Shown piece after piece: positions 1 to 64,000 of a stretch of 64,000 bases of DNA. Under the pieces are notes generated by a model. It made no database searches, was not told the DNA's origin, and worked only from the letters and a program-made list of their open reading frames with translations. Location: contig NZ_FOLN01000010.1 in assembly GCF_900112395.1 (NCBI RefSeq), positions 62,001 through 126,000 on the forward strand. Reading direction: 5' to 3'. A program made the translations under genes and the position numbers. This stretch comes from Algibacter lectus. GTDB lineage: Bacteria > Bacteroidota > Bacteroidia > Flavobacteriales > Flavobacteriaceae. Position 1 is the stretch's first letter; every line of letters starts with the position of its first letter.

Positions 1-421
1 CGCTTAACAAGGGTTTGTAAGTTTTTATTTTTTTTTGATTCGGGAAATTTTGATTTCCTCTAGAACCTCCATCAAATGTTTTAATGCTATCATACGTCAT
101 TTGGTATAAATTATAATTTTTCTCTTCGGATTTTAAAATAGGTTCACCTGAAGCTTTAGACATATACAAAGAAGACATGTAAGGCTCATGCGATACCACG
201 ACTTGATTATCTTTTGATATAATTAGGTCTAGCTCAAGAACATTTGCGCCTTTATGAAGTGCGCTTAAAAAACCTTCGATTGAGTTTTCTGGAAAGTTGC
301 CGCGGTCACCACGATGTCCTTGAACTTTAATGTTATGTTTTGTAATTGGTTCTTTAGTTTCTGATTTACAACTCACGGTTAATATGAGTAAGATAACTGT
401 TAAGGTTTTCAATATTTTCAT
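1..421 (-). CDS. Glycerophosphodiester phosphodiesterase lipoprotein (partial)
   Basis: The gene runs off the left edge, so only the N-terminal 140 residues are present. It starts with a lipoprotein signal (hydrophobic stretch, lipobox ending at Cys18). The GDPD metal/active-site signature follows: HRG at residues 36-38, PENS around 44-47, E63 and D65 in LELDL, and H78 in SHEP. GDPDs hydrolyse glycerophosphodiesters to sn-glycerol-3-phosphate and an alcohol; a lipoprotein form would act in the periplasm or on the outer membrane. It is the last visible gene of a minus-strand run with the phosphoesterase at 482-2059 (60 bases between them), so it is probably part of the SusCD operon. HEP instead of the more usual HD at the H78 motif is a variant I recall from Bacteroidota homologues. 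The C-terminal half cannot be judged. Confidence 0.88.
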   Translation of the reverse strand, partial: MKILKTLTVILLILTVSCKSETKEPITKHNIKVQGHRGDRGNFPENSIEGFLSALHKGANVLELDLIISKDNQVVVSHEPYMSSLYMSKASGEPILKSEEKNYNLYQMTYDSIKTFDGGSRGNQNFPNQKKIKTYKPLLS

Positions 422-481
422 CTGTTTATAATTAAAAAGCTTGTTTATCATTTTACGGACAAACAAGCTTTTGGTTTAAAT

Positions 482-2059
482 TTATTGTTTTGGAGTTTCT
501 AATCTGTAAGAACTCGTTTCGGTATACTCGTTTCCAAACATATCCGTAGCTTTAATTTCAATTTTATGGACTCCAATTTCTAATTTAGTCGGTATGGAAC
601 CACGCCATAAATGATTACTGATAATTGGATTTGACGACCGTCTTCCAACCATTAATTCGGTTTTGGTATCCCATTCATTAACCTGTGACACATAGGAGGG
701 ATCGTAATCTTGGACGTGCTTCATAGGCTGCCATTCACCACTATCAATACGATATAAAACTGTGTCTTTTTCACTACCCATAAAGAAGTTGGCATAAATT
801 CCCGCTCTTGTTTTTCTTCCTTGCGCAACTACTTTTGGAGCAAAAATTTCTATCTGAAAATCTTTTGGTTTTCCAGCTACTTTATATTCTATGTTGTATT
901 TGTTTTCATCAAAATGTAAAAAAGCGTAACCTTTTGGCGTACCATCTCTCATGGTTGAAATAGGGATGCCGGCTTCGTTTAATTTGCCCGAATACCAATC
1001 ACCAGAAGTAGTCCCTACATTATATTCATGATGTGGTTTTGCTCTTAACCAACCTTGTGAAGCATCAAAAAAGGTTTGTTTTTGAATGTGTGTATGAGCT
1101 GAAAGTGATAGTGTATTAGGATAATCTTTTAATAGACTAAATAGCTTTTCACGATCTTCATCTTTAAAAGCATCGCCATTTGGTTCGCTTAGAGGGATAT
1201 GGAAAGCCAAAACGATAAGGTGATCTTTTGGAACAAATTTTAAATCGTTGGCTACAAAATTTAATTGATCTTCTCGAAATCCACCCCAATAGCCTTTGCC
1301 ATCTCTAGGATCTGGATAAAGAATATTATCTAAAATAATAAAGTGCACTTTACCAAAGTTAAAAGCATAATTTGCTGGGCCAAAATGAGCTTCGTATGTT
1401 TCATCGCTAATAGTATCTGTTTTAGCATCAAAGTTCATATCATGGTTTCCCATAACATTATACCAAGGCACTCCAATTTCTTTTACAGCATCAATATATG
1501 GATTAAATAAACTTAAATCATCACCGACTAAATCGCCCAAACTTAATCCAAAAGGTACATTTTTGATGGCTTCAACTTCAGAAACGATACCTCTTTTAAA
1601 GTATTCTATTTCTTCTAAAGTATAAGCTTGTGGATCTCCAAATACCAGTGCTGTAAATTTAGTGATTTCTTCTGTTTTAATTAATCCGAAATTAATCGAT
1701 TTAGGAAGTTTACCTGTGGGGGCTACTCCTTTAAACTCTAATTCTGGAGAACCCTGAGGTTTGTGGTTGTAGAAGAATTTGGGTAGGTTATTGGCATCTG
1801 TAGTAACGTTGTACCCAGAAGGTTTTATAACAGAAATAATATGATCGGTACCAATTGGGAGTTCGTATTTTCCATTTTTATCGGTTAAAACCACTTGTTC
1901 TCCGTTACTAACGGCTACATCTTTAATGCCTTGTTCTTTTCTTTCTTTTTTATTGTTTTGGTTCAGGTCGTTGTAAACATAACCTGTTACCTTGTTTTGT
2001 GCTGTTACACCTAATGTTAATAAGGTGGCACATGTTAGAATAAATGTTGTTTTTTTCAT
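482..2059 (-). CDS. Secreted calcineurin-like metallophosphoesterase
   Basis: The 525-residue protein has a signal peptide (about residues 1-20) and then a small beta-sandwich resembling an SdrD-B or carboxypeptidase-regulatory fold (about 23-110). The calcineurin-like phosphoesterase core covers about 133-330, and a C-terminal beta domain runs to the end. This matches the MetallophosN / Metallophos / MetallophosC arrangement of Bacteroidota. Metal ligands are visible as GDPQ (D142), GDLVGD (D176), GNHD (N205-D207), a single His in FHIP, and AHTH. The first motif is D-P-Q instead of D-x-H, and AHTH replaces the usual GHTH. It should hydrolyse phosphomonoesters or diesters in the periplasm or outside the cell; the substrate is not predictable. 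It follows susD after 10 bases, so co-transcription is very likely. Confidence 0.88.
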   Translation of the reverse strand: MKKTTFILTCATLLTLGVTAQNKVTGYVYNDLNQNNKKERKEQGIKDVAVSNGEQVVLTDKNGKYELPIGTDHIISVIKPSGYNVTTDANNLPKFFYNHKPQGSPELEFKGVAPTGKLPKSINFGLIKTEEITKFTALVFGDPQAYTLEEIEYFKRGIVSEVEAIKNVPFGLSLGDLVGDDLSLFNPYIDAVKEIGVPWYNVMGNHDMNFDAKTDTISDETYEAHFGPANYAFNFGKVHFIILDNILYPDPRDGKGYWGGFREDQLNFVANDLKFVPKDHLIVLAFHIPLSEPNGDAFKDEDREKLFSLLKDYPNTLSLSAHTHIQKQTFFDASQGWLRAKPHHEYNVGTTSGDWYSGKLNEAGIPISTMRDGTPKGYAFLHFDENKYNIEYKVAGKPKDFQIEIFAPKVVAQGRKTRAGIYANFFMGSEKDTVLYRIDSGEWQPMKHVQDYDPSYVSQVNEWDTKTELMVGRRSSNPIISNHLWRGSIPTKLEIGVHKIEIKATDMFGNEYTETSSYRLETPKQ

Positions 2060-2069
2060 GGTATCTCAA

Positions 2070-3506
2070 TTATTTGTTTTCCCACCAAACCGGTGTGTTT
2101 ATATCATCTGGGCCACCTAACATTTCAACTGCTTTTTTGTAATTAGAAGCATTGTTTATTTGCACATCAGTTGGATAGTAAAAACGAACAGGCATTATTT
2201 TATCATTTAACATGGCTTCTGTAGTTGGTAATACTGGCAACCCAGTACGTCTATATTCAAACCATTGTTGATAATCGACAAAATAAAGGGCATAATATTT
2301 TTGTAGCATGATTATATCTAAGGTACCATCATATTTTGTATTGGAATTATCAAAATAAGTTGACGGCATTTCAATATTAAACTGTTCAATTGCAGCTGTA
2401 ACACCATTGTTATAATGTGTTTCTGCATTAGAAGTATAGCCACGCTGTGCTAATTCTGCTTTAATAAACTCAACCTCTGCATAAGTTAATAGGAAAATTT
2501 GCATAGGGTTGTTTGCTTGGGTTGTATTGAGAGCAGAAGCGTTATAGGTAAACTGAGATTCGGGACCGTCGAAAGCACTAGGTATTCCTTTATATCCTAT
2601 TTCTACATTATTCAAGTCTCTAGCAATGGTTGAAATATAAGCGCGTCTTGGGTCTTCAAAATCATTTAAATTATCAATAAAAAAAGAAGCTATTTTAGTA
2701 AATAAACTAAAATCTTGTGGCCTACCCCAAGGAGATACATTTGGAGTAACACCAGTAACTTGTAAAATAGCAGACTCTTCATTGTTTTCAAATACAGGAT
2801 AGGTTATAGGATTGTTGACTATAGCCGTCATTTTTTGAAACGCGTTGGTTTCTGTTCTATTGGAAATACGAAGCAATAACCTTAAGTGTAATGAGTTTGT
2901 GAATTTTTGCCACTTTTTAATATCATTAAAAAAGAGAATGTCATCGGCGTAAGCCATACCTTTACTAACATCATAAATGCTATTGGCTTTTTCAAGGTCT
3001 GCAAGAATGGTTTCATAAATAAGCTCTTGAGAGTCGAAAGCAGGGTAGAAGTTTCCTTCATCACCTTTTACTGCCTCTGTCATTGGTACAGGCCCAAATA
3101 TATCGGTAAGGTTGGCATAGACCATAGCGTTAAGTGTTAAAGCGATGGCTTCGTAATTTTTGTCTTCTAATATTAGGGCTGCAGCATGCATTTCCTTGAT
3201 ATTATTAAGCCATTTGTAATAATTATTCCATGATGAATTACCGGCACTCTGACTTACATCATAACGATGTAAACCACCAGAAACACTAGGTAGTGGTACA
3301 GATACTTGCATTAAATCGAATGTAACACTGGCGCTTCTGCCGGCGTTATGGGCTGCTAACCCATAGATAATTGGGTTTATTAACGTGCCAGGACTAATTT
3401 CATTAATACGATTTGGATCTTCGTTAATTTCTGCAAAATCATTTGTACATGATACTACAATAGTAAAGCAAAGTAGTGTACAAAATAAATATTTTAGTGT
3501 TTTCAT
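2070..3506 (-). CDS. SusD/RagB-family outer-membrane lipoprotein
   Basis: The 478-residue protein begins with a type II signal ending in a lipobox with Cys20, so it is a lipoprotein. The rest fits the SusD-like family (the SusD-like_2 type): helical TPR-like segments, an N-terminal NEDPNR segment after the lipid anchor, and a C-terminal YYP motif. Family members sit as a lid on the SusC barrel and bind the incoming ligand. It lies 11 bases downstream of the susC gene at 3518-6961 and 10 bases upstream of the phosphoesterase gene. No glycosidase is adjacent, so the ligand may not be a plain polysaccharide; the neighbouring phosphoesterases point to a phosphorylated or phosphodiester-linked substrate (inference). 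Confidence 0.92.
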   Translation of the reverse strand: MKTLKYLFCTLLCFTIVVSCTNDFAEINEDPNRINEISPGTLINPIIYGLAAHNAGRSASVTFDLMQVSVPLPSVSGGLHRYDVSQSAGNSSWNNYYKWLNNIKEMHAAALILEDKNYEAIALTLNAMVYANLTDIFGPVPMTEAVKGDEGNFYPAFDSQELIYETILADLEKANSIYDVSKGMAYADDILFFNDIKKWQKFTNSLHLRLLLRISNRTETNAFQKMTAIVNNPITYPVFENNEESAILQVTGVTPNVSPWGRPQDFSLFTKIASFFIDNLNDFEDPRRAYISTIARDLNNVEIGYKGIPSAFDGPESQFTYNASALNTTQANNPMQIFLLTYAEVEFIKAELAQRGYTSNAETHYNNGVTAAIEQFNIEMPSTYFDNSNTKYDGTLDIIMLQKYYALYFVDYQQWFEYRRTGLPVLPTTEAMLNDKIMPVRFYYPTDVQINNASNYKKAVEMLGGPDDINTPVWWENK

Positions 3507-3517
3507 TTTTATAGATT

Positions 3518-6500
3518 TTATAAATTTACTTTTAAGTTAAAACCATAGTTGGCTGGTGAAGGCATTTGTCCCATTTCAATTCCTGGTAAAATAGTGTCTC
3601 CATTTAAGGCAGCTGTTTCAGGGTCGTAGATTGGAAAATCAGAAACGGTTGCTAAATTTCTTCCAAAGGCGGAAATGCTTAAACTTGTAATTCCTGTATT
3701 TTTTAAAGATTTTTTAGGAAAGTTGTATTGCAAACTCACTTCTCTTAATTTTAAGAATGAAGCATCAAAAGAGTTCGATTCTACATTGGCACGACGGTAG
3801 TAACGATTGTACCAGTCTGGAGTTATTGCAGCAGTAGTATTTGGAGAATATGTGCCATCTGTATTTAATACCACACCGTCTCCTGTTATAAAACCTGTTT
3901 CTCGTCCTTCATAAGTAGATGTTAATTTACCTTGTTGAATAAGTTTGTGATTAGACTGAGAGTAAACAATGCCACCGTACTGACCGTCGACCATAACATT
4001 AAGCGTTATATTTCCAAAGCTAAAACTGTTATTTAAACCAGCTTTCCAATCTGGACTAGCGTCTCCTATGTATTGAATTTCGTCTGGGTAGGCTGGTAGC
4101 CCTGCATTATCATAAACAATTGCACCTTCTGGCGAACGTACAAAACCAAACCCGTAAATAGCGGTTGTTGTACCGCCTATTTTAGCTAATAATGTGGCAT
4201 TACCACCAGAGCCTATTTCTTGTTGACCATCAACTCCATCAGCAAGTTTTAAAACTTTATTCCAGTTTTTAGACCACGTTAGTGTGCTTTTCCAATTAAA
4301 CTTCTCTCTTTTTATTATTTTTCCGCTAAGTGTCAATTCTACCCCTCGGTTACGCACTTCACCAGAGTTTAAAACCCCAGAGCTATAACCTGTAGTGATA
4401 TCTAAAGGCACTGAAATAATTTGGTTTTTAGTCGTTGTTTCGTAAACAGTGGCGTCTAAGTTTATTCTGTTGTTTAATAAACGAGCTTCGATACCTGTTT
4501 CATAACTTGTTGTTATTTCAGGTTTGAAATTGGCATTGAACAAGTTGGTAGCTACAGATGCCGAACTAGCAAACGCACTTTGACTATAATATTTACTCGT
4601 TTTATAAGGATCGGTGTCGTTACCAACTTGCGCGTATGAAAAACGATATTTTAAGTAATCCATCGCATCGGGTAAATCGAATATTTCAGACATGATAAAA
4701 CTAGCATTTGCCGATGGGTAGAAAAATGAATTATTTTCTATGGGTAAGGTGCTAGACCAATCGTTTCTTCCAGTTAAATCTAAAAATATTTTATTGTCGA
4801 AAGCCACTGAAAACAAACCATATAAGCTGTTTACTCTTTTGTTTTTGTCATAGGTTTGAATTAGCGGATTGTTTACGCCGTTAGCTAATTTATAAACGCC
4901 TGGAACAACTAAACCATCAACAGAAGCATCTGTTCTTCTATATTTATAATCCATAGAGTTTCCTCCTAAAGAAGCAGAAAATGAAAATTTATCACTAAGT
5001 TCATTGTCATAGCTTAGCAGGAAATCGGTATTAACTTCTTGCTTCCAAACGTCTTGTGTTTCGTAAAAACCTTGTTTGTATCGGTTGATACTGTATGGTC
5101 TTTTTTGTTCTCTTTCTTGGTAATAGGTGTTTAATGATGTTCTTAGCATTAATTTTAATTGTGGAGCTAATTGAATGTCACTAAAAATATTTCCTACGAT
5201 TTGATTGCTTGCTAGCGCATTTGTTGCTTCATAAGCTATGGCGTATGGATTGTCTATGTAAGAGCTAAATGGCTGAATTTGTTGAATTTGATCCTGACCT
5301 TGTTTCCAAATATTACGATACCAATCTAAATTAACATTAGGGTTTTGAAAAATCATAAAGTAAGCTATAGAACCGTTGTTGTAACCTGTACTTGGTAAAT
5401 TGTCACTAGTTCTATTATTATAGTTTACAACAGAACCTATTTTTACATGATCTGAAACTTGATAATTAGCGTTTAAAGACGCTGTTACTCTTTCAAAACC
5501 AGTGTTAGGCATAATCCATTCGTTTTTAGAATGTCCAACAGAAAGTCGCATTGAGCCTTCTTGATTTCCTCCTTGAATAGATATATTATTGGTGGTTGTT
5601 ACACCGGTACGCCAGTAGTCTTTCCTATTATCTTCGTAAGGTTGCCAAACCTCACGCTGAGCAGATTGGCCTTCTAAATTCGGATCGTATTGGTAGTAAT
5701 ATTGATTGTTAAATTCAGGCCCCCAAGCACTACTTGTTCCGCCAGTACTATTACCATCTTCCGAAGAACCATAAGAATAATAAGGAATGCCTTCAGTATT
5801 AAAACTTTTACCTGTTCCTTGCCCATATTTATATTGCCAATCTGGCCAACGTTGTATAACATCTAAGCTTATACTTGAGTTATAGGTTACACCCAACCCT
5901 TTTGTTTTTTTACCAGATTTTGTAGTAATAATTAAAGCACCATTAGCAGCACGACTTCCGTAAAGTGCTGTTGCACCTGGGCCTTTTAAAACAGTTACGT
6001 TTTCAATATCATCTAAATTCAGATCTGATATTCCATTCCCGTGATCTATTGGAGAATCTTCGCCTATATAAGCATTTGATGATCCTGAAGTTGTCATTTC
6101 ACTGTTCACAGGTACGCCATCAACCACAATAAGTGCATTGTTGCCGTTAGCATTTAAAGAGTTGTTACCTCTAAGTGTTATTTGCTGTGAATTCATTGGG
6201 CCAGAACCCGACGATACAATATTTAAGCCTGCAACTTTTCCTTTTAATCCAGACGACCAGTTGTTAGGTGCTGTTTGTGCTAAACTTTCACTTTCAACGG
6301 TGGCTTGCGAGAAACCTAGTTTTTTTTCTTCTCGTTTTATACCTAAAGCGGTAACAACGACTTCGTTTAGGCTATTTATGTTTTCTTGTAAAACAATTTC
6401 TAATAAAGTGCCAGGTTTTGCTTTTATGGTTTTAGAAATATAGCCCATAAAAGAAATAGTTAGTTCTGCATTTTCTTCAGTTAACGCTAAACTAAACATA

Positions 6501-6961
6501 CCATCAAAATTAGTTGAGGTACCATTTTTAGTACCTGTTTCCATTACAGTGGCGCCAGGTAACGGTAATCCTGCTTCATCCATAATTTTACCTTTAACAA
6601 GTTTTTGTTCTCTAGAATTTAAAACGGTAATGGTATGGTTTAAGATTTTAAATTGAAATCCGCTTTGTTTTGATATTTTCTTTAAAATAGTTTGTAAATC
6701 TTCATTTGTAGAATTAATAGAAACTTTTTGAGGTATTTCTGTTATTGAATTATCAAAAATAAAAGTATAAGCAGTTTGGTTTTCAATAGCGGAAAACACA
6801 TCTGTTACTAAAGCATTTTTTAAATTTAAAGAGACTTGAGTATTGGTTATGTTATTAGATTTTGCAGTGGCTATCGTTGTTGTTAATAGCATACATATTA
6901 AATAAAAATTTTTAAGAGTTAAATAATTTTTAAAAAAGTGTAATTTAGTATTCATTTTCAA
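3518..6961 (-). CDS. SusC/RagA-family TonB-dependent outer-membrane transporter
   Basis: The 1147-residue protein has a signal peptide (about residues 1-33) and an STN (secretin/TonB N-terminal) domain at about 42-112. A carboxypeptidase-regulatory-like domain (about 118-200) with GATV and GTSTNFDG motifs follows, then a TonB-box-like segment (NEVVVTALGI), the plug (about 210-350) and a 22-strand-type barrel ending in an aromatic-poor NLKVNL. The STN domain is the signature of transporters that signal to a FecR anti-sigma factor, and fecR and an ECF sigma gene lie directly upstream. It should import, with its SusD partner, a ligand trapped at the cell surface. SusC proteins are usually around 1000 residues; the extra length is the STN domain. 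Confidence 0.95.
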   Translation of the reverse strand: MKMNTKLHFFKNYLTLKNFYLICMLLTTTIATAKSNNITNTQVSLNLKNALVTDVFSAIENQTAYTFIFDNSITEIPQKVSINSTNEDLQTILKKISKQSGFQFKILNHTITVLNSREQKLVKGKIMDEAGLPLPGATVMETGTKNGTSTNFDGMFSLALTEENAELTISFMGYISKTIKAKPGTLLEIVLQENINSLNEVVVTALGIKREEKKLGFSQATVESESLAQTAPNNWSSGLKGKVAGLNIVSSGSGPMNSQQITLRGNNSLNANGNNALIVVDGVPVNSEMTTSGSSNAYIGEDSPIDHGNGISDLNLDDIENVTVLKGPGATALYGSRAANGALIITTKSGKKTKGLGVTYNSSISLDVIQRWPDWQYKYGQGTGKSFNTEGIPYYSYGSSEDGNSTGGTSSAWGPEFNNQYYYQYDPNLEGQSAQREVWQPYEDNRKDYWRTGVTTTNNISIQGGNQEGSMRLSVGHSKNEWIMPNTGFERVTASLNANYQVSDHVKIGSVVNYNNRTSDNLPSTGYNNGSIAYFMIFQNPNVNLDWYRNIWKQGQDQIQQIQPFSSYIDNPYAIAYEATNALASNQIVGNIFSDIQLAPQLKLMLRTSLNTYYQEREQKRPYSINRYKQGFYETQDVWKQEVNTDFLLSYDNELSDKFSFSASLGGNSMDYKYRRTDASVDGLVVPGVYKLANGVNNPLIQTYDKNKRVNSLYGLFSVAFDNKIFLDLTGRNDWSSTLPIENNSFFYPSANASFIMSEIFDLPDAMDYLKYRFSYAQVGNDTDPYKTSKYYSQSAFASSASVATNLFNANFKPEITTSYETGIEARLLNNRINLDATVYETTTKNQIISVPLDITTGYSSGVLNSGEVRNRGVELTLSGKIIKREKFNWKSTLTWSKNWNKVLKLADGVDGQQEIGSGGNATLLAKIGGTTTAIYGFGFVRSPEGAIVYDNAGLPAYPDEIQYIGDASPDWKAGLNNSFSFGNITLNVMVDGQYGGIVYSQSNHKLIQQGKLTSTYEGRETGFITGDGVVLNTDGTYSPNTTAAITPDWYNRYYRRANVESNSFDASFLKLREVSLQYNFPKKSLKNTGITSLSISAFGRNLATVSDFPIYDPETAALNGDTILPGIEMGQMPSPANYGFNLKVNL

Positions 6962-7000
6962 TGATTAACGTTAATTAATTTAATGTTATTTGTTATTCAG

Positions 7001-7026
7001 CCCATTTTCGTTGCAGCGGAAATGGG
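7001..7026. promoter_or_regulatory. Stem-loop between fecR and susC
   Basis: Ten base pairs (one G-T pair), 7001-7010 against 7017-7026, enclose a 6-base loop. It lies in the 76-base gap between fecR (ends 7038) and susC (starts 6961). A T-run follows it only on the plus strand (7027-7033), so for minus-strand transcripts it is not a classic terminator. It could stabilise or process the mRNA between the regulators and the transporter, or stop antisense transcription. The structure is read by eye and its role is inferred. Confidence 0.5.
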
Positions 7027-7037
7027 TTTTTTTATTA

Positions 7038-7970
7038 TTAATTTTTCTTTTGGTTCTTTCTTATAATAATATGGTTTGGTGTTAAGTAATCTATTTTTAA
7101 ATCTTTAAGTAGCTCGATACTTTTCATGACGTTTTTTAAGGTTTCATTATTAAATTTTCCGGTAATGGTTTCTTGTTTCGTTTTTTCATCTTTAAATTCT
7201 ATTGAAACATTATACCAGTTTTCCAAAATCTTAGCTGTGTTTTCGAGTGTTTCGTTATTCAAAACAATAATGTTTTTGGTCCAAGCAATTAAATCATCAC
7301 TATTGGTATTATTCAGAATAATAGGTGTTTGATTTAAAAAGGTAACTTGTTGATTTTTGGTTAAAATCACTTTGTTTTTAGGAGATACTTTGGAGCGAAC
7401 AAGTACTTTACCGGTATTTACACTAACGATAGTTTTATTGTTGTTGGTAGCGTTAATATTAAAGGATGTTCCTAAAACCTTAGTTTCTGTATTATTTGAA
7501 GATATAATAAAAGGCTTCTTTAGGTTTTTGGTTACTTTGAAAAAAGCTTCACCTGTTAATGTAATATGTCTTTCATCTGTAAAATTATCATGATAAGTTA
7601 TACTACTGTTTGAGTTTAAGAACACGCGGCTGCTATCTGGAAGTAATACATCTCTTCGTTCACCCATTTGAGTTTTAATAGTTATGGGGTTTATACTAAG
7701 AAGTGAATATGAAAAGGTGATACCTATAATGAGTAAAATGGAAGCAGCAATGGAAAGATTTTTGTAGTTAAATGGATGTGCTTTTTTATGAATAACGCTG
7801 TCTATAGCATTTTTTATTTTTCTTTCTTTTCGAAAGCTTAAATTAATGGGGATCGATTTATGCTTTTCTTGCATGGCATCGTAAAAATTATCGACTTGCC
7901 TTTTTTCATCTTTAGTGGCAACGTTATTAATGTATTTTTTAGCTATGTGAATAAAATGTTTGTCTTTCAA
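7038..7970 (-). CDS. FecR-family anti-sigma factor
   Basis: The 310-residue protein has a cytoplasmic N-terminal part (about 1-68), one transmembrane segment (about 72-92) and a periplasmic FecR domain with the motifs GERRDVLLPDSSRVFLNSNS and GEAFFKV. A C-terminal DUF4974-type domain (about 235-305) contains the NETLENTAKILENWYNV pattern. Proteins of this type hold an ECF sigma factor at the membrane and release it when the STN domain of the partner TonB receptor reports ligand. The ECF sigma gene lies 99 bases upstream and the STN-bearing susC gene is next downstream, a complete trans-envelope signalling set. Confidence 0.93.
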   Translation of the reverse strand: MKDKHFIHIAKKYINNVATKDEKRQVDNFYDAMQEKHKSIPINLSFRKERKIKNAIDSVIHKKAHPFNYKNLSIAASILLIIGITFSYSLLSINPITIKTQMGERRDVLLPDSSRVFLNSNSSITYHDNFTDERHITLTGEAFFKVTKNLKKPFIISSNNTETKVLGTSFNINATNNNKTIVSVNTGKVLVRSKVSPKNKVILTKNQQVTFLNQTPIILNNTNSDDLIAWTKNIIVLNNETLENTAKILENWYNVSIEFKDEKTKQETITGKFNNETLKNVMKSIELLKDLKIDYLTPNHIIIRKNQKKN

Positions 7971-8069
7971 AATGGTCTTGTTTATTTACAAGTCTCAATT
8001 TTTAAGTATAACACGTAGAAGAAAAGTGGAGGTTAAAGGTTTCTTAATATAAGTAGCCCCATGTTTACT

Positions 8070-8663
8070 TTATAGAAACATTGTGATAACAAAACCAATA
8101 ATATGATTTGTTTTTAGAGAAGATTTTAATTTTTTAAGCGCATCGCTAATATGCTTTTCTACCGTTCGAATAGAGATGTCTAGTTTTTGAGAAATTTCGG
8201 TATTAGATAATTGTTCAACCCTACTTAAAATAAATACTCTTTTGCATTTAGGAGTTAGTTTGTCAATTTCTAAGAACAGGCTTTCTTCTAGCTCTTGGTA
8301 CTCTAGGTTTTTTTCTGACGGACTAGAAATGAAAATATTTTCTAGTGCTTCAAAATGGGTAGAAGTAAATTTTAAATCGCGGATATAGGTTGTTATTTTG
8401 TACTTAATGGCTCTAAAAAGATATCCCTCAAGATTTACTATTTCTATGGTTTTAGATTTGTGCCAGAGGCTTATAAATACCTCTTGAACAATATCTTCGC
8501 AAATTTTTTCTTCAGTATAAATTCGGTATGCATAGGTATATAAAATTTTCCAATAGCGAATGTATATTTCGTTGAAAGCACTCTCATTACCTTTTTTTAG
8601 AAGGATTTGAAGTTGTTCGTTAGAAGAGTTTTTGAGAGGTCGTTTCATAATTACAGCATACAA
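8070..8663 (-). CDS. ECF RNA polymerase sigma-70 factor (Bacteroidota expansion type)
   Basis: The protein is 197 residues from the first ATG. Sigma region 2 (about 22-92) includes DIVQEVFISLWHK; region 4 (about 130-185) has a helix-turn-helix with LSNTEISQKLDISIRTVEKHISDAL-type spacing. It should direct transcription of the downstream SusCD locus and is presumably held inactive by the FecR protein encoded next. A -7-like element (TACATTTG on the minus strand, 8665-8672) sits 2 bases before the first ATG. If it is used, transcription would begin at or past that codon, and translation would start at the second ATG (first base 8648, protein beginning MKRPLK). Confidence 0.92.
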   Translation of the reverse strand: MYAVIMKRPLKNSSNEQLQILLKKGNESAFNEIYIRYWKILYTYAYRIYTEEKICEDIVQEVFISLWHKSKTIEIVNLEGYLFRAIKYKITTYIRDLKFTSTHFEALENIFISSPSEKNLEYQELEESLFLEIDKLTPKCKRVFILSRVEQLSNTEISQKLDISIRTVEKHISDALKKLKSSLKTNHIIGFVITMFL

Positions 8664-8664
8664 A

Positions 8665-8672
8665 CAAATGTA
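8665..8672 (-). promoter_or_regulatory. Possible -7 element for the ECF sigma gene
   Basis: TACATTTG on the minus strand matches the Bacteroidota -7 consensus TAnnTTTG. No TTG lies 19-20 bases upstream, so only half the promoter is seen. Its position argues for the second ATG of the sigma gene. Confidence 0.35.
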
Positions 8673-8732
8673 ACTGTAAAATGAATTTTATTGAAAGCAT
8701 TTAGTTTAACTAATAGTTAAGAAATAAGCAAC

Positions 8733-8772
8733 AAAAAAAGACCTGACAGTTTCGAGAAACATATCAGGTCTT
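8733..8772 (-). terminator. Rho-independent terminator of purA
   Basis: A 9-bp perfect stem (8738-8746 with 8764-8772) with a 17-base loop is followed on the minus strand by a run of seven T's. It lies 24 bases past the purA stop codon. Confidence 0.8.
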
Positions 8773-8795
8773 AAAATATTATTTAGAAATAGGTT

Positions 8796-10073
8796 TTATT
8801 TATTTCTGAAAATTGTCTGTTTTCTATCTGGTCCAACAGAAACGATAGTAATAGGAATTTCTAATTCTTTTTCTAAAAACTCAATATATTCATTTAAAGC
8901 TTTTGGAAGTTGAGATGCTTCAGACATTTCTGTTAAATCTTCTTCCCAACCGCTAAAATCTGTATAAACTGGTTCTACATTTTCTGGTTCGATGTTGTAA
9001 GGGAAATGCTCTATAACGTCTCCTTTATATTTGTAAGCTGTACATACTTTTAAGGTTTTAAAACCAGAAAGCACATCACCTTTCATCATCATTAATTGAG
9101 TAACACCATTTACTTGGCAAGCATATTTAAGCGCAATTAAATCTAACCATCCACAACGACGTGGACGACCTGTAGTTGCACCAAATTCGTTACCGACTTT
9201 TGCCATTTGAGCACCATCTTCGTCAAATAATTCAGTGGGGAATGGGCCAGAACCAACACGAGTTGTGTAAGCTTTGAAAATCCCGAATACCTCACCAATT
9301 TGTCCTGGAGCAACACCTAAACCAGTACAAGCACCGGCTGCAGTGGTGTTACTAGATGTTACAAATGGATATGTTCCAAAGTCAATATCTAATAAAGATC
9401 CTTGTGCGCCTTCGGCTAAAATTGTTTTACCAGATTTTTGTGCTTGGTAAACATATTCTTCAGAATCTATAAATTTAAGAGATTTTAAAACTTTAACAGC
9501 TTCAAAGAATTCTTTTTCAAGCTCGTCTAAATCGTATTCAATTTCAACATTGTAAAAAGAAATCATAGACTGATGCTTATTAGCTAAAGCTCTATACTTT
9601 TCTTTCCAATCGCTTAATTCTAAATCGCCAACACGTAAACCATTTCTTCCGGTTTTATCCATGTAAGTTGGGCCAATACCTTTTAATGTAGATCCAATTT
9701 TAGCTTTTCCTTTAGAGGTTTCGCTAGCTGCATCTAGTAATCTATGTGTTGGTAAAATGATGTGTGCTTTTCTTGAAATAACTAGCGATTTTCTGTAATC
9801 TACGCCTTGTTCTTCAAGTTTGTCAAGTTCACCTTTAAAAATTACTGGGTCTATAACAACACCGTTTCCTACTAAATTGGTAGCATCATCATGAAAAATA
9901 CCCGATGGAATAGTGTGTAAAACGTGTTTTTTTCCGTTGAAAACCAAAGTGTGTCCTGCGTTTGGTCCACCTTGAAAACGTGCAATAATGTTGTAGTTAG
10001 AGGTTAGTACGTCAACAATTTTCCCTTTGCCTTCGTCTCCCCATTGTAATCCAAGTAGTAAATCTACTGCCAT
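8796..10073 (-). CDS. purA: Adenylosuccinate synthetase
   Basis: This 425-residue enzyme couples GTP hydrolysis to joining IMP and aspartate, the first committed step to AMP. The family motifs are clear: LLGLQWGDEGKGK at the N-terminus (P-loop-like GDEGKGK), GPNAGHT, the GPT/GIGP segment near residue 135, EGAQG (around 222), TTGRPRRCGWLD (around 300) and a C-terminal GPDRKQTI. Length is normal. It starts 11 bases after the Fur-family gene ends and has its own terminator, so fur-purA may be one transcript. Confidence 0.98.
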   Translation of the reverse strand: MAVDLLLGLQWGDEGKGKIVDVLTSNYNIIARFQGGPNAGHTLVFNGKKHVLHTIPSGIFHDDATNLVGNGVVIDPVIFKGELDKLEEQGVDYRKSLVISRKAHIILPTHRLLDAASETSKGKAKIGSTLKGIGPTYMDKTGRNGLRVGDLELSDWKEKYRALANKHQSMISFYNVEIEYDLDELEKEFFEAVKVLKSLKFIDSEEYVYQAQKSGKTILAEGAQGSLLDIDFGTYPFVTSSNTTAAGACTGLGVAPGQIGEVFGIFKAYTTRVGSGPFPTELFDEDGAQMAKVGNEFGATTGRPRRCGWLDLIALKYACQVNGVTQLMMMKGDVLSGFKTLKVCTAYKYKGDVIEHFPYNIEPENVEPVYTDFSGWEEDLTEMSEASQLPKALNEYIEFLEKELEIPITIVSVGPDRKQTIFRNK

Positions 10074-10084
10074 TGTAAAATTAG

Positions 10085-10552
10085 TTAGTTGTCCTTTTTG
10101 CTATCGGGAGATTTTTTTTTCCCGTAGAAATAGAGTGAATGATTATTTATCTCAATATCGAAAACTTCTTCGATAGTTTTTTTAATAGATTGAATTCGAG
10201 GATCGCAAAACTCGATAACTTCTCCTGTATCTGTTAAGATAACATGGTCGTGTTGCCTGTCAAAATAAGATTTTTCGTAATGTGCTTGATTTTGGCCAAA
10301 TTGGTGTTTTCTAACCAAACCGCACTCTAGAAGTAGTTCTATAGTATTGTAAAGTGTAGCTCTCGAAACACGATACTTTTTGTTTTTCATATTAAGATAC
10401 AGAGATTCTATATCGAAATGTTCGTTGTTATTATAAATTTCTTGAAGTATAGCATAGCGTTCGGGGGTTTTACGGTGTCCCTTATTCTCTAAAAAGCTTG
10501 TAAAAACGCTTTTAACTATGTCTTGATTTTTTGTATCTACTTTTGTATCCAT
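10085..10552 (-). CDS. Fur-family transcriptional regulator
   Basis: The 155-residue protein has an N-terminal winged helix (about 18-88; [23 protein letters not shown]) followed by the dimerisation domain with the metal-binding [17 protein letters not shown] stretch. Fur, PerR, Zur and Mur share this fold and repress metal-uptake or peroxide genes when metallated. The two-Cys CxxC structural zinc site normally found in this segment (DC.C) is replaced by TDTG, leaving a single downstream Cys, so zinc would have to be bound differently or not at all. Metal specificity cannot be assigned. It sits between rel/spoT and purA. Confidence 0.9.
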
Positions 10553-10578
10553 AATTTCATCGCAAATTTACACTTTTT

Positions 10579-12804
10579 TTACACTCTAGTAACCTTATCT
10601 ATACCATTAATTTTTTTAAGACGGTCTAAAAGTTTTTTCAAAAGGGTTTTATTCTTCACCACAACATCAATTTTTCCTGAGAAAAGCCCGTCGTCACTTT
10701 GAAAACTAATACTTTTCATATTAACACTCATGTTCTCAGAAATTATGGTGGTAATGTCGTTGACTAACCCAATATGATCAATTCCGGTTAAAGAAATATG
10801 TGCCAAGAATTCTTGCTGAGAAGAATCGATCCATTTGGCAGGCATGATCCGGTAGGCGTAATTAGATTGTAAACTCAATGCATTGGGGCAATTCATTTTA
10901 TGAACTTTCAAACCATCGGAAACAGTTAAAAACCCAAAAACATCATCACCAGGTATCGGGTGGCAACAGGTGGCTAATTTATAATCTAGCTTTTCTTCTT
11001 CTTTATTAAAAACAACAGCATCGTATTTTGCTGTAATTTCATCTTTTTCTAATTCGTCGGTATTAATATTGGCTTTACGAGTTATTTTACTTTTAAGGAA
11101 ACTCATTAAAGCATTACTTCTCGATGCTGCATATGCCTTAAGCATGGTGTTATCTATAGTACCAAGACCAACTCTGTAAAATAAATCTAAACTTGTTTTA
11201 AGCTTAAAGTAGTTAACCATTTCGTTAACAGAAGCTTCGTTAAGGTTAATTTTAAGTTGTTTTAATTTTCTGCGTAAAATTTCTTTACCATCTTCTCCTA
11301 TAAGTTTTCTGTCTTCTTTTAAGGCAGATTTAATTTTACTTCGTGAGCGCGCCGTGGTAGAGTAATCTAACCAGTTTGGATTAGGTTTGGCATTTTCTGA
11401 AGTTAAAATATCGACTTGGTCTCCACTTTTTAGCTCGTAACTAAGCGGTACCAGCTTGCCGTTAACTTTAGCGCCTCTCGTTTTCATACCAACTTCAGTA
11501 TGTATGCTAAATGCAAAATCGAGAGTTGTGGCACCTTTTGGTAAAGATTTTAAATCTCCTTTAGGAGTAAAGACAAATATTTCTTTTGAATATAGATTTA
11601 GTTTGAATTGCTCTACAAAATCTACAGCATTGGTATGCGGATTCTCTAAGGCTTCCTGCAATCTATTTATCCAACTTTCTAAATTATCTTCTTTTTCGCT
11701 TCCTTGTTTATATTTATAGTGTGCTGCATAACCTTTTTCGGCGATTTCATTCATACGCTCACTACGTATTTGCACTTCTACCCAACGGCCTTTTGGCCCC
11801 ATTACTGTAATATGTAGCGCCTCGTAGCCTGTACTTTTAGGTGAAGAAATCCAATCGCGAAGACGAATAGGGTTTGGCCTAAAGTGATCGGTAACTATAG
11901 AATATATTTTCCAAGCAAGAAATTTTTCGTTCTGCGGGTCGGCATCACATTTATATATAATTCTAATTGCAAACTTATCATAAACTTCATCGAAAGATAC
12001 CCCTTGGTTAATCATCTTCTTCCTAATAGAGAAAATAGATTTCGGACGTCCTTTTATCGTGTAGTTTAGTTTTTCTTTGTCTAGAGAGTGTTTAATAACT
12101 TCACTAAATTGTTCAATATAAAGATCTTGGTCTTTTTTGCTTTCTTTAGTTTTGTTTAAAATATCGTTGTAATCTAAAGGCTCTAGATATTTTAAGCCTA
12201 AATCTTCTAATTCTGTTTTTATATTATAAAGTCCAATACGGTGGGCTAAAGGAGCATAAATATAAAGGGTTTCCGAGGCAATTTTAATTTGTTTATCCGG
12301 CCTCATGGAATCCATAGTTTGCATGTTGTGCAACCTATCGGCAATTTTTATAATAATAACGCGAACATCATCATTTAGAGTAAGTAACATTTTACGAAAG
12401 TTTTCCGCTTGGAGCGAAACATCCATATCTTGATCTTTACTTAAAGAAGAAATTTTGGTTAATCCAGCAACAATGGTTGCAATGGTTTTGCCAAATTGTT
12501 TTTCAATATCTTCTATGGTATAATCTGGGCTATCTTCAACAACATCATGCAGTAAAGCAGCGGCAATAGAGGTGCCGTCCAAGCCAATTTCTTGAGCTAC
12601 AATTTTGGCCACAGCAATGGGATGGAAAATGTAAGCTTCTCCAGATTTACGGCGTTGGTCTTTATGTCCGTCTACGGCAACTTCAAAAGCCCTACGAATT
12701 AGTTTTTTATCATCATCAGAAAGCGTAGTGTAACTAACCTTTAGCAGTTCTTTATACGCTTTTTTTATGGCCGCATTCTCTTTTTCTAAGTATTCCTCTG
12801 TCAT
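10579..12804 (-). CDS. Bifunctional (p)ppGpp synthetase/hydrolase (Rel/SpoT)
   Basis: The 741-residue protein has the full Rel architecture: an N-terminal HD hydrolase (about 30-190) with intact HDVVED; a synthetase domain (about 240-370) with GRPKSIFSIRKKM and an FDEVYDKFAIR core; a TGS domain (about 400-465, starting IFVFTPKGDL); a helical/zinc-finger region containing CCHPIPGDD; and a C-terminal ACT domain (about 665-740). Both catalytic halves look intact, so it should make and degrade the stringent-response alarmone in the cytoplasm. It is the only Rel-type gene in the window. Confidence 0.96.
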   Translation of the reverse strand: MTEEYLEKENAAIKKAYKELLKVSYTTLSDDDKKLIRRAFEVAVDGHKDQRRKSGEAYIFHPIAVAKIVAQEIGLDGTSIAAALLHDVVEDSPDYTIEDIEKQFGKTIATIVAGLTKISSLSKDQDMDVSLQAENFRKMLLTLNDDVRVIIIKIADRLHNMQTMDSMRPDKQIKIASETLYIYAPLAHRIGLYNIKTELEDLGLKYLEPLDYNDILNKTKESKKDQDLYIEQFSEVIKHSLDKEKLNYTIKGRPKSIFSIRKKMINQGVSFDEVYDKFAIRIIYKCDADPQNEKFLAWKIYSIVTDHFRPNPIRLRDWISSPKSTGYEALHITVMGPKGRWVEVQIRSERMNEIAEKGYAAHYKYKQGSEKEDNLESWINRLQEALENPHTNAVDFVEQFKLNLYSKEIFVFTPKGDLKSLPKGATTLDFAFSIHTEVGMKTRGAKVNGKLVPLSYELKSGDQVDILTSENAKPNPNWLDYSTTARSRSKIKSALKEDRKLIGEDGKEILRRKLKQLKINLNEASVNEMVNYFKLKTSLDLFYRVGLGTIDNTMLKAYAASRSNALMSFLKSKITRKANINTDELEKDEITAKYDAVVFNKEEEKLDYKLATCCHPIPGDDVFGFLTVSDGLKVHKMNCPNALSLQSNYAYRIMPAKWIDSSQQEFLAHISLTGIDHIGLVNDITTIISENMSVNMKSISFQSDDGLFSGKIDVVVKNKTLLKKLLDRLKKINGIDKVTRV

Positions 12805-12870
12805 AGACTAAATGTAATAAAACAATTTTAATAGCCAACCCCAAAAAGATTTTTTTTTAATGCGTTATGC

Positions 12871-13449
12871 TTAATTTTTTTCATTTAAAAAATCAACTAA
12901 CTGCTTAACAGCTTTACCTCGATGGCCAATACTGTTTTTTACACTTAAGTCCATTTCGGCAAAGGTATTGTTATGGTTATTGGGTTTAAAAACGGGATCG
13001 TAACCAAAACCTTTTTTACCATGCTTTTGTGTTGTAATTTCACCTTTACAAATACCTGTAAATGTATACAGTTCTCCATTTAGATGTAGTGCGATTACCG
13101 TTTTAAATTGGGCAGATCTATCGGTTTCATTGTGTAATTCGGTTAAAAGTTTGTTGGTGTTATCTTCTGCATTACGCTGTTCTCCTGCATAACGTGCCGA
13201 ATAAACTCCTGGTTCGCCGTTTAAAGCATTAACTTCTAGGCCTGTATCGTCAGCAAAACAGTCGTAATTATAATTCGTTTTTATGTATTCGGCTTTTTGC
13301 TTGGCATTACCTTCAATTGTATTTTGAGTTTCAGGCACATCTTCAAAGCAGCCAATATCTTTTAAACTAAGAAGTTCAATTTCACTCGGAATTAAAGATT
13401 GTACTTCTTTTATTTTATTCATATTATTTGTAGCAAAAACTAGTCTCAT
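12871..13449 (-). CDS. RdgB/HAM1-type non-canonical purine NTP pyrophosphatase
   Basis: The 192-residue protein begins RLVFATNNMNKIKEVQ (the substrate-binding T/SxNxxK motif) and contains FADDTGLEVNALNGEPGVYSARYAG, GKGFGYDPVF and NSIGHRGKA. All are hallmark motifs of inosine/xanthosine triphosphate pyrophosphatases, which clear ITP, dITP and XTP from the nucleotide pool. Length is normal. It lies 66 bases upstream of rel/spoT on the same strand and is divergent from the large kinase gene. Confidence 0.96.
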   Translation of the reverse strand: MRLVFATNNMNKIKEVQSLIPSEIELLSLKDIGCFEDVPETQNTIEGNAKQKAEYIKTNYNYDCFADDTGLEVNALNGEPGVYSARYAGEQRNAEDNTNKLLTELHNETDRSAQFKTVIALHLNGELYTFTGICKGEITTQKHGKKGFGYDPVFKPNNHNNTFAEMDLSVKNSIGHRGKAVKQLVDFLNEKN

Positions 13450-13723
13450 TCGTAATGTGGGGTTTTTATGACTGTAAAAGTCTTATTTAGTTTAACTTAT
13501 TGTAAAAAAAACGTACATAATTATATATAATTTCATATTTTGGCATAGTTTTGTTAATATTTGTAGCCCCGAATAATAATACATATATCCCTCTGTTTCG
13601 TGTTTTTCTTATTCCAATGTGGCTTAAGTGTAATAATAGCATTCTATTTTTAAATATTAGAATTAAAATAAAAATAATTTTTGTTAAGTAAAGTCAATTA
13701 ATATTGATTGCTAAAAGCTATTA
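13450..13723. other. Divergent intergenic region, rdgB / PAS kinase
   Basis: This 274-base AT-rich spacer must hold the promoters of both flanking genes. A TAnnTTTG-like element (TAGTTTTG, 13546-13553, plus strand) is present but has no TTG partner at the expected distance; if used, the kinase would have a leader of about 165 bases. I see no repeat or small gene. Confidence 0.4.
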
Positions 13724-16700
13724 ATGGAAAAATTAGAAAAATCTATAAAGAAAAGATATCTACTATTTGTCTCTTCTATTATAATAATCACTTTAACTGC
13801 CTTGTTTATTGTTCAAAGTAGTATCAGCTCACAGATTTTAGATTCTAAATTAATTAGTGTTGCTGGAAAACAACGTGTTTTGGCTCAGCGTATCTCTAAA
13901 ATTGCGTTTAGTATTGGGTATGACGACAAGCAGGAGGCCAATATAAACTTACTAGACAATTTATCGAATGTTACAAAACAATGGGATAGTTTACAGGCAT
14001 ATCAGCAGGCTATTAATAACAAAAAGGAAAATAGCGAAACTGTAGCTGTTCTTCTAGAAAAAAATAAATCCTATTTAAATAAATTATCAGCTTTTGGTAA
14101 AAATGTTATTGGTCAATCTGATTTTGAATTATTAAAAGCAGAATTAGAAAATATTGCAGAATTCGAGAAGCCTTACTTTGAAAATATTGATACTTTAATT
14201 TCTGAATATCAAAAAGAAGGAGAGAAAAATCTAAAAACTTTAAAAACTGTTATTTATTCTCTTGCTATAGGAACCTTTTTATTGTTACTAGGTGGTTTTT
14301 TAACAGTGATACGCCCAGCATTCAAGAAATTTTTGTTCAATTTAAAAGAAATAAAATCTTCTAACTATGAGTTAGAAGCGTCAAGAGCTGAAATAAAATC
14401 AAACCTTTCCGAGCTTAGAAAGCTTAAAACAGATTTGGAAATTAAAGAAGCCAATAATAAAATATTTATAGAGCAGGCTCCAACAGCTATTGCTATGTTA
14501 GATACTAATATGTGCTATATAGCAGCTTCTAAAAAATGGATTTCAGATTATAAAATGGAACATGAAGAGATTGTTGGTCGCTGCCATTATGATCTTTTTC
14601 CTGAAATTGGAGACGAGTGGAAAGCCAACCATCAAAAATGCTTAAATGGAGCGATAGATGTTTGTGATGAAGCTCCTTTTGTGCGTTTGGATGGCACAGT
14701 GCAATGGATTTATTGGGATGTGCGGCCTTGGTATATTTCCGAAGGTGTTGTTGGAGGCTTAATTATGCATACCGGTGATATTACGCATATTAAACAGAAA
14801 GAGGAAGAAAAAGATAGGATAGAAAAAATATTAGAAAAAACAAATGAAATTGCTCGTATTGGAACTTGGGATGTTGATTTAATAAAAGGCACCATATTTT
14901 GGAGTAAAGTTGTTTTTGAAATACATGAGTTACCTTTAGATTATGAGCCAGATTTAGAAACGGCTATTAATTTTTTTAAGGAGGGAGAAAGTAGAGATGC
15001 CATGCAAGAAGCTGTTAGAAAGGCAATGGAGCATGGTACGTCTTACGATATAGAACTGGAATTAGTAACAGCTAATGGAAAAACGGTTTGGACGCGGGCC
15101 ATTGGTCAGGCTGAATTAGTAAATGGCGAATGTGTTCGTATTTACGGGATTTTTCAAGATATTGATAAGATAAAAAGTTCTGAGCTTGCTTTAAGTAAAG
15201 CGCATACAGAATTGAAAGCCATTTTTAATTCTGGAACAATAGCCATTGTTTCTACTAATGCAGATGGTATTATTAATCATTTTAATCATGGAGCTGAACT
15301 TCTAACAGGATATTCTGCATCTGAAATGATTGGTCTAAAAAGACCAAGCTCGTATCATTTACAAGAAGAACTCGATAGGTTTAGAATAGATATAGCTGAT
15401 CTATATGGAAAAGATTCCGAAGGCTTTAATGCGCAGTTAGAACTCTCCAAAAATAATGCTTATGATACTCGTGAATGGACGTATTTAAGAAAAGACGGAA
15501 CAACGCTGCCGGTACAATTAACCTTAACTTCTATAAAAGATGAAGAAGGTGAGCTTATTGGGTATTTAGGAGTATCAACCGATGTGTCGGAAAAAAGAAT
15601 TGCTCAAAACGAACTTTTAAGAAAAAATCAATTATTAACATTTGCTGAGAAAATTACCAAAATGGGAAATTGGCAGTGGGATGTTGTCAATAATACAGGG
15701 AAGTTATCAGGTGGAATGTATGAGATTTATGAGGTAGACCTTAATGTGGATACTATGGGGTTTGATGATTTTTTTAAGTTTGTTCACCCAGAGGATAAGG
15801 AGAAAGTAGGGCTTCATGCTAAAGCTTCATTAGAAAACAAAGTATTTGAAAACAACTTTGTACACCGTATAATTACTGCTAAAGGAAATGTGAAAATAGT
15901 TCAGTTATTAGGTGAGGTAATTACAAATGAAGTAGGAGACGTTATTGAAATTATTGGAACATGCCAAGATATTACCGTACAGAAAATGGCAGAAAATAAG
16001 TTTAGAGGCTTATTAGAATCTGCTCCAGATGCCATGGTAATAACTAATGAAAAAGGAGAAATTCAACTTATAAATAAACAAGCTGAAAAATTATTTGGCT
16101 ATAACATAGACGAATTGTTAGGGCAATCTGTAGAAATACTAATTCCTCAAAGATTCTCAGGACCTCACCAGGGGCATAGAGAAAACTATTTTGAAAAACC
16201 TCACGTTCGATCTATAGGAGAAGAAAAAGAATTGTATGCCATTAATAAAGAAGGAAAAGAAATTCCAATACAAATAAGTCTTAGCCCTCTTGAAACGGAG
16301 CAAGGTGTATTGGTGTCAGCAGCAATACGAGATATTACAGCCCAAAAATTGGCTAAAAGTGAGTTATTGCGTAAAAACCATTTTTTAAGTTTTGCTGAAA
16401 GAATAGCCAAGATGGGGAATTGGCAATGGAATGTAGTTGCTGATACATTAGAATGGTCGGACAATATGCATGGTATCTACGGAAGTGATAAAAACGAAAC
16501 AGATTTAAATTATTATACGTTTTTTAATTTTGTTCACCCAGAAGACCAAGACTTGGTTACTAAATATATAGATGAGGCTTACAGAGAAAAAAAGTTCCCG
16601 AGTAATTTTATACACCGTATTATTACTACAGATGGTGAATTGAAAACCGTACATTCTTTAGGTAAGGTTATTCTTGATGATCAAGGTGAAATTATCGAAA

Positions 16701-18961
16701 TGATTGGAACCACCCAAGATATTACGGAACATAAAATGGCTGAAGCCGAACTTTTGCGTAAGAATCATTTTCTAAATTTTGCTGAAAGAATAACAAAGAT
16801 GGGGAATTGGCAATGGGATGTTGTTACAGATACCCTAAAGTGGTCGGCTAATTTGTATGGTATTTTTGAGCATGATGTAACGGATGAGAATTTAAATTAT
16901 AATACGTTTTTTAGTTATGTGCATCCCGACGATAAAGCATTTATTACGCGTTTTATAGAAGATGCTTTTTTAGAAAAGAAGTTTCCGGATAATTTTATAC
17001 ACCGCATAGTTACAAGTAGAGGAAAAATAAAAACAGTTCATTTCTTAGGTGAGGTAATTCTTGATGATCAAGGAGAAATTTTTGAAATGATAGGAACTTG
17101 CCAAGATGTTACCGAACAAAAAATGGAGGAAAATAAGTTTAGAGGCTTGTTAGAATCTGCGCCAGATGCTATGGTGATTACTGATGAGGCTTCCAAAATT
17201 CAAATGATTAATAAGCAAGCAGAGAAAATGTTTGGTTATAAAATTGAAGAATTATATAATAAATCTGTCGATTTACTATTGCCTAAACGTTTTTTAACGG
17301 GCTGCGAAGCTAAAGTTGATACGTTATTAGGAGATTTAGTAGGAACTGAATCTTCGGGGGAAGAAGATTTAGCAGCTATGAATAAGGAGGGAAAAGAATT
17401 TCCCGTTCAAATAACTTTAAGTCCATTAGAAACGGAAGATGGTGTTTTAGTTTCTGCGGCAATACGGGATATTACGGCGCAAAAATTAGCTAAGGCAGAG
17501 TTGCTACGTAAAAATCAATTGTTAACTTTTGCTGAGAAAATTACCATGATGGGTAATTGGCAGTGGGACCTTATCACAAATGAGGTAAAATGGTCTGCTA
17601 ATCTTTATAAAATTTTTGGATTGGATAAAGATACTGAGTTGGCTTATGATACCTATTTTAGTTCTGTTTATGAGGATGATAAAGAACTTGTTTCAAAGCA
17701 TGTAGAGCAGGCTATTGCTGATAAAGACTTTTTAGATTTAACACATCGTATTTCGTTGCCAGATGGTTCTTTAAAAACAATTCAACTCTTAGCAGAGGTG
17801 GCTACAGATGCTAATGGTGAAGTTATTGAAATGACAGGAACTTGCCAAGATGTAACAGCCCAGAAAATGGCTGAGAATAAGTTTAGAGGCTTACTAGAGT
17901 CTGCGCCAGATGCTATGGTAATTACTAATGAAGACTCCTTAATTCAAATTATAAACAAGCAGGCAGAATTACTTTTTGGATATAAAATAGACGAAATTTA
18001 TAATAAACCTATAGATTTACTCTTGCCAATTCGATCTTTAGAAGATCATGAGTTTCAGAGAAAATCGTTTCTTAATAAACCGAAAACAACCGAACTGTCT
18101 GAAGGTAGAGATATGTTCGCTATTAATAAAAATGGAAGGGAATTCCCTATACAAATGAGCTTAAGCCCCTTGAAAACAGAAGAAGGGATGTTAATATCTG
18201 CTGTAATAAGGGATGTTACGGATCAAAAGTCGGCTCAAAATAAAATAATTAAAGCTAAAAATGATTTAGAGATTCTAGCTCAAAAATTAATTAAAAATAA
18301 TAATCAATTAGCCGATTTTGCACACATTACATCGCATAATTTAAGAGCTCCAGTAAGTAATCTTAATTCGCTTCTAGGTCTGTATAACGCTTCAGTTAGT
18401 GAAGATGATAAAGCATTTTTGTTCGAGAAATTTGAAAAAGTAATAAATCACCTTACGGTGACATTAAATACTTTAGTAGATGCTGTTAAAATTAAAAACA
18501 ACACACCTAAAGAATTTGAAAAACTTAAATTTAATGATGTTTTAAATAAAACAAAAGAAATTTTAACAGGGCAAATCATGAAGAATGAGGCTATTATTAC
18601 TAGCGATTTCTCCGAAATATCAAAAATAAAATACGATAGAATTTATTTAGAAAGTATTTTTCTTAACTTAGTAGGGAATTCTATTAAGTATCGCTCTAAA
18701 AATCGTGTTCCAGAAATATTTATTAAATCTGAGATTATCGATGGAAAAGTTAGATTGTTCTTTCAAGATAATGGCTTAGGAATTGATTTAGAAAAGCACG
18801 GTCATAAATTATTTGGCCTTAACAAAGTATTTCATAGGCATCCAGAAGCAAAGGGTGTTGGTTTATTTATGGTTAAAACACAAGTAGAAGCATTGAATGG
18901 TACAATATATGCAACAAGTAAAGTAAACGAGGGTACTACGTTTTATATTAATTTTAATTAA
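13724..18961 (+). CDS. Giant multi-PAS membrane sensor histidine kinase
   Basis: The 1745-residue protein starts with a transmembrane helix (about 12-32), a periplasmic helical domain with the PilJ/NIT-like motif AGKQRVLAQRISK (about 41-54), a second helix (about 173-196) and a cytoplasmic coiled coil (to about 245). About ten PAS modules follow: three divergent ones (about 246-355, 365-485, 490-620), then seven in the order A-B-A-A-B-A-B, where A begins ELLRKN..L.FAE.I..MGNWQW (about 630, 880, 1008, 1258) and B begins ENKFRGLLESAPDAMVIT (about 757, 1136, 1383). The kinase core has SHNLRAP with the likely phospho-acceptor H1538, then the ATPase boxes LVGNSIKYRS, DNGLGID and GVGLFMVK. Its partner is probably the response regulator 7 bases downstream. 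The ligand is unknown. Confidence 0.93.
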   Translation: MEKLEKSIKKRYLLFVSSIIIITLTALFIVQSSISSQILDSKLISVAGKQRVLAQRISKIAFSIGYDDKQEANINLLDNLSNVTKQWDSLQAYQQAINNKKENSETVAVLLEKNKSYLNKLSAFGKNVIGQSDFELLKAELENIAEFEKPYFENIDTLISEYQKEGEKNLKTLKTVIYSLAIGTFLLLLGGFLTVIRPAFKKFLFNLKEIKSSNYELEASRAEIKSNLSELRKLKTDLEIKEANNKIFIEQAPTAIAMLDTNMCYIAASKKWISDYKMEHEEIVGRCHYDLFPEIGDEWKANHQKCLNGAIDVCDEAPFVRLDGTVQWIYWDVRPWYISEGVVGGLIMHTGDITHIKQKEEEKDRIEKILEKTNEIARIGTWDVDLIKGTIFWSKVVFEIHELPLDYEPDLETAINFFKEGESRDAMQEAVRKAMEHGTSYDIELELVTANGKTVWTRAIGQAELVNGECVRIYGIFQDIDKIKSSELALSKAHTELKAIFNSGTIAIVSTNADGIINHFNHGAELLTGYSASEMIGLKRPSSYHLQEELDRFRIDIADLYGKDSEGFNAQLELSKNNAYDTREWTYLRKDGTTLPVQLTLTSIKDEEGELIGYLGVSTDVSEKRIAQNELLRKNQLLTFAEKITKMGNWQWDVVNNTGKLSGGMYEIYEVDLNVDTMGFDDFFKFVHPEDKEKVGLHAKASLENKVFENNFVHRIITAKGNVKIVQLLGEVITNEVGDVIEIIGTCQDITVQKMAENKFRGLLESAPDAMVITNEKGEIQLINKQAEKLFGYNIDELLGQSVEILIPQRFSGPHQGHRENYFEKPHVRSIGEEKELYAINKEGKEIPIQISLSPLETEQGVLVSAAIRDITAQKLAKSELLRKNHFLSFAERIAKMGNWQWNVVADTLEWSDNMHGIYGSDKNETDLNYYTFFNFVHPEDQDLVTKYIDEAYREKKFPSNFIHRIITTDGELKTVHSLGKVILDDQGEIIEMIGTTQDITEHKMAEAELLRKNHFLNFAERITKMGNWQWDVVTDTLKWSANLYGIFEHDVTDENLNYNTFFSYVHPDDKAFITRFIEDAFLEKKFPDNFIHRIVTSRGKIKTVHFLGEVILDDQGEIFEMIGTCQDVTEQKMEENKFRGLLESAPDAMVITDEASKIQMINKQAEKMFGYKIEELYNKSVDLLLPKRFLTGCEAKVDTLLGDLVGTESSGEEDLAAMNKEGKEFPVQITLSPLETEDGVLVSAAIRDITAQKLAKAELLRKNQLLTFAEKITMMGNWQWDLITNEVKWSANLYKIFGLDKDTELAYDTYFSSVYEDDKELVSKHVEQAIADKDFLDLTHRISLPDGSLKTIQLLAEVATDANGEVIEMTGTCQDVTAQKMAENKFRGLLESAPDAMVITNEDSLIQIINKQAELLFGYKIDEIYNKPIDLLLPIRSLEDHEFQRKSFLNKPKTTELSEGRDMFAINKNGREFPIQMSLSPLKTEEGMLISAVIRDVTDQKSAQNKIIKAKNDLEILAQKLIKNNNQLADFAHITSHNLRAPVSNLNSLLGLYNASVSEDDKAFLFEKFEKVINHLTVTLNTLVDAVKIKNNTPKEFEKLKFNDVLNKTKEILTGQIMKNEAIITSDFSEISKIKYDRIYLESIFLNLVGNSIKYRSKNRVPEIFIKSEIIDGKVRLFFQDNGLGIDLEKHGHKLFGLNKVFHRHPEAKGVGLFMVKTQVEALNGTIYATSKVNEGTTFYINFN

Positions 18962-18968
18962 TTGAGTT

Positions 18969-19385
18969 ATGATGAATACACCTGTTAATATTTGCATAGT
19001 TGATGATGATGATATTTATCAATTTACTGTAGTGAAAACACTGGAGTTATTGGAGTTTGAAAAAAATATAAAAGTTTTTTCTGATGGAGAAGAAGCCTTA
19101 GAGTTTCTGTTAAGCAATCTAAACCAAAATGATGAGCTTCCAGATGTTATTTTTCTAGATATTAATATGCCTATTATGGATGGCTATCAATTTATGGAAG
19201 AGTATGTTAAAATTAAATCTAAGCTTGGTAAGAAAACAGTAATATATATGGTGTCTTCATCTGTAGATCCTGTAGATATTGAAAAGGCTAAAAGAATTAG
19301 TGATATATCAGATTATATTATAAAACCTATTGAGCCAGGGAAGCTTAAAAGCATAATGGAACAATTAATAAAAGAAAGTAATTAG
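18969..19385 (+). CDS. Single-domain response regulator (CheY/Rcp1-like)
   Basis: The 138-residue protein is a receiver domain alone: the acidic pocket VDDDD (12-15), phospho-acceptor D64 in FLDINMPIMDG, the switch Ser cluster around 96-98 and conserved K119 in IIKP. It has no output domain, so it would act by binding a partner or relaying phosphate. It starts 7 bases after the multi-PAS kinase, so it is almost certainly that kinase's cognate regulator. A second ATG directly follows the first, so the N-terminus is uncertain by one residue. Confidence 0.93.
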   Translation: MMNTPVNICIVDDDDIYQFTVVKTLELLEFEKNIKVFSDGEEALEFLLSNLNQNDELPDVIFLDINMPIMDGYQFMEEYVKIKSKLGKKTVIYMVSSSVDPVDIEKAKRISDISDYIIKPIEPGKLKSIMEQLIKESN

Positions 19386-19465
19386 AGAGCTGTTGAGTAT
19401 GAGTTAGTTGGGTTAAAAGCGTTTTATATATGACGAAAATCATTTAAAATCAGAATTCCCAAAGC

Positions 19466-19473
19466 TATATTTG
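19466..19473 (+). promoter_or_regulatory. Possible -7 element for hpf
   Basis: TATATTTG matches TAnnTTTG and lies 19 bases before the hpf start codon. The upstream TTG half is not evident. Confidence 0.4.
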
Positions 19474-19492
19474 ATAATATAAAATATAAGTT

Positions 19493-19792
19493 ATGATAGT
19501 AAATTTTGAATACGTAGGAGTAGATGCAAGCGAAACATTAACAGCTTTCACAGAAGAGAAATTAGAGAAATTATTTAATCGTTATGAGTTTTTAATAAGC
19601 GCAACGGTTCATTTTAAACAAGATGAAAAGGCTCATGATGCTGGTAAAATATGTAATATTGAATTAAGCTTACCAGGACCAAGAATATTTGCAACATCAA
19701 ACGAGCGTAATTTTGAGGTGTCGGTTAGAGAAACAGTTAACGATTTAGAAAAACAACTTAAAAAACGTAAAGAAGTTTATAAAACGCACTAG
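19493..19792 (+). CDS. Ribosome hibernation promoting factor, short form (HPF/RaiA family)
   Basis: The 99-residue protein fits the sigma-54 modulation/HPF family: an N-terminal VNFEYVGVDASETLTAFTEEKLEKL with the beta-alpha-beta pattern, then HFKQDE and a C-terminal amphipathic helix VNDLEKQLKKRKE. These proteins bind the 30S decoding region and inactivate ribosomes in stationary phase. The C-terminal dimerisation tail of long HPF is absent, so this is the short type. It has its own terminator and a likely own promoter. Confidence 0.9.
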   Translation: MIVNFEYVGVDASETLTAFTEEKLEKLFNRYEFLISATVHFKQDEKAHDAGKICNIELSLPGPRIFATSNERNFEVSVRETVNDLEKQLKKRKEVYKTH

Positions 19793-19820
19793 AATTTAAG
19801 AGTATCATATACAAGTTAGA

Positions 19821-19855
19821 AAGAGGGCTGAAATTTTATTTTAGCCCTCTTTTTT
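19821..19855 (+). terminator. Rho-independent terminator of hpf
   Basis: A 9-bp stem (19821-19829 with 19843-19851) with an AT loop is followed by six T's, 29 bases after the hpf stop codon. Confidence 0.85.
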
Positions 19856-19930
19856 GCTTTTGAATAAGGTTTTAATAAAATCTTAGATTAAAATCTGTTT
19901 TACTAAAAGTTTAAAAATTATAATTTTAAC

Positions 19931-20404
19931 CTAACGGTGGTGGTAAGGCTCATTTCTTAAAATAGTAAAACCCCGATAAAGTTGTTCAATAAAAAACAGG
20001 CGAATCATTTGGTGCGAAAATGTCATTTTAGATAAAGATATTTTACCTTTTGCTACGGCGTAAATCTCATCCGAAAATCCGTAAGGTCCACCAATAACAA
20101 AAACCAATTGCTTAATTCCAGAGTTCATGTGTTTTTGCAAATAGTCAGAAAAACCTACAGAATTAAACTGTTTTCCGTTCTCGTCAAGTAAAATTAAGGT
20201 GTCGGTATTGCTTAATTTCTTCAAAATAAGTTCGCCTTCTTTTTGTTTTTGTAAATCTTCACTTAAATTTTTAGAATTTTTTATATCCGGAATAATTTCT
20301 AACGAGAACTTAATGTAAAAACCTAAACGCTTCTGATAATCAGCTATTAACGCTAAAAGTTGTTTGTTGTCTGTTTTTCCTATGGCAATAAGTTTGATAG
20401 TCAT
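19931..20404 (-). CDS. rlmH: 23S rRNA (pseudouridine1915-N3)-methyltransferase RlmH
   Basis: The 157-residue protein has the SPOUT features of RlmH: DTLILLDENGKQFNS, FVIGGPYGFSDE (the knotted SAM-binding loop) and the C-terminal SLSKMTFSHQMIRLFFIEQLYRGFTILRNEPYHH block, which is close to invariant in the family. It methylates pseudouridine 1915 of helix 69 in the intact 70S ribosome. Length is standard. It converges on hpf and is divergent from nadC. Confidence 0.97.
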   Translation of the reverse strand: MTIKLIAIGKTDNKQLLALIADYQKRLGFYIKFSLEIIPDIKNSKNLSEDLQKQKEGELILKKLSNTDTLILLDENGKQFNSVGFSDYLQKHMNSGIKQLVFVIGGPYGFSDEIYAVAKGKISLSKMTFSHQMIRLFFIEQLYRGFTILRNEPYHHR

Positions 20405-20504
20405 ATAAGCAAAATTACTATTTAGTATTTATGAATAATGTATTTAAATAAGAAAAATTCTTAAATTTCGTAAAAGTAAAATTTATTTTCGTAAATCAAT
20501 TTCT

Positions 20505-20512
20505 TACTTTTG
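20505..20512 (+). promoter_or_regulatory. Possible -7 element for nadC
   Basis: TACTTTTG matches TAnnTTTG and is 20 bases before the nadC start codon. The -33 TTG is not evident at the usual spacing. Confidence 0.4.
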
Positions 20513-20532
20513 TTGCAAACCAAAAACAAATT

Positions 20533-21393
20533 ATGATTACACAGGAACAATTTGATACAGAAGTGAAAATGATAATTTCTAACGCTATACGTGAAGACGT
20601 TGGTGATGGTGATCATAGTTCTTTAGCTTGTATCCCTGAAAATGCAAGAGGAAAAGCTAAACTTTTAGTTAAAGATAAAGGTATTATTGGCGGTGTTAAT
20701 TTTGCTAAAAAAGTTTTTGCTTACGTAGATAAAAATTTAAAATTAGATGTACGTATTGAAGATGGAACAGAGGTAACATACGGAGATATTGTTATGTATG
20801 TAGAAGGTTCTTCTCAATCTATTTTAAAAGCAGAGCGTACGGTTTTAAACGCAATGCAACGTATGAGTGCTATTGCTACTAAAACGAGAATGTTTGTGGA
20901 TTTGGTGGAAGGTACTAAAACTAAAATTTTAGATACTAGAAAAACTACACCAGGAATTCGTGTGTTAGAAAAATGGGCTGTAAAAATTGGTGGTGGAGAA
21001 AATCACAGATTTGCACTTTACGACATGATTATGCTTAAAGATAATCATATCGATTTTGCTGGAGGAATTACTAAAGCCATTACTATGGCTAAAGAATATT
21101 TAACAGAAACTGGTAGAGATTTACAAATTATGGTAGAAGCTCGCGATTTAAGTGAAGTTGAAGAGATTTTACAATCAGAAGGTGTTTATCGTATTTTAAT
21201 AGATAATTTCGATTATGAAGATACTAGAAAAGCGGTAAAATTAATTGGTAATAAGTGTTTAACAGAATCTTCTGGAAATATTAACGAAGCAACAATTCGT
21301 CATTATGCCGAATGTGGAGTTAATTTTATTTCTTGTGGAGCGTTAACGCATTCTGTACACAATATGGATTTAAGTTTAAAAGCGATGAAATAG
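20533..21393 (+). CDS. nadC: Nicotinate-nucleotide pyrophosphorylase (carboxylating)
   Basis: The 286-residue enzyme converts quinolinate and PRPP to nicotinate mononucleotide, CO2 and PPi in de novo NAD synthesis. Diagnostic motifs are EDVGDGDHSS near the N-terminus, ERTVLNAMQRMSAIAT, LDTRKTTPGIRVLEKWAVKIGGGENHR, KDNHI, MVEARDLSEVEE and the C-terminal ESSGNINE and SCGALTHS. Length is typical. It has its own terminator downstream and is divergent from rlmH; no other NAD gene is nearby. Confidence 0.97.
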   Translation: MITQEQFDTEVKMIISNAIREDVGDGDHSSLACIPENARGKAKLLVKDKGIIGGVNFAKKVFAYVDKNLKLDVRIEDGTEVTYGDIVMYVEGSSQSILKAERTVLNAMQRMSAIATKTRMFVDLVEGTKTKILDTRKTTPGIRVLEKWAVKIGGGENHRFALYDMIMLKDNHIDFAGGITKAITMAKEYLTETGRDLQIMVEARDLSEVEEILQSEGVYRILIDNFDYEDTRKAVKLIGNKCLTESSGNINEATIRHYAECGVNFISCGALTHSVHNMDLSLKAMK

Positions 21394-21418
21394 TTTTTAA
21401 TTTCATAAAATATATAAA

Positions 21419-21446
21419 AGAGTGTCTATATAGACACTCTTTTTTT
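21419..21446 (+). terminator. Rho-independent terminator of nadC
   Basis: A perfect 22-base palindrome (21419-21440) is followed by T's to 21446, 25 bases after the nadC stop codon. Confidence 0.88.
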
Positions 21447-21451
21447 ATACC

Positions 21452-21481
21452 TTGCTTTCAGTAATTACTTTATTAACTTTG
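21452..21481 (+). promoter_or_regulatory. Bacteroidota-type promoter for the yihY-like gene and priA run
   Basis: TTG (21452-21454), a spacer of exactly 19, then TAACTTTG (21474-21481) fit the TTG-N19-TAnnTTTG pattern. The start codon at 21508 is 26 bases downstream. Confidence 0.7.
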
Positions 21482-21507
21482 TATTTATTCTGTTTAATTT
21501 TTTATTA

Positions 21508-22449
21508 ATGACAAAACCCATTGAAGACAAGCTAGATAAAATTCCTGTAATTAATATCTTGGTTCGGTTTTTAAAAAAATTAAAATTACCAGGGTTAGAA
21601 GGTCTTTCATTTTACGATTTAGTAGAGCTTTATGTTATCGGGATTGCAAAAGGTGCTTTAGCTACACGAGCTAGTGCCATCGCTTTTAGTTTTTTTATGG
21701 CTATTTTTCCGTTTCTATTATTTGTGCTTATCATTATTCCATATGTACCTATAGATGATTTTAAAATAGAATTTTTAGTGTTTCTAGAATCGTTTTTACC
21801 ACCAAATACATCAGATTTTTTCTTTGAAAATATTTTTGAAAACATCGACCAATCGCAGCGTGGCGGTCTATTATCCTCTGTGTTTGTTTTATCCATTGGT
21901 TTAATGGCAAATGGTGTAAATGCAGTGTTTTCGGGGTTCGAGAACTCGTATCACGAGCAACTTACCCGAAATGTGTTTAAACAATATCTGTATGCATTAG
22001 GTATTGCATTAATATTGGCATTTTTACTTATTATTACCATTGTGGTGTTAGGTTATTTTCAGTTGTACGTGGTGCAAGGCTTGTTTGATGCCTTAGAGCA
22101 TCGTGGTTACGAGGTAGCGAGCCAAGGCTTGTTCTGGACCGATGTTGTAAAGTATTTATTTTTTGTACTTATGGTGTATTTAGCAACGGCAACCTTATAT
22201 TATTTTGGCACAAAAGAAGGGAAATATTCTAATTTTTTCTCAATAGGTGCTCTTTTTACAACCTTACTTATTATATTAACGTCTTATTTTTTCGGTTTGT
22301 ATATCGAAAACTTCGGACAATACAATAAACTATACGGGTCTATTGGCGCGTTATTAATATTAATGTTTTACTTATGGCTCAACTCTAATATTTTGTTGCT
22401 TGGTTACGAGTTGAACGCCTCATTAAATAAACTTAGAAAAAGCTTTTAA
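21508..22449 (+). CDS. YihY/BrkB-family inner-membrane protein
   Basis: The 313-residue protein has about six transmembrane segments and the family motif ATRASAIAFSFFMAIFPFLLF near residues 52-72, plus YGSIGALLILMFYLWLNSNILLLGYELNA at the C-terminus. The family (YihY, BrkB, once called RNase BN) is widespread and its biochemical function is unsettled; the RNase BN assignment was withdrawn. A cytoplasmic N-terminus of about 35 residues precedes the first membrane helix. The next gene starts 2 bases after its stop, so it is operonic with the DUF2147 gene. Confidence 0.92.
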   Translation: MTKPIEDKLDKIPVINILVRFLKKLKLPGLEGLSFYDLVELYVIGIAKGALATRASAIAFSFFMAIFPFLLFVLIIIPYVPIDDFKIEFLVFLESFLPPNTSDFFFENIFENIDQSQRGGLLSSVFVLSIGLMANGVNAVFSGFENSYHEQLTRNVFKQYLYALGIALILAFLLIITIVVLGYFQLYVVQGLFDALEHRGYEVASQGLFWTDVVKYLFFVLMVYLATATLYYFGTKEGKYSNFFSIGALFTTLLIILTSYFFGLYIENFGQYNKLYGSIGALLILMFYLWLNSNILLLGYELNASLNKLRKSF

Positions 22450-22451
22450 TT

Positions 22452-22874
22452 ATGAAGAAATACATTTGGTTAATTACAATTTGCATGCTGTCGATATCAG
22501 TTCAATCTCAAGACATTTTAGGACAATGGAAAACAGTTGATGATGAAACAGGAGCGCACAAATGTATTATCGATATTTATGAAGAAAATGGTAAAGTGTA
22601 CGGCAAGGTTATAGAAATTCTTGAACCCTTTGATAAAAACACCTTGTGTCAAGATTGCGAAGGTGATAAAAAAGATAAGCCTATTCTTGGTATGGTTATT
22701 ATCAATGAACTCGAAAAACATGGAGAGCATTATAAAAATGGAACTATTTTCGATGCTGAAAATGGTAAAGAGTACAAATGTAGAATTGTGTTAGATAAAG
22801 AAACAGGTAAGCTACAAGTTCGAGGCTATATTGCATTTTTATACCTTACGCAATATTGGATTCGACATAAATAA
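22452..22874 (+). CDS. DUF2147-family exported protein
   Basis: The 140-residue protein has a signal peptide (about residues 1-19, ending SVQSQ) followed by a small domain containing GQWKTVDDETG, a C..C pair (CQDC around 67-70), NGTIFDAENGKEYKC and RGYIAFLYLTQYW. This is the DUF2147 pattern, a lipocalin-like beta-barrel of unknown function. It is probably periplasmic. It is sandwiched between the yihY-like gene (2-base gap) and priA (24-base gap). Confidence 0.88.
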   Translation: MKKYIWLITICMLSISVQSQDILGQWKTVDDETGAHKCIIDIYEENGKVYGKVIEILEPFDKNTLCQDCEGDKKDKPILGMVIINELEKHGEHYKNGTIFDAENGKEYKCRIVLDKETGKLQVRGYIAFLYLTQYWIRHK

Positions 22875-22898
22875 TTATTCAATTTAAGGATTATTACT

Positions 22899-25349
22899 TT
22901 GCACTATATAGACGTTATAATACCCGTTCCGCTTCAAAAATTATTCACCTACAGCATTACAGCTTCGGAGTTCGATTTTATAGAGCCAGGTATGCGTGTT
23001 GCTGTTCCTTTTGGGAAATCTAAAATTTATACGGGTATTGTTTATCGTGTGCATCATGATGCACCAACGGCTTATGAAGCTAAAGAAATTCAGCAAATTT
23101 TAGACGAAACTCCTGTTGTTAATCAAAAGCAATTGAAGCTTTGGGATTGGGTTTCTAGTTATTATATGTGCACCATGGGAGATGTTATGCGTGCCTCATT
23201 GCCAAGTGCATTTATTTTAGAAAGTGAAACTGTAATTTCTAAGAATAATAAAACCACTATAGACGAATCTACTTTAAAAGATGATGAGTTTTTGGTTTAC
23301 GAAGCTTTGCACCATCAATCGTCTTTAAAAATTCAGGATATTTCTAATATCTTGAGTAAAAAGAATGTGCTATCTGTTATTAAGCGCTTAATTGAAAAAG
23401 AAGCTATTTCTGTTGAAGAAGAGGTTTACGAAAAGTATAAACCAAAATTAGTGCGCTATGTTAAGTTGCATACGTTTTATTCTACGGAAAAAGAATTTCA
23501 TGAGTTAATGAACGATTTAAGTCGCGCTCCAAAGCAGCGTGATGTCGTGATGACGTTGTTTTCTATTTCTGCAAAAACGAGAAAACCTGTAAAAGTTTCT
23601 GAGTTATCGGAAGAGAGTGGTGCTTCAACTTCAATTATAAAATCTTTAATAGATAAAAGTGTTTTAGAAGAATATTTTATTCAAACAGACCGTGTTCAGT
23701 ATTCTGGTGAAGAAAATGAAAACTCTAAAAAACTAAATAGCTATCAAGAAACGGCGTTAACAGAAATAAAAGACACTTTCGAAAAGCATCAGGTTACTTT
23801 ATTACATGGCGTTACTTCTTCAGGGAAAACGGAAGTATATGTTAAGTTAATTGAAGATATTCTAAATTCTGGGCAGCAAGTATTGTATTTGTTACCAGAA
23901 ATAGCTTTAACCACACAGTTGGTTAATAGACTTCAGAATTATTTTGGAGATCAAGTCGCGGTATTTCATTCTAAATATTCATCTCATGAACGTGTTGAGG
24001 TTTGGAATCAGGTTTTAGAACTTTCCGCGAAAGCGAAAATAGTGTTAGGTGCGCGTTCATCGATATTTTTACCTTTTGATAATTTAGGATTAATAATTGT
24101 TGATGAAGAGCATGAGCAATCGTTTAAACAATTTGATCCAGCACCACGCTACCATGCAAGAGACACAGCTGTAGTTTTGGCTCATTTACATAAGGCTAAA
24201 GTGCTTTTGGGCTCGGCAACACCAAGTTTAGAAAGTTATTTTAATGCACAGCAAAACAAATATGGCTTTGTAGAGCTTATGCATCGCTTTAATGATGTAT
24301 TGATGCCAGAAGTGGAGTTGGTTGATATTAAAGAAAAGCAGAAGAAAAAGCGCATGAAAGGTCATTTTAGCGATAGACTTATTGCTGAAATGACAGAAAC
24401 ATTAGCGGAAGGGCATCAAATTATTTTGTTTCAAAACCGCAGAGGCTTTTCGCCTATTGTAGAGTGCAGTACTTGTGGTGAGGCACCACAATGTCCTAAT
24501 TGTGATGTGAGTTTAACGTACCACCAATATCGAGACCAATTACGTTGTCATTATTGTGGGTATGTTGTGGCTATGCTTAGAAAATGTGTGGCTTGTGGTA
24601 GTCCAGAACTTGATAATAAAGGTTTCGGAACAGAACAGATTGAAGCTGAGGTAAAGGTATTGTTCCCGGAGCATAACGTGGCGCGTATGGATTTGGATAC
24701 TACGCGTGGTAAATATGGTTACGAGAAAATTATAACGGCATTAGAACAGCAAGAAATCGATATTTTGGTTGGTACACAAATGCTTACTAAGGGGCTAGAT
24801 TTTAGAAACGTAAAGCTAGTTGGTATTATGAATGCCGATAATATGCTTAATTTTCCTGACTTTAGAGCGCACGAGCGTAGCTTTCAGCTTATGTTGCAGG
24901 TATCGGGTAGGGCAGGTAGAACGGAAGAGCGCGGCAAGGTTTTAATACAGACTTACAATCCGTACCACAATATTTTACAGCAGGTGTCTACTAATAATTA
25001 TATCGATATGTTTAAAGAACAAATGAACGAGCGGTATAATTTTAAGTACCCTCCAATTTATAAGCAAATAAAAATTACGTTAAAACATAAAGATTATAAT
25101 CGTGTGGAAATAGCTGCAGATTGGTATGCTACGTCGTTAAGGCAAGTGTTTAAAGAACATGTTTTAGGGCCAGAATTCCCGCCTGTATCACGAATTAGAA
25201 ATCAATATCATAAAAATATTTTGGTAAAAATACCGAAGGAACACTCTTTAGCAAAAACAAAAGAAGCTATCATTAAAATTAACAATAGCTTCTTGAATGT
25301 AAAAGGTTTTCGCTCGGTTCGTGTTATCCTTAATGTGGATAATTACTAG
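22899..25349 (+). CDS. priA: Primosomal replication-restart helicase PriA (TTG start)
   Basis: The 816-residue protein has an N-terminal 3'-DNA-binding domain (HYIDVIIPVPLQKLFTYS), Walker A GVTSSGKTE (around residue 303), the Walker B DEEHEQSF, the zinc-binding block with paired cysteines (CSTCG, CPNCD, CHYCG, CVACG; around 523-562), GTQMLTKGLDF and the QVSGRAGR helicase motif. It reloads the replisome at stalled forks. The start is TTG: no ATG exists between the upstream stop codon and the conserved N-terminus, and AAGGA lies about 8 bases before it. The first ATG downstream would delete about 30 conserved residues. Confidence 0.96.
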   Translation: MHYIDVIIPVPLQKLFTYSITASEFDFIEPGMRVAVPFGKSKIYTGIVYRVHHDAPTAYEAKEIQQILDETPVVNQKQLKLWDWVSSYYMCTMGDVMRASLPSAFILESETVISKNNKTTIDESTLKDDEFLVYEALHHQSSLKIQDISNILSKKNVLSVIKRLIEKEAISVEEEVYEKYKPKLVRYVKLHTFYSTEKEFHELMNDLSRAPKQRDVVMTLFSISAKTRKPVKVSELSEESGASTSIIKSLIDKSVLEEYFIQTDRVQYSGEENENSKKLNSYQETALTEIKDTFEKHQVTLLHGVTSSGKTEVYVKLIEDILNSGQQVLYLLPEIALTTQLVNRLQNYFGDQVAVFHSKYSSHERVEVWNQVLELSAKAKIVLGARSSIFLPFDNLGLIIVDEEHEQSFKQFDPAPRYHARDTAVVLAHLHKAKVLLGSATPSLESYFNAQQNKYGFVELMHRFNDVLMPEVELVDIKEKQKKKRMKGHFSDRLIAEMTETLAEGHQIILFQNRRGFSPIVECSTCGEAPQCPNCDVSLTYHQYRDQLRCHYCGYVVAMLRKCVACGSPELDNKGFGTEQIEAEVKVLFPEHNVARMDLDTTRGKYGYEKIITALEQQEIDILVGTQMLTKGLDFRNVKLVGIMNADNMLNFPDFRAHERSFQLMLQVSGRAGRTEERGKVLIQTYNPYHNILQQVSTNNYIDMFKEQMNERYNFKYPPIYKQIKITLKHKDYNRVEIAADWYATSLRQVFKEHVLGPEFPPVSRIRNQYHKNILVKIPKEHSLAKTKEAIIKINNSFLNVKGFRSVRVILNVDNY
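24022..24037. repeat. Copy 1 of a GC-containing 16-mer motif
   Basis: The 16-mer TTTCCGCGAAAGCGAA lies inside priA. Its reverse complement recurs with one mismatch at 32140-32155, outside any gene. Confidence 0.45.
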
Positions 25350-25419
25350 TTCAGCTAAAATAAAAATGGGGTAATAATTATTTTAGTAGAATTTTCCTTT
25401 TTTTTAAAGGAGAGCGTTA

Positions 25420-26115
25420 TTAAATATTATTTAACGCATCAACAAGTTGCGTTTTCTTATTTCTACTTAAAGGAATTTCATAAGCACCAACTTCAACGTT
25501 TTTGCTATTAAATCTGTCAATTTTATCCAAATTAACGATGTAAGATTTATGAATTCTTAAAAATTTACCTTCTGGTAATTCTGCTTCAAAAGATTTCATA
25601 GTCGATAAAACTACTAAGCTATTTTCTTCAGTTACTAGTTTAACGTAATCACCAAGGGCTTCAATCCACTTAATGTCTTTAATGTAAACTTTACGTTTTT
25701 TAAGGTTACTTTTTACAAATATATGTTCGCCATCTTCTTCGTTAAAGTCTAGAGTTAATCTATGTTGCTCTAAAGCTTTATCTACAGAGGTGTTAAAGCG
25801 CTCTCTTGTAATTGGTTTATGTAAATAATCGGTAGCATCATAATTAAAAGCTTTAAATGCATATTCCGTTTTACCTGTTACAAATATAATTTGAGGTTTA
25901 TTATTTAATACATCTAAAAGCTCAAATCCGTTTAGTACTGGCATTTCAATATCTAAAAAGATTAAATCTACTTGATGTGTATTTAAACCATTTTTGGTTT
26001 CCAACGCACTACTGTACTCTGCTATTAAATTTAATGAGGGATGGTTCTCTACTAATTTCACAATAGAGAGGCGTTGTATGGCTGAATCGTCTACTACTAC
26101 ACAGTTTAATGTCAT
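25420..26115 (-). CDS. LytTR-family response regulator transcription factor
   Basis: The 231-residue protein combines a receiver domain (1-120; DD at 9-10, phospho-acceptor D55 in FLDIEMPV, K100 in LHKPI) with a C-terminal LytTR DNA-binding domain (about 135-230; IEALGDYVKLVTEE, LRIHKSYIVNLDKI, VPLSRNKK-like tail). LytTR proteins bind pairs of 9-bp direct repeats about 21 bp apart. No histidine kinase is adjacent, so it is an orphan here. It converges on priA. A candidate paired site exists far away at 43165-43199. Confidence 0.94.
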   Translation of the reverse strand: MTLNCVVVDDSAIQRLSIVKLVENHPSLNLIAEYSSALETKNGLNTHQVDLIFLDIEMPVLNGFELLDVLNNKPQIIFVTGKTEYAFKAFNYDATDYLHKPITRERFNTSVDKALEQHRLTLDFNEEDGEHIFVKSNLKKRKVYIKDIKWIEALGDYVKLVTEENSLVVLSTMKSFEAELPEGKFLRIHKSYIVNLDKIDRFNSKNVEVGAYEIPLSRNKKTQLVDALNNI

Positions 26116-26258
26116 AACATTTCTTTTATTTCGGTTAAGATATCGACAATAGTACGAAAAATTCGGCTAAAAACCAAAAATCATCGGCAAACTGTAAATT
26201 TTAACATTTTTTTAACACTGAAATAATATGCTGTTCGCATAAAATAAATAAGATTAAG

Positions 26259-26289
26259 TTGTGTAAGATATAAATATTAATTACTTTTG
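26259..26289 (+). promoter_or_regulatory. Promoter of rpsF-rpsR-rplI
   Basis: TTG (26259-26261), a 20-base spacer and TACTTTTG (26282-26289) match the Bacteroidota promoter consensus. The leader before rpsF would be only about 25-30 bases, too short for an S6:S18-type mRNA leader. Confidence 0.7.
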
Positions 26290-26321
26290 CAGCCAATTTT
26301 TAACAATAAAAATAGATTTTT

Positions 26322-26660
26322 ATGAATCATTATGAAACTGTTTTCATCTTAAATCCCGTTTTATCTGAAGATCAGATAAAGGAGACAGTAAAGAAATACG
26401 AAGATTTTCTTGTTTCTAACGGCGCTAAGATGGTATCAAAAGAAAACTGGGGGCTTAAGAAGTTAGCTTACCCTATTCAAAACAAAAAAAGTGGATTTTA
26501 TCACTTATTTGAGTATCAAGTAGCCGGAGAGGTTATCAATCCTTTAGAAGTAGAGTTTAGACGTGACGAGCGTTTTATGCGTTATTTAACAGTAGCGTTA
26601 GATAAACATGCTATTTCTTGGGCAGAAAGAAGAAGAGAGAAACTTAAACAAAAAGCTTAA
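26322..26660 (+). CDS. rpsF: 30S ribosomal protein S6
   Basis: The 112-residue protein has the S6 pattern: [45 protein letters not shown] and [17 protein letters not shown]6 binds 16S rRNA in the platform as a heterodimer with S18. It is the first gene of the conserved rpsF-rpsR-rplI cluster, with 2 bases before rpsR. Confidence 0.98.
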
Positions 26661-26662
26661 TT

Positions 26663-26959
26663 ATGTCATCAATAGAACAACAATCTAAAGGAAAAAAAGA
26701 CGGCGAAATTAGATATTTAACGCCTCTAAATATTGAAACTAATAAGCAAAAGAAATATTGTCGTTTCAAAAAATCAGGTATCAAGTATGTAGATTATAAA
26801 GATGCAGACTGGTTACTAAGATTTGTAAATGAGCAAGGTAAAATTTTACCTCGTCGTTTAACAGGAACTTCATTAAAGTATCAAAGAAAAGTGTCTGTTG
26901 CTGTAAAAAGAGCACGTCACTTAGCTTTAATGCCTTATGTAGCTGATTTATTAAAATAA
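26663..26959 (+). CDS. rpsR: 30S ribosomal protein S18
   Basis: The 98-residue protein contains [44 protein letters not shown] and [13 protein letters not shown], all S18 signatures. The N-terminal part is somewhat extended and basic, as is usual in this phylum. It is translationally close to rpsF and is followed by rplI after 13 bases. Confidence 0.98.
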
Positions 26960-26972
26960 AATACTGATAACA

Positions 26973-27419
26973 ATGGAACTTATATTAAAACAAGACGTTG
27001 AAAATTTAGGATTTAAAGACGATGTTGTAACAGTTAAGAACGGTTATGGTAGAAATTTTTTAATTCCTCAGAAACAAGCTATTATAGCAACTGTTTCAGC
27101 TAAAAAAGTATTAGCAGAAAATTTAAAGCAACGTGCCTTTAAAGAAAAGAGAATAGTTGATGAAGCTAATGTAGTTGCAGAAGCTTTAAAAGCATTAGAA
27201 ATTAAAATCCAAGCTAAAGTTGGAACAGGAGATAAATTATTTGGTTCTGTAAACAACATCGATTTAGCAGCGGCTTTAGAAAAAGAAGGTCAAGCAATTG
27301 ATAAGAAATATATTACGCTTACAACTGTTAAACGTTTAGGTAAATATACTGCCGCAATTCGTTTACACAGAGATGTAAATGTTGATTTAGAATTCGACGT
27401 TATTGCTCAAGCAAACTAA
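26973..27419 (+). CDS. rplI: 50S ribosomal protein L9
   Basis: The 148-residue protein begins MELILKQDVENLGFKDDVVTVKNGYGRNFLIPQ, the typical L9 N-terminal rRNA-binding domain, joined by a long helix to a C-terminal domain (GTGDKLFGSVNNIDLAAAL). L9 contacts 23S domain V near the L1 stalk. It is the last gene of the operon and is followed by a strong terminator. Confidence 0.98.
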   Translation: MELILKQDVENLGFKDDVVTVKNGYGRNFLIPQKQAIIATVSAKKVLAENLKQRAFKEKRIVDEANVVAEALKALEIKIQAKVGTGDKLFGSVNNIDLAAALEKEGQAIDKKYITLTTVKRLGKYTAAIRLHRDVNVDLEFDVIAQAN

Positions 27420-27458
27420 TTTGTTAACATAAAGTTAATAAAAGTTTTAAATATAATT

Positions 27459-27486
27459 AACCACTCCTTTGGAGTGGTTTTTTTTT
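27459..27486 (+). terminator. Terminator of the rpsF-rpsR-rplI operon
   Basis: A 9-bp perfect stem (27459-27467 with 27471-27479), a TTT loop and a T-run to 27486 lie 40 bases past the rplI stop codon. Confidence 0.9.
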
Positions 27487-27555
27487 GGTCTATTTTTACT
27501 AGCGTTATGCATGCATAATTTTTCAAACTTAATACTTTAACTCAATCTTCAAACA

Positions 27556-30500
27556 ATGAAAAAAATTACATTATTATTTTTCTTTATGTTTATTGGAGTA
27601 ATGGCTTTTGCACAAGTCACCACTTCTAATATTAAAGGACTCGTTTTAGATCAAGGTTCAGTTCCCTTACCGGGAGCTAATGTTTTAGCTATCCATACAC
27701 CAACAGGTACAAAATATGGAGCAGCAACTAATTTTGATGGCCGTTTTAATTTACTAAATTTAAGAGTAGGTGGGCCATACACTATTACAGTGAGCTATGT
27801 AGGTTACAAAGAGCAAACCTTTAATAATGTTTACCTAACATTAGGGAAAACTCAAAATGTAGATGTTACTTTATCTGAAGATAGCGAACAACTAGATGCT
27901 GTGGTTATACAAGGTACAGGAGGTACAGGTACTTTTGGTAGTGATAGAACTGGAGCAGAAACTAGTGTTGGTCGTAGAGAGTTAACACGTTTACCAACTA
28001 TTTCTAGATCGCAATCTGATTTTACAAGATTAGAGCCAACTGCTAGTGGTGGATCTTTTGGAGGTAGAAACGATCAGTTTAACAATTTCTCCTTAGATGG
28101 TGCCATTTTTAATAATCCTTTTGGATTAGATGCAGCAACTCCAGGTGGGCAAACAGGTTCTCAACCCGTTTCTTTAGATGCTATAGAGCAAATTCAAGTA
28201 TCTACAGCACCTTATGATGTTACACAATCTGGATTTACTGGAGCTTCAGTAAATGCTGTTACTAAAAGTGGAACAAACCAATTTCATGGTACGGTTTATG
28301 GGTTTTATAGAGATGAAACCATGACTGGGAAAAAAATTAAAGGAGAAGATGTGGCGAGACCGGACTTAAACCAAACACAATATGGTGTGAGTATTGGAGG
28401 ACCAATTATTAAAGATAAATTATTCTTTTTTGCGAATTTTGAAAAGGATGAACGTGACGATTTAGGAACTAACGGCTGGACACCAAACACGGGTACCGGC
28501 GGTATTACCGAGTCAAGAGTTTTAGAAAGTGATTTAATTGCTGTGCAAACAGCGTTAAGAGCTCAAGGTTACGATCCAGGGGCTTACCAAGGATTTACAC
28601 ATGCTTCGGAATCTACAAAAGGTATTTTTAAAATAGATTGGAATATTAATGATAGCAACCGTTTAGCTGTTATTTACAATTTTTTAAATGCTTCTCAAGA
28701 AAAACCAGCCCATCCTTCGGCTATTAATCCACGTGGTCCAGATGCAACAACGTTACAATTTCAAAATTCGGGTTACGAAATTAATAATAATTTAAAATCT
28801 ATACAGGTTGAGTTAAATTCTACTTTATCCGAAACATCAACTAATAAATTACAAATTGGGTATACACATTTCGACGATTTTAGAACACCGTTTTCTACAC
28901 CTGCTCCAGTTATTAATATTTATAAAGATGGTTCTCCATATATTATAGCGGGTCACGAACCTTTTTCAATTAATAACAAGTTAGATCAAAAAGTATTTCA
29001 ATTTACAGATAATTTAAACTTCTTTCAAGGCGATCACACCTTTACTATCGGAACATCTTTCGAGAAATTTGAATTCGATAACTCTTTTAATTTAAAAGGA
29101 TATGGTTTTGATGTTTTTGGAAGCGTGGATATTGCAGATTTTAATGCTGCTGATTATGATTTTGCAGGAGCACAAGCAACATTCAACTCTAGAAATAGTT
29201 TGGCTGATGGAGTAGATAATGGCTGGTTATTAGCAGAAACAAACGTTGGTCAGTTGGCTTTTTATGCTCAAGATGAATGGAATGTTTCTGAAAAACTAAA
29301 ATTAACATATGGTGTTCGTTTTGATAAGCCTTTGTTTTTTGATACAGCAGATAATGCGCAAGAATTTATAGATACAGAAAATGGAGAAATCTATTTGCCA
29401 GATGTAGAATATTTAGATCCTAATACAGGAGAACCTTTACTAATAGATTCAACAAGAATGCCTAATAATGATTGGTTAGTATCGCCTAGAGTTGGTTTTA
29501 ATTATGATGCTAATGGCGATAGCTCTTTTCAATTAAGAGGTGGTACAGGTTTATTTACAGGGCGTTTTCCTTTTGTTTGGGTAGGAAACCAAGTAAGTGG
29601 TGTAGATGCATTTTTCTACCAAGCTGTAGATCCAGATTTTAAATTTCCACAAGTTTGGAGAACAAACTTAGGTTTAGATAGAAAACTTGAAAACGGTATT
29701 ATATTAACAGCAGATTTATCATATACTAAAGATGTAAATGGAATTCACGTTCAAAACTGGGGGTTAAATAAACCTACAAGTCAGTTACAAGGTGTAGATA
29801 ATAGAGCCATTTATGGAGATGGTGATCATGCCAAAGCAACATTACCTTGGGGAGAAGTTATTAATGGCAATGCTTTTGTAATGACAAACTCGAATAAAGG
29901 TCGTATTTGGAATGCATCTTTAAAAGCTCAAAAAACCTTTGCTAACGGTATATATTCTATGCTAGCATATAGTTATTTAGATGCTAGGGATGTAAACTCT
30001 ATTGAGGCTGAAATTACAGGAGACGCCTTTAACGGTAACCCTGCATTAGGTAACGTAAATAACGATGTGCTTTCGCATTCTAAATATGGAGATAAGCATC
30101 GTTTTATAGGTGTAGCTAGTAAAAAATGGGATTACGGAAACGATAAATGGTCTACCACAATATCTACATTTTTTGAATATGCACAAGGTGCTCGTTTTAA
30201 CTATACCTATGGTGGAGATATAAATGGAGATGGTTCTGGAATAAACGATTTAATTTATATTCCTACTTCTAGTGAAATTGGTCAAATGCAATTTGCTGGA
30301 ACTGGAGATGCTGCTGCATTAGAGTCTTATATAGCTCAAGACGATTACTTAAATGACAATAGAGGACAATATGCAGAACGTTACGGAGCATTAGCGCCTT
30401 GGAGAGGTAAATGGGATGTAAAGTTCATGCAAGATTATAGAATTAAAGTATCTGAAGATAAAACAAATACCATCCAATTTAGTTTAGATATTTTAAACTT

Positions 30501-30690
30501 TGGTAACTTATTAAATTCAGATTGGGGAATTATACAACAACCAAATAATGTACAACCAATAGGAGTTTCTGTTGACGATACAGGAGTGCCAACTTACTCT
30601 TTTAACGGAAATCAAACTCAAACCTTTGGTTTTGATTCTAGTTTAGCTTCTAGATGGCAAGCTCAAGTAGGTTTACGTTATATTTTCTAA
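27556..30690 (+). CDS. Oar-like TonB-dependent outer-membrane receptor
   Basis: The 1044-residue protein has a signal peptide (1-19, ending AFAQ) and a carboxypeptidase-regulatory-like domain (about 22-110; LPGANVLAIHTPTGTKYGAATNFDGRF). A plug domain follows (about 125-240; DFTRLEPTASGGSFGGRNDQFN, FTGASVNAVTKSGTN) and then a long beta-barrel ending in RYIF, an aromatic C-terminal residue typical of outer-membrane barrels. This is the OmpA-related Oar-like branch of TonB receptors, not the SusC type, and it has no SusD partner here. The substrate is unknown; Oar-like proteins have been linked to protein or peptide translocation in some bacteria. It has its own terminator. Confidence 0.9.
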   Translation: MKKITLLFFFMFIGVMAFAQVTTSNIKGLVLDQGSVPLPGANVLAIHTPTGTKYGAATNFDGRFNLLNLRVGGPYTITVSYVGYKEQTFNNVYLTLGKTQNVDVTLSEDSEQLDAVVIQGTGGTGTFGSDRTGAETSVGRRELTRLPTISRSQSDFTRLEPTASGGSFGGRNDQFNNFSLDGAIFNNPFGLDAATPGGQTGSQPVSLDAIEQIQVSTAPYDVTQSGFTGASVNAVTKSGTNQFHGTVYGFYRDETMTGKKIKGEDVARPDLNQTQYGVSIGGPIIKDKLFFFANFEKDERDDLGTNGWTPNTGTGGITESRVLESDLIAVQTALRAQGYDPGAYQGFTHASESTKGIFKIDWNINDSNRLAVIYNFLNASQEKPAHPSAINPRGPDATTLQFQNSGYEINNNLKSIQVELNSTLSETSTNKLQIGYTHFDDFRTPFSTPAPVINIYKDGSPYIIAGHEPFSINNKLDQKVFQFTDNLNFFQGDHTFTIGTSFEKFEFDNSFNLKGYGFDVFGSVDIADFNAADYDFAGAQATFNSRNSLADGVDNGWLLAETNVGQLAFYAQDEWNVSEKLKLTYGVRFDKPLFFDTADNAQEFIDTENGEIYLPDVEYLDPNTGEPLLIDSTRMPNNDWLVSPRVGFNYDANGDSSFQLRGGTGLFTGRFPFVWVGNQVSGVDAFFYQAVDPDFKFPQVWRTNLGLDRKLENGIILTADLSYTKDVNGIHVQNWGLNKPTSQLQGVDNRAIYGDGDHAKATLPWGEVINGNAFVMTNSNKGRIWNASLKAQKTFANGIYSMLAYSYLDARDVNSIEAEITGDAFNGNPALGNVNNDVLSHSKYGDKHRFIGVASKKWDYGNDKWSTTISTFFEYAQGARFNYTYGGDINGDGSGINDLIYIPTSSEIGQMQFAGTGDAAALESYIAQDDYLNDNRGQYAERYGALAPWRGKWDVKFMQDYRIKVSEDKTNTIQFSLDILNFGNLLNSDWGIIQQPNNVQPIGVSVDDTGVPTYSFNGNQTQTFGFDSSLASRWQAQVGLRYIF

Positions 30691-30718
30691 GATAATAACA
30701 GATATATTCTTAAATTTG

Positions 30719-30747
30719 GCGCTCCTTAACTAAGGGGCGCTTTTTTT
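30719..30747 (+). terminator. Terminator after the Oar-like receptor
   Basis: A 9-bp stem (30719-30727 with 30732-30740, one G-T pair) is followed by seven T's. It separates the receptor from the GDPD gene that starts at 30757. Confidence 0.85.
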
Positions 30748-30756
30748 ATAAATAAT

Positions 30757-31629
30757 ATGAAATATATAGTTATACTTTGTCTTTTTGTAGTGAGTTTTTC
30801 GTGTAAAGAAGAACCTAAAAAACAAGAAGCATCTACAAAATCGGTTTTAATTGAGCGATTGGCTTATCAGGCTAATAAAACTCCTGTTATTAGTGTGCAC
30901 AGAGGAGGGAAGTCTATTGAGAATTACCCAGAAAATTGTTTAGAAACCTTAAAGTATATAAACGATAGTATTCCTGCCGTTTATGAAATTGATATCGCTA
31001 AAACTAAAGATAATGTACTTGTTTTAATGCACGATAATAGCTTAGGTAGAACTTCTACGGGCGAAGGTGATATTACAAATTATACCTATCAAGAATTATT
31101 ACAGTATAATTTAGAAGACGATTTTGGTAACGAAACCACTTTTAAAATTCCATTGTTTAAAGATGTTCTTATTTGGGCTAAAGAAAATAATGTGATATTA
31201 ACTATCGATATAAAAAAGAGTGTTTCTGTAGATCAAGTTGTCGCTTTGGTTAAAGAAACTGGTGCTGAAGATATTTCTATAATTATTACTTATGATATGA
31301 AACAAGCCAGCGCAGCCTATAAAGCAGCTCCAGAATTGTTGTTATCTGTATCTGCTAGAAATGATAAGGAATTAGATTGGTTGTTACATTCTGAAATTCC
31401 TACTGAAAATATGATTGCTTTTACCGGAACAAGATTGTCTCCTGAACCATTTTATAAAAAACTACACGATTTAGGTATTACTTGTATGCTCGGTACTTTA
31501 GGAAACTTAGATAAACAAGCTCAAGCTAAAGGTGATCGTCTTTACAAAAAATGGGTTGATTTAGGTGTTGACGTTATTGCAACCGATAGGCCTTTTGCAG
31601 CGGCTGCAAGTTTAAATATTAAAAAATAA
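30757..31629 (+). CDS. Glycerophosphodiester phosphodiesterase lipoprotein
   Basis: The 290-residue protein is a lipoprotein (signal with Cys16) and a complete GDPD TIM barrel: HRG at 48-50, PEN at 58-60, E77 and D79 in YEIDI, H92 in MHD, then TIDIKKS and a late DVIATDRP. These are the catalytic His pair and metal ligands of the family. It would release glycerol-3-phosphate from glycerophosphodiesters in the periplasm or at the surface. It differs in motif detail from the GDPD at 1-421 (HDN here, HEP there), so they are not recent duplicates. It starts only 10 bases after a terminator, so it depends on readthrough or a promoter overlapping that terminator. Confidence 0.92.
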   Translation: MKYIVILCLFVVSFSCKEEPKKQEASTKSVLIERLAYQANKTPVISVHRGGKSIENYPENCLETLKYINDSIPAVYEIDIAKTKDNVLVLMHDNSLGRTSTGEGDITNYTYQELLQYNLEDDFGNETTFKIPLFKDVLIWAKENNVILTIDIKKSVSVDQVVALVKETGAEDISIIITYDMKQASAAYKAAPELLLSVSARNDKELDWLLHSEIPTENMIAFTGTRLSPEPFYKKLHDLGITCMLGTLGNLDKQAQAKGDRLYKKWVDLGVDVIATDRPFAAAASLNIKK

Positions 31630-31668
31630 AATATACAATTCTCTTAATTTCGAGAAAAACATATAAGA

Positions 31669-32136
31669 ATGAAGTATTCAAGATTAACAAAAGAACAGTT
31701 CGAAGAATTACACCAAGAATTTATAAACTTTTTGGCAACCCAATCTATAACTGCCGATGAGTGGACCAACTTAAAAGCTAATAAACCCGATTTAGCTGAA
31801 ATGGAATTGGATGTGTTTAGTGATTTAATTTGGGAAGGCGCTCTAAATAAAGCGGAATATCTTGAGCATTTTGCTCCAAAACACATGTATTTATTTCATT
31901 TAAAGGAAGATCAAATGCATGCCATTGTAGTTAACATAAAAAACGATGTTGATATTACAACACAGGAAGGATACGATTGGCTTCGTGAAAACTTAATGGA
32001 TGAAAGTGTTGAGTTTTTGCAAGCAGATAAAGCTTATTCTGATGATAAAAATTTAGATAAATTTAAAATGATTGAACAAGGCGCTTCTATTACTAAAGGT
32101 GAATTGTACAAGTATTTTTATAAGCTGATTAATTAA
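31669..32136 (+). CDS. Conserved small acidic protein (DUF6495-like)
   Basis: The 155-residue protein has no signal peptide or membrane segment. It begins MKYSRLTKEQFEELHQEF and includes an IWEGALNKAEYLEHFAPKHMYLFHL stretch, with alternating helices and an acidic bias. I recognise it as a conserved hypothetical protein of Flavobacteriia, to my recollection named DUF6495; no function is known. It lies between a GDPD gene and hisS on the same strand, and the hisS leader hairpin follows it. Confidence 0.75.
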   Translation: MKYSRLTKEQFEELHQEFINFLATQSITADEWTNLKANKPDLAEMELDVFSDLIWEGALNKAEYLEHFAPKHMYLFHLKEDQMHAIVVNIKNDVDITTQEGYDWLRENLMDESVEFLQADKAYSDDKNLDKFKMIEQGASITKGELYKYFYKLIN

Positions 32137-32139
32137 GGA

Positions 32140-32155
32140 TTCGCTTACGCGGAAA
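32140..32155. repeat. Copy 2 of a GC-containing 16-mer motif
   Basis: The 16-mer TTCGCTTACGCGGAAA is the reverse complement of the priA copy with one mismatch. It starts 4 bases after the stop codon of the gene at 31669-32136. Confidence 0.45.
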
Positions 32156-32181
32156 TTAAAAAAGTACTAATTAAAAAGAAA

Positions 32182-32199
32182 ACCCTACGTGAGTAGGGT
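32182..32199 (+). promoter_or_regulatory. Hairpin immediately upstream of the hisS start codon
   Basis: A 7-bp perfect stem (32182-32188 with 32193-32199) with a GTGA loop ends 8 bases before the hisS ATG. The only purine-rich Shine-Dalgarno-like bases lie in its 3' arm. There is no T-run, so it is not a normal terminator. It could hinder or tune hisS translation; this is inferred. Confidence 0.5.
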
Positions 32200-32207
32200 G
32201 TTTATAT

Positions 32208-33578
32208 ATGGCTCAAAAACCAAGTATTCCAAAAGGAACTAGAGATTTTAACCCAGAACAAGTTGCAAAACGAAACTATATTTTTAATAGTATTCGTGGC
32301 GCTTTTCAAACCTTTGGATTTCAACCTATAGAAACACCAAGTTTTGAAAACTCCGATACCTTAATGGGGAAATATGGAGAAGAAGGCGATCGTTTGATTT
32401 TTAAAATTTTGAATTCAGGTGATTATTTAAACAAGGCTAACGAGCAAGCTTACACTGAAAAAGACTCTACCAAATTAACATCTAGTATTTCAGAAAAAGC
32501 ACTCCGCTACGATTTAACTGTACCTTTTGCACGTTACGTAGTACAGCACCAAAACGAAATAGAATTTCCTTTTAAACGCTATCAAATACAGCCAGTTTGG
32601 CGTGCTGATAGACCACAAAAAGGCCGTTTTAGAGAGTTTTTTCAATGTGATGCCGATGTCGTTGGATCTAAATCACTTTGGCAAGAAGTAGAGTTTATTC
32701 AGCTTTACGACACTGTTTTTTCAGCATTAAAACTAGAAGGCGTTACTATTAAAATTAATAACCGAAAAATACTTTCTGGTATTGCAGAAGTTATTGGAGC
32801 AAGCGATAAATTAATCGATTTCACGGTGGCTTTAGATAAGCTTGATAAAATAGGCGAGGAGAAGGTAAAAGAAGAAATGCGTTCTAAAGGAATTTCAGAA
32901 GAAGGCATTACAAAAATTCAACCGTTATTTACACTTTCTGGCGATTTTGAATCTCAAATAGAAAGCTTAAAATCCATTTTAAACACGTCCGAAGAAGGAA
33001 AAAAAGGTATTGAAGAATTGGCTTTTATTAACGAAGCTATTTTAGAATTAGGTTTAAAAACAGCAGCATTGCAACTCGATGTTACTTTAGCCAGAGGTTT
33101 AAATTATTACACTGGTGCTATTTTTGAAGTCGCAGCACCAAAAACGGTGAGTATGGGTTCTATTGGTGGCGGTGGTCGTTACGACGATTTAACCGGTATT
33201 TTCGGTATGAAAGATATGAGTGGTGTTGGTATTAGTTTTGGTTTAGATCGTATTTATTTAGTTTTAGAAGAACTTGGTTTGTTCCCTGAAACGGTATCAA
33301 AAAACATTGAAGTGTTATTTATCAACTTTGGAGATAAAGAGGCTTTATTTAGTTTAAAAGCTATTAAGGTGTTACGTGAAAATGATATTAATGCAGAACT
33401 TTACCCTGATGCTGCTAAGATGAAAAAACAAATGAATCACGCTAATAAACGAGCTATTCCTTTTGTAGTTTTAGTTGGTGATAACGAAATGGAATCTGAT
33501 ACTTACACTTTAAAAAATATGGTGTCGGGTGAACAACTAAATGTATCGCTACCTGATTTGATAAAACAAATAAAGTAA
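32208..33578 (+). CDS. hisS: Histidyl-tRNA synthetase
   Basis: The 456-residue class II synthetase has motif 1 near the N-terminus ([25 protein letters not shown]) and motif 2 ([31 protein letters not shown]). The HisRS-specific [15 protein letters not shown] and motif 3 [15 protein letters not shown] are present, and an anticodon-binding domain forms the last ~100 residues. It charges tRNA-His in the cytoplasm. Length is in the normal range, with a short insert around residues 75-90. Confidence 0.98.
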
Positions 33579-33606
33579 GCATAAAATATAAAGTATATTA
33601 CTAAAA

Positions 33607-33643
33607 AAAGCGTCCTGAAAATTAATTTCAGGGCGCTTTTTTT
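33607..33643. terminator. Bidirectional terminator, hisS / T9SS repeat protein
   Basis: A 14-bp stem (33607-33620 with 33626-33639, one mismatch or wobble) has A's before and T's after, so it can terminate both hisS and the converging gene at 33671-40054. Confidence 0.85.
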
Positions 33644-33670
33644 CATATAAATATTATGTTGAGTGTTTAT

Positions 33671-36600
33671 CTATTCTATTAATACCTTATTGGTAACAAT
33701 ACCATTATCGGTGTTTAGTTTTATAATATATGATCCTGAACTAAGATTTTCAGTAGCTTGAATTATAGACGTTTGATTCGATTGAGTGTTGAAGTTATAA
33801 ACAGACTGACCTAACATATTAAAGATTTCTGTAGACTTTATGTAAAGTGCATTCGGATTGCTAATAACAACACTTTCATTATCGTTAGAAAAAGAAACTA
33901 ATACAGGTCGGTTTATCAACTCTAAAGGTTTTGTTCCTAAAGTTTCCGAACTGTTTGTAAACGTAATTTCAAAACGATCGAGGTATTTACCTGCAATTAA
34001 AGTAACATAGTAATTACTTTCTCTTAAATTGTGATAAAGGTTTAATTCTTTATCATGAAGATAGATGTTGTAAGGTGTTACTTCGTTCTCTATCTCATCG
34101 ATAGAAATAATATTTACACCTTCGTTTTTTAAGTGAATACCTAAAGGTAAAACGGTTGTTTCGGTAATTTCATTTATACCTTGTATAACGTAGGTGTTAT
34201 GATCAATTAACCAATACATATCATCAATTTGATAGTCGATGTTTGGTCCATCATATCCCCAATCGTAACCAATAGATGCACTTGGGTCTACGGTAGTTAA
34301 TAGTTGTCTTTTAATCTTATTTGTAGAGTAAAAACCAATTCTTAACTTCTCTCGTAAATCGTCATGATTATTTGGAGAAGTGTTTGTGTTTTTACTGTTA
34401 GTAGATTTTAGAAAAACAGAATTAGTGCCATCTTCGGTTTGAAAAACACGTTGTGAGTTGTTAAATTTTATAGTTCCTGTTGCTTCTGCAGTAACAAAAA
34501 ATCCTTGAGCAACGGGAATGTATCTGCCTGGTGTTTTAGTAGATACACCACCTTGATCAACATTAGGATCACTTGTAGCTTTTGCTGCAGCTGGTACACC
34601 ACCTGATAGAGAATACGAAGCATAACCGCCTTGGTAGCTACTTAGGTTATGTGAATTTCCTCCCCAGTGTTCCCAAAAATAAAGTGTTCCTGTTGTAGAT
34701 CCTGGTCCAGCGATAGTAGTACCATTATCTAATATAAAAGCTTTAGCATCAATTGCAGACGGGTAAGGGTTACCAACCAAATATTCGTTACCAGAATTAA
34801 TAGGTAAGTTAATATCTCCATTATTAGGTTTTCCTTTTAAGAGATAATTTTGCAAATCTGATGGAACTCCAGATCCCGGACCTTTCATTGAAAATCCTTC
34901 ACCAGGTAACATAGAGCCAGTGTTTCCTACGTGTTGCCATTCTGCATAGTTACCTAATGTTCTATTGTTGAATTTCCAAATCCAAGCAGTAGAAATACCT
35001 AAAGGCGATACAGTTCCGTTGTAACCTGATGTTAAAAAGGTAACACCATCAAAAATTTCTGGTAATGTATAGCTGTTATTGTTTGAAGTTGTGTTTTGCG
35101 GACCAACAGGAGAAGACCAGTAATTATAAGTAAAGGTATCAGCGCTTCCTTGTTGGTTTTTGTGTAAAATCCCCGAACTCGTAACATCTAGTTCACTGTC
35201 TACACCTTGTATAAGTTGAGAGTCTTCCTCTAAAGTAAGGGCTCCATTTAATTTTAAGTATCTAGAAACATTTAAACTATCGGAAGCTTTTACTGTTAAT
35301 GTCGCAGGGCTATCTATTATTAAAGCAGAAACGCTATGTCCGGTGTTATTTGTAATATCATGATTTATTTCCGTAATATTCCAATTTATGTGCGTACCAT
35401 ACATATCGGTGTTTGGTGCATATTGTACATTGTTATTTAGCCATGTTGTTGCATCTTCCCAGTTTCCGTTTACAGCAGATTTATATGGTAAGGGTGCGGT
35501 TTGTGCTTGAATGGTAGTGGTATTGTTTTTTGATGTACCATCTATATTATAGTTTGAATGGTCGGTGGCGGTGTTATCTGTCATAGGGTAATATCCTCTT
35601 AAATTAGACCAGCGTAAACCAGAATGAACATCTTGATTAGTAATTTTACCGTTTACAACAGTTCCAGATTGAGCTATTTCCTGATTCATCATATCTTGAA
35701 TCTGCTGTTGTGTTAAGCCGACATTCCATACACGAACTTCATCTATAAAACCATTGAAGTGATTTTTTACCGAAGAAGCCAAACTACTATCATAACTAGC
35801 CCCTATTAAAAAAGATTGAGTATTACTTATAGGTCTTGCTGTGCTCTGGCTTGCAACTAAAACTCCATCGAGGTATAGTGATGCTATACTTCCGTTAAAC
35901 GATGTTGCCACATGGTGCCAAGTATTGTTGGTAATTTCGAAAGGTGAAGAGAGATCTAAAATAGCATTTCCTGAGTTGTCATACCAAGACAGATTAGGGT
36001 AACCATTTTTTATAGTTAAATGATAACCTCTAAGGTTACCTGTTTGGGTTTCTCCTTTTGAAATTATTGCTGCCGTTCCGGAATTGGTTTTTTGAAGTAC
36101 CCAAGATTCTAATGAAAATTGACTTGTAAAATTATGGTTTCTGCCAAAGTCTATATAATAATCCGTACCATTAAAATCTATAAATGTGTTTTCTAAACAG
36201 ATTGTGAATGTACCGGTATAGCTATTACTTGAGTATGTGTCTACCGAGATATAATAGGTATCTCCTGGTGTTAAATTAGTAGCCGATAATGTAACATCAT
36301 CATTTGAAGATGAATATCTAGCACTGTTGACTTCTATAGTTCCGCCATCTTTCCATAAGGCCACTTGAGTTCCTCTCTGTGTACCTTTTTCGTCACCTCT
36401 ATCAATTAGAATATTAAATTGACCTGAAACTGGAGGAGCAATAAATTTGAACCATCGGTTGTATTTAGGCCCACTATTATTCCAAGCCGTTCCGCTATTT
36501 AAATCTGGCGAAGCTCCTCGTGTTGTGTAAATGGCATCTGCAGAACAAGAGTTTATTAATGAAGTGATATCTATAGCGGCTTCATAATAATCATAATCTA

Positions 36601-39600
36601 TTGTATTTTCAATACATAAGCTAAATGCACCACGGTAATAGGCCGCGTTTCTATGATCTACTGAGATATAATACCAATCGCCAATAGTTAAATTGTTAGA
36701 TTGTAGATTGATGGAGTCCGTGCTATTGAAGTAATTCTCGCTTTTAATTTCGGTTCCTGCAACATCCCAAAGTGCTATATATGGGTAATCCATATTACCG
36801 TATGAACCGCCAATTTTTAAATCTGCTTTTAGTTGTGTTGTTGTGGCTTGAAATTTAAACCAGACGTTGTAATTCGGGCCATCGAACCAAGCACTACCTT
36901 TATCTCGATCTGCTGTTGCATGAATTGTAGAATACTCAGCATCTCCGGAACACCAATTTGTGGTATGCGGTACTTCTAATGCACCTTCTTTATAATCATA
37001 ACCTACTTTGTTTTCAATACATAAAGTAAAAGTACCACGGTAATAAATACTATTTCTATGATCTACTGATATGTAATACCAGTCTCCAATAGTTAAATTA
37101 TTGGTTTGTAGGTTTATGGATTCATTGTTATAGTAATTCGTGCTTTTAATTTCGGTTCCCGCAACATCCCAAAGTGCAATAAAAGGGAAATCTACGTCAC
37201 CGTTAGTTCCACCAATTTTCACATCTGCTCTTAATTGTGTTGAAGTAGCTTGAAACTTAAACCAAACGTTATAGTTAGGGCCATCAAACCATGCGGTACC
37301 TTTATTGCTGTCGGGTGAAGCATGGACTGTAGAATACTCAGCATCTGCAGAACACCAAGAGTCGGTATGAGGAACTTCAACTGCTCCTTCTTTATAATCG
37401 AAATCGACTTTATCTTCGATGCATAAACTAAATGTACCACGATAATTAATATTGTCGCGATTATCTACCGATATGTAATACCAATCTCCAACAATTAAAT
37501 TGTTTGATTGTACTTTAATAGAACTGTAACTGCTGTAATAATTAGTGCTTTTAATTTCTGTTCCAGCATTATCCCAAATTGCAATAAAGGGGTAGACAAT
37601 ATCTCCGTATGTACCGCCTATTTTTAGTTGCGCACTTATTTGTTGTGCTGTAGCTTGAAACTTAAACCAGACATTGTAATTAGGTCCATCGTACCAGTTG
37701 CTGCCTTTAGCTTCATCTGGCGACGCATTGAATGTTGTATATTCTTCATCTCCGGAACACCAAGAGGTTGTGTGAGGGACTTCAATAGCTCCTTCTTTAT
37801 AATCGTGACCTACTTTGTCTTCAATACACAAAGTGAAATCCCCCATATAATAGATGCTGTTTCTGTGGTCTACAGAAATATAATACCAGTCTCCAATGGT
37901 TAAATTATTGGTTTGCACATTAATTGAGCTATCAACGCTGTAATAACGAGCACTTTTTACCTCATTTCCTGATTGATCCCAAAGCGCCATAGAGGCATAG
38001 CGTATGTTTTTAGACGGGTCTCCTGTTTTTACTTGTGCGTTTACTTGAGCTGCCGTGGCCTGAAATTTAAACCAGACATTGAAATTAGGTCCATCAAACC
38101 AATTAGAGCCTTTGGTGCCATCGGGAGAGGCGTTGTAGGTATTATATTCATCATCGCCAGAACACCAACTTGTGGTGTGTGGTACTTCAATAGCACCTTC
38201 TCTATAATCGAAATTTACTTCATCATCAACACACAAAGTAAAACTACCAGTATAATTTGTAGAACTGTGGTTATCGACAGATATATAGTACCAATTTCCA
38301 ATAGTTAAATTGTTAGATTGAACATTTCTGGTGTTAAGCGCATTATTGTAATTTTTGCTCGTAATTTCAGTACCATCTTCCTCCCAAAGCGCTACGTAAG
38401 AATAACGCATATCTCCTGAGGTACCGTCTTTTTTTACTTCAGCATTTACTTGTGTAGATGTGGCTTTAAACTTAAACCATACATTAAAATTTGGTCCGTT
38501 AGCCCATGTAGAACCTTTAACTCCATCGGGAGATGCGTGTACTGTTGAATATTCAGCATCAACAGAGCACCAGTCCGCAGTATGTGGTACTTCAATAGCA
38601 CCTTCTTTATAATCGAAATTTACCTTATCATCAACGCATAGGGTAAAACTACCACGGTGACCTGTAGAGCCGTAAGTGTCTACCGATATAAAGTACCAAT
38701 TGCCAATAGTTAAATTCGGAGATTGAACATTAACGTAGTCTCCCGTATAATTGAAATTTGTACTATTAATTTCAGTTCCAGATGCATCCCAGAGTGCTAA
38801 TAATGGGTATCGACCATCACCTAAGGTTCCTCCATATTTTACTTCAGTATTTATTTGTGTTGTTGTGGCTTGAAATTTAAACCAAACATTTGCGCTAGGT
38901 TCGCTAGACCATGCTGAGCCTTTAGCTCTATCTGGAGAGGCGTTAACTGTAGTGTATTCAGCATCGGCAGAGCACCAATTTCCAATATGTGGTATTTCGA
39001 TAGCACCTTCTTTGTAATCAAAATTAACTTTATCATCAACACAAAAGGTGAAGTTACCACGGTTGCTAGAAGCACTATAATTATCTACCGATACATAGTA
39101 CCAATCTCCAATGGTTAAATTATTGGATTGTATATTATTAATATTGCCAGTATAGTTGAAATTTGTACTATTAATTTCTAATCCAGATGCATCCCAAAGC
39201 GCTAACAACGGGTAGCGAATATCACCCAATACGCCGCCATATTTTACTTCGGCATTTATTTGGGTTGTTGTTGCTTTAAATTTAAACCATACATTGGCAT
39301 TAGGATCACTAGACCATGCTGAACCTTTAGGCCCATCTGGAGAGCCATTATCTGTAGTGTATTCGGCATCCGAAGAGCACCAATTTCCTGTATGCGGAAC
39401 TTCAATAGCGCCTTCTTTATAGTCAAAACCAACTTTATCTTCAATACATAAACTAAAAGTGCCGCGATTACCCAGAGCACTGTAGTTATCCACAGAAATA
39501 TAATACCATTGGCCAATAGTTAAACTATTGGATTGTACATAAATTGAACTAGAAGCATCGGTATAACGCGCACTTTTAATTTCAGCTGTGGTATGATCCC

Positions 39601-40054
39601 AGAGTGCTAAATACGGGTTACGCATACTACCGAGATTCAAGTTAATCTTTACTTGTTCAGCTGTAGCTTGAAATTTAAACCAGACGTTAAAGTTAGGTCC
39701 ATTTGCCCATGCTATTCCTTTCGGGCCATCGGCTGTTGCATTAAGTGTAGTGTAAGCGCCATCGGGAGAACACCAACTTGAACTATGCGTAACAGTTGTG
39801 GCATCTATTAAATCATTATTAACAGGCACTTGAGAAAAAGCGACAACAGAATAAAGGCAACATATTAAAAAGAATATGGGTGATGCTTTTTTTGGCTGTA
39901 ATGATTTTAGAAAATAATTTGAATGGTTTTTAGATAACTGAGATAAAGATTTTATCAAAAACAATGGATTGTATTTATTGTTTTTTGAAGACAGTTTTTC
40001 TAAAAAAGAAGGCATAAAAAACCTTCGAGATTTAATCAGATCTGGTTGTTTCAT
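33671..40054 (-). CDS. Giant T9SS-secreted repeat/LamG surface protein
   Basis: The 2127-residue protein begins with about 55 basic, mostly polar residues before a hydrophobic signal core (about 59-75, ending AFSQ). Nine repeats of about 134 residues follow (about 85-1300). Each has WCS.DAEYTT..ASPDG.KG..W, NVWFKFQAT, ALWD..GTEI.S, LTIGDWYYISVDN and FTLC.EDKV.FDYKEGA; this resembles bacterial PPC-type beta-sandwiches. A LamG/concanavalin-like domain (about 1300-1475; WVLQK, WHHVATSFNGS, GFIDEVRVWN) and a long region shared with the neighbouring 888-residue protein follow. A T9SS type A sorting domain ends it (IFNMLGQSV, SGSYIIKLNT). It should be secreted across the outer membrane and anchored or released as an adhesin or glycan-binding protein. 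No catalytic domain is visible. Confidence 0.85.
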   Translation of the reverse strand: MKQPDLIKSRRFFMPSFLEKLSSKNNKYNPLFLIKSLSQLSKNHSNYFLKSLQPKKASPIFFLICCLYSVVAFSQVPVNNDLIDATTVTHSSSWCSPDGAYTTLNATADGPKGIAWANGPNFNVWFKFQATAEQVKINLNLGSMRNPYLALWDHTTAEIKSARYTDASSSIYVQSNSLTIGQWYYISVDNYSALGNRGTFSLCIEDKVGFDYKEGAIEVPHTGNWCSSDAEYTTDNGSPDGPKGSAWSSDPNANVWFKFKATTTQINAEVKYGGVLGDIRYPLLALWDASGLEINSTNFNYTGNINNIQSNNLTIGDWYYVSVDNYSASSNRGNFTFCVDDKVNFDYKEGAIEIPHIGNWCSADAEYTTVNASPDRAKGSAWSSEPSANVWFKFQATTTQINTEVKYGGTLGDGRYPLLALWDASGTEINSTNFNYTGDYVNVQSPNLTIGNWYFISVDTYGSTGHRGSFTLCVDDKVNFDYKEGAIEVPHTADWCSVDAEYSTVHASPDGVKGSTWANGPNFNVWFKFKATSTQVNAEVKKDGTSGDMRYSYVALWEEDGTEITSKNYNNALNTRNVQSNNLTIGNWYYISVDNHSSTNYTGSFTLCVDDEVNFDYREGAIEVPHTTSWCSGDDEYNTYNASPDGTKGSNWFDGPNFNVWFKFQATAAQVNAQVKTGDPSKNIRYASMALWDQSGNEVKSARYYSVDSSINVQTNNLTIGDWYYISVDHRNSIYYMGDFTLCIEDKVGHDYKEGAIEVPHTTSWCSGDEEYTTFNASPDEAKGSNWYDGPNYNVWFKFQATAQQISAQLKIGGTYGDIVYPFIAIWDNAGTEIKSTNYYSSYSSIKVQSNNLIVGDWYYISVDNRDNINYRGTFSLCIEDKVDFDYKEGAVEVPHTDSWCSADAEYSTVHASPDSNKGTAWFDGPNYNVWFKFQATSTQLRADVKIGGTNGDVDFPFIALWDVAGTEIKSTNYYNNESINLQTNNLTIGDWYYISVDHRNSIYYRGTFTLCIENKVGYDYKEGALEVPHTTNWCSGDAEYSTIHATADRDKGSAWFDGPNYNVWFKFQATTTQLKADLKIGGSYGNMDYPYIALWDVAGTEIKSENYFNSTDSINLQSNNLTIGDWYYISVDHRNAAYYRGAFSLCIENTIDYDYYEAAIDITSLINSCSADAIYTTRGASPDLNSGTAWNNSGPKYNRWFKFIAPPVSGQFNILIDRGDEKGTQRGTQVALWKDGGTIEVNSARYSSSNDDVTLSATNLTPGDTYYISVDTYSSNSYTGTFTICLENTFIDFNGTDYYIDFGRNHNFTSQFSLESWVLQKTNSGTAAIISKGETQTGNLRGYHLTIKNGYPNLSWYDNSGNAILDLSSPFEITNNTWHHVATSFNGSIASLYLDGVLVASQSTARPISNTQSFLIGASYDSSLASSVKNHFNGFIDEVRVWNVGLTQQQIQDMMNQEIAQSGTVVNGKITNQDVHSGLRWSNLRGYYPMTDNTATDHSNYNIDGTSKNNTTTIQAQTAPLPYKSAVNGNWEDATTWLNNNVQYAPNTDMYGTHINWNITEINHDITNNTGHSVSALIIDSPATLTVKASDSLNVSRYLKLNGALTLEEDSQLIQGVDSELDVTSSGILHKNQQGSADTFTYNYWSSPVGPQNTTSNNNSYTLPEIFDGVTFLTSGYNGTVSPLGISTAWIWKFNNRTLGNYAEWQHVGNTGSMLPGEGFSMKGPGSGVPSDLQNYLLKGKPNNGDINLPINSGNEYLVGNPYPSAIDAKAFILDNGTTIAGPGSTTGTLYFWEHWGGNSHNLSSYQGGYASYSLSGGVPAAAKATSDPNVDQGGVSTKTPGRYIPVAQGFFVTAEATGTIKFNNSQRVFQTEDGTNSVFLKSTNSKNTNTSPNNHDDLREKLRIGFYSTNKIKRQLLTTVDPSASIGYDWGYDGPNIDYQIDDMYWLIDHNTYVIQGINEITETTVLPLGIHLKNEGVNIISIDEIENEVTPYNIYLHDKELNLYHNLRESNYYVTLIAGKYLDRFEITFTNSSETLGTKPLELINRPVLVSFSNDNESVVISNPNALYIKSTEIFNMLGQSVYNFNTQSNQTSIIQATENLSSGSYIIKLNTDNGIVTNKVLIE
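36200..39800 (-). repeat. Nine-unit tandem ~404-base coding repeat
   Basis: Successive copies of the WCS codons fall near 39770, 39374, 38970, 38566, 38159, 37758, 37350, 36950 and 36544, a spacing of 396-408 bases. The ninth unit is the most diverged. The units differ at the DNA level, so the array is old enough to have drifted but still supports recombination. Confidence 0.85.
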
Positions 40055-40236
40055 TAAGACGCTATTATCATAATTATTGAGAGACTAGAGGGAGGGAGCG
40101 TCAATATTATGGAAATAAATTCCTATAAACAAATCTGTTTATCTAGATAAATGTGTTTTTATGGGGGTTTATTTTGGTTTTTTTAGTTTTATAGAAAACT
40201 ATTTTAAGTGTAATAGTTTTTAAATGAGGGAGTTAT
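40055..40236. other. Spacer between the two T9SS genes
   Basis: This 182-base gap holds a purine-rich AGGGAGGGAG stretch near 40088-40100 and T-rich sequence near 40180. I see no terminator for the 888-residue gene and no clear promoter for the 2127-residue gene, so co-transcription is possible but unproven. Confidence 0.35.
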
Positions 40237-42903
40237 TTATTTTTTCAATACTTCTTTACTTAAGACACCATGACTTGTTTTTATTTTCAAAATATATACG
40301 CCTGGATGTGTTTTCTCTACCCTATGTGAGAAATTACTTTTTTTTGTTTTAGTTTCAAGATTGAAAACCGATTGGCCAACCAAATTATACATTTGAATTG
40401 ATTCGATATAAATCGAAGAAGGGTTGTTAATTACGATGCTGTTTTCTGAATTTGAAAAGTACATATCGATTTTATTATTTTCAAATTCTGTATTAGCTAA
40501 AGTTGCTTGCTCGATGAACGTAATTTCGAATCTATTTAAATAAGAACCTGCCGCTAAATAAATAGTATAATCGCTTTCTTTTAAATTATGACTAATATTT
40601 AATTCTTTATCATATAGGTAGATATTTAAATCTTCTGGAAAATGCTCTATCTCATCAAGACTAATAGTATTCGCTCCATTGGTTTTTGTGTGAATACCTA
40701 AAGGGATTTTTGTAGTTTCATCTATAATATCAATACCTTGAATGCTGAATTTTTCATTATTAATGAGCCAATACATATCATCGGATAATTGATCAATATC
40801 TTGAGCATCAAACCCTGAATCGTAACCAGAAGTAGCATGCTCATCGGCAGTTACTAGTAGTTGTCTATGTATTTGGTTTACAGAGTTAAAACCTAATCTA
40901 AGCTTTGGTCTGTTATCATCTTCCGCAGCTATTTTAGTATGAGATGATTTGGCAGCGACCTTGTTATGGGCATGAAAAGCGCGTTGTCCGTTATTAAATT
41001 TAATATCACCAGAAGTTTTTGCCATCATAAAAAATGCCTGACCAACGGGAATATACTGTCTTGAGGCTTCTAAACTTAAACCGTTTTCTGTTGTTACGGG
41101 AGCAGTTTCACCTAGCCAAACAGCAGGAACACTACCAGCAAGTGAGTATGTTGCATAACCACCTTGAAAATCACCAAGGCTATGCGTACCGCCACTATAA
41201 TGTTCTTTGTAATAAATAATACCTGTTGTAACCCCAGAATGCTCTTCGCTGTTGTCCAAAATAAATTGTTGAGCATCAATAGGAGATGGATATGGGTTAC
41301 CCACTAAATATTCGTTTCCGGCATAAACTGGTATGTTTATATCTCCATTATTTGGTTTCCCTTCAATTAGATAGTCTTGTACAACTTTTTCATTACCAAT
41401 TCCAGTACCTTTCATCGTAAAACCTTCACCTGGCTTTAAAGTACCAGTACTTCTAACGTGTTGCCAAATTGGGATGTTGTTGTTCATTAAGTTACAATAT
41501 TTCCAAATCCAATAATCCGCAACTGCAGTTTGTGTTCCATTGTAACCCGATCTCAAAAAGCTTATGTTTTTAATAACATCGGTTAACTTATAATTATTAT
41601 TGTTTGTTACATTATTAGTTTGTCCTACAGGAGAAGACCAGTAATTGTATGTATATATGTCTCCTTCAAGATTTCTGTTTTGTATTATTTTACCTTGGCT
41701 AGTATTAGCAAGAGTACTTTCTAAACCTTGTATTAATTGAGACTTTCCTTTTAAATCAATAATGCCATTTAGGTTTAAATACCAGCTCACGTTTAATTCA
41801 GAATCGTTTCTAACCACGTAGGTAATTGGGTTTAAATCTGCATCAGTATTGTCTACAATTAATCCCAAGTGTTTTTGAGTATTAGAATAATATACATCGT
41901 TGTGTTTAATGTTTATTATAGACCAATTGTATTTTACAGCATCCGATCCATCTATACCTTTTTCAATATTATTTAAAGCATTTTCTAAAGATCCCGATTT
42001 TGTAGTAACAAATGGCATTGGTGCAGATTGCTCTTTAACGGTTTCAATATTATGAATTTTTGCATGTATGGTATTATCACTTATTACGTTAGCAGAATCA
42101 TATAGCACATTATCTTCAATAACGTCCATACGGTAATACCTTTTTAAGTTTTCCCAAGGTAAAACAGTTGATGTGTTGGTTTCTTCATTAAAATCAGTGA
42201 TGTTTTTAGGTAAAACACTCCCTTTTACTATACCATTATTATCTTCAATTTCTTGATAGATTATTTTACGAAGTTCATTACTAGAAAGGGCTTTATTAAA
42301 TAAACGAAATTCATCTATAGAGCCATTAAAGTAGTTACTGCTATTACTTGGGTATTTACCAATTGTAAAGTTTGATGTATCGTGTTGTATGTTTCCAGAA
42401 GCAGTTGATCTTGTAGCTTCTGCTTCACCATTAATGTATAACTTAAAATCGTTTGGCTTGTGCGTTACTGTAATTTGATACCATTGATTTGTGTTTAATA
42501 ATGTTTTACTTGTTAATGTTTTTGAATTTGCAAAAGCACTAATACTTTTATTAGCATTAAGTTGAAGGTAAAAAGCTCGCTGACCAGCAATAATTTGAAC
42601 ATCTTCAGATAAACTATCAAGTTTAATCCATGCCATAATTGATACTTCTTCCCAAGAATCTATTACATAAGGCTCTTCAGCATAATCATCCAAACCATCA
42701 AAATAAAGTTCATACTTTCCGTTTACGTTTATAGAAGAATCTCCAACAGTAAGGCTTGTTTCTAATAAAGCTATTTTACTAGTCTCCGAAACTTTTGCAA
42801 TTAAGTTATATGCACTTAAATTTAAAGGTATCGTAAAATTATAAATTACGATTAGGGTTAATGTGAATTTTTTAAGCCAGCTATATTTGTATGTAGTGCT
42901 CAT
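40237..42903 (-). CDS. T9SS-secreted LamG-domain surface protein
   Basis: The 888-residue protein has an N-terminal signal (about 12-32), a LamG/concanavalin-like domain (about 60-215; MAWIKLDSLS, WYQITVTHKPNDFKLYINGE, GSIDEFRLFN), a long beta-rich middle region (YNYWSSPVGQ, PGEGFTMKGTG, KPNNGDINIPV, GNEYLVGNPYPS) and a C-terminal T9SS type A sorting domain (MYNLVGQSVF, PGVYILKIKT). It corresponds to the C-terminal ~800 residues of the 2127-residue neighbour, minus the nine repeats, so the two are paralogues. No catalytic motif is seen. A surface adhesion or glycan-binding role is inferred. The gene has a 559-base upstream region with paired direct repeats. Confidence 0.85.
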   Translation of the reverse strand: MSTTYKYSWLKKFTLTLIVIYNFTIPLNLSAYNLIAKVSETSKIALLETSLTVGDSSINVNGKYELYFDGLDDYAEEPYVIDSWEEVSIMAWIKLDSLSEDVQIIAGQRAFYLQLNANKSISAFANSKTLTSKTLLNTNQWYQITVTHKPNDFKLYINGEAEATRSTASGNIQHDTSNFTIGKYPSNSSNYFNGSIDEFRLFNKALSSNELRKIIYQEIEDNNGIVKGSVLPKNITDFNEETNTSTVLPWENLKRYYRMDVIEDNVLYDSANVISDNTIHAKIHNIETVKEQSAPMPFVTTKSGSLENALNNIEKGIDGSDAVKYNWSIINIKHNDVYYSNTQKHLGLIVDNTDADLNPITYVVRNDSELNVSWYLNLNGIIDLKGKSQLIQGLESTLANTSQGKIIQNRNLEGDIYTYNYWSSPVGQTNNVTNNNNYKLTDVIKNISFLRSGYNGTQTAVADYWIWKYCNLMNNNIPIWQHVRSTGTLKPGEGFTMKGTGIGNEKVVQDYLIEGKPNNGDINIPVYAGNEYLVGNPYPSPIDAQQFILDNSEEHSGVTTGIIYYKEHYSGGTHSLGDFQGGYATYSLAGSVPAVWLGETAPVTTENGLSLEASRQYIPVGQAFFMMAKTSGDIKFNNGQRAFHAHNKVAAKSSHTKIAAEDDNRPKLRLGFNSVNQIHRQLLVTADEHATSGYDSGFDAQDIDQLSDDMYWLINNEKFSIQGIDIIDETTKIPLGIHTKTNGANTISLDEIEHFPEDLNIYLYDKELNISHNLKESDYTIYLAAGSYLNRFEITFIEQATLANTEFENNKIDMYFSNSENSIVINNPSSIYIESIQMYNLVGQSVFNLETKTKKSNFSHRVEKTHPGVYILKIKTSHGVLSKEVLKK

Positions 42904-43404
42904 AAGTAGGTGAGGTTTTAGTTAACGCTATAAATCCTTAGGGAGAATTTTGAAAGAAGTTAGGGGGAACTTCTTATAGGTTATTTCTATTTTGCTTCTT
43001 CTGTTATTTTTGATGAAATATCTTTTGGGTTAATTGAAATTTGGGAATTGTAAAAAAATAGTTTTTGCTATGTTACCCAATGATTCTTTTTAGATCATTT
43101 TTATATCGGTTTTTAGTTCGTGTTTTATTTCTTACTGCAAACATATAAAACATTCTAATTAAAACGTTGAAACACATTAATTAATCGTTGAAATACATTT
43201 TTGTAAGGAAAAATACTCGTTTATGAGTCGTTTTGAGCTAGATTTCATGTAGAAAACAAAAATATAAACAATGAATTTTTTACATATAATTACTGTTTTT
43301 TGTAAAATATCAATTCGATATATTGAATAACTGTTTAAATGAAGAGTAGAATAAAGTAGATTAAATTTGAAGAAAACTGTTAATAGATTTTAACTTTAAG
43401 GCAT
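42904..43404. other. Long upstream region of the LamG gene
   Basis: This is non-coding, AT-rich sequence. It contains a minus-strand TATGTTTG (43138-43145) matching TAnnTTTG and, just upstream of it, two 14-base direct repeats at 43165-43178 and 43186-43199. The 230-base leader between the -7-like element and the LamG start codon is unusually long. I see no small gene. Confidence 0.5.
43165..43199. promoter_or_regulatory. Paired direct repeats, 21-bp period (operator candidate)
   Basis: CGTTGAAACACATT (43165-43178) and CGTTGAAATACATT (43186-43199) differ at one base and are exactly 21 bp apart, placing them on the same face of the helix. LytTR regulators bind such pairs with GTT cores. They lie about 20 bp upstream of a minus-strand -7-like element, where an activator site would be expected. 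Confidence 0.5.
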
Positions 43405-43446
43405 AAAAAAGCCTTTACAATTTTGATTGTAAAGGCTTTTTTTTTG
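43405..43446 (-). terminator. Terminator of the galM-galK-galT operon
   Basis: A 14-bp perfect stem (43407-43420 with 43427-43440) with a 6-base loop has A's on the plus strand (T's on the minus strand) next to it, 17 bases past the galT stop codon. T's on the other side could also stop plus-strand transcripts. Confidence 0.88.
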
Positions 43447-43462
43447 AAAATATTTTAATGAT

Positions 43463-44482
43463 TTAAAGCAAATCGCGAAGCATTTTAACGGCACTCTCTG
43501 CGGTAATATCGCGTTGAGGTGAGCCAAACATTTCGTAACCAACCATAAATTTCTTAACCGTTGCACTACGTAATAATGGTGGATAGAAACTCATATGCCA
43601 ATGCCAATGATCGTTAGCTTCTCCGTCTGTAGGAGATTGATGGATACCACTAGAGTATGGAAATGATGTATTAAACAGCTTATCGTAAGCTTTAGTTATT
43701 ACCGAAATAGCTTCAGCATATAGTAAAGTTTCATTTCCTGATAATTCAGATATGTTTCTTTGCTGCTTTTTAGGAGCAATCATAGCTTCAAACGGCCAAA
43801 CAGCCCAAAACGGAATAAGCACAACAAAAGCATCGTTTTCAAAAATAATACGCTCTTGCTTTTCTAGTTCCTGAGCTAAATAATCGCCTAAAAGACTACT
43901 TTTATTTTTGTTAAAGTAGTTTAATTGTTGTGTGTTTTTTTTGTCAACTTCGTTTGGTAACGTAGTCTGACTCCATATTTGGCCATGCGGATGTGGGTTA
44001 CTACAGCCCATTACCGCTCCTTTGTTTTCAAAAATTTGAACGTAATTTATTAAATCGTTTTCAGCAAGTTCATTGTATTCATGTTGCCAAGCAAAAACTA
44101 CCTTTTCAATTTCGCTAGGTGTCATGTCTGCTAAACTTTTGGAGTGGTCTGGACTAAAACAAATCACTTTACATATACCTTGTTCGCTTTGCGCTTTTAA
44201 TAAACCATCCTCAACTTTAAAAACTTTAGAGTCGGTTTGTAAGGCTCCAAAATCGTTAGTAAAAATAAAAACATCCTCATAATTAGGGTTTTTCTCTCCG
44301 CTTATTCTAGCATTTCCAGCACATAAATAACAGCTTTCATCATAAGATGGGCGTACTTCATTGTTTACAGCTTCGTTTTGTCCTTGCCAAGGGCGTTTTG
44401 CACGGTGTGGAGAAACTAAAACCCATTCACCGGTTAATATATTATAGCGTTTATGCGAAAAATCTTGTAAATCGGTAGTCAT
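43463..44482 (-). CDS. galT: Galactose-1-phosphate uridylyltransferase
   Basis: The 339-residue enzyme exchanges UMP between UDP-glucose and galactose-1-phosphate. Visible motifs are HKRYNILTGEWVLVSPHRAKRPWQG at the N-terminus, CYLCAGN (zinc Cys pair around 56-59), FTNDFGAL, the active-site NPHPHGQIW (around 166; nucleophilic second His) and the C-terminal HWHMSFYPPLLRS. Length is typical. It follows galK by 23 bases and is the last gene of the operon. Confidence 0.97.
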   Translation of the reverse strand: MTTDLQDFSHKRYNILTGEWVLVSPHRAKRPWQGQNEAVNNEVRPSYDESCYLCAGNARISGEKNPNYEDVFIFTNDFGALQTDSKVFKVEDGLLKAQSEQGICKVICFSPDHSKSLADMTPSEIEKVVFAWQHEYNELAENDLINYVQIFENKGAVMGCSNPHPHGQIWSQTTLPNEVDKKNTQQLNYFNKNKSSLLGDYLAQELEKQERIIFENDAFVVLIPFWAVWPFEAMIAPKKQQRNISELSGNETLLYAEAISVITKAYDKLFNTSFPYSSGIHQSPTDGEANDHWHWHMSFYPPLLRSATVKKFMVGYEMFGSPQRDITAESAVKMLRDLL

Positions 44483-44505
44483 TATAATGTCTTTTTAATT
44501 TTGAA

Positions 44506-45654
44506 TTATTTTATAAGGTGTGTCCCGTCTGAAAGTTCTACGGTGTAAATAGAACAATCTTTATCGAACGCTTTTTTATAGGCTGGTGCTACCGAAGTTT
44601 TAAAATCTTCTACGGCATTTTTAGCTATTAAATTTATCGTGCAACCACCGAAGCCACCACCCATCATACGTGCGCCTAAAATATTGTTATTCTTTTTTGC
44701 GCTTTCAACTAGAAAATCCAATTCGTCACAACTCACTTTATATTGGTATTGTAAACCGTGGTGCGATCCGTAAATTAATTTCCCCAGCATTTCTAAATCA
44801 CCATTTTGCATGGCTGCAGAGGCTTGTTCTGCACGCTCATTTTCTTGTATTACAAATAAGGCTTTTTGGTAATCTTCGTCTGTAACTTTATTTTTTACTT
44901 TTTCGAGATCAGCTTCATTAGCATCTCTTAAGGCTTTTATGTTAAGCATTTTAGAAATACTCTCGCAAACAGATCGGCGATCATTGTAAGCACTATCAGA
45001 TAAGCTATGCTTCACGTTAGTGTTGATAAGCATGAGCTCATAATTTTCAAAATTAATTTCAAAAGGTTTAGCTTCAATCGAACGGCAATCCAAAAGTAAT
45101 GCATGGTTTTTGATACCAAACATACTCGCGTATTGATCCATAATACCGCAATTAACACCCACGTAATTGTGTTCTGCTTTTTGCGAAATAAAAATCATTT
45201 CGGTTTTACTTAAACCAAGATTAAACAATTCATTTAAACCAAAAACAACACTATTTTCTAAAGCAGCAGATGATGACATGCCTGAACCCGACGGAATATC
45301 GCCTCCAAAAACCATATTAAAATTTTCGATGGTTTTACCTAATTTCTGTATTTCTGCAATAACACCTAAAACATAATTTCCCCAACTTTCTTTTATCATA
45401 GGAGCAATAGAATCTATTGAAAAAGAAATGGTGTCCTTAAAATCGGATGCAGAAACAGACGATGTGCTATTCTGCGTTTTATTAATAGCAGCAATAATAC
45501 CTTTATTTACAGCTGCTGGAAATACAAAACCATCGTTATAATCGGTATGTTCACCAATTATATTTATTCTTCCAGGCGAGAAAACCATTAAAGGCTCTTC
45601 GTTAAATTTATCTAGAAACTCCTGTTTAATTTGGTTTACTAAAGTTGTGTTCAT
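44506..45654 (-). CDS. galK: Galactokinase
   Basis: The 382-residue GHMP kinase phosphorylates galactose with ATP. Signatures are SPGRINIIGEHTDYNDGFVFP (galactokinase signature, around 26-45), the ATP-binding GGDIPSGSGMSSSAALE (around 123-138), NCGIMDQYAS and the C-terminal GARMMGGGFGGCTINL. All three GHMP motifs are intact. It lies between galM (17 bases upstream) and galT (23 bases downstream). Confidence 0.98.
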   Translation of the reverse strand: MNTTLVNQIKQEFLDKFNEEPLMVFSPGRINIIGEHTDYNDGFVFPAAVNKGIIAAINKTQNSTSSVSASDFKDTISFSIDSIAPMIKESWGNYVLGVIAEIQKLGKTIENFNMVFGGDIPSGSGMSSSAALENSVVFGLNELFNLGLSKTEMIFISQKAEHNYVGVNCGIMDQYASMFGIKNHALLLDCRSIEAKPFEINFENYELMLINTNVKHSLSDSAYNDRRSVCESISKMLNIKALRDANEADLEKVKNKVTDEDYQKALFVIQENERAEQASAAMQNGDLEMLGKLIYGSHHGLQYQYKVSCDELDFLVESAKKNNNILGARMMGGGFGGCTINLIAKNAVEDFKTSVAPAYKKAFDKDCSIYTVELSDGTHLIK

Positions 45655-45671
45655 AATTTCTTAGTATTATG

Positions 45672-46550
45672 TTAGTTTAGTTTTAGGCTCCAATCTAATT
45701 GGTATGTGGCATTTGGCGCTAAGGTTTTTAGGCCAATTTTATTGTTAAAACTATCGGAAACTCCTGTTGTTGGTTCTATTGCAATTACATTAACTAGGGG
45801 TGGAGTATAAGCTTGTAAAAAGCAATTTTCTTCGGAAGAGTTTATGCTTAAATTATAATTAGGCGTTGCAAATTCAACTTCGGTTTTATCTAGCTCCCAA
45901 CAATCATCTAGTTGTTTGTCTTTTAATAACATTTCAGACGGATCTGGATTGTTAGTGGTTTCTGTCGTAATCATACGTTCGCTAAAAACCATTTTTTTAG
46001 TACTTTCAAAAGATAGTAAGCTTTCAGATAAATTACTACTTAAAAAATAAGGATGCCAGCCTAAGGTAAACGGAAAGGTTTCACTATCTGTATTTTTTAC
46101 CTCTACGTTTAAGTCTAGTGTGGTTTCGGTAATTCTATATTCTAACTGAATAGAGTAGGTAAAAGGAAAACCTTCAGATTTTTTATCTTCCTTATATAGT
46201 AGTTTTACAGAAGCGCTATTCTCTGTAGTTGTTTCATCTATAACATCAAACGTCTTATCAAAAACTAAGCCGTGCAAGGCATTATTATTTGGTACTTCAT
46301 TAACAGGAAACTTATACGTTTCATTGTTGTATGTGTAAGTGCCGTCTTTTATTCTATTTGCAAAAGGAAAAAGAATGGACGATGCATAGGTGTTTTTATA
46401 CTCTAAAGGACCCAGGTTTTTTATTAAAGTTTGTCCAAAAAGTTTTAATTCTTGAAGGCTCGCACCATCGTTTAAGCAAATTTTGGCGAAAATGGTTTTG
46501 CTTGAATTTTCTATTTCAAGTGCTGAATGACTGTGTGTTATACTGTACAA
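45672..46550 (-). CDS. galM: Aldose 1-epimerase (mutarotase)
   Basis: The 292-residue beta-sandwich protein contains ANRIKDGTYTYNNETYKFPVNE, the catalytic NALHGLVFDKTF (His), FTLGWHPYFL (second His) and a late IAIEPTTG with the acidic catalytic residue. It interconverts alpha and beta anomers so galactose can enter the Leloir pathway. It is the first gene of the operon, with a good promoter at 46579-46608. Sequence divergence from the E. coli enzyme is considerable, so a related hexose epimerase is possible. Confidence 0.9.
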   Translation of the reverse strand: MYSITHSHSALEIENSSKTIFAKICLNDGASLQELKLFGQTLIKNLGPLEYKNTYASSILFPFANRIKDGTYTYNNETYKFPVNEVPNNNALHGLVFDKTFDVIDETTTENSASVKLLYKEDKKSEGFPFTYSIQLEYRITETTLDLNVEVKNTDSETFPFTLGWHPYFLSSNLSESLLSFESTKKMVFSERMITTETTNNPDPSEMLLKDKQLDDCWELDKTEVEFATPNYNLSINSSEENCFLQAYTPPLVNVIAIEPTTGVSDSFNNKIGLKTLAPNATYQLDWSLKLN

Positions 46551-46578
46551 AATGTTTTGTTTAAGGTAATTGGTTTTA

Positions 46579-46608
46579 CAAATATAGGAACTAGACTCAC
46601 AAATACAA
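46579..46608 (-). promoter_or_regulatory. Promoter of galM-galK-galT
   Basis: On the minus strand TTG (46606-46608), a spacer of exactly 19 and TATATTTG (46579-46586) match the Bacteroidota consensus. The leader would be about 20-25 bases. The AT-only inverted repeat ATTTATT-AAA-AATAAAT (46612-46628) lies just upstream and could be an operator. Confidence 0.72.
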
Positions 46609-46671
46609 GTGATTTATTAAAAATAAATGTATTTTTTACAATTAATAATGATTTATGTTCTTATTTTTAGA

Positions 46672-46679
46672 TATATTTG
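46672..46679 (+). promoter_or_regulatory. Possible -7 element for the symporter gene
   Basis: TATATTTG matches TAnnTTTG, 31 bases before the start codon at 46711. No TTG is seen at the expected upstream distance. Confidence 0.4.
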
Positions 46680-46710
46680 AATTTTAAATTAAACTAAACC
46701 ACACAAACAT

Positions 46711-48300
46711 ATGATGCAAATTATATCATTTTTAGGCTTTACTGCCTTGGTTGCTATTATATCTTATTTAGCAACACGAAAATCTAACGAAGATTCCTCG
46801 GATGGATATTTTTTAGGAGGAAGAAGTTTAACAGGCGTTGTAATTGCTGGATCTTTATTACTAACCAATTTATCTACAGAGCAAATAGTTGGTTTAAACG
46901 GGTCGGCTTTTAAGGAAGGAATTTTAGTTATGGCTTGGGAAACATTAGCAGCGATTGCTATGGTGGTAACAGCTGTATTTTTATTGCCAAGATATTTAAA
47001 AGGCGGTATAACAACTGTGCCTCAGTTTTTAGAAAAACGTTACGATAAAATGACCAAAACCATAACATCTGGTTTATTTTTAAGTGGTTATGTAGTTGTA
47101 TTATTACCTATTGTACTTTATTCTGGAGCTTTAGCAATTAACTCGATGTTTAATGTGCCAGATATGTTGGGAGTTTCTAAAACTGCAGCACTTTGGATTA
47201 CCGTTTGGGGGATTGGTATTATAGGTTCTGTTTATGCCATATTTGGTGGTTTAAAAGCAGTTGCCGTGTCTGATACTATAAATGCTGTCGGTTTGTTAAT
47301 TGGTGGGCTATTAATTCCATTTTTTGGATTGTTAGCTATTGGAGAAGGAAGTATAGGTGATGGTGTATCAACTTTAATGGAAACTAATCCTGATAAATTT
47401 AAAGCTTTAGGAGGTCCGGAGTCGGCTATTCCTTTTGGAACAATTTTTACAGGGATGATGTTGGTGCAGTTGTTCTATTGGGGAACCAATCAAGCTATTA
47501 TCCAGCGTGCTTTAGGAGCTAAAAACTTAAAAGAAGGCCAGAAAGGATTGTTATTAGCATCGGGAATAAAAATACTCGGGCCATTAATTGTTGTTTTACC
47601 AGGTATTATTGCTTTCCATATGTTTGGTGATACTTTAGAGAATCCAGATGAAGCTTATCCAAGATTAGTAACCGAGGTATTGCCAGCGGGCTTAGTAGGT
47701 TTCTTTGCGGCTGTTTTGTTTGGGGCTATTTTAAGTTCGTTCAATTCGGCATTAAATAGTTCAGTAACATTATTCGGAATCGATATTTACAAATCTCACA
47801 TTAATAAAGAAGCAACCGAAAAGCAAACCGTATTTGCAGGAAAATCTTTTGGGATGGTTTTAGCTATTCTATCCATGTGTATTGCGCCTTTAATTGCAAA
47901 TGCTCCCGACGGATTATTTGGATACTTGCAAGAAGTAAACGGTTGTTACAGTATCCCTATCTTAACTATTATTGTGGTTGGGTATTTAACAAAGTATGTG
48001 CCAGCAATTGCTGCAAAAGTGGCTATTATTTCAGGTGTTGTGCTATATAGTTTAAGTCAGTTTGTAGTAAAACCATTTGTAGTAGGTGCCGATAACTATC
48101 CGCATTTTTTACATGTAATGGCAATTTTGTTTGTGCTCAATGTAATTATCATGTTAATCATTGGTAAACTATATCCGCGTAAAGAAGCTTTTGTATTAGA
48201 GTTTACGAAACAAGTAGATATTACACCATGGAAACATTTAAAAACAGTTGGTATTGCTATCTGCGTTATAGTAATTGGTATTTACGTGTATTTCTCATAG
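46711..48300 (+). CDS. Sodium:solute symporter (SSS family), probable galactose/sugar importer
   Basis: The 529-residue protein has about 14 hydrophobic segments and the SSS hallmarks: YFLGGRSLTGVVIAGSLLLTNLS near the N-terminus (Na+-site region), EKRYDK and a central YWGTNQAIIQRALGAKNLKEGQKG. The last segment resembles the SglT/SGLT signature region. SSS proteins couple Na+ to uptake of sugars, sialic acid and other solutes. Divergent placement next to galM-galK-galT argues for galactose or a related hexose. Two consecutive ATGs occur at the start. It has its own terminator. Confidence 0.92.
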   Translation: MMQIISFLGFTALVAIISYLATRKSNEDSSDGYFLGGRSLTGVVIAGSLLLTNLSTEQIVGLNGSAFKEGILVMAWETLAAIAMVVTAVFLLPRYLKGGITTVPQFLEKRYDKMTKTITSGLFLSGYVVVLLPIVLYSGALAINSMFNVPDMLGVSKTAALWITVWGIGIIGSVYAIFGGLKAVAVSDTINAVGLLIGGLLIPFFGLLAIGEGSIGDGVSTLMETNPDKFKALGGPESAIPFGTIFTGMMLVQLFYWGTNQAIIQRALGAKNLKEGQKGLLLASGIKILGPLIVVLPGIIAFHMFGDTLENPDEAYPRLVTEVLPAGLVGFFAAVLFGAILSSFNSALNSSVTLFGIDIYKSHINKEATEKQTVFAGKSFGMVLAILSMCIAPLIANAPDGLFGYLQEVNGCYSIPILTIIVVGYLTKYVPAIAAKVAIISGVVLYSLSQFVVKPFVVGADNYPHFLHVMAILFVLNVIIMLIIGKLYPRKEAFVLEFTKQVDITPWKHLKTVGIAICVIVIGIYVYFS

Positions 48301-48320
48301 AGAAACATATAAGATTATTA

Positions 48321-48357
48321 AAAAGCGTTCATTTTTAAATGAGCGCTTTTTCTTTTT
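48321..48357 (+). terminator. Terminator of the symporter gene
   Basis: A 14-bp stem (48321-48334 with 48337-48350, one mismatch or wobble) is followed by a T-rich tail, 20 bases past the stop codon. The matching A-run also allows function on the minus strand. Confidence 0.85.
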
Positions 48358-48432
48358 ATATAGTATTAAGAACACTTAGATCGGGTTGTATGAACTAGGG
48401 TAGAGGTATAGCCCCAAAAGCTATAAAAAAAC

Positions 48433-48478
48433 AAAAGCCATATCACTGCAGAACTTAATCTCCTTTGATATGGCTTTT
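48433..48478. terminator. Orphan terminator-like hairpin
   Basis: A 12-bp perfect stem (48433-48444 with 48467-48478) with a 22-base loop has T's on the plus side (to 48480) and A's on the other (48425-48430). No gene of its own is evident on either side. It could end an unannotated small RNA or be the second terminator of the symporter gene. Confidence 0.5.
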
Positions 48479-48979
48479 TTGAAATAGTTTTCTTGTTTTC
48501 TTGAATTTAGTAATATTTCACTAAGTCGATTCGAATTTTCATCAAAACCTATTCAATTCAAGTTTGCTATTTCAATTGATATACTACTGTAATTTCAAAA
48601 TGTATTGACCTATTACACTAATATATCGTGGTAATTGTTTTTCTCGATGTTAAAAGGTGATGGTTTGCTTTCGCTGGTATTTCACAATTAACACAACTTA
48701 TAAAATTCATTTAAACCTTCGTTTTCATGCTTTATTATAAGTAGTCCATTATTAAAACCGCTTGCCATGTGGCATTTGGTGTTTTACAATGTCCTTTTTT
48801 TGCTACTCACGCATACACCTGAAATAACAAAATCTTAAAAAACAATAATTTGTAAGAACGTTATCTTATTTAGAATTAAATGTAAATTCAGTGTTGAAGT
48901 GAAACCAACTATTGTTGTCATTATCCTTACTGCTAAGATACAACCACAATGCGAAATCTAAAAATTTTTAAGACTCTAA

Positions 48980-49023
48980 TTATCAACAGCTTATGAACTA
49001 AGGTTATTAACATTTGTTCATAA
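48980..49023. other. Cluster of four DnaA-box-like 9-mers
   Basis: TTATCAACA (48980-48988), TTATGAACT (48991-48999), TTATTAACA (49004-49012) and reverse TTATGAACA (49015-49023) all fit TTATnAAC(A/T) and start 11, 13 and 11 bases apart. Each differs from the canonical TTATCCACA. The last two also form part of an imperfect inverted repeat. A replication or DnaA-regulated role is only a hypothesis. Confidence 0.3.
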
Positions 49024-49054
49024 AAAAAGCCTTAAGATAAATTTTAAGGCTTTT
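49022..49054 (-). terminator. Terminator of rplS
   Basis: The inverted repeat AAAAGCCTTAA ... TTAAGGCTTTT lies about 30 bases past the rplS stop codon, with the A-run at 49022-49028 giving T's on the minus strand. Confidence 0.85.
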
Positions 49055-49081
49055 AACTTACTGTAAAACAGTGTTTTGTAA

Positions 49082-49432
49082 TTAACGTCTACGCTCAGTA
49101 ATTCTAGCTTTCTTACCAGTTAAACCTCTGAAGTAGTAGATTCTAGCTCTACGTACTTTACCACGTTTGTTAACTTCTATCTTTTGTAATGCAGGTAAAT
49201 TAACAGGGAAAATACGTTCTACCCCAATAGTACCAGACATTTTTCTAATTGTAAAAGTTTCAGAAGAACCTGATCCTCTTCTTTGAATAACTACACCTCT
49301 AAAGAACTGTGTACGTGTTTTAGTACCCTCTTTAATTTCGTAGTATACAGTAATTGTGTCTCCAGCTCCAAACTCTGGAAAATCTTTTTTTGTTACAAAC
49401 TCGTCTTGAACAAATTTTACTAAAGATTCCAT
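49082..49432 (-). CDS. rplS: 50S ribosomal protein L19
   Basis: The 116-residue protein shows L19 signatures: FGAGDTITVYYEIKEGTKTRTQ, FRGVVIQRRGSGSSETFTIRKMS, GVERIFPVNLP and RRARIYYFRGLTGKKARI. L19 sits at the 30S-50S interface. A promoter is visible about 75 bases upstream, leaving a structured leader. In many bacteria rplS is in one operon with trmD; here a DTW-domain gene and about 350 non-coding bases separate them. Confidence 0.98.
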   Translation of the reverse strand: MESLVKFVQDEFVTKKDFPEFGAGDTITVYYEIKEGTKTRTQFFRGVVIQRRGSGSSETFTIRKMSGTIGVERIFPVNLPALQKIEVNKRGKVRRARIYYFRGLTGKKARITERRR

Positions 49433-49501
49433 ATCTTTATATTTATTTAATTATTAATTCAGAACAACATTCACGATTCTCGCCAGAGGTTAACCCGAAA
49501 T
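49433..49501 (-). promoter_or_regulatory. Structured rplS mRNA leader
   Basis: Reading the minus strand from the likely start site near 49501, the roughly 69-base leader folds as GCCA...TGGC enclosing the palindrome GGTTAACC, followed by CGAGAATCG. Autoregulatory leaders are known for many ribosomal protein operons, and I recall an L19 leader being proposed in Flavobacteria, unverified here. Confidence 0.45.
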
Positions 49502-49507
49502 TGGCTG

Positions 49508-49537
49508 CAAAGATACTTAATATTTTAAAACCCACAA
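49508..49537 (-). promoter_or_regulatory. Promoter of rplS
   Basis: On the minus strand TTG (49535-49537), a spacer of exactly 19 and TATCTTTG (49508-49515) match the Bacteroidota consensus. Confidence 0.72.
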
Positions 49538-49566
49538 TTAAAATATTAAATTTAAAACACCAATTA

Positions 49567-49731
49567 GGGTGTTCCCTTGCAGGTCAGGCTATCCGCTATA
49601 TCTTTTTGAGAAGGTTTTAGCTATGGTGCTATGGTTTTCTTCTTTTTAAAAGTATAGTTATCAATAATAAATTCAGTCTATTTTAAGTTTCTCAAAAAGG
49701 ATGCCGCTGCTATCCTTAACACAACTACCTA
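49567..49731. repeat. Intergenic element with inverted arms
   Basis: The left arm (49567-49612) includes CAGGCTATCCGCTATATC followed by TTTTTGAGAA; the right arm (49686-49731) includes TTTCTCAAAAAGGAT and GCTGCTATCCTTAAC. The arms pair at TTTTTGAGAA (49603-49612 with 49689-49698) around a 76-base AT-rich centre. It resembles a short intergenic repeat family I remember from flavobacterial genomes; only one copy is in this window. Confidence 0.45.
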
Positions 49732-49782
49732 CAAACATTTGGCTACCCGAAAGGTCTAAAACTATCAATAGAGATATTGTAT

Positions 49783-50508
49783 CTATTTTTGTTCAAAAAT
49801 AATATTCCTTTCCGTATTCTTCTTATACATGGTTTTAGGAGTAATCGCTTTATTCGCAGTAGTGCAATAGTTTTTATTATTTGGGTTTAGCATATATTCC
49901 AGTTGATGCTCAATCATTTTTTCAAAAGGAATAAGAAAGTCTTTTGTGTCACATTCTTCTAAATCACTATCCTTAAGTAAATTTAATACCGTGTAAACCG
50001 ACTCAATAGTACTAAGGCAAAGAGATTCTGGTTGCTGCTTGATAATAAATTTTGATTTTATTGTATTATCAAAACTCACTCTTTTTAATTTCTGCAAGTT
50101 TCTGCTTAGTTTAAGCATTTTACGAGCGCAAGGCCAGGTGCCATCAATAAGAAATAGGTTTGCATTATTGCCCATAAAAGAATTTATTTCTAAACTTTCT
50201 CTTATTGATAAGTTGAAATTATCTTTCCCAGGGTAAAGTAAAAAAGAAGAACTGTTTTCTTTAGCCAGTATGTCGTTTACACGCTTATTATTGGTGAAAT
50301 CAACACCAACTATAATTTCTGAATTTTCAAGTTGAAGATTTGTTATATGTCCTGTTCCGCTTTTTTCCTTTTTATATTCCTTAGGATGCATAAGAATAAT
50401 AAAACGAGTTTTAGTCTTTAAAGGACTAATGTGCTCACAAATACATGTACTTGAAGGTCTCATGCACTTGTAACATGTTATTCTTGGGTTTGTTATTTCT
50501 GATTGCAA
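49783..50508 (-). CDS. DTW-domain tRNA-uridine aminocarboxypropyltransferase
   Basis: The 241-residue protein has an N-terminal zinc-type cysteine set (CYKCMRPSSTCIC), RFIILMHPKEYKKEKSGTGHI and the family signature FLIDGTWPCARKML (the D-x-T-W motif), then a YCTTANKAITPKTMYKKN tail. DTW proteins transfer the 3-amino-3-carboxypropyl group from SAM to tRNA uridine (acp3U). The enzyme is cytoplasmic. It lies between rplS and trmD, 116 bases after trmD, which fits a translation-related locus. Confidence 0.9.
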   Translation of the reverse strand: MQSEITNPRITCYKCMRPSSTCICEHISPLKTKTRFIILMHPKEYKKEKSGTGHITNLQLENSEIIVGVDFTNNKRVNDILAKENSSSFLLYPGKDNFNLSIRESLEINSFMGNNANLFLIDGTWPCARKMLKLSRNLQKLKRVSFDNTIKSKFIIKQQPESLCLSTIESVYTVLNLLKDSDLEECDTKDFLIPFEKMIEHQLEYMLNPNNKNYCTTANKAITPKTMYKKNTERNIIFEQK

Positions 50509-50624
50509 GTTGGGAATCGTTTTTGTTTTTCAATTTTTAAAATTGATCGAATTGTCTATCTACTTTTTGCGCATTGGGTTTTTCCTATTTACAATTCACA
50601 ACTAAAGTACGCACCACAGCCTTT

Positions 50625-51302
50625 TTATTCATCCAATAAATCGGGTCTCAATTTTTTAGTACGCTCGTAAGCTTGCTCTTCTCTCCATTTTTCAATTTTA
50701 GGGAAATTGCCACTAAATAATAATTCAGGAACTTTCCACCCTTTATATTCTCTAGGTTTTGTATAAATAGGAGGCGCTAATAAATTATCTTGAAAAGAAT
50801 CGGTTAGGGCAGAAGTTTCATTACCCAAAACCCCAGGTATTAATCTAATTATTGCATCACAAAGCACAGCTGCTCCTAGTTCTCCACCAGAAAGCACATA
50901 ATCTCCAATAGAAATTTCGCGCGTAATAAATTGATCACGCACACGTTGGTCTACACCTTTATAATGTCCGCATAAAATAATAATATTTTCATGCATCGAT
51001 AATTGGTTAGCAATACCTTGCTTTAAGGTTTCACCATCGGGTGTCATGTAAATCACCTCGTCGTATTCACGTTGCTCTTTTAATGCCGAAATACACTTAT
51101 CAATAGGTTCTACCATCATTACCATACCTGCGCCACCACCAAACTGAGTATCATCAATAGATTTATAGTTATCGGTAGTATAATCGCGTAAATTATGAAA
51201 ATGCACTTCTACTAAATCGGCTTCAATGGCACGTTTTAGAATAGAAGCTTCAAACGGACTTTTTAATAATTCTGGTAAAACGGTAATAATATCTATACGC
51301 AT
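50625..51302 (-). CDS. trmD: tRNA (guanine37-N1)-methyltransferase
   Basis: The 225-residue SPOUT enzyme contains [64 protein letters not shown] and the C-terminal [17 protein letters not shown]. These cover the knotted SAM site and the G37 recognition loop. It methylates G37 of tRNAs reading CNN codons to prevent +1 frameshifts. A minus-strand TATCTTTG at 51322-51329 could be its -7 element. Confidence 0.98.
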
Positions 51303-51387
51303 GGCTTGTTTTTATCTGCCACAAAGATAAATGAATTGTTTGGTATTTTTAATTAAGTTTTAGAGCATCATAATTAAAGTTTAGCAC

Positions 51388-51419
51388 AAAAAAAATCCGT
51401 AATAAAGATTACGGATTTT
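51388..51419 (-). terminator. Terminator of the coiled-coil membrane protein gene
   Basis: A 12-bp perfect stem (51392-51403 with 51408-51419), a 4-base loop and a T-run on the minus strand lie 21 bases past the stop codon at 51441. Confidence 0.88.
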
Positions 51420-51440
51420 AAATATTGTATACTGAAGCGT

Positions 51441-52055
51441 TTAAGCTTTTTTCTGCTTATTTATTTCGTCTTGCAATTGGCGACGTACTTTTTGCTCACG
51501 TTCTAGAGCTGTTTTTCTGTGCTCTTCAAATTCCTCTTCTGTTTCTGCTAAGCTTTTCTTTGCAGCACGAGTAATCGCGTTACTATTATTAAACTTGTAG
51601 ATAAAGAAAAGTAGAAAAGCTAATAACCCACCAATAATAGACCACATAAGCACGTTGTAGCTCGATTTACTCATTTGTAAACCAAACAATGCCATGTTAT
51701 TTTTTTCGGTATTTGTTTTTTCTAAGTCTGTTTGTGTATTAGAAAGGTTTAGTTTTAAATCAGCAATTTCTTTTGCTTGATTTTTAACTACCAATTGGGT
51801 GTCTACTAAATCTTTATGCACTGCTTTTAGAGAATCTAAAGTATGTGCTTTAAGCGTGTAAAGCCATGTTTTCTTTACGGTTTTATAATCTTGCCAGCTG
51901 TTAGAACGACGGATAACAAATTCAAACTGGTTATCTATTGAGCCACTATTTAAAGATAATTTATCTTCTTCTTGTGTTGCATTGGTTTGAGAAAAAGACG
52001 AAAGCGTCAATAAAAACGCGCAGGCTATGAAGAACAGTTGTTTAGTAAAATTCAT
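51441..52055 (-). CDS. Coiled-coil single-pass membrane protein of unknown function
   Basis: The 204-residue protein has a signal peptide (about 1-22, ending SFSQ), a periplasmic region with a long coiled coil (about 75-118), one transmembrane helix (about 132-153) and a basic/acidic cytoplasmic tail (SLAETEEEFEEHRK, RQLQDEINKQKK). I know of no function. To my recollection homologues next to trmD in Flavobacteriia are often labelled tRNA (guanine-N1)-methyltransferase by transfer from the neighbour; nothing in this sequence supports that. It has its own terminator. Confidence 0.75.
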   Translation of the reverse strand: MNFTKQLFFIACAFLLTLSSFSQTNATQEEDKLSLNSGSIDNQFEFVIRRSNSWQDYKTVKKTWLYTLKAHTLDSLKAVHKDLVDTQLVVKNQAKEIADLKLNLSNTQTDLEKTNTEKNNMALFGLQMSKSSYNVLMWSIIGGLLAFLLFFIYKFNNSNAITRAAKKSLAETEEEFEEHRKTALEREQKVRRQLQDEINKQKKA

Positions 52056-52122
52056 TTCTAAGAATAATTTTTTATGGGTTGAATTCGGTTTACGAAGTTA
52101 TGAAAATATGCTTATAATTAGT

Positions 52123-52147
52123 TAAAAAGCCTCATTAAAATGAGGCT
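52123..52147 (-). terminator. Terminator of gap
   Basis: An 8-bp perfect stem (52128-52135 with 52140-52147) with a 4-base loop is followed on the minus strand by five T's, 41 bases past the gap stop codon. Confidence 0.75.
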
Positions 52148-52187
52148 AATTTATATACGGGTAACATTTTATTTTAGATGTTTTATT

Positions 52188-53636
52188 CTAATAATAGGTA
52201 AACCTTCTTACTTTAGAAATATATTTAGCCAATCTAATAACTTGATGGCTATAGCCATATTCATTATCATACCATATATAAAGCAGGATGTTTTTGCCGT
52301 CTTTTCTAACAATAGTGGCTTTACTATCGTAAATAGAAGGTGCAGAACAACCCACAATATCACTAGATACTAGCTCATCGCTTAGCTCATATTTTATTTG
52401 TTCAACTAAATCACCTTCCAAAGCATATTTCTTTAAAATAGTATTTACAGCCTGAAGAGATGTTTCTTTTTCAAGTTCTAAATTTAAAATTGCTAACGAT
52501 CCGTTAGGTACAGGCACACGGATGGCGTTCGATGTTAGCTTGCCTTCTAAGCTTGGTAAAGCTTTAGAAACTGCGGTGCCAGCACCAGTTTCTGTAATTA
52601 CCATATTTAATGCGGCTGCACGACCACGACGGTATTTTCCGTGAAAATTGTCGACTAAATTTTGATCGTTTGTATAGGCATGAATAGTTTCTAAGTGGCC
52701 ACTTTTTATACCAAAAGAATCTTCCATAACTTTTAAAATAGGCGTAATGGCATTGGTTGTGCACGATGCGGCTGAGAAAATAGCATGCTTGTCTGGGTTA
52801 TTCTCTTTATGGTTTACACCGTATACAATATTTGGTATTCCTTTTCCTGGTGCAGTAAGCAATACTTTATCGACACCTTTAGATTTTAAATGTCTGCTTA
52901 AAGCTTCTTTATCTCTAAAAGCACCAGTGTTATCAATAACTAAAGCGTTGTCTATACCAAATTCGGTGTAGTCAATATCTTCTGGGTTATTAGCTGAAAT
53001 AATTTTTACAGTAGTGCCATTAATAATTAAAGCTTCGTTTTTAACATCAATAGAAACAGTTCCTGAAAAATCTCCATGTACAGAATCATTACGTAAAAGC
53101 GCGGCGCGTTTTTCTAAAATTTGTGCATCTATAGTTCCTCGTGTTACAATAGCGCGTAAACGCATTTGACTACCTTGGCCTGTTTTGGCCATAAGTTCTC
53201 GGGCTACCAAACGACCAATTCTACCAAAACCATAAAGTATCACGTTTTTAGGATCAATACTTCCGTTTTTGTGAGCATCTTTCAATTTTGAAGCAACAAA
53301 TGCTGTGGCGTTATTATACTTGTTGTCTTCTGATTGAAACTCGAAAGTTAATTTACCAATGTCGAGCTTGGCTGGTGGCACATCGAGCGTTTTAATGGCT
53401 TGTGCAATTTCTACAGAATCGAAAACGGAAATTGGCTTTTGTACAAATTTACCCGCATATTCATGAAGATTTAAAATCTGACTCACATTACGGTCTATAA
53501 GTTGGTTTCTAAAAAGAACCAATTCTATAGATTTATCGTACCAGAGATCACTAATAATTTTAATGAATTCTACAGTTGCTCGACGTCTGTCGGCCTGAAA
53601 TGCTAATTCCTTTTCATAAGTTTTGTTAAAGGACAT
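52188..53636 (-). CDS. gap: Glyceraldehyde-3-phosphate dehydrogenase, N-terminally extended form
   Basis: The 482-residue protein has the GAPDH Rossmann motif GFGRIGR at 136-142, the catalytic SAASCTTNAITP with C292, HAYTNDQNLVDN, and NLELEKET/WYDNEYGYSHQV at the C-terminus. Usual GAPDHs are about 335 residues; here about 130 helical residues precede the NAD domain. This long form is common in Flavobacteriia as far as I know. It interconverts glyceraldehyde-3-phosphate and 1,3-bisphosphoglycerate. Whether it serves glycolysis or gluconeogenesis, and whether it prefers NAD or NADP, cannot be told from the sequence. Confidence 0.95.
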   Translation of the reverse strand: MSFNKTYEKELAFQADRRRATVEFIKIISDLWYDKSIELVLFRNQLIDRNVSQILNLHEYAGKFVQKPISVFDSVEIAQAIKTLDVPPAKLDIGKLTFEFQSEDNKYNNATAFVASKLKDAHKNGSIDPKNVILYGFGRIGRLVARELMAKTGQGSQMRLRAIVTRGTIDAQILEKRAALLRNDSVHGDFSGTVSIDVKNEALIINGTTVKIISANNPEDIDYTEFGIDNALVIDNTGAFRDKEALSRHLKSKGVDKVLLTAPGKGIPNIVYGVNHKENNPDKHAIFSAASCTTNAITPILKVMEDSFGIKSGHLETIHAYTNDQNLVDNFHGKYRRGRAAALNMVITETGAGTAVSKALPSLEGKLTSNAIRVPVPNGSLAILNLELEKETSLQAVNTILKKYALEGDLVEQIKYELSDELVSSDIVGCSAPSIYDSKATIVRKDGKNILLYIWYDNEYGYSHQVIRLAKYISKVRRFTYY

Positions 53637-53776
53637 AATTTAAAAAGTTTAGTTGTAGTTTTTTTGCAAAAATACCATATTTCAAACGTTTTCGTAGATT
53701 GTTTGATGACTTTTTTTTCTACTGAAATCTTATAGTTATTTCCTTAGTTTTTACACTTAAATATATAAGGTATGGC

Positions 53777-53819
53777 AAAAAAGAAACCTCTTTAAAACTT
53801 TACGCCTTAAAGAGGTTTC
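53777..53819 (-). terminator. Terminator of the htrA-like gene
   Basis: An 11-bp stem (53783-53793 with 53809-53819) with a 15-base loop and adjacent T's on the minus strand lies 23 bases past the stop codon. Confidence 0.82.
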
Positions 53820-53842
53820 ACTAACACAAATTCAAACAAGTT

Positions 53843-55252
53843 TTATTTAAAAAGAACTTCTTTTCTTTCTTTTCGTGTGTTTATATATTCTAGCTTTTTA
53901 ATGTTATCTAAAATATCTTCACCATATTTTTCCTTTAGTTTTGAAATATCATCTATACTTTCAATTTTAGTGTCGTTAATTCCGGTAATAATATAGCCTT
54001 CGGAAATTCCTAAGTTAGAATACAACCATTTATTCTCTGTGTTCTTAACAATTACACCGTAATCTATTTGGTACTTCTCTTTAAAAGAATCTGATAAATC
54101 TTGTAAGTCCATTTTCATGAAATTAACGGTAAACATTTCAGTTTTTGTTAAGGTTACCGACACCGATTTTAAATCGTTCTTTCTGTATAATTCTACATTT
54201 ACTACATCATTCGGGCGCTTTGTTTTAATGTACCCGCTTAAATCTTCAAATTTAGAAATCTCGATATTGTCTAATTTCTTAATAACATCTCCTTTTTTAA
54301 TACCTGCTTTTTCGGCTCCAGAGTTTTTAATTACTTCGGCAACGTAAACACCTTCGGCGTAATTTACACCCATTTCTTCCGCTACAGCGCTATTAAAAGT
54401 TCCGCCTTGAATTCCTAACACGCCATTTTGTACGTTACCAAATTCCATAATATCTTCAATAACTTTACGTGCAATATTACTTGGTACAGCAAAAGAATAC
54501 CCAACGTAAGAACCAGTTTGAGATGAAATTGCCGTGTTAATTCCAATTAATTCTCCATTAGTATTTACTAGTGCTCCACCAGAGTTTCCTGGGTTTACGG
54601 CTGCATCGGTTTGTAAAAAGGATTGAGAACTTTGCCCTGTTAAATCTCTAGATTTTGCACTTATAATTCCTGCTGTTACCGTAGAGGTTAAGTTGAACGG
54701 GTTACCAACGGCTAAAACCCATTCGCCAATTTGCACGCTATCTGAATCTCCAAAAGTAACATATGGTAAATTTTCATCAGCGTCAATTTTTAACAGCGCG
54801 ATATCCGTTTTTGGATCGGTCCCAACAACTTCAGCAGTATACGTTTTATTGTTGTTTAATGTTACCGAAAGTTCGCTGGCGTTTTTAATAACGTGGTTAT
54901 TGGTAACAATATATCCATCGGCATTAATAATTACCCCAGAACCTGTACCCATTTGCGCGCGTTGAGGACTTCTTCCTGAAAAGAAATCTTGCAAGGTCAT
55001 TTGTCCAGAGCTAATAGTTACGTTTTTTACGTGTACCACAGCATGAACTGTATTATCTGCGGCAGTAGTAAAATCGGTATTTTCGGCAGCATTAAGCGCC
55101 ATGTTTAAATTATTTGTTGGTAAAAAAGTAGGTTGTTCGCTATTTGCTGCAACAACTACGGTGTTATCTTTTTCTAAAAAAACTTTGTACGCACCAAGAG
55201 TTATAACACCTCCTAATACGGATACCATTACTAAGGTTAAAATCTTCTTCAT
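53843..55252 (-). CDS. HtrA/Deg-family periplasmic serine protease
   Basis: The 469-residue protein has a signal anchor (about 5-25), a trypsin-like domain with the triad H120 (VTNNHVI), D150 (KTDIALLKID) and S224 (NPGNSGGALVN), and PDZ domains at about 285-370 and 385-465. It should degrade or refold damaged envelope proteins. The second PDZ is more diverged than the first. Upstream DNA carries three helically spaced TTTAACG repeats (55337-55365). Its closest named relatives are DegP/DegQ, but I do not assign one. Confidence 0.94.
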   Translation of the reverse strand: MKKILTLVMVSVLGGVITLGAYKVFLEKDNTVVVAANSEQPTFLPTNNLNMALNAAENTDFTTAADNTVHAVVHVKNVTISSGQMTLQDFFSGRSPQRAQMGTGSGVIINADGYIVTNNHVIKNASELSVTLNNNKTYTAEVVGTDPKTDIALLKIDADENLPYVTFGDSDSVQIGEWVLAVGNPFNLTSTVTAGIISAKSRDLTGQSSQSFLQTDAAVNPGNSGGALVNTNGELIGINTAISSQTGSYVGYSFAVPSNIARKVIEDIMEFGNVQNGVLGIQGGTFNSAVAEEMGVNYAEGVYVAEVIKNSGAEKAGIKKGDVIKKLDNIEISKFEDLSGYIKTKRPNDVVNVELYRKNDLKSVSVTLTKTEMFTVNFMKMDLQDLSDSFKEKYQIDYGVIVKNTENKWLYSNLGISEGYIITGINDTKIESIDDISKLKEKYGEDILDNIKKLEYINTRKERKEVLFK

Positions 55253-55573
55253 ATAATCTATAATTTTGAGTGTTTAAAATCGTGTTCCATCTTTTGAACA
55301 ATTAAAATTAATTATTTACAGAACATGAAATTTATTTTTAACGATTTTTAACGTACACTTTAACGCCTGTTTAACAGAGGTGTAAAGTGCGTTATTATCT
55401 TGGATTGTGTTATTAAGATATTTGTAATTAATGCTTTAATATAGGTTTTTATAGTTAAAATGTATTACGAAGTTAAAAGCTGTTTGTTACTTTTATTTTG
55501 TGTTTTTATGCATTATTTCCTCATTTTCTCAACAGAAAATTACATTCTTTATTCATATATTTGTTGACATATT
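55253..55573. other. Divergent regulatory region, htrA / dapF
   Basis: This 321-base non-coding gap contains TTTAACG at 55337-55343, 55347-55353 and 55359-55365 (spacing 10 and 12), overlapping an imperfect hairpin (55356-55362 with 55383-55389). Near dapF, TATATTTG (55556-55563) matches TAnnTTTG only 10 bases before the start codon. Confidence 0.5.
55556..55563 (+). promoter_or_regulatory. Possible -7 element for dapF (near-leaderless)
   Basis: TATATTTG ends 10 bases before the dapF ATG. If used, the mRNA leader would be only a few bases. The TTG partner is not evident. Confidence 0.4.
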
Positions 55574-56347
55574 ATGCAACAGACTTTTTATAAATATCAA
55601 GGAACAGGGAACGATTTTGTGATGGTTGATAACCGTCAGCAAGCGTTCAATAAAAGAGATGCCAAAAATATTGCTTTTTTGTGCGATAGACGTTTTGGGA
55701 TAGGAGCAGACGGACTTATTCTTCTAGAAAATCATGATACGCTAGATTTTAAAATGGTGTATTTTAATGCCGATGGTAACGAAAGTACCATGTGTGGAAA
55801 CGGAGGTCGCTGTTTGGTTGCTTTTGCAAAACATTTGGGTGTTATTGAAGATAAAGCTGTTTTTGAAGCTATCGATGGTTTACATCATGCTGAAATTGAA
55901 GGCGATATTGTGAAGTTACAAATGTTGGATGTTGATGTTGTGGAAAAGTTTGATAATTATGTGTTTTTAAACACCGGATCGCCGCACCATGTTCAATTTG
56001 AAGATGCTATTGAGTATTTTAATATTAAGGAAAAAGGTTCTAAAATTAGAAATGGTGAACCTTATTTTACAGAAGGTACAAACGTGAATTTTGTAAAAAA
56101 GGTAAATGATGAAGTTTTTAGAGTGCGCACTTACGAGCGTGGTGTAGAAGATGAAACATTATCTTGCGGAACAGGTGTAACGGCCGTTGCTATTGCTATG
56201 CATGCTATAAATGAAACTACAGAAACTTTGATAAAATTAAATGTTCAGGGCGGAAAATTGAAAGTAAGTTTCGATGTTGACAATGGTGTTTACAAAAATG
56301 TTTGGCTTATTGGTCCTGCAAAATTTGTATTTAAAGGCGAAATATGA
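55574..56347 (+). CDS. dapF: Diaminopimelate epimerase
   Basis: The 257-residue enzyme converts LL- to meso-diaminopimelate for lysine and peptidoglycan synthesis. It has the twin catalytic cysteines: C74 in STMCGNGGRC and the second in ETLSCGTGVTA (around 200). FYKYQGTGNDFVMVDNR and GIGADGLILLE at the N-terminus are also diagnostic. It overlaps the next gene by 4 bases and leads a run that includes the murein enzyme gene mltG. Confidence 0.97.
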   Translation: MQQTFYKYQGTGNDFVMVDNRQQAFNKRDAKNIAFLCDRRFGIGADGLILLENHDTLDFKMVYFNADGNESTMCGNGGRCLVAFAKHLGVIEDKAVFEAIDGLHHAEIEGDIVKLQMLDVDVVEKFDNYVFLNTGSPHHVQFEDAIEYFNIKEKGSKIRNGEPYFTEGTNVNFVKKVNDEVFRVRTYERGVEDETLSCGTGVTAVAIAMHAINETTETLIKLNVQGGKLKVSFDVDNGVYKNVWLIGPAKFVFKGEI

Positions 56348-56868
56348 TAACTCTAAAAGGCGAACATATCTATTTGCGCGCTTTAGAGCCTGAAGATTTA
56401 GAATTTATTCATGCTGTTGAAAACGACGAGGCTGTTTGGGAAATTAGTAATACACAAACGCCATATTCTAAGTTTTTAATTAAGCAATATTTAGAGGAGG
56501 CTCACCGAGATATTTACGATGTAAAGCAACTCCGTTTAGTGATTTCTACAAATGAAGATAAAGCTATTGGCCTAATTGATTTGTTCGATTTCGATTTTAA
56601 AAATGGACGTGCTGGTATTGGAATATTAATTAAAGATGAAGAAAATAGAAGCAAAGGGGCAGGTAAGGAAGCTTTGGCTTTATTGATAAACTACAGTTTC
56701 ACTCATTTGGATCTTCATCAGCTTTATTGTAATATTTCCGAAGAAAATACTACAAGTGTCAAACTGTTTACCAATCAGGGTTTTGAACAAATTGGATTAA
56801 AAAAAGATTGGAACTATATTAATGGTTCTTATAAAAACGAATATTTATTTCAGCTTATTAAAAATTAA
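56344..56868 (+). CDS. GNAT-family N-acetyltransferase
   Basis: The 174-residue protein belongs to the RimJ/RimL-like branch: ITLKGEHIYLRALEPEDLEFIH at the N-terminus, AIGLIDLFDFDFKNGRAGIGILI and the acetyl-CoA loop ENRSKGAGKEAL, then LHQLYCNISEENTTSVKLFTNQGFEQIG. The substrate (protein N-terminus, polyamine such as spermidine, or an amino sugar) cannot be told. It overlaps dapF by 4 bases and abuts mltG, so it is translationally coupled. Confidence 0.88.
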   Translation: MITLKGEHIYLRALEPEDLEFIHAVENDEAVWEISNTQTPYSKFLIKQYLEEAHRDIYDVKQLRLVISTNEDKAIGLIDLFDFDFKNGRAGIGILIKDEENRSKGAGKEALALLINYSFTHLDLHQLYCNISEENTTSVKLFTNQGFEQIGLKKDWNYINGSYKNEYLFQLIKN

Positions 56869-57912
56869 ATGTACATAAAAAAAATACTTATTGCTATTGC
56901 TGTTATTGGGCTTCTTGTAGCCGCATTTTTTGCAAACTTTGTTTACAAAGCAATGCTAAGGCCAAATACGGCTTTTAATAATGAAACGGCTTATGTTTAT
57001 ATATCTAGTAATGCAACTTATAGCGAGGTTAGAAGTCAGTTAGAGCCTTTACTTGATGATATTGAGTCGTTTGATGATTTAGCTGAACAAAAAAAATACA
57101 TCTCTAATATTAGAGCAGGGAAGTTTGCTATAAAAAAGGGAATGACTAATAACGATATTATTAATTCTATTAGAAGTGGTAATATAGCTATTAAGGTATC
57201 TTTTAATAATCAATCTACTTTAGAAAAACTGGCAGGACGTGTTTCTAAAGAAATCGAAGCAGATAGTTTGTCTTTGTTGAAAGCTATGACGGATAAAACG
57301 TTTTTAGCTGAAAATAAATTCAATGAAGCCACAGCTTTAGGAATGTATTTACCTAATAGTTATGAGGTTTTTTGGAACACCGATGCAGAAGGTTTTAGAA
57401 ATAGAATGCTTAAAGAATATAAGCGCTTTTGGAATGCTACTAGAACAAAAAAAGCTGAAGCCATTGGTTTAGAGCCTAATGAAGTGATTGCATTGGCCTC
57501 TATTGTTTACGAGGAATCGAAGCAAGCTAGCGAGCAACCAACCATTGCAGGTGTGTACATGAATAGGTTAAGAATTGGTATGCCTTTACAAGCCGATCCT
57601 ACTTTAAAATTTGCTGCATATCAATTACCTAAGTATAAAAACACAGTAATTAAGCGTGTTTTAAATGTGCATAAAGATATAGATTCACCTTATAATACAT
57701 ATCAAAATCGTGGTTTGCCACCAGGTTTAATTGCCATGCCTGATATCTCGGCTATAGATGCGGTTTTAAATTACGAAAAGCATCAATATCTTTACTTTGC
57801 TGCAAATGCTAAAAAGTTTGGCTTCCATAAGTTTGCTAAAACTTTAGCGCAGCATAATGTAAACGCTAGAGAATATCAACGCTTTTTATCTGCTCAAGGT
57901 ATTAATAAATAG
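56869..57912 (+). CDS. mltG: Endolytic murein transglycosylase MltG
   Basis: The 347-residue protein has one N-terminal transmembrane helix (about 5-25) and a YceG-like/MltG domain with a LysM-like N-terminal part (NATYSEVRSQLEPL, GKFAIKKGMTNNDII) and the catalytic region YEESKQASEQPTIAGVYMNRLRIGMPLQADPTLKFA (Glu of the YEES motif). It cleaves nascent glycan strands in the periplasm and sets their length. It abuts the GNAT gene and overlaps the DUF2279 gene by one base. Confidence 0.95.
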   Translation: MYIKKILIAIAVIGLLVAAFFANFVYKAMLRPNTAFNNETAYVYISSNATYSEVRSQLEPLLDDIESFDDLAEQKKYISNIRAGKFAIKKGMTNNDIINSIRSGNIAIKVSFNNQSTLEKLAGRVSKEIEADSLSLLKAMTDKTFLAENKFNEATALGMYLPNSYEVFWNTDAEGFRNRMLKEYKRFWNATRTKKAEAIGLEPNEVIALASIVYEESKQASEQPTIAGVYMNRLRIGMPLQADPTLKFAAYQLPKYKNTVIKRVLNVHKDIDSPYNTYQNRGLPPGLIAMPDISAIDAVLNYEKHQYLYFAANAKKFGFHKFAKTLAQHNVNAREYQRFLSAQGINK

Positions 57913-58823
57913 TGATGGCTTTTAAAGTGAAGTACGCGCTATTTTTACTTTTAGTGTCGTCGGTTGCCTTTTCTCAAAAAGAATTTAATTCTTTTTTTAT
58001 ACCTAGTGATTCTTTAAATACCTCGCGGCGTAATGTTGTGGTTTATAGTGAAGCTGCACTTGCAAGTATTACTTTAATTGGGTTAAACCAACTGTGGTAT
58101 GCCGATTACGAGCGTTCAAAATTCCATACCTTAAATGATAATGATGAGTGGTTGCAAATGGATAAATTTGGCCATGCCTTTTCAGCTTATCAAATGGGGA
58201 AGCATGGTGCACAGCTTTTAAATTGGAGTGGTGTAAGTGGAAAAGGTCAAATTTTATATGGTGCTACTTTAGGCTTTGGATTTCTTACAGCTGTAGAAAT
58301 GCTGGATGGTTATTCTGATGAATGGGGTTTTTCTTGGGGTGATATTTTAGCAAATGCATCGGGTACAAGTTTGTATATTGGGCAAGAATTATTGTGGAAA
58401 GAGCAACGAATTGCGCTTAAATACAGTTTTCATCAAACAAAATATGCTAAACAAAACCCAGATAAGCTTGGAAACGGACTATTAGAAGAGGTGTTAAAGG
58501 ATTATAATGGGCAAACCTATTGGCTTAGTGCTAACATGCATGCGTTCTTTAAGGACAGTAAGATTCCAAAATGGCTCAATCTAGCTGTGGGTTACGGTGG
58601 AGAGGGCATGTTGGCTGGTGTAAGCAGTAATGTTAATGATTTGTTAATTAGTGATTTACGGCACAGGCAGGTCTTTTTAAGCCTTGATCTTGATTTAGAA
58701 CATATAAAAACAAATTCAGCCTTTCTAAAAACTGTTTTTAGTGTTTTTAACATGATAAAATTACCATTTCCAACTCTCGAATTTGGTAAAAAAGGCTGTG
58801 TATTTCATCTATTGTACATTTGA
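57912..58823 (+). CDS. DUF2279-family protein (YfiM-like)
   Basis: The 303-residue protein has a signal peptide (about 1-20, ending AFSQ) and the family pattern MDKFGHAFSAYQMGKHG, FLTAVEMLDGYSDEWGFSWGDILANASGTSLYIGQE and FHQTKYA. DUF2279 proteins are presumed envelope proteins of unknown function. Its start overlaps the mltG stop codon, so it may have a cell-wall-related role (inference from context). Confidence 0.82.
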   Translation: MMAFKVKYALFLLLVSSVAFSQKEFNSFFIPSDSLNTSRRNVVVYSEAALASITLIGLNQLWYADYERSKFHTLNDNDEWLQMDKFGHAFSAYQMGKHGAQLLNWSGVSGKGQILYGATLGFGFLTAVEMLDGYSDEWGFSWGDILANASGTSLYIGQELLWKEQRIALKYSFHQTKYAKQNPDKLGNGLLEEVLKDYNGQTYWLSANMHAFFKDSKIPKWLNLAVGYGGEGMLAGVSSNVNDLLISDLRHRQVFLSLDLDLEHIKTNSAFLKTVFSVFNMIKLPFPTLEFGKKGCVFHLLYI

Positions 58824-58846
58824 TTTGTGTCGTTAAACGATTAATT

Positions 58847-58876
58847 TTGTTAGTTTTAGAAAAAGCCGTACTTTTG
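58847..58876 (+). promoter_or_regulatory. Promoter of the lysozyme-fold gene
   Basis: TTG (58847-58849), a spacer of exactly 19 and TACTTTTG (58869-58876) match the Bacteroidota consensus. Confidence 0.72.
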
Positions 58877-58888
58877 CACGCTCAAAAT

Positions 58889-58920
58889 TTCAGGTGAATT
58901 TAAATTGTAATTTCACTGAA
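58889..58920 (+). promoter_or_regulatory. 5'-UTR stem-loop
   Basis: TTCAGGTGAA (58889-58898) pairs with TTTCACTGAA (58911-58920) with a single bulged G. It lies between the promoter and the start codon at 58934. Its role is unknown; it could stabilise the mRNA or be a regulatory leader. Confidence 0.45.
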
Positions 58921-58933
58921 GAATTTAGACATT

Positions 58934-59596
58934 ATGACAAAGAATATTGCAAGTTACTTAGTCTTGGTACTTTTTACAGTAATTGTGTTAAGTGTGTCGT
59001 TTTCATCAAATGATTCGATCGTAGATTTAAGTAAATATTCAACAGCAGGCTTAGAGTTAAATTATACTGTAAGTCTGGACGAAGGTATCAAAGATGATAT
59101 TTTACTGTCAAACGACGAGGACAATGAATTTTCTCCATTTTTGGGAAAATCATTTGTAGGATTTAAAGAAGCTATAGGCTTTAAAGAATCTAGAGGTAAT
59201 TACGCTATTGTAAATACTTTTGGTTATTTAGGCAAATATCAATTTGGGACAGAAACTTTAAAGATGATTGGGATTAATAATCCGGAGGCATTTTTAAAAA
59301 GTCCTAAATTACAAGAAAAGGCATTTATTGCCAACGCTGCAAGAAACAAATGGATTTTGCGACGTGACATTAAAAACTTTGTAGGGCGCCGCATTAACGG
59401 TGTGTTAGTTACAGAATCTGGTATTCTAGCAGCGGCACATTTAGCTGGTCCTGGCAGTGTTAAAACTTATTTAAGGAGTTATGGTTTAGATAACTTCGCT
59501 GATGGTTTTGGAACCACAGTACAGTATTACATGAAGCGATTTTCTGGTTACGACACTTCGTTTGTAAAACCAGATAGACGAGCAAAAGCCATCTAA
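58934..59596 (+). CDS. Exported lysozyme-fold (transglycosylase-like) protein
   Basis: The 220-residue protein has a signal sequence or anchor (about 6-26) and, after an acidic linker, a lysozyme-like segment GFKESRGNYAIVNTFGYLGKYQFG (catalytic-type Glu, then the GKYQF substrate-cleft motif), followed by AAAHLAGPGSVKTYL. Peptidoglycan hydrolases of the goose-lysozyme or Slt fold share this E-S-x-G ... GxxQF pattern. It probably acts on murein in the periplasm. I recall homologues being called peptidoglycan-binding LysM proteins, but no LysM is present here. Confidence 0.78.
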   Translation: MTKNIASYLVLVLFTVIVLSVSFSSNDSIVDLSKYSTAGLELNYTVSLDEGIKDDILLSNDEDNEFSPFLGKSFVGFKEAIGFKESRGNYAIVNTFGYLGKYQFGTETLKMIGINNPEAFLKSPKLQEKAFIANAARNKWILRRDIKNFVGRRINGVLVTESGILAAAHLAGPGSVKTYLRSYGLDNFADGFGTTVQYYMKRFSGYDTSFVKPDRRAKAI

Positions 59597-59608
59597 AAGG
59601 GGTTTAAA

Positions 59609-60325
59609 TTAGCTTTTATGTATAATGAATAGCGTTGGTCTTTTATGAAGGTCAACGCTATTTTTTTGCCAAGCTGCGGCATTTTTAGTTTTTATAAACT
59701 CCGTGTCTAAAGTAATATCGCAAGCCACACAGATATCTGTGTTTTTCTCTAAAATGCTGCTTAAATCTTCTAGCATTTTGTTATTTCTATAAGGAGTTTC
59801 AATAAACAATTGAGATTGATTATGTTCGAAAGATAAGCGTTCTAAGCGTTTAATTTCGGCTTTACGCTCAGCTTTATCAATAGGTAAGTAGCCGTTAAAA
59901 GCAAAGCTCTGTCCGTTCATGCCAGAACTCATCATAGCCATTAAAATAGACGATGGTCCAACAAGTGGTACTACCTTTATGTTTTTTTCATGAGCTATTT
60001 TTACAACATCAGCTCCTGGATCTGCTACACCAGGGCAACCTGCTTCAGATAAAAGGCCTACGTTAATACCTGTTAAACAAGGATTTAAAAAGGCTGGTAA
60101 TTCGCTAGCTTCTGTACGTTTGTTTAAAAGAAACAATTGTAAAGCGGGTTGTGATTTTGCCGGACATATCTTCTTTATAAATCGACGTGCTGTTTTTTCA
60201 TTTTCAACAATAAAAACATCAATTTTATCTATAGTATTTTTTACAGTTATAGGCAAAACATCAAGTGGATTATTGTCTCCTAAAGTGGTTGGTATTAAGT
60301 AAAGTTGGCCTATAGCAGATGTCAT
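59609..60325 (-). CDS. RsmI-like SAM-dependent methyltransferase (tetrapyrrole methylase fold)
   Basis: The 238-residue protein has GQLYLIPTTLGDNNP at the N-terminus, the mid-domain VGLLSEAGCPGVADPGADVV and LVGPSSILMAMMSSGMNGQSFAFNGYLP, matching RsmI-type methylases that 2'-O-methylate C1402 of 16S rRNA. Compared with RsmI it is short and starts differently (PTTLGD where RsmI has a PTPIGN-type loop), so it may be a paralogue with another RNA target. It starts one base after the phosphatase stop codon and forms an operon with dnaA. Confidence 0.86.
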   Translation of the reverse strand: MTSAIGQLYLIPTTLGDNNPLDVLPITVKNTIDKIDVFIVENEKTARRFIKKICPAKSQPALQLFLLNKRTEASELPAFLNPCLTGINVGLLSEAGCPGVADPGADVVKIAHEKNIKVVPLVGPSSILMAMMSSGMNGQSFAFNGYLPIDKAERKAEIKRLERLSFEHNQSQLFIETPYRNNKMLEDLSSILEKNTDICVACDITLDTEFIKTKNAAAWQKNSVDLHKRPTLFIIHKS

Positions 60326-60326
60326 T

Positions 60327-60782
60327 TTATTCCGAAGTTAAATTATGGGCAATAGATATGCATGCTTCATTTAGCATGTTGTAAATGTTTTCAAATCCAT
60401 TGGTTCCTCCGTAATAAGGATCTGGTACATTAAAATCTTGAGCTGGGTAAACTTCGTTTAAAATGAAATTTACTTTAGAAACGTCTTCATTGTTTCTCGC
60501 TAGTTTTATAACATTGTTGTAGTTAGAGTCGTCCATAACATAAATAAGATCGAAGGTATCAAAATCGGAAACCGAAAATTGCCTTCCTCTTAAGTTTGAA
60601 ATATTTATGCCATACTTTTTAGCTACAGCAATAGAACGCGGATCTGGTGCATTACCGGTGTGGTAATTTGCGGTTCCTGCAGAATCTACAATAAAGTGTT
60701 TTGGTAGTTTTGCTCTTAAAATACCTTCGGCAAGTGGGGAACGACAAATGTTTCCCAAGCATACCATCAGAATTTTAGTCAT
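60327..60782 (-). CDS. Low-molecular-weight protein-tyrosine phosphatase
   Basis: The 151-residue protein has the P-loop C8LGNICRS15 with catalytic Cys8 and Arg14, followed by SPLAEG, and the general-acid loop DPYYGG (around 125). Such enzymes dephosphorylate phosphotyrosine on proteins; in many bacteria they counteract BY-kinases of polysaccharide export, but no such kinase is in this window. It lies 12 bases after dnaA and 1 base before the methylase. Confidence 0.95.
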   Translation of the reverse strand: MTKILMVCLGNICRSPLAEGILRAKLPKHFIVDSAGTANYHTGNAPDPRSIAVAKKYGINISNLRGRQFSVSDFDTFDLIYVMDDSNYNNVIKLARNNEDVSKVNFILNEVYPAQDFNVPDPYYGGTNGFENIYNMLNEACISIAHNLTSE

Positions 60783-60794
60783 TTTAAAACAGTT

Positions 60795-62222
60795 TTAAAC
60801 AGAAAGTTTTTTCGAAATATCTTCAACGTATTTTTTAAATTGTTTATCTGTTGAAGATAAGTTGTCTACCGTTTTACATGCGTGTAAAACCGTTGCGTGG
60901 TCGCGTTTTCCTATTTGAGAACCAATACTTGCTAACGATGCTTTTGTTAATTTCTTAGCAAAAAACATAGCTAATTGTCTGGCTTGTACAATATGGCGTT
61001 TTCTAGTTTTAGATTGCAGTGTATCGATATCCATTTGGAAATAATCCGATACTACTTTTTGAATGTAATCTATAGAAACTTCGCGTTTTGTGTTTTTCAC
61101 AAACTTCTCAACAATGGTTCTCGCTAAATCAATAGTGATTTCTTTTTTGTTGAAAGAGGATTGTGCTATTAACGAAATAATAGCGCCTTCTAATTCGCGG
61201 ACGTTAGTTTTTATGTTTTTAGCAACATAATCTATAATGTCTTCTGGCATTTCAACACCATCGCGATATAATTTATTCTTTAAAATAGAAACGCGTGTTT
61301 CAAAATCAGGATGTTGTAACTCTGCTGAAAGTCCCCATTTAAAACGAGATAATAAGCGTTGTTCAATATCTTGCATATCAACAGGTGCTTTATCACTTGT
61401 TAATATCACTTGTTTTCCATTTTGATGTAAATGATTAAAAATGTGAAAGAAAACATCTTGTGTTCCTGTTTTTCCTGTTAGGAATTGCACATCATCAATA
61501 ATTAAAACATCTATAATTTGATAGAAATGAATAAAATCGTTTCTATTATTTTTCTTAACAGAATCTATATATTGTTGCGTAAATTTTTCAGCAGAAATAT
61601 ATAAAACCGTTTTTTCAGGATATTTATCTTTAATATCAACACCAATAGCGTGCGCCAAATGCGTTTTACCTAGACCAACACCTCCAAAAATTAATAATGG
61701 ATTAAAAGATGTGCCACCTGGCTTAGCCGCTACAGCTAATCCTGCACTTCTAGCTAAACGGTTAGAATCACCTTCTAAAAAGTTTTCGAAACTGTAATTA
61801 GGGTTTAATTGCGACTCTATTTTTACATTTCTAATTCCTGGAATTACAAACGGATTACGTAATTCGGGGTTTTTATTGTTTAAAGGAATGTCTACATCTT
61901 GTGATTTTAAACCACTTCTGTTAGAACTCGGAATTCTTTCTGTAAAAGGTTGTTTGTTGCCATATGTGTTTTCCATTTTAATAATGTAAACTAGCTTGGC
62001 TTTTTCACCTAATTCTTTAGTTAGGGATACTTTTAAAATCTTAACATAGTGCTCTTCTAACCATTCGTAGAAGAACTTACTGGGCACCTGAATGCTTAAA
62101 GCATTATCAGTTAGTTTAACTGCTATTATTGGTTCAAACCAGGTTTTATAAGCTTGCGGTTGAATATTATCCTTTATGAATTCTAGACAATTATTCCATA
62201 CCGTTTGCGCAGTTATACTCAT
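60795..62222 (-). CDS. dnaA: Chromosomal replication initiator DnaA
   Basis: The 475-residue protein has domain I (about 1-85; SITAQTVWNNCLEFIKDNI), a short linker, the AAA+ domain III with Walker A GGVGLGKTHLAHAIG and Walker B LIIDDVQFLTG, and domain IV (about 370-475) with KTRKRHIVQARQLAMFFAKKLT and the DnaA signature IGSQIGKRDHATVLHACK. It opens oriC. The usual dnaN and recF neighbours are absent; instead dnaA heads an operon with a phosphatase and an RsmI-like methylase. The 181-base upstream gap has no clear DnaA-box cluster. Confidence 0.98.
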   Translation of the reverse strand: MSITAQTVWNNCLEFIKDNIQPQAYKTWFEPIIAVKLTDNALSIQVPSKFFYEWLEEHYVKILKVSLTKELGEKAKLVYIIKMENTYGNKQPFTERIPSSNRSGLKSQDVDIPLNNKNPELRNPFVIPGIRNVKIESQLNPNYSFENFLEGDSNRLARSAGLAVAAKPGGTSFNPLLIFGGVGLGKTHLAHAIGVDIKDKYPEKTVLYISAEKFTQQYIDSVKKNNRNDFIHFYQIIDVLIIDDVQFLTGKTGTQDVFFHIFNHLHQNGKQVILTSDKAPVDMQDIEQRLLSRFKWGLSAELQHPDFETRVSILKNKLYRDGVEMPEDIIDYVAKNIKTNVRELEGAIISLIAQSSFNKKEITIDLARTIVEKFVKNTKREVSIDYIQKVVSDYFQMDIDTLQSKTRKRHIVQARQLAMFFAKKLTKASLASIGSQIGKRDHATVLHACKTVDNLSSTDKQFKKYVEDISKKLSV

Positions 62223-62403
62223 TTTAAAGACTCTTGTTGTTTGTTAATTTTATGGATGAAAAAACGAATTTCCATATCCCTCCATTTTGTGCTTGGCAAA
62301 GATGTGAACAAAATTCTTAAAAAAAAAATGAATTACTATTGAATAATTGGAATTTTTTCCTCAAGTTTAAGCACATGTCGAAACTACAAAAAATTATTCA
62401 AAT

Positions 62404-62808
62404 ATGGTCGTGAAATCCGATGAAATACAAATAAGAGTGAGATACGGTGAAACAGACCAAATGGGAGTCGTTTATCACGGAAATTATGCATTATATTTAG
62501 AAATGGGCCGTATTGAATGGCTAAGAAAACTAGGCATTTCATATAAAACTATGGAAGAAAATGGAATTATGTTGCCAGTGGTTTCTTTAAATGTAAATTA
62601 TAAAAAACCAGCAGGTTACGATGACCTAATTAATGTAAAAACACAACTCAAAAAAAGACCCACTGCCAAAATAGAATTTGAGTACGAAATTACAAATGAG
62701 CAAGGTGAGCTTTTGTCTACAGCAAGCACGATTTTAGTGTTTGTAGACATGAAAACGAAGCGTCCAACAAAAGCACCTCAATATATTTTAGATATTCTTG
62801 AGGGATAA
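62404..62808 (+). CDS. YbgC/4HBT-family acyl-CoA thioesterase
   Basis: The 134-residue hot-dog-fold protein has the catalytic signature RYGETDQMGVVYHGNYALYLEMGRIEWLR (Asp in the ETDQMG segment) and a closing TASTILVFVDMKTKRP. These enzymes hydrolyse short- to medium-chain acyl-CoA or acyl-ACP thioesters; the chain specificity is not predictable. It is divergent from dnaA and is followed by convergent genes. Confidence 0.92.
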   Translation: MVVKSDEIQIRVRYGETDQMGVVYHGNYALYLEMGRIEWLRKLGISYKTMEENGIMLPVVSLNVNYKKPAGYDDLINVKTQLKKRPTAKIEFEYEITNEQGELLSTASTILVFVDMKTKRPTKAPQYILDILEG

Positions 62809-62834
62809 AAATTTTTTATTTTTTTTGAACGGAT

Positions 62835-63470
62835 CTAAATTTGCTTGATTTGTATTTCGAAAAGATGGTTAAATTTTTCAAAAACGGCTTCAGATTCTTT
62901 TTTTCTAACGGAAATTGTAATCTGACAGTCTAATTCTAGTTTTTGATTCGTGATATTTAAGTTACGCTCTTTAATAACACGCATTACTTTATTCATGTTT
63001 TTATAATCGAAAGTAATGAGGTAATCTATATTAATTGTTTTCTCAATAATTTGGGAAGCTTCTAAAGCAAGTTGCGCGGTGGTTTTGTATGCGTTTATTA
63101 AACCACCAACGCCTAGTTTAACGCCTCCAAAATAGCGAACAACTACAATTAAGATGTTGGTAACATCAAAAGATTGAATTTGTCCGTAAATAGGCATCCC
63201 AGCGCTGTTGTTGGGTTCGCCATCATCATTTGCGCGGTAACTTATGGTTTCGGCACCTATTTGATAGGCGTAACACCAATGTCTAGCAGAATGATGCTCT
63301 TTTTTTAATCCTTCTATATGAAGCTTTACATCGTCTTCATTTAAAATAGGAAAGGCATAGCCAAAGAATTTACTGTTTTTATCTTTAAACAAAACAGGTT
63401 CTATAGCTTTGGTAATCGTTTTATAAGTGTCTTTTTCAGTCAAATTAAAATAAGTCGCTTTTGGTTTCAA
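62835..63470 (-). CDS. YigZ/IMPACT-family protein
   Basis: The 211-residue protein contains FKDKNSKFFGYAFPI, HHSARHWCYAYQIG, SYRANDDGEPNNSAGMPIYGQI and VVRYFGGVKLGVGGLINAYKTTA, the core of the IMPACT N-terminal family, plus a DUF1949-like C-terminal part. The family's role is uncertain; the eukaryotic relative modulates Gcn2. The start overlaps the end of the upstream HAD gene by 26 bases; no other ATG lies before the conserved region, so the overlap appears real. Confidence 0.9.
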   Translation of the reverse strand: MKPKATYFNLTEKDTYKTITKAIEPVLFKDKNSKFFGYAFPILNEDDVKLHIEGLKKEHHSARHWCYAYQIGAETISYRANDDGEPNNSAGMPIYGQIQSFDVTNILIVVVRYFGGVKLGVGGLINAYKTTAQLALEASQIIEKTINIDYLITFDYKNMNKVMRVIKERNLNITNQKLELDCQITISVRKKESEAVFEKFNHLFEIQIKQI

Positions 63471-64000
63471 ATAAAGTGCAAACGTCTTCGGTTTCTGGAT
63501 TTATGTGCCAAGTAGCAAACTTTAATCCTTTTGCAGTTTCAATGTTATCTTGATTATCATCAATAAACAAGCACTCATCAGCATTTAATTTATTTTCGTT
63601 TAAAACAAATTCAAAAATATCGGCATTAGGTTTTCTTAAATTTATTTCGTGAGATAAGTAAAAAGCATCGAAACAGTTTTTAAATTCATCGTAGAAAGAA
63701 AGACTTTCTTTAATAGAATCTATATGGAGTTCGTTGGTGTTACTCAACAAAATAAGTTTATATTCTCCAGATGCTTTAAGGTTTTTTATAAACTCTAATC
63801 TTTCTTTAGGGAAGTGTTTTAGCATGTAATTCCATGTGTAAATCAAATCTTCTTCCGAAAGTTTAGGGAAGTTTTCTTTATAAAAACTTAAAAATTCTTC
63901 TGTTGAAATTAAGCCTTGTTCGTAAAAACTATTAAACGCCGTAATTTCCTCAGAAAAAGAATCAATTTCTAAGGTTTCAAAAGCATATTTAGCAGCGCCA
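63445..64000 (-). CDS. HAD-family phosphatase (partial, N-terminus off-window)
   Basis: The reading frame is open to the right edge, so the N-terminal DxD nucleophile motif is missing; about 184 residues are visible. Motif II is in ILLSNTNELH, the conserved Lys is in LRKPNADIFEFVL, and motif III is LFIDDNQDNI, with a helical cap before it. This fits the YihX-like sugar- or nucleotide-phosphatase branch of the HAD superfamily. A TTG at 63846 is only an internal codon. Its last 26 bases overlap the YigZ-like gene. Confidence 0.9.
   Translation of the reverse strand, partial: GAAKYAFETLEIDSFSEEITAFNSFYEQGLISTEEFLSFYKENFPKLSEEDLIYTWNYMLKHFPKERLEFIKNLKASGEYKLILLSNTNELHIDSIKESLSFYDEFKNCFDAFYLSHEINLRKPNADIFEFVLNENKLNADECLFIDDNQDNIETAKGLKFATWHINPETEDVCTLFETKSDLF

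Follow-up and report, generated by a model that had tools for sequence, protein, structure and literature searches.

The window, the whole 64,000-nucleotide stretch of Algibacter lectus DNA that was analyzed, carries at positions 13724 to 18961 of the forward strand a single open frame encoding a protein of 1,745 amino acids. A Pfam scan together with module profiles places ten PAS modules upstream of a HATPase_c domain, and matches to PF13426, PF08447, PF00989, PF08448, and PF02518 exceed the Pfam cutoffs, as expected of a PAS-containing sensor histidine kinase. Eight genes occupy this locus, between rdgB and a group made up of a response regulator gene, hpf, rlmH, and nadC. Five of them are in genomes of the same genus (the window, G001, G002, A. 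miyuki [G003, also L062], and A. pacificus [G004, also L061]), which make up our genus comparison, and three are in other genera (G053, Confluentibacter sediminis, and Seonamhaeicola algicola).

The N-terminal part (13724 to 14446) contains two putative transmembrane segments, placed by eye at approximately residues 10 to 33 and 174 to 198, flanking a PilJ-like domain (PF13675). The PF13675 match is borderline, with a score of 26.8 bits for the N-terminal part alone and 24.4 bits for the full protein, against a cutoff of 26.6, and of 23.9 bits for G001 and 24.7 bits for G002; three of the six syntenic N termini scanned (G003, G004, and G053) were unmatched. The gene product is probably a membrane-anchored histidine kinase. 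The N-terminal part is changing fast at the protein level, with dN/dS values of 0.39 to 0.58 versus G001, A. pacificus, and A. miyuki (0.15 versus G002), while the values for the first PAS module and the kinase part against those same three genomes are 0.06 to 0.14.

The PAS array, all on the forward strand, begins with module P4 (PAS_4 type; 14447 to 14800), P3 (14801 to 15187), and S (15188 to 15601), each assigned by profile. These are followed by seven modules of two classes, assigned by profile and by module tree: A1 (15602 to 15988), B1 (15989 to 16351), A2 (16352 to 16738), A3 (16739 to 17125), B2 (17126 to 17488), A4 (17489 to 17869), and B3 (17870 to 18232). The kinase part (18233 to 18961) comprises a linker helix, the motif SHNLRAPV, and HATPase_c (PF02518, 3.5e-14). 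The Pfam scan of the protein reported no match to the HisKA model in this part, but SHNLRAPV is identical throughout the eight aligned kinase sequences, and we take it to be the phosphoacceptor region and its histidine to be the phosphoacceptor. The likely partner of the kinase, a single-domain response regulator (18969 to 19385, forward strand; PF00072, 9.5e-18), begins 7 bases past the kinase gene and consists of 138 amino acids with a receiver domain only. A homologue of it with at least 45% identity is present in 69 of 79 named loci, a count of presence and not of adjacency to the kinase.

The initial annotation had described an A-B-A-A-B-A-B run of seven near-identical modules, grown by duplication. 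Profiles and alignment confirm the run of seven among the ten PAS modules, and the class starts are within a few residues of the positions first given (A at residues 627, 877, 1006, and 1256; B at 756, 1135, and 1383). The copies, in contrast, are far from near-identical. Pairs of A modules share 49 to 66% and pairs of B modules 58 to 65% of their amino acids, with codon-aligned DNA identity of 61 to 75% between same-class copies. Ungapped direct repeats of 300 nucleotides are present at 70 to 74% identity, exact repeats reach 21 nucleotides at most, and dS is at least 0.93 in all nine within-class pairs. Same-class likeness is nevertheless well above the 17 to 31% amino acid identity obtained when modules from different classes of this protein are compared. 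It is extremely improbable that the array is an artefact of assembly. The genome is a draft (4.8 Mb in 32 contigs), but the frame is fully open, related arrays are found in the single-contig genomes G001 and G002, and repeat collapse or overcounting is unlikely because the copies have diverged and the longest exact repeat is so short.

In order to place these modules among their relatives, we compared 431 modules from 86 homologous genes. The module profiles started from the modules of the window and were then refined on the loci analyzed here, so that remote PAS domains elsewhere may escape them; modules of 100 residues or fewer were dropped from the pair and nearest-relative analyses, and seven G rows duplicating named loci were removed before these analyses and the kinase tree. 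Each of the seven A and B modules of the window is nearest to a module of another species (79 to 98% amino acid identity), while its best copy in its own gene is 50 to 66% identical. Since each is closer to a module of another species than to the copies beside it, the A and B modules are old, distinct subtypes. Across the 86 genes, another module of the same gene is the nearest relative for only 17 of the 157 modules from multicopy genes. DNA identity between same-type modules of one gene (233 pairs) has a median of 54% and reaches 87% at most.

These values bear directly on the explanation first offered, which is that an A-B block and one A module have recently been, and are still being, duplicated in tandem within the gene. 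The two repeating classes are consistent with it, as are fairly similar in-gene pairs in relatives, such as a P4 pair in G001 (85% DNA identity) and a B pair in Lacinutrix himadriensis (87%). A2 and A3 do fall in one clade (support, 100/99), as duplication of a single A would predict; however, that clade also includes modules from other species, so this duplication is an old one. Recent copying of an A-B block is not supported, given nearest relatives that lie elsewhere and A-B neighbors that are not kept together. Copies within the gene are less alike than orthologues, one of two observations that the initial annotation had named as counting against expansion; the other, a conserved module order, was not found. 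Recent tandem duplication is dismissed by the dS and nearest-neighbor analyses, and with none of the 233 intragenic pairs above 87% identity, we consider continuing duplication very unlikely.

The array varies in number and order between sister species. A comparison of PAS number in sister species gives 10 modules in the window, 12 in G001, and 9 each in G002, A. miyuki, and A. pacificus. At the same locus, there are 5 in G053, 5 in C. sediminis, and 4 in S. algicola, so that the array is larger than in these three genomes of other genera. The suggestion of an unusual length requirement is not supported, given that orthologous kinases at this locus carry 4 to 12 PAS modules. In the wider family, the number ranges from 3 to 13 over 82 genes (L069, L077, L105, and L133, which are cut by a contig end, on a short contig, or split, were excluded), and the kinase tree requires at least 28 changes in number and at least 33 in architecture. 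These counts are rough because they were made on a quick tree with 32 of 83 inner branches of low support drawn open. Among the individual genes, a 1,900-amino-acid kinase of an uncultured Flavobacteriaceae bacterium (L117, 4054 to 9756) has one P3 and a run of twelve consecutive A modules, and seven A modules are found in each of the Maribacter gene L137 and the cut gene L133. The homologous kinase of Cochleicola gelatinilyticus (L043, 2145 to 5733; the same as L105) is broken by stops into frames of 791 and 375 amino acids. G002 has a smaller second paralogue of the same family (L049, 2150 to 5113; 987 amino acids) with the architecture P4-P3-A-B.

Module trees, built from 12 of the 86 genes, picked around the window, resolve the A modules into subtypes alpha (A1), beta (A2), gamma (A3), and delta (A4); two further subtypes, eps and zeta, are found in relatives and are lacking in the window. 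Support is 100/99 for alpha, 99/97 for beta, 100/99 for B2, 98/88 for the window-A. miyuki gamma pair, and 100/98 for the window-G002 delta and B3 pairs; it is weaker for the B1 group (87/82), the whole delta group (83/77), and the whole B3 group (90/83). With these subtypes, the order after S is alpha-B1-beta-gamma-B2-delta-B3 in the window, alpha-beta-eps-B2-delta-B3 in G002, alpha-gamma-B1-eps-B2-x in A. miyuki, A-zeta-gamma-B1-delta-B3 in A. pacificus, and A-B1-A-S-zeta-beta-B2 in G001. In class letters alone, G002 and A. pacificus are identical (P4-P3-S-A-A-A-B-A-B); they differ in the subtypes of their A and B modules. In Winogradskyella costae, a homologous gene at a different chromosomal place has the order A-S-zeta-gamma-B1-delta-B; this gene (L070, 4441 to 9735) shares with A. 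pacificus a zeta-gamma-B1-delta block whose modules are 67 to 80% identical.

The orders conflict. B1 lies before gamma in the window but after it in A. miyuki; the window B1 is 82% identical to the A. miyuki B1 versus 65% identical to the other B module of the A. miyuki gene. The gamma type precedes B2 in the window and B1 in A. miyuki. The A. pacificus and W. costae arrays also have B1 after gamma, provided that the module in question is gamma, an assignment based on identity (73% to the window A3 versus 60 to 64% to A2) at a fork that is open in the tree. No single A-B block is traceable through these arrays. The architecture in Zobellia is P4-P3-S-A-S-A-S-A-B for two genes (L088 and L091) and P4-P3-S-A-S-A-B for a third (L097). 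The tree pairs the first A of L097 with the second A of L088/L091 (100/99) and the second A of L097 with the first A of L088/L091 (85/85, within a 98/96 clade). The colinear alternative, in which the second A of L097 is kept with the last A of L088/L091, is rejected (AU test, P = 0.00015; the grouping was picked after the module identities were known). As judged from these groupings, Zobellia is a second, independent case of reordering.

One way to account for such variation without exchange between lineages is a single large ancestral array, inherited vertically, from which each species has lost different modules. Orthologous modules are common to the five genes of the genus, and recombination between repeats makes loss easy. 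Loss alone, though, has to contend with the B1/gamma order conflict between the window and A. miyuki, with the rejected colinear order in Zobellia, and with the 4 or 5 modules at the locus in the three genomes of other genera. Together with the uneven divergence described below, this leads us to regard a purely vertical array as unlikely.

Comparison of the window gene with that of G002 suggests that its parts do not share one history. As a measure of synonymous divergence, we counted identical-residue codons with a synonymous difference. In the flanking genes, these are 175 of 1,135. The array has more: 42/77 in S (Fisher P = 4.5e-14 versus the flanks), 28/77 in P3 (P = 2.1e-5), 31/78 in A1 (P = 9e-7), and from 24/82 to 38/117 in A2, B2, A4, and B3 (P = 0.003 to 1e-5). 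In contrast, the kinase part has 9/239 (P = 1.1e-7), while P4 is like the flanks (P = 0.15) and the N-terminal part differs weakly (P = 0.017); the P values of the ten tests carry no correction for multiple testing and assume independent codons. Thus, within one gene, the synonymous difference spans more than tenfold, from 0.04 in the kinase part to 0.55 in S, which also weighs against vertical inheritance of the whole array. At the low end is a tract of 619 bases (18276 to 18894, forward strand) in which the window and G002 differ by one mismatch, at 18355. The MaxChi statistic (75.0), with its main break at 18278, was reached in none of 5,000 permutations, and a second break at 14681 was reached in 2 of 5,000; the MaxChi signal reflects uneven synonymous divergence, for which rate variation could be partly responsible.

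Four-taxon site patterns also shift along the gene. The ratio of sites shared by the window and G002 to sites shared by the window and A. miyuki is 66:19 in the N-terminal part and 13:5 in P4, changes to 5:16 in P3 and 6:19 in S, and returns to 53:1 in the kinase part. For trees of the kinase and P3-S regions, we used 15 of the 86 genes, picked around the window. The kinase tree joins the window with G002 (88/78) and rejects the window with A. miyuki (AU P = 0.009). The P3-S tree joins the window with A. miyuki (99/96); in the protein tree of this region, a forced window-G002 grouping is not rejected (AU P = 0.26), so that the conflict over P3-S rests on the site patterns, synonymous counts, and branch support. 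Taken together, these sequence comparisons strongly indicate that different segments of the window gene have different histories. They also suggest that a foreign P3-S-A1 stretch was taken up by G002 and not by the window, since window-A. miyuki dS values in P3-S-A1 (0.66 to 0.86) do not exceed those in the rest of the gene.

Relaxed or diversifying selection, acting without recombination, could also have driven the window and G002 apart quickly, and dN between the two is in fact raised in P3, S, and A1 (0.24 to 0.31). This reading appears most improbable, because synonymous sites differ as well (P ≤ 2.1e-5 versus the flanks for P3, S, and A1), sites shared with A. miyuki exceed those shared with G002 in P3 and S, and dN/dS in orthologous window-G002 array segments is 0.01 to 0.28. 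Based on these ratios and on the module trees, the PAS modules are distinct subtypes, common to several species and under purifying selection.

At the protein level, module ends are more conserved than module cores. Among in-gene copies, pS at the A-B joint is 0.39 in A columns 101 to 117, 0.49 in A columns 118 to 129, and 0.47 in B columns 1 to 20; it is 0.51 in B columns 41 to 60 and 0.61 to 0.86 in the remaining blocks. Recent in-gene gene conversion of the linkers could produce such a dip, but constraint on the joint codons is as good a reading, because a dip of similar size near the joint is present in orthologue pairs as well (0.54 in A columns 106 to 120 and 0.49 in B columns 1 to 15). 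When the window's own genome was searched for a donor paralogue, the four other matches listed (4 of 53 candidates scored) were 32 to 36% identical, and with the kinase part as the query, none of the 61 candidates, all of them scored, passed an E value of 1e-60 beyond this gene.

FixL is a rhizobial oxygen sensor, and the A-B didomain matches its PAS-A/PAS-B pair over nearly the full length (profile, 8js5, E = 5.9e-29). A joint model of A3 and B2 (mean pLDDT, 82; pTM, 0.61; 71 sequences) has the FixL PAS structures 8js5/8js6 as its top seven fold matches, with TM-scores of 0.41 to 0.46 (Foldseek, 1.0e-18, TM 0.46, and root mean square deviation 7.1 across both domains). These TM-scores indicate that the domain arrangement is not the same as that of FixL in detail. 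By profile and predicted fold, including the linker, the A-B unit follows the PAS-A/PAS-B plan of FixL, and A-B is the last pair ahead of the kinase in 58 of 82 genes, as in FixL. Unlike FixL, this protein has several A-B units, and its neighbor is a single-domain receiver and not a regulator of the type of FixJ, the partner of FixL, which has a DNA-binding domain. The NCBIfam FixL equivalog model scores 384.4 bits, below its cutoff of 850.

This likeness raises the possibility that the kinase uses its B modules, several times over, as heme PAS domains of the FixL kind for gas or redox sensing, a functional proposal that is compatible with recombination between modules. The sequence and fold matches also include two heme PAS proteins, 10jx and DosP, and the position of FixL H200 is occupied by histidine in B1 and B3, which could bind heme. 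B2 has cysteine there and probably does not bind heme in the FixL way. Histidine at this position may, moreover, be common in heme-free PAS domains. Only 41 of the 72 B modules of the family have it, and the heme ligand is therefore not universal; the position of R220 is not kept (K, E, and R in B1, B2, and B3), and the position of I215 is mostly polar. We rejected heme sensing as a family-wide property because the histidine is not conserved, and we hold the heme proposal for these modules to be rather unlikely. The initial annotation had also raised the possibility of several equivalent ligand sites. The B pocket region (alignment columns 61 to 75; pLDDT below 50 at model residues 191 to 210) does not support this: it is the region in which the copies are least alike, with 15% identity among paralogues versus 56% among orthologues, although the two sets are comparable in synonymous divergence (pS, 0.71 and 0.61).

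Based on the module subtypes, the conflicting orders, and the uneven divergence, we consider it likely that diverged PAS modules have been gained, lost, and reordered by homologous recombination and that they supply different inputs to one kinase. Recombination with DNA of relatives, out of register between modules, would add, remove, or reorder modules, and crossovers would probably be easiest to place in the better-conserved linker helices and the DIT/DVT ends common to the modules. Because module ends are shared, a swapped module would stay in frame, and its signal could still reach the kinase by way of the helical stalk. The protein would act as a parallel dimer in which helical linkers relay signals to the kinase and from there to the neighboring receiver, with each module a different input and not a repeated copy of one ligand site.

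Recombination of diverged homologous modules at conserved joints is familiar from the NRPS/PKS megasynthases, in which such modules are swapped. The present case differs in that it is a signaling protein with one output domain and no assembly-line chemistry. Histidine kinases with many PAS modules are themselves known, with up to 19 PAS domains reported in a cyanobacterial kinase (PMC10468136), and the module count here is ordinary. What is unusual is the between-species mosaic in PAS number and order; the matches listed from the open-licence PMC literature (including PMC10468136 and PMC554113), to the extent of the text they gave, contain no description of PAS modules reordered in one kinase between sister species.

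How a single kinase reads a long series of PAS modules is hard to test, since arrays usually differ along with the kinase. In the window and G002, the kinase tract has one mismatch in 619 bases while the arrays differ, and sister species carry 9, 10, and 12 modules. These genes are a natural sensor-swap set for asking which modules count, whether their order counts, and what makes PAS modules interchangeable, the last of which matters for the design of engineered sensors too. That flavobacterial multi-PAS kinases are natural plug-and-play sensors, in which recombination rearranges diverged modules and moves them between species by virtue of their interchangeable linker ends, is a proposal for which we put the chances at about even. 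If it is true, close relatives with nearly the same kinase and regulator would read different sets of signals.
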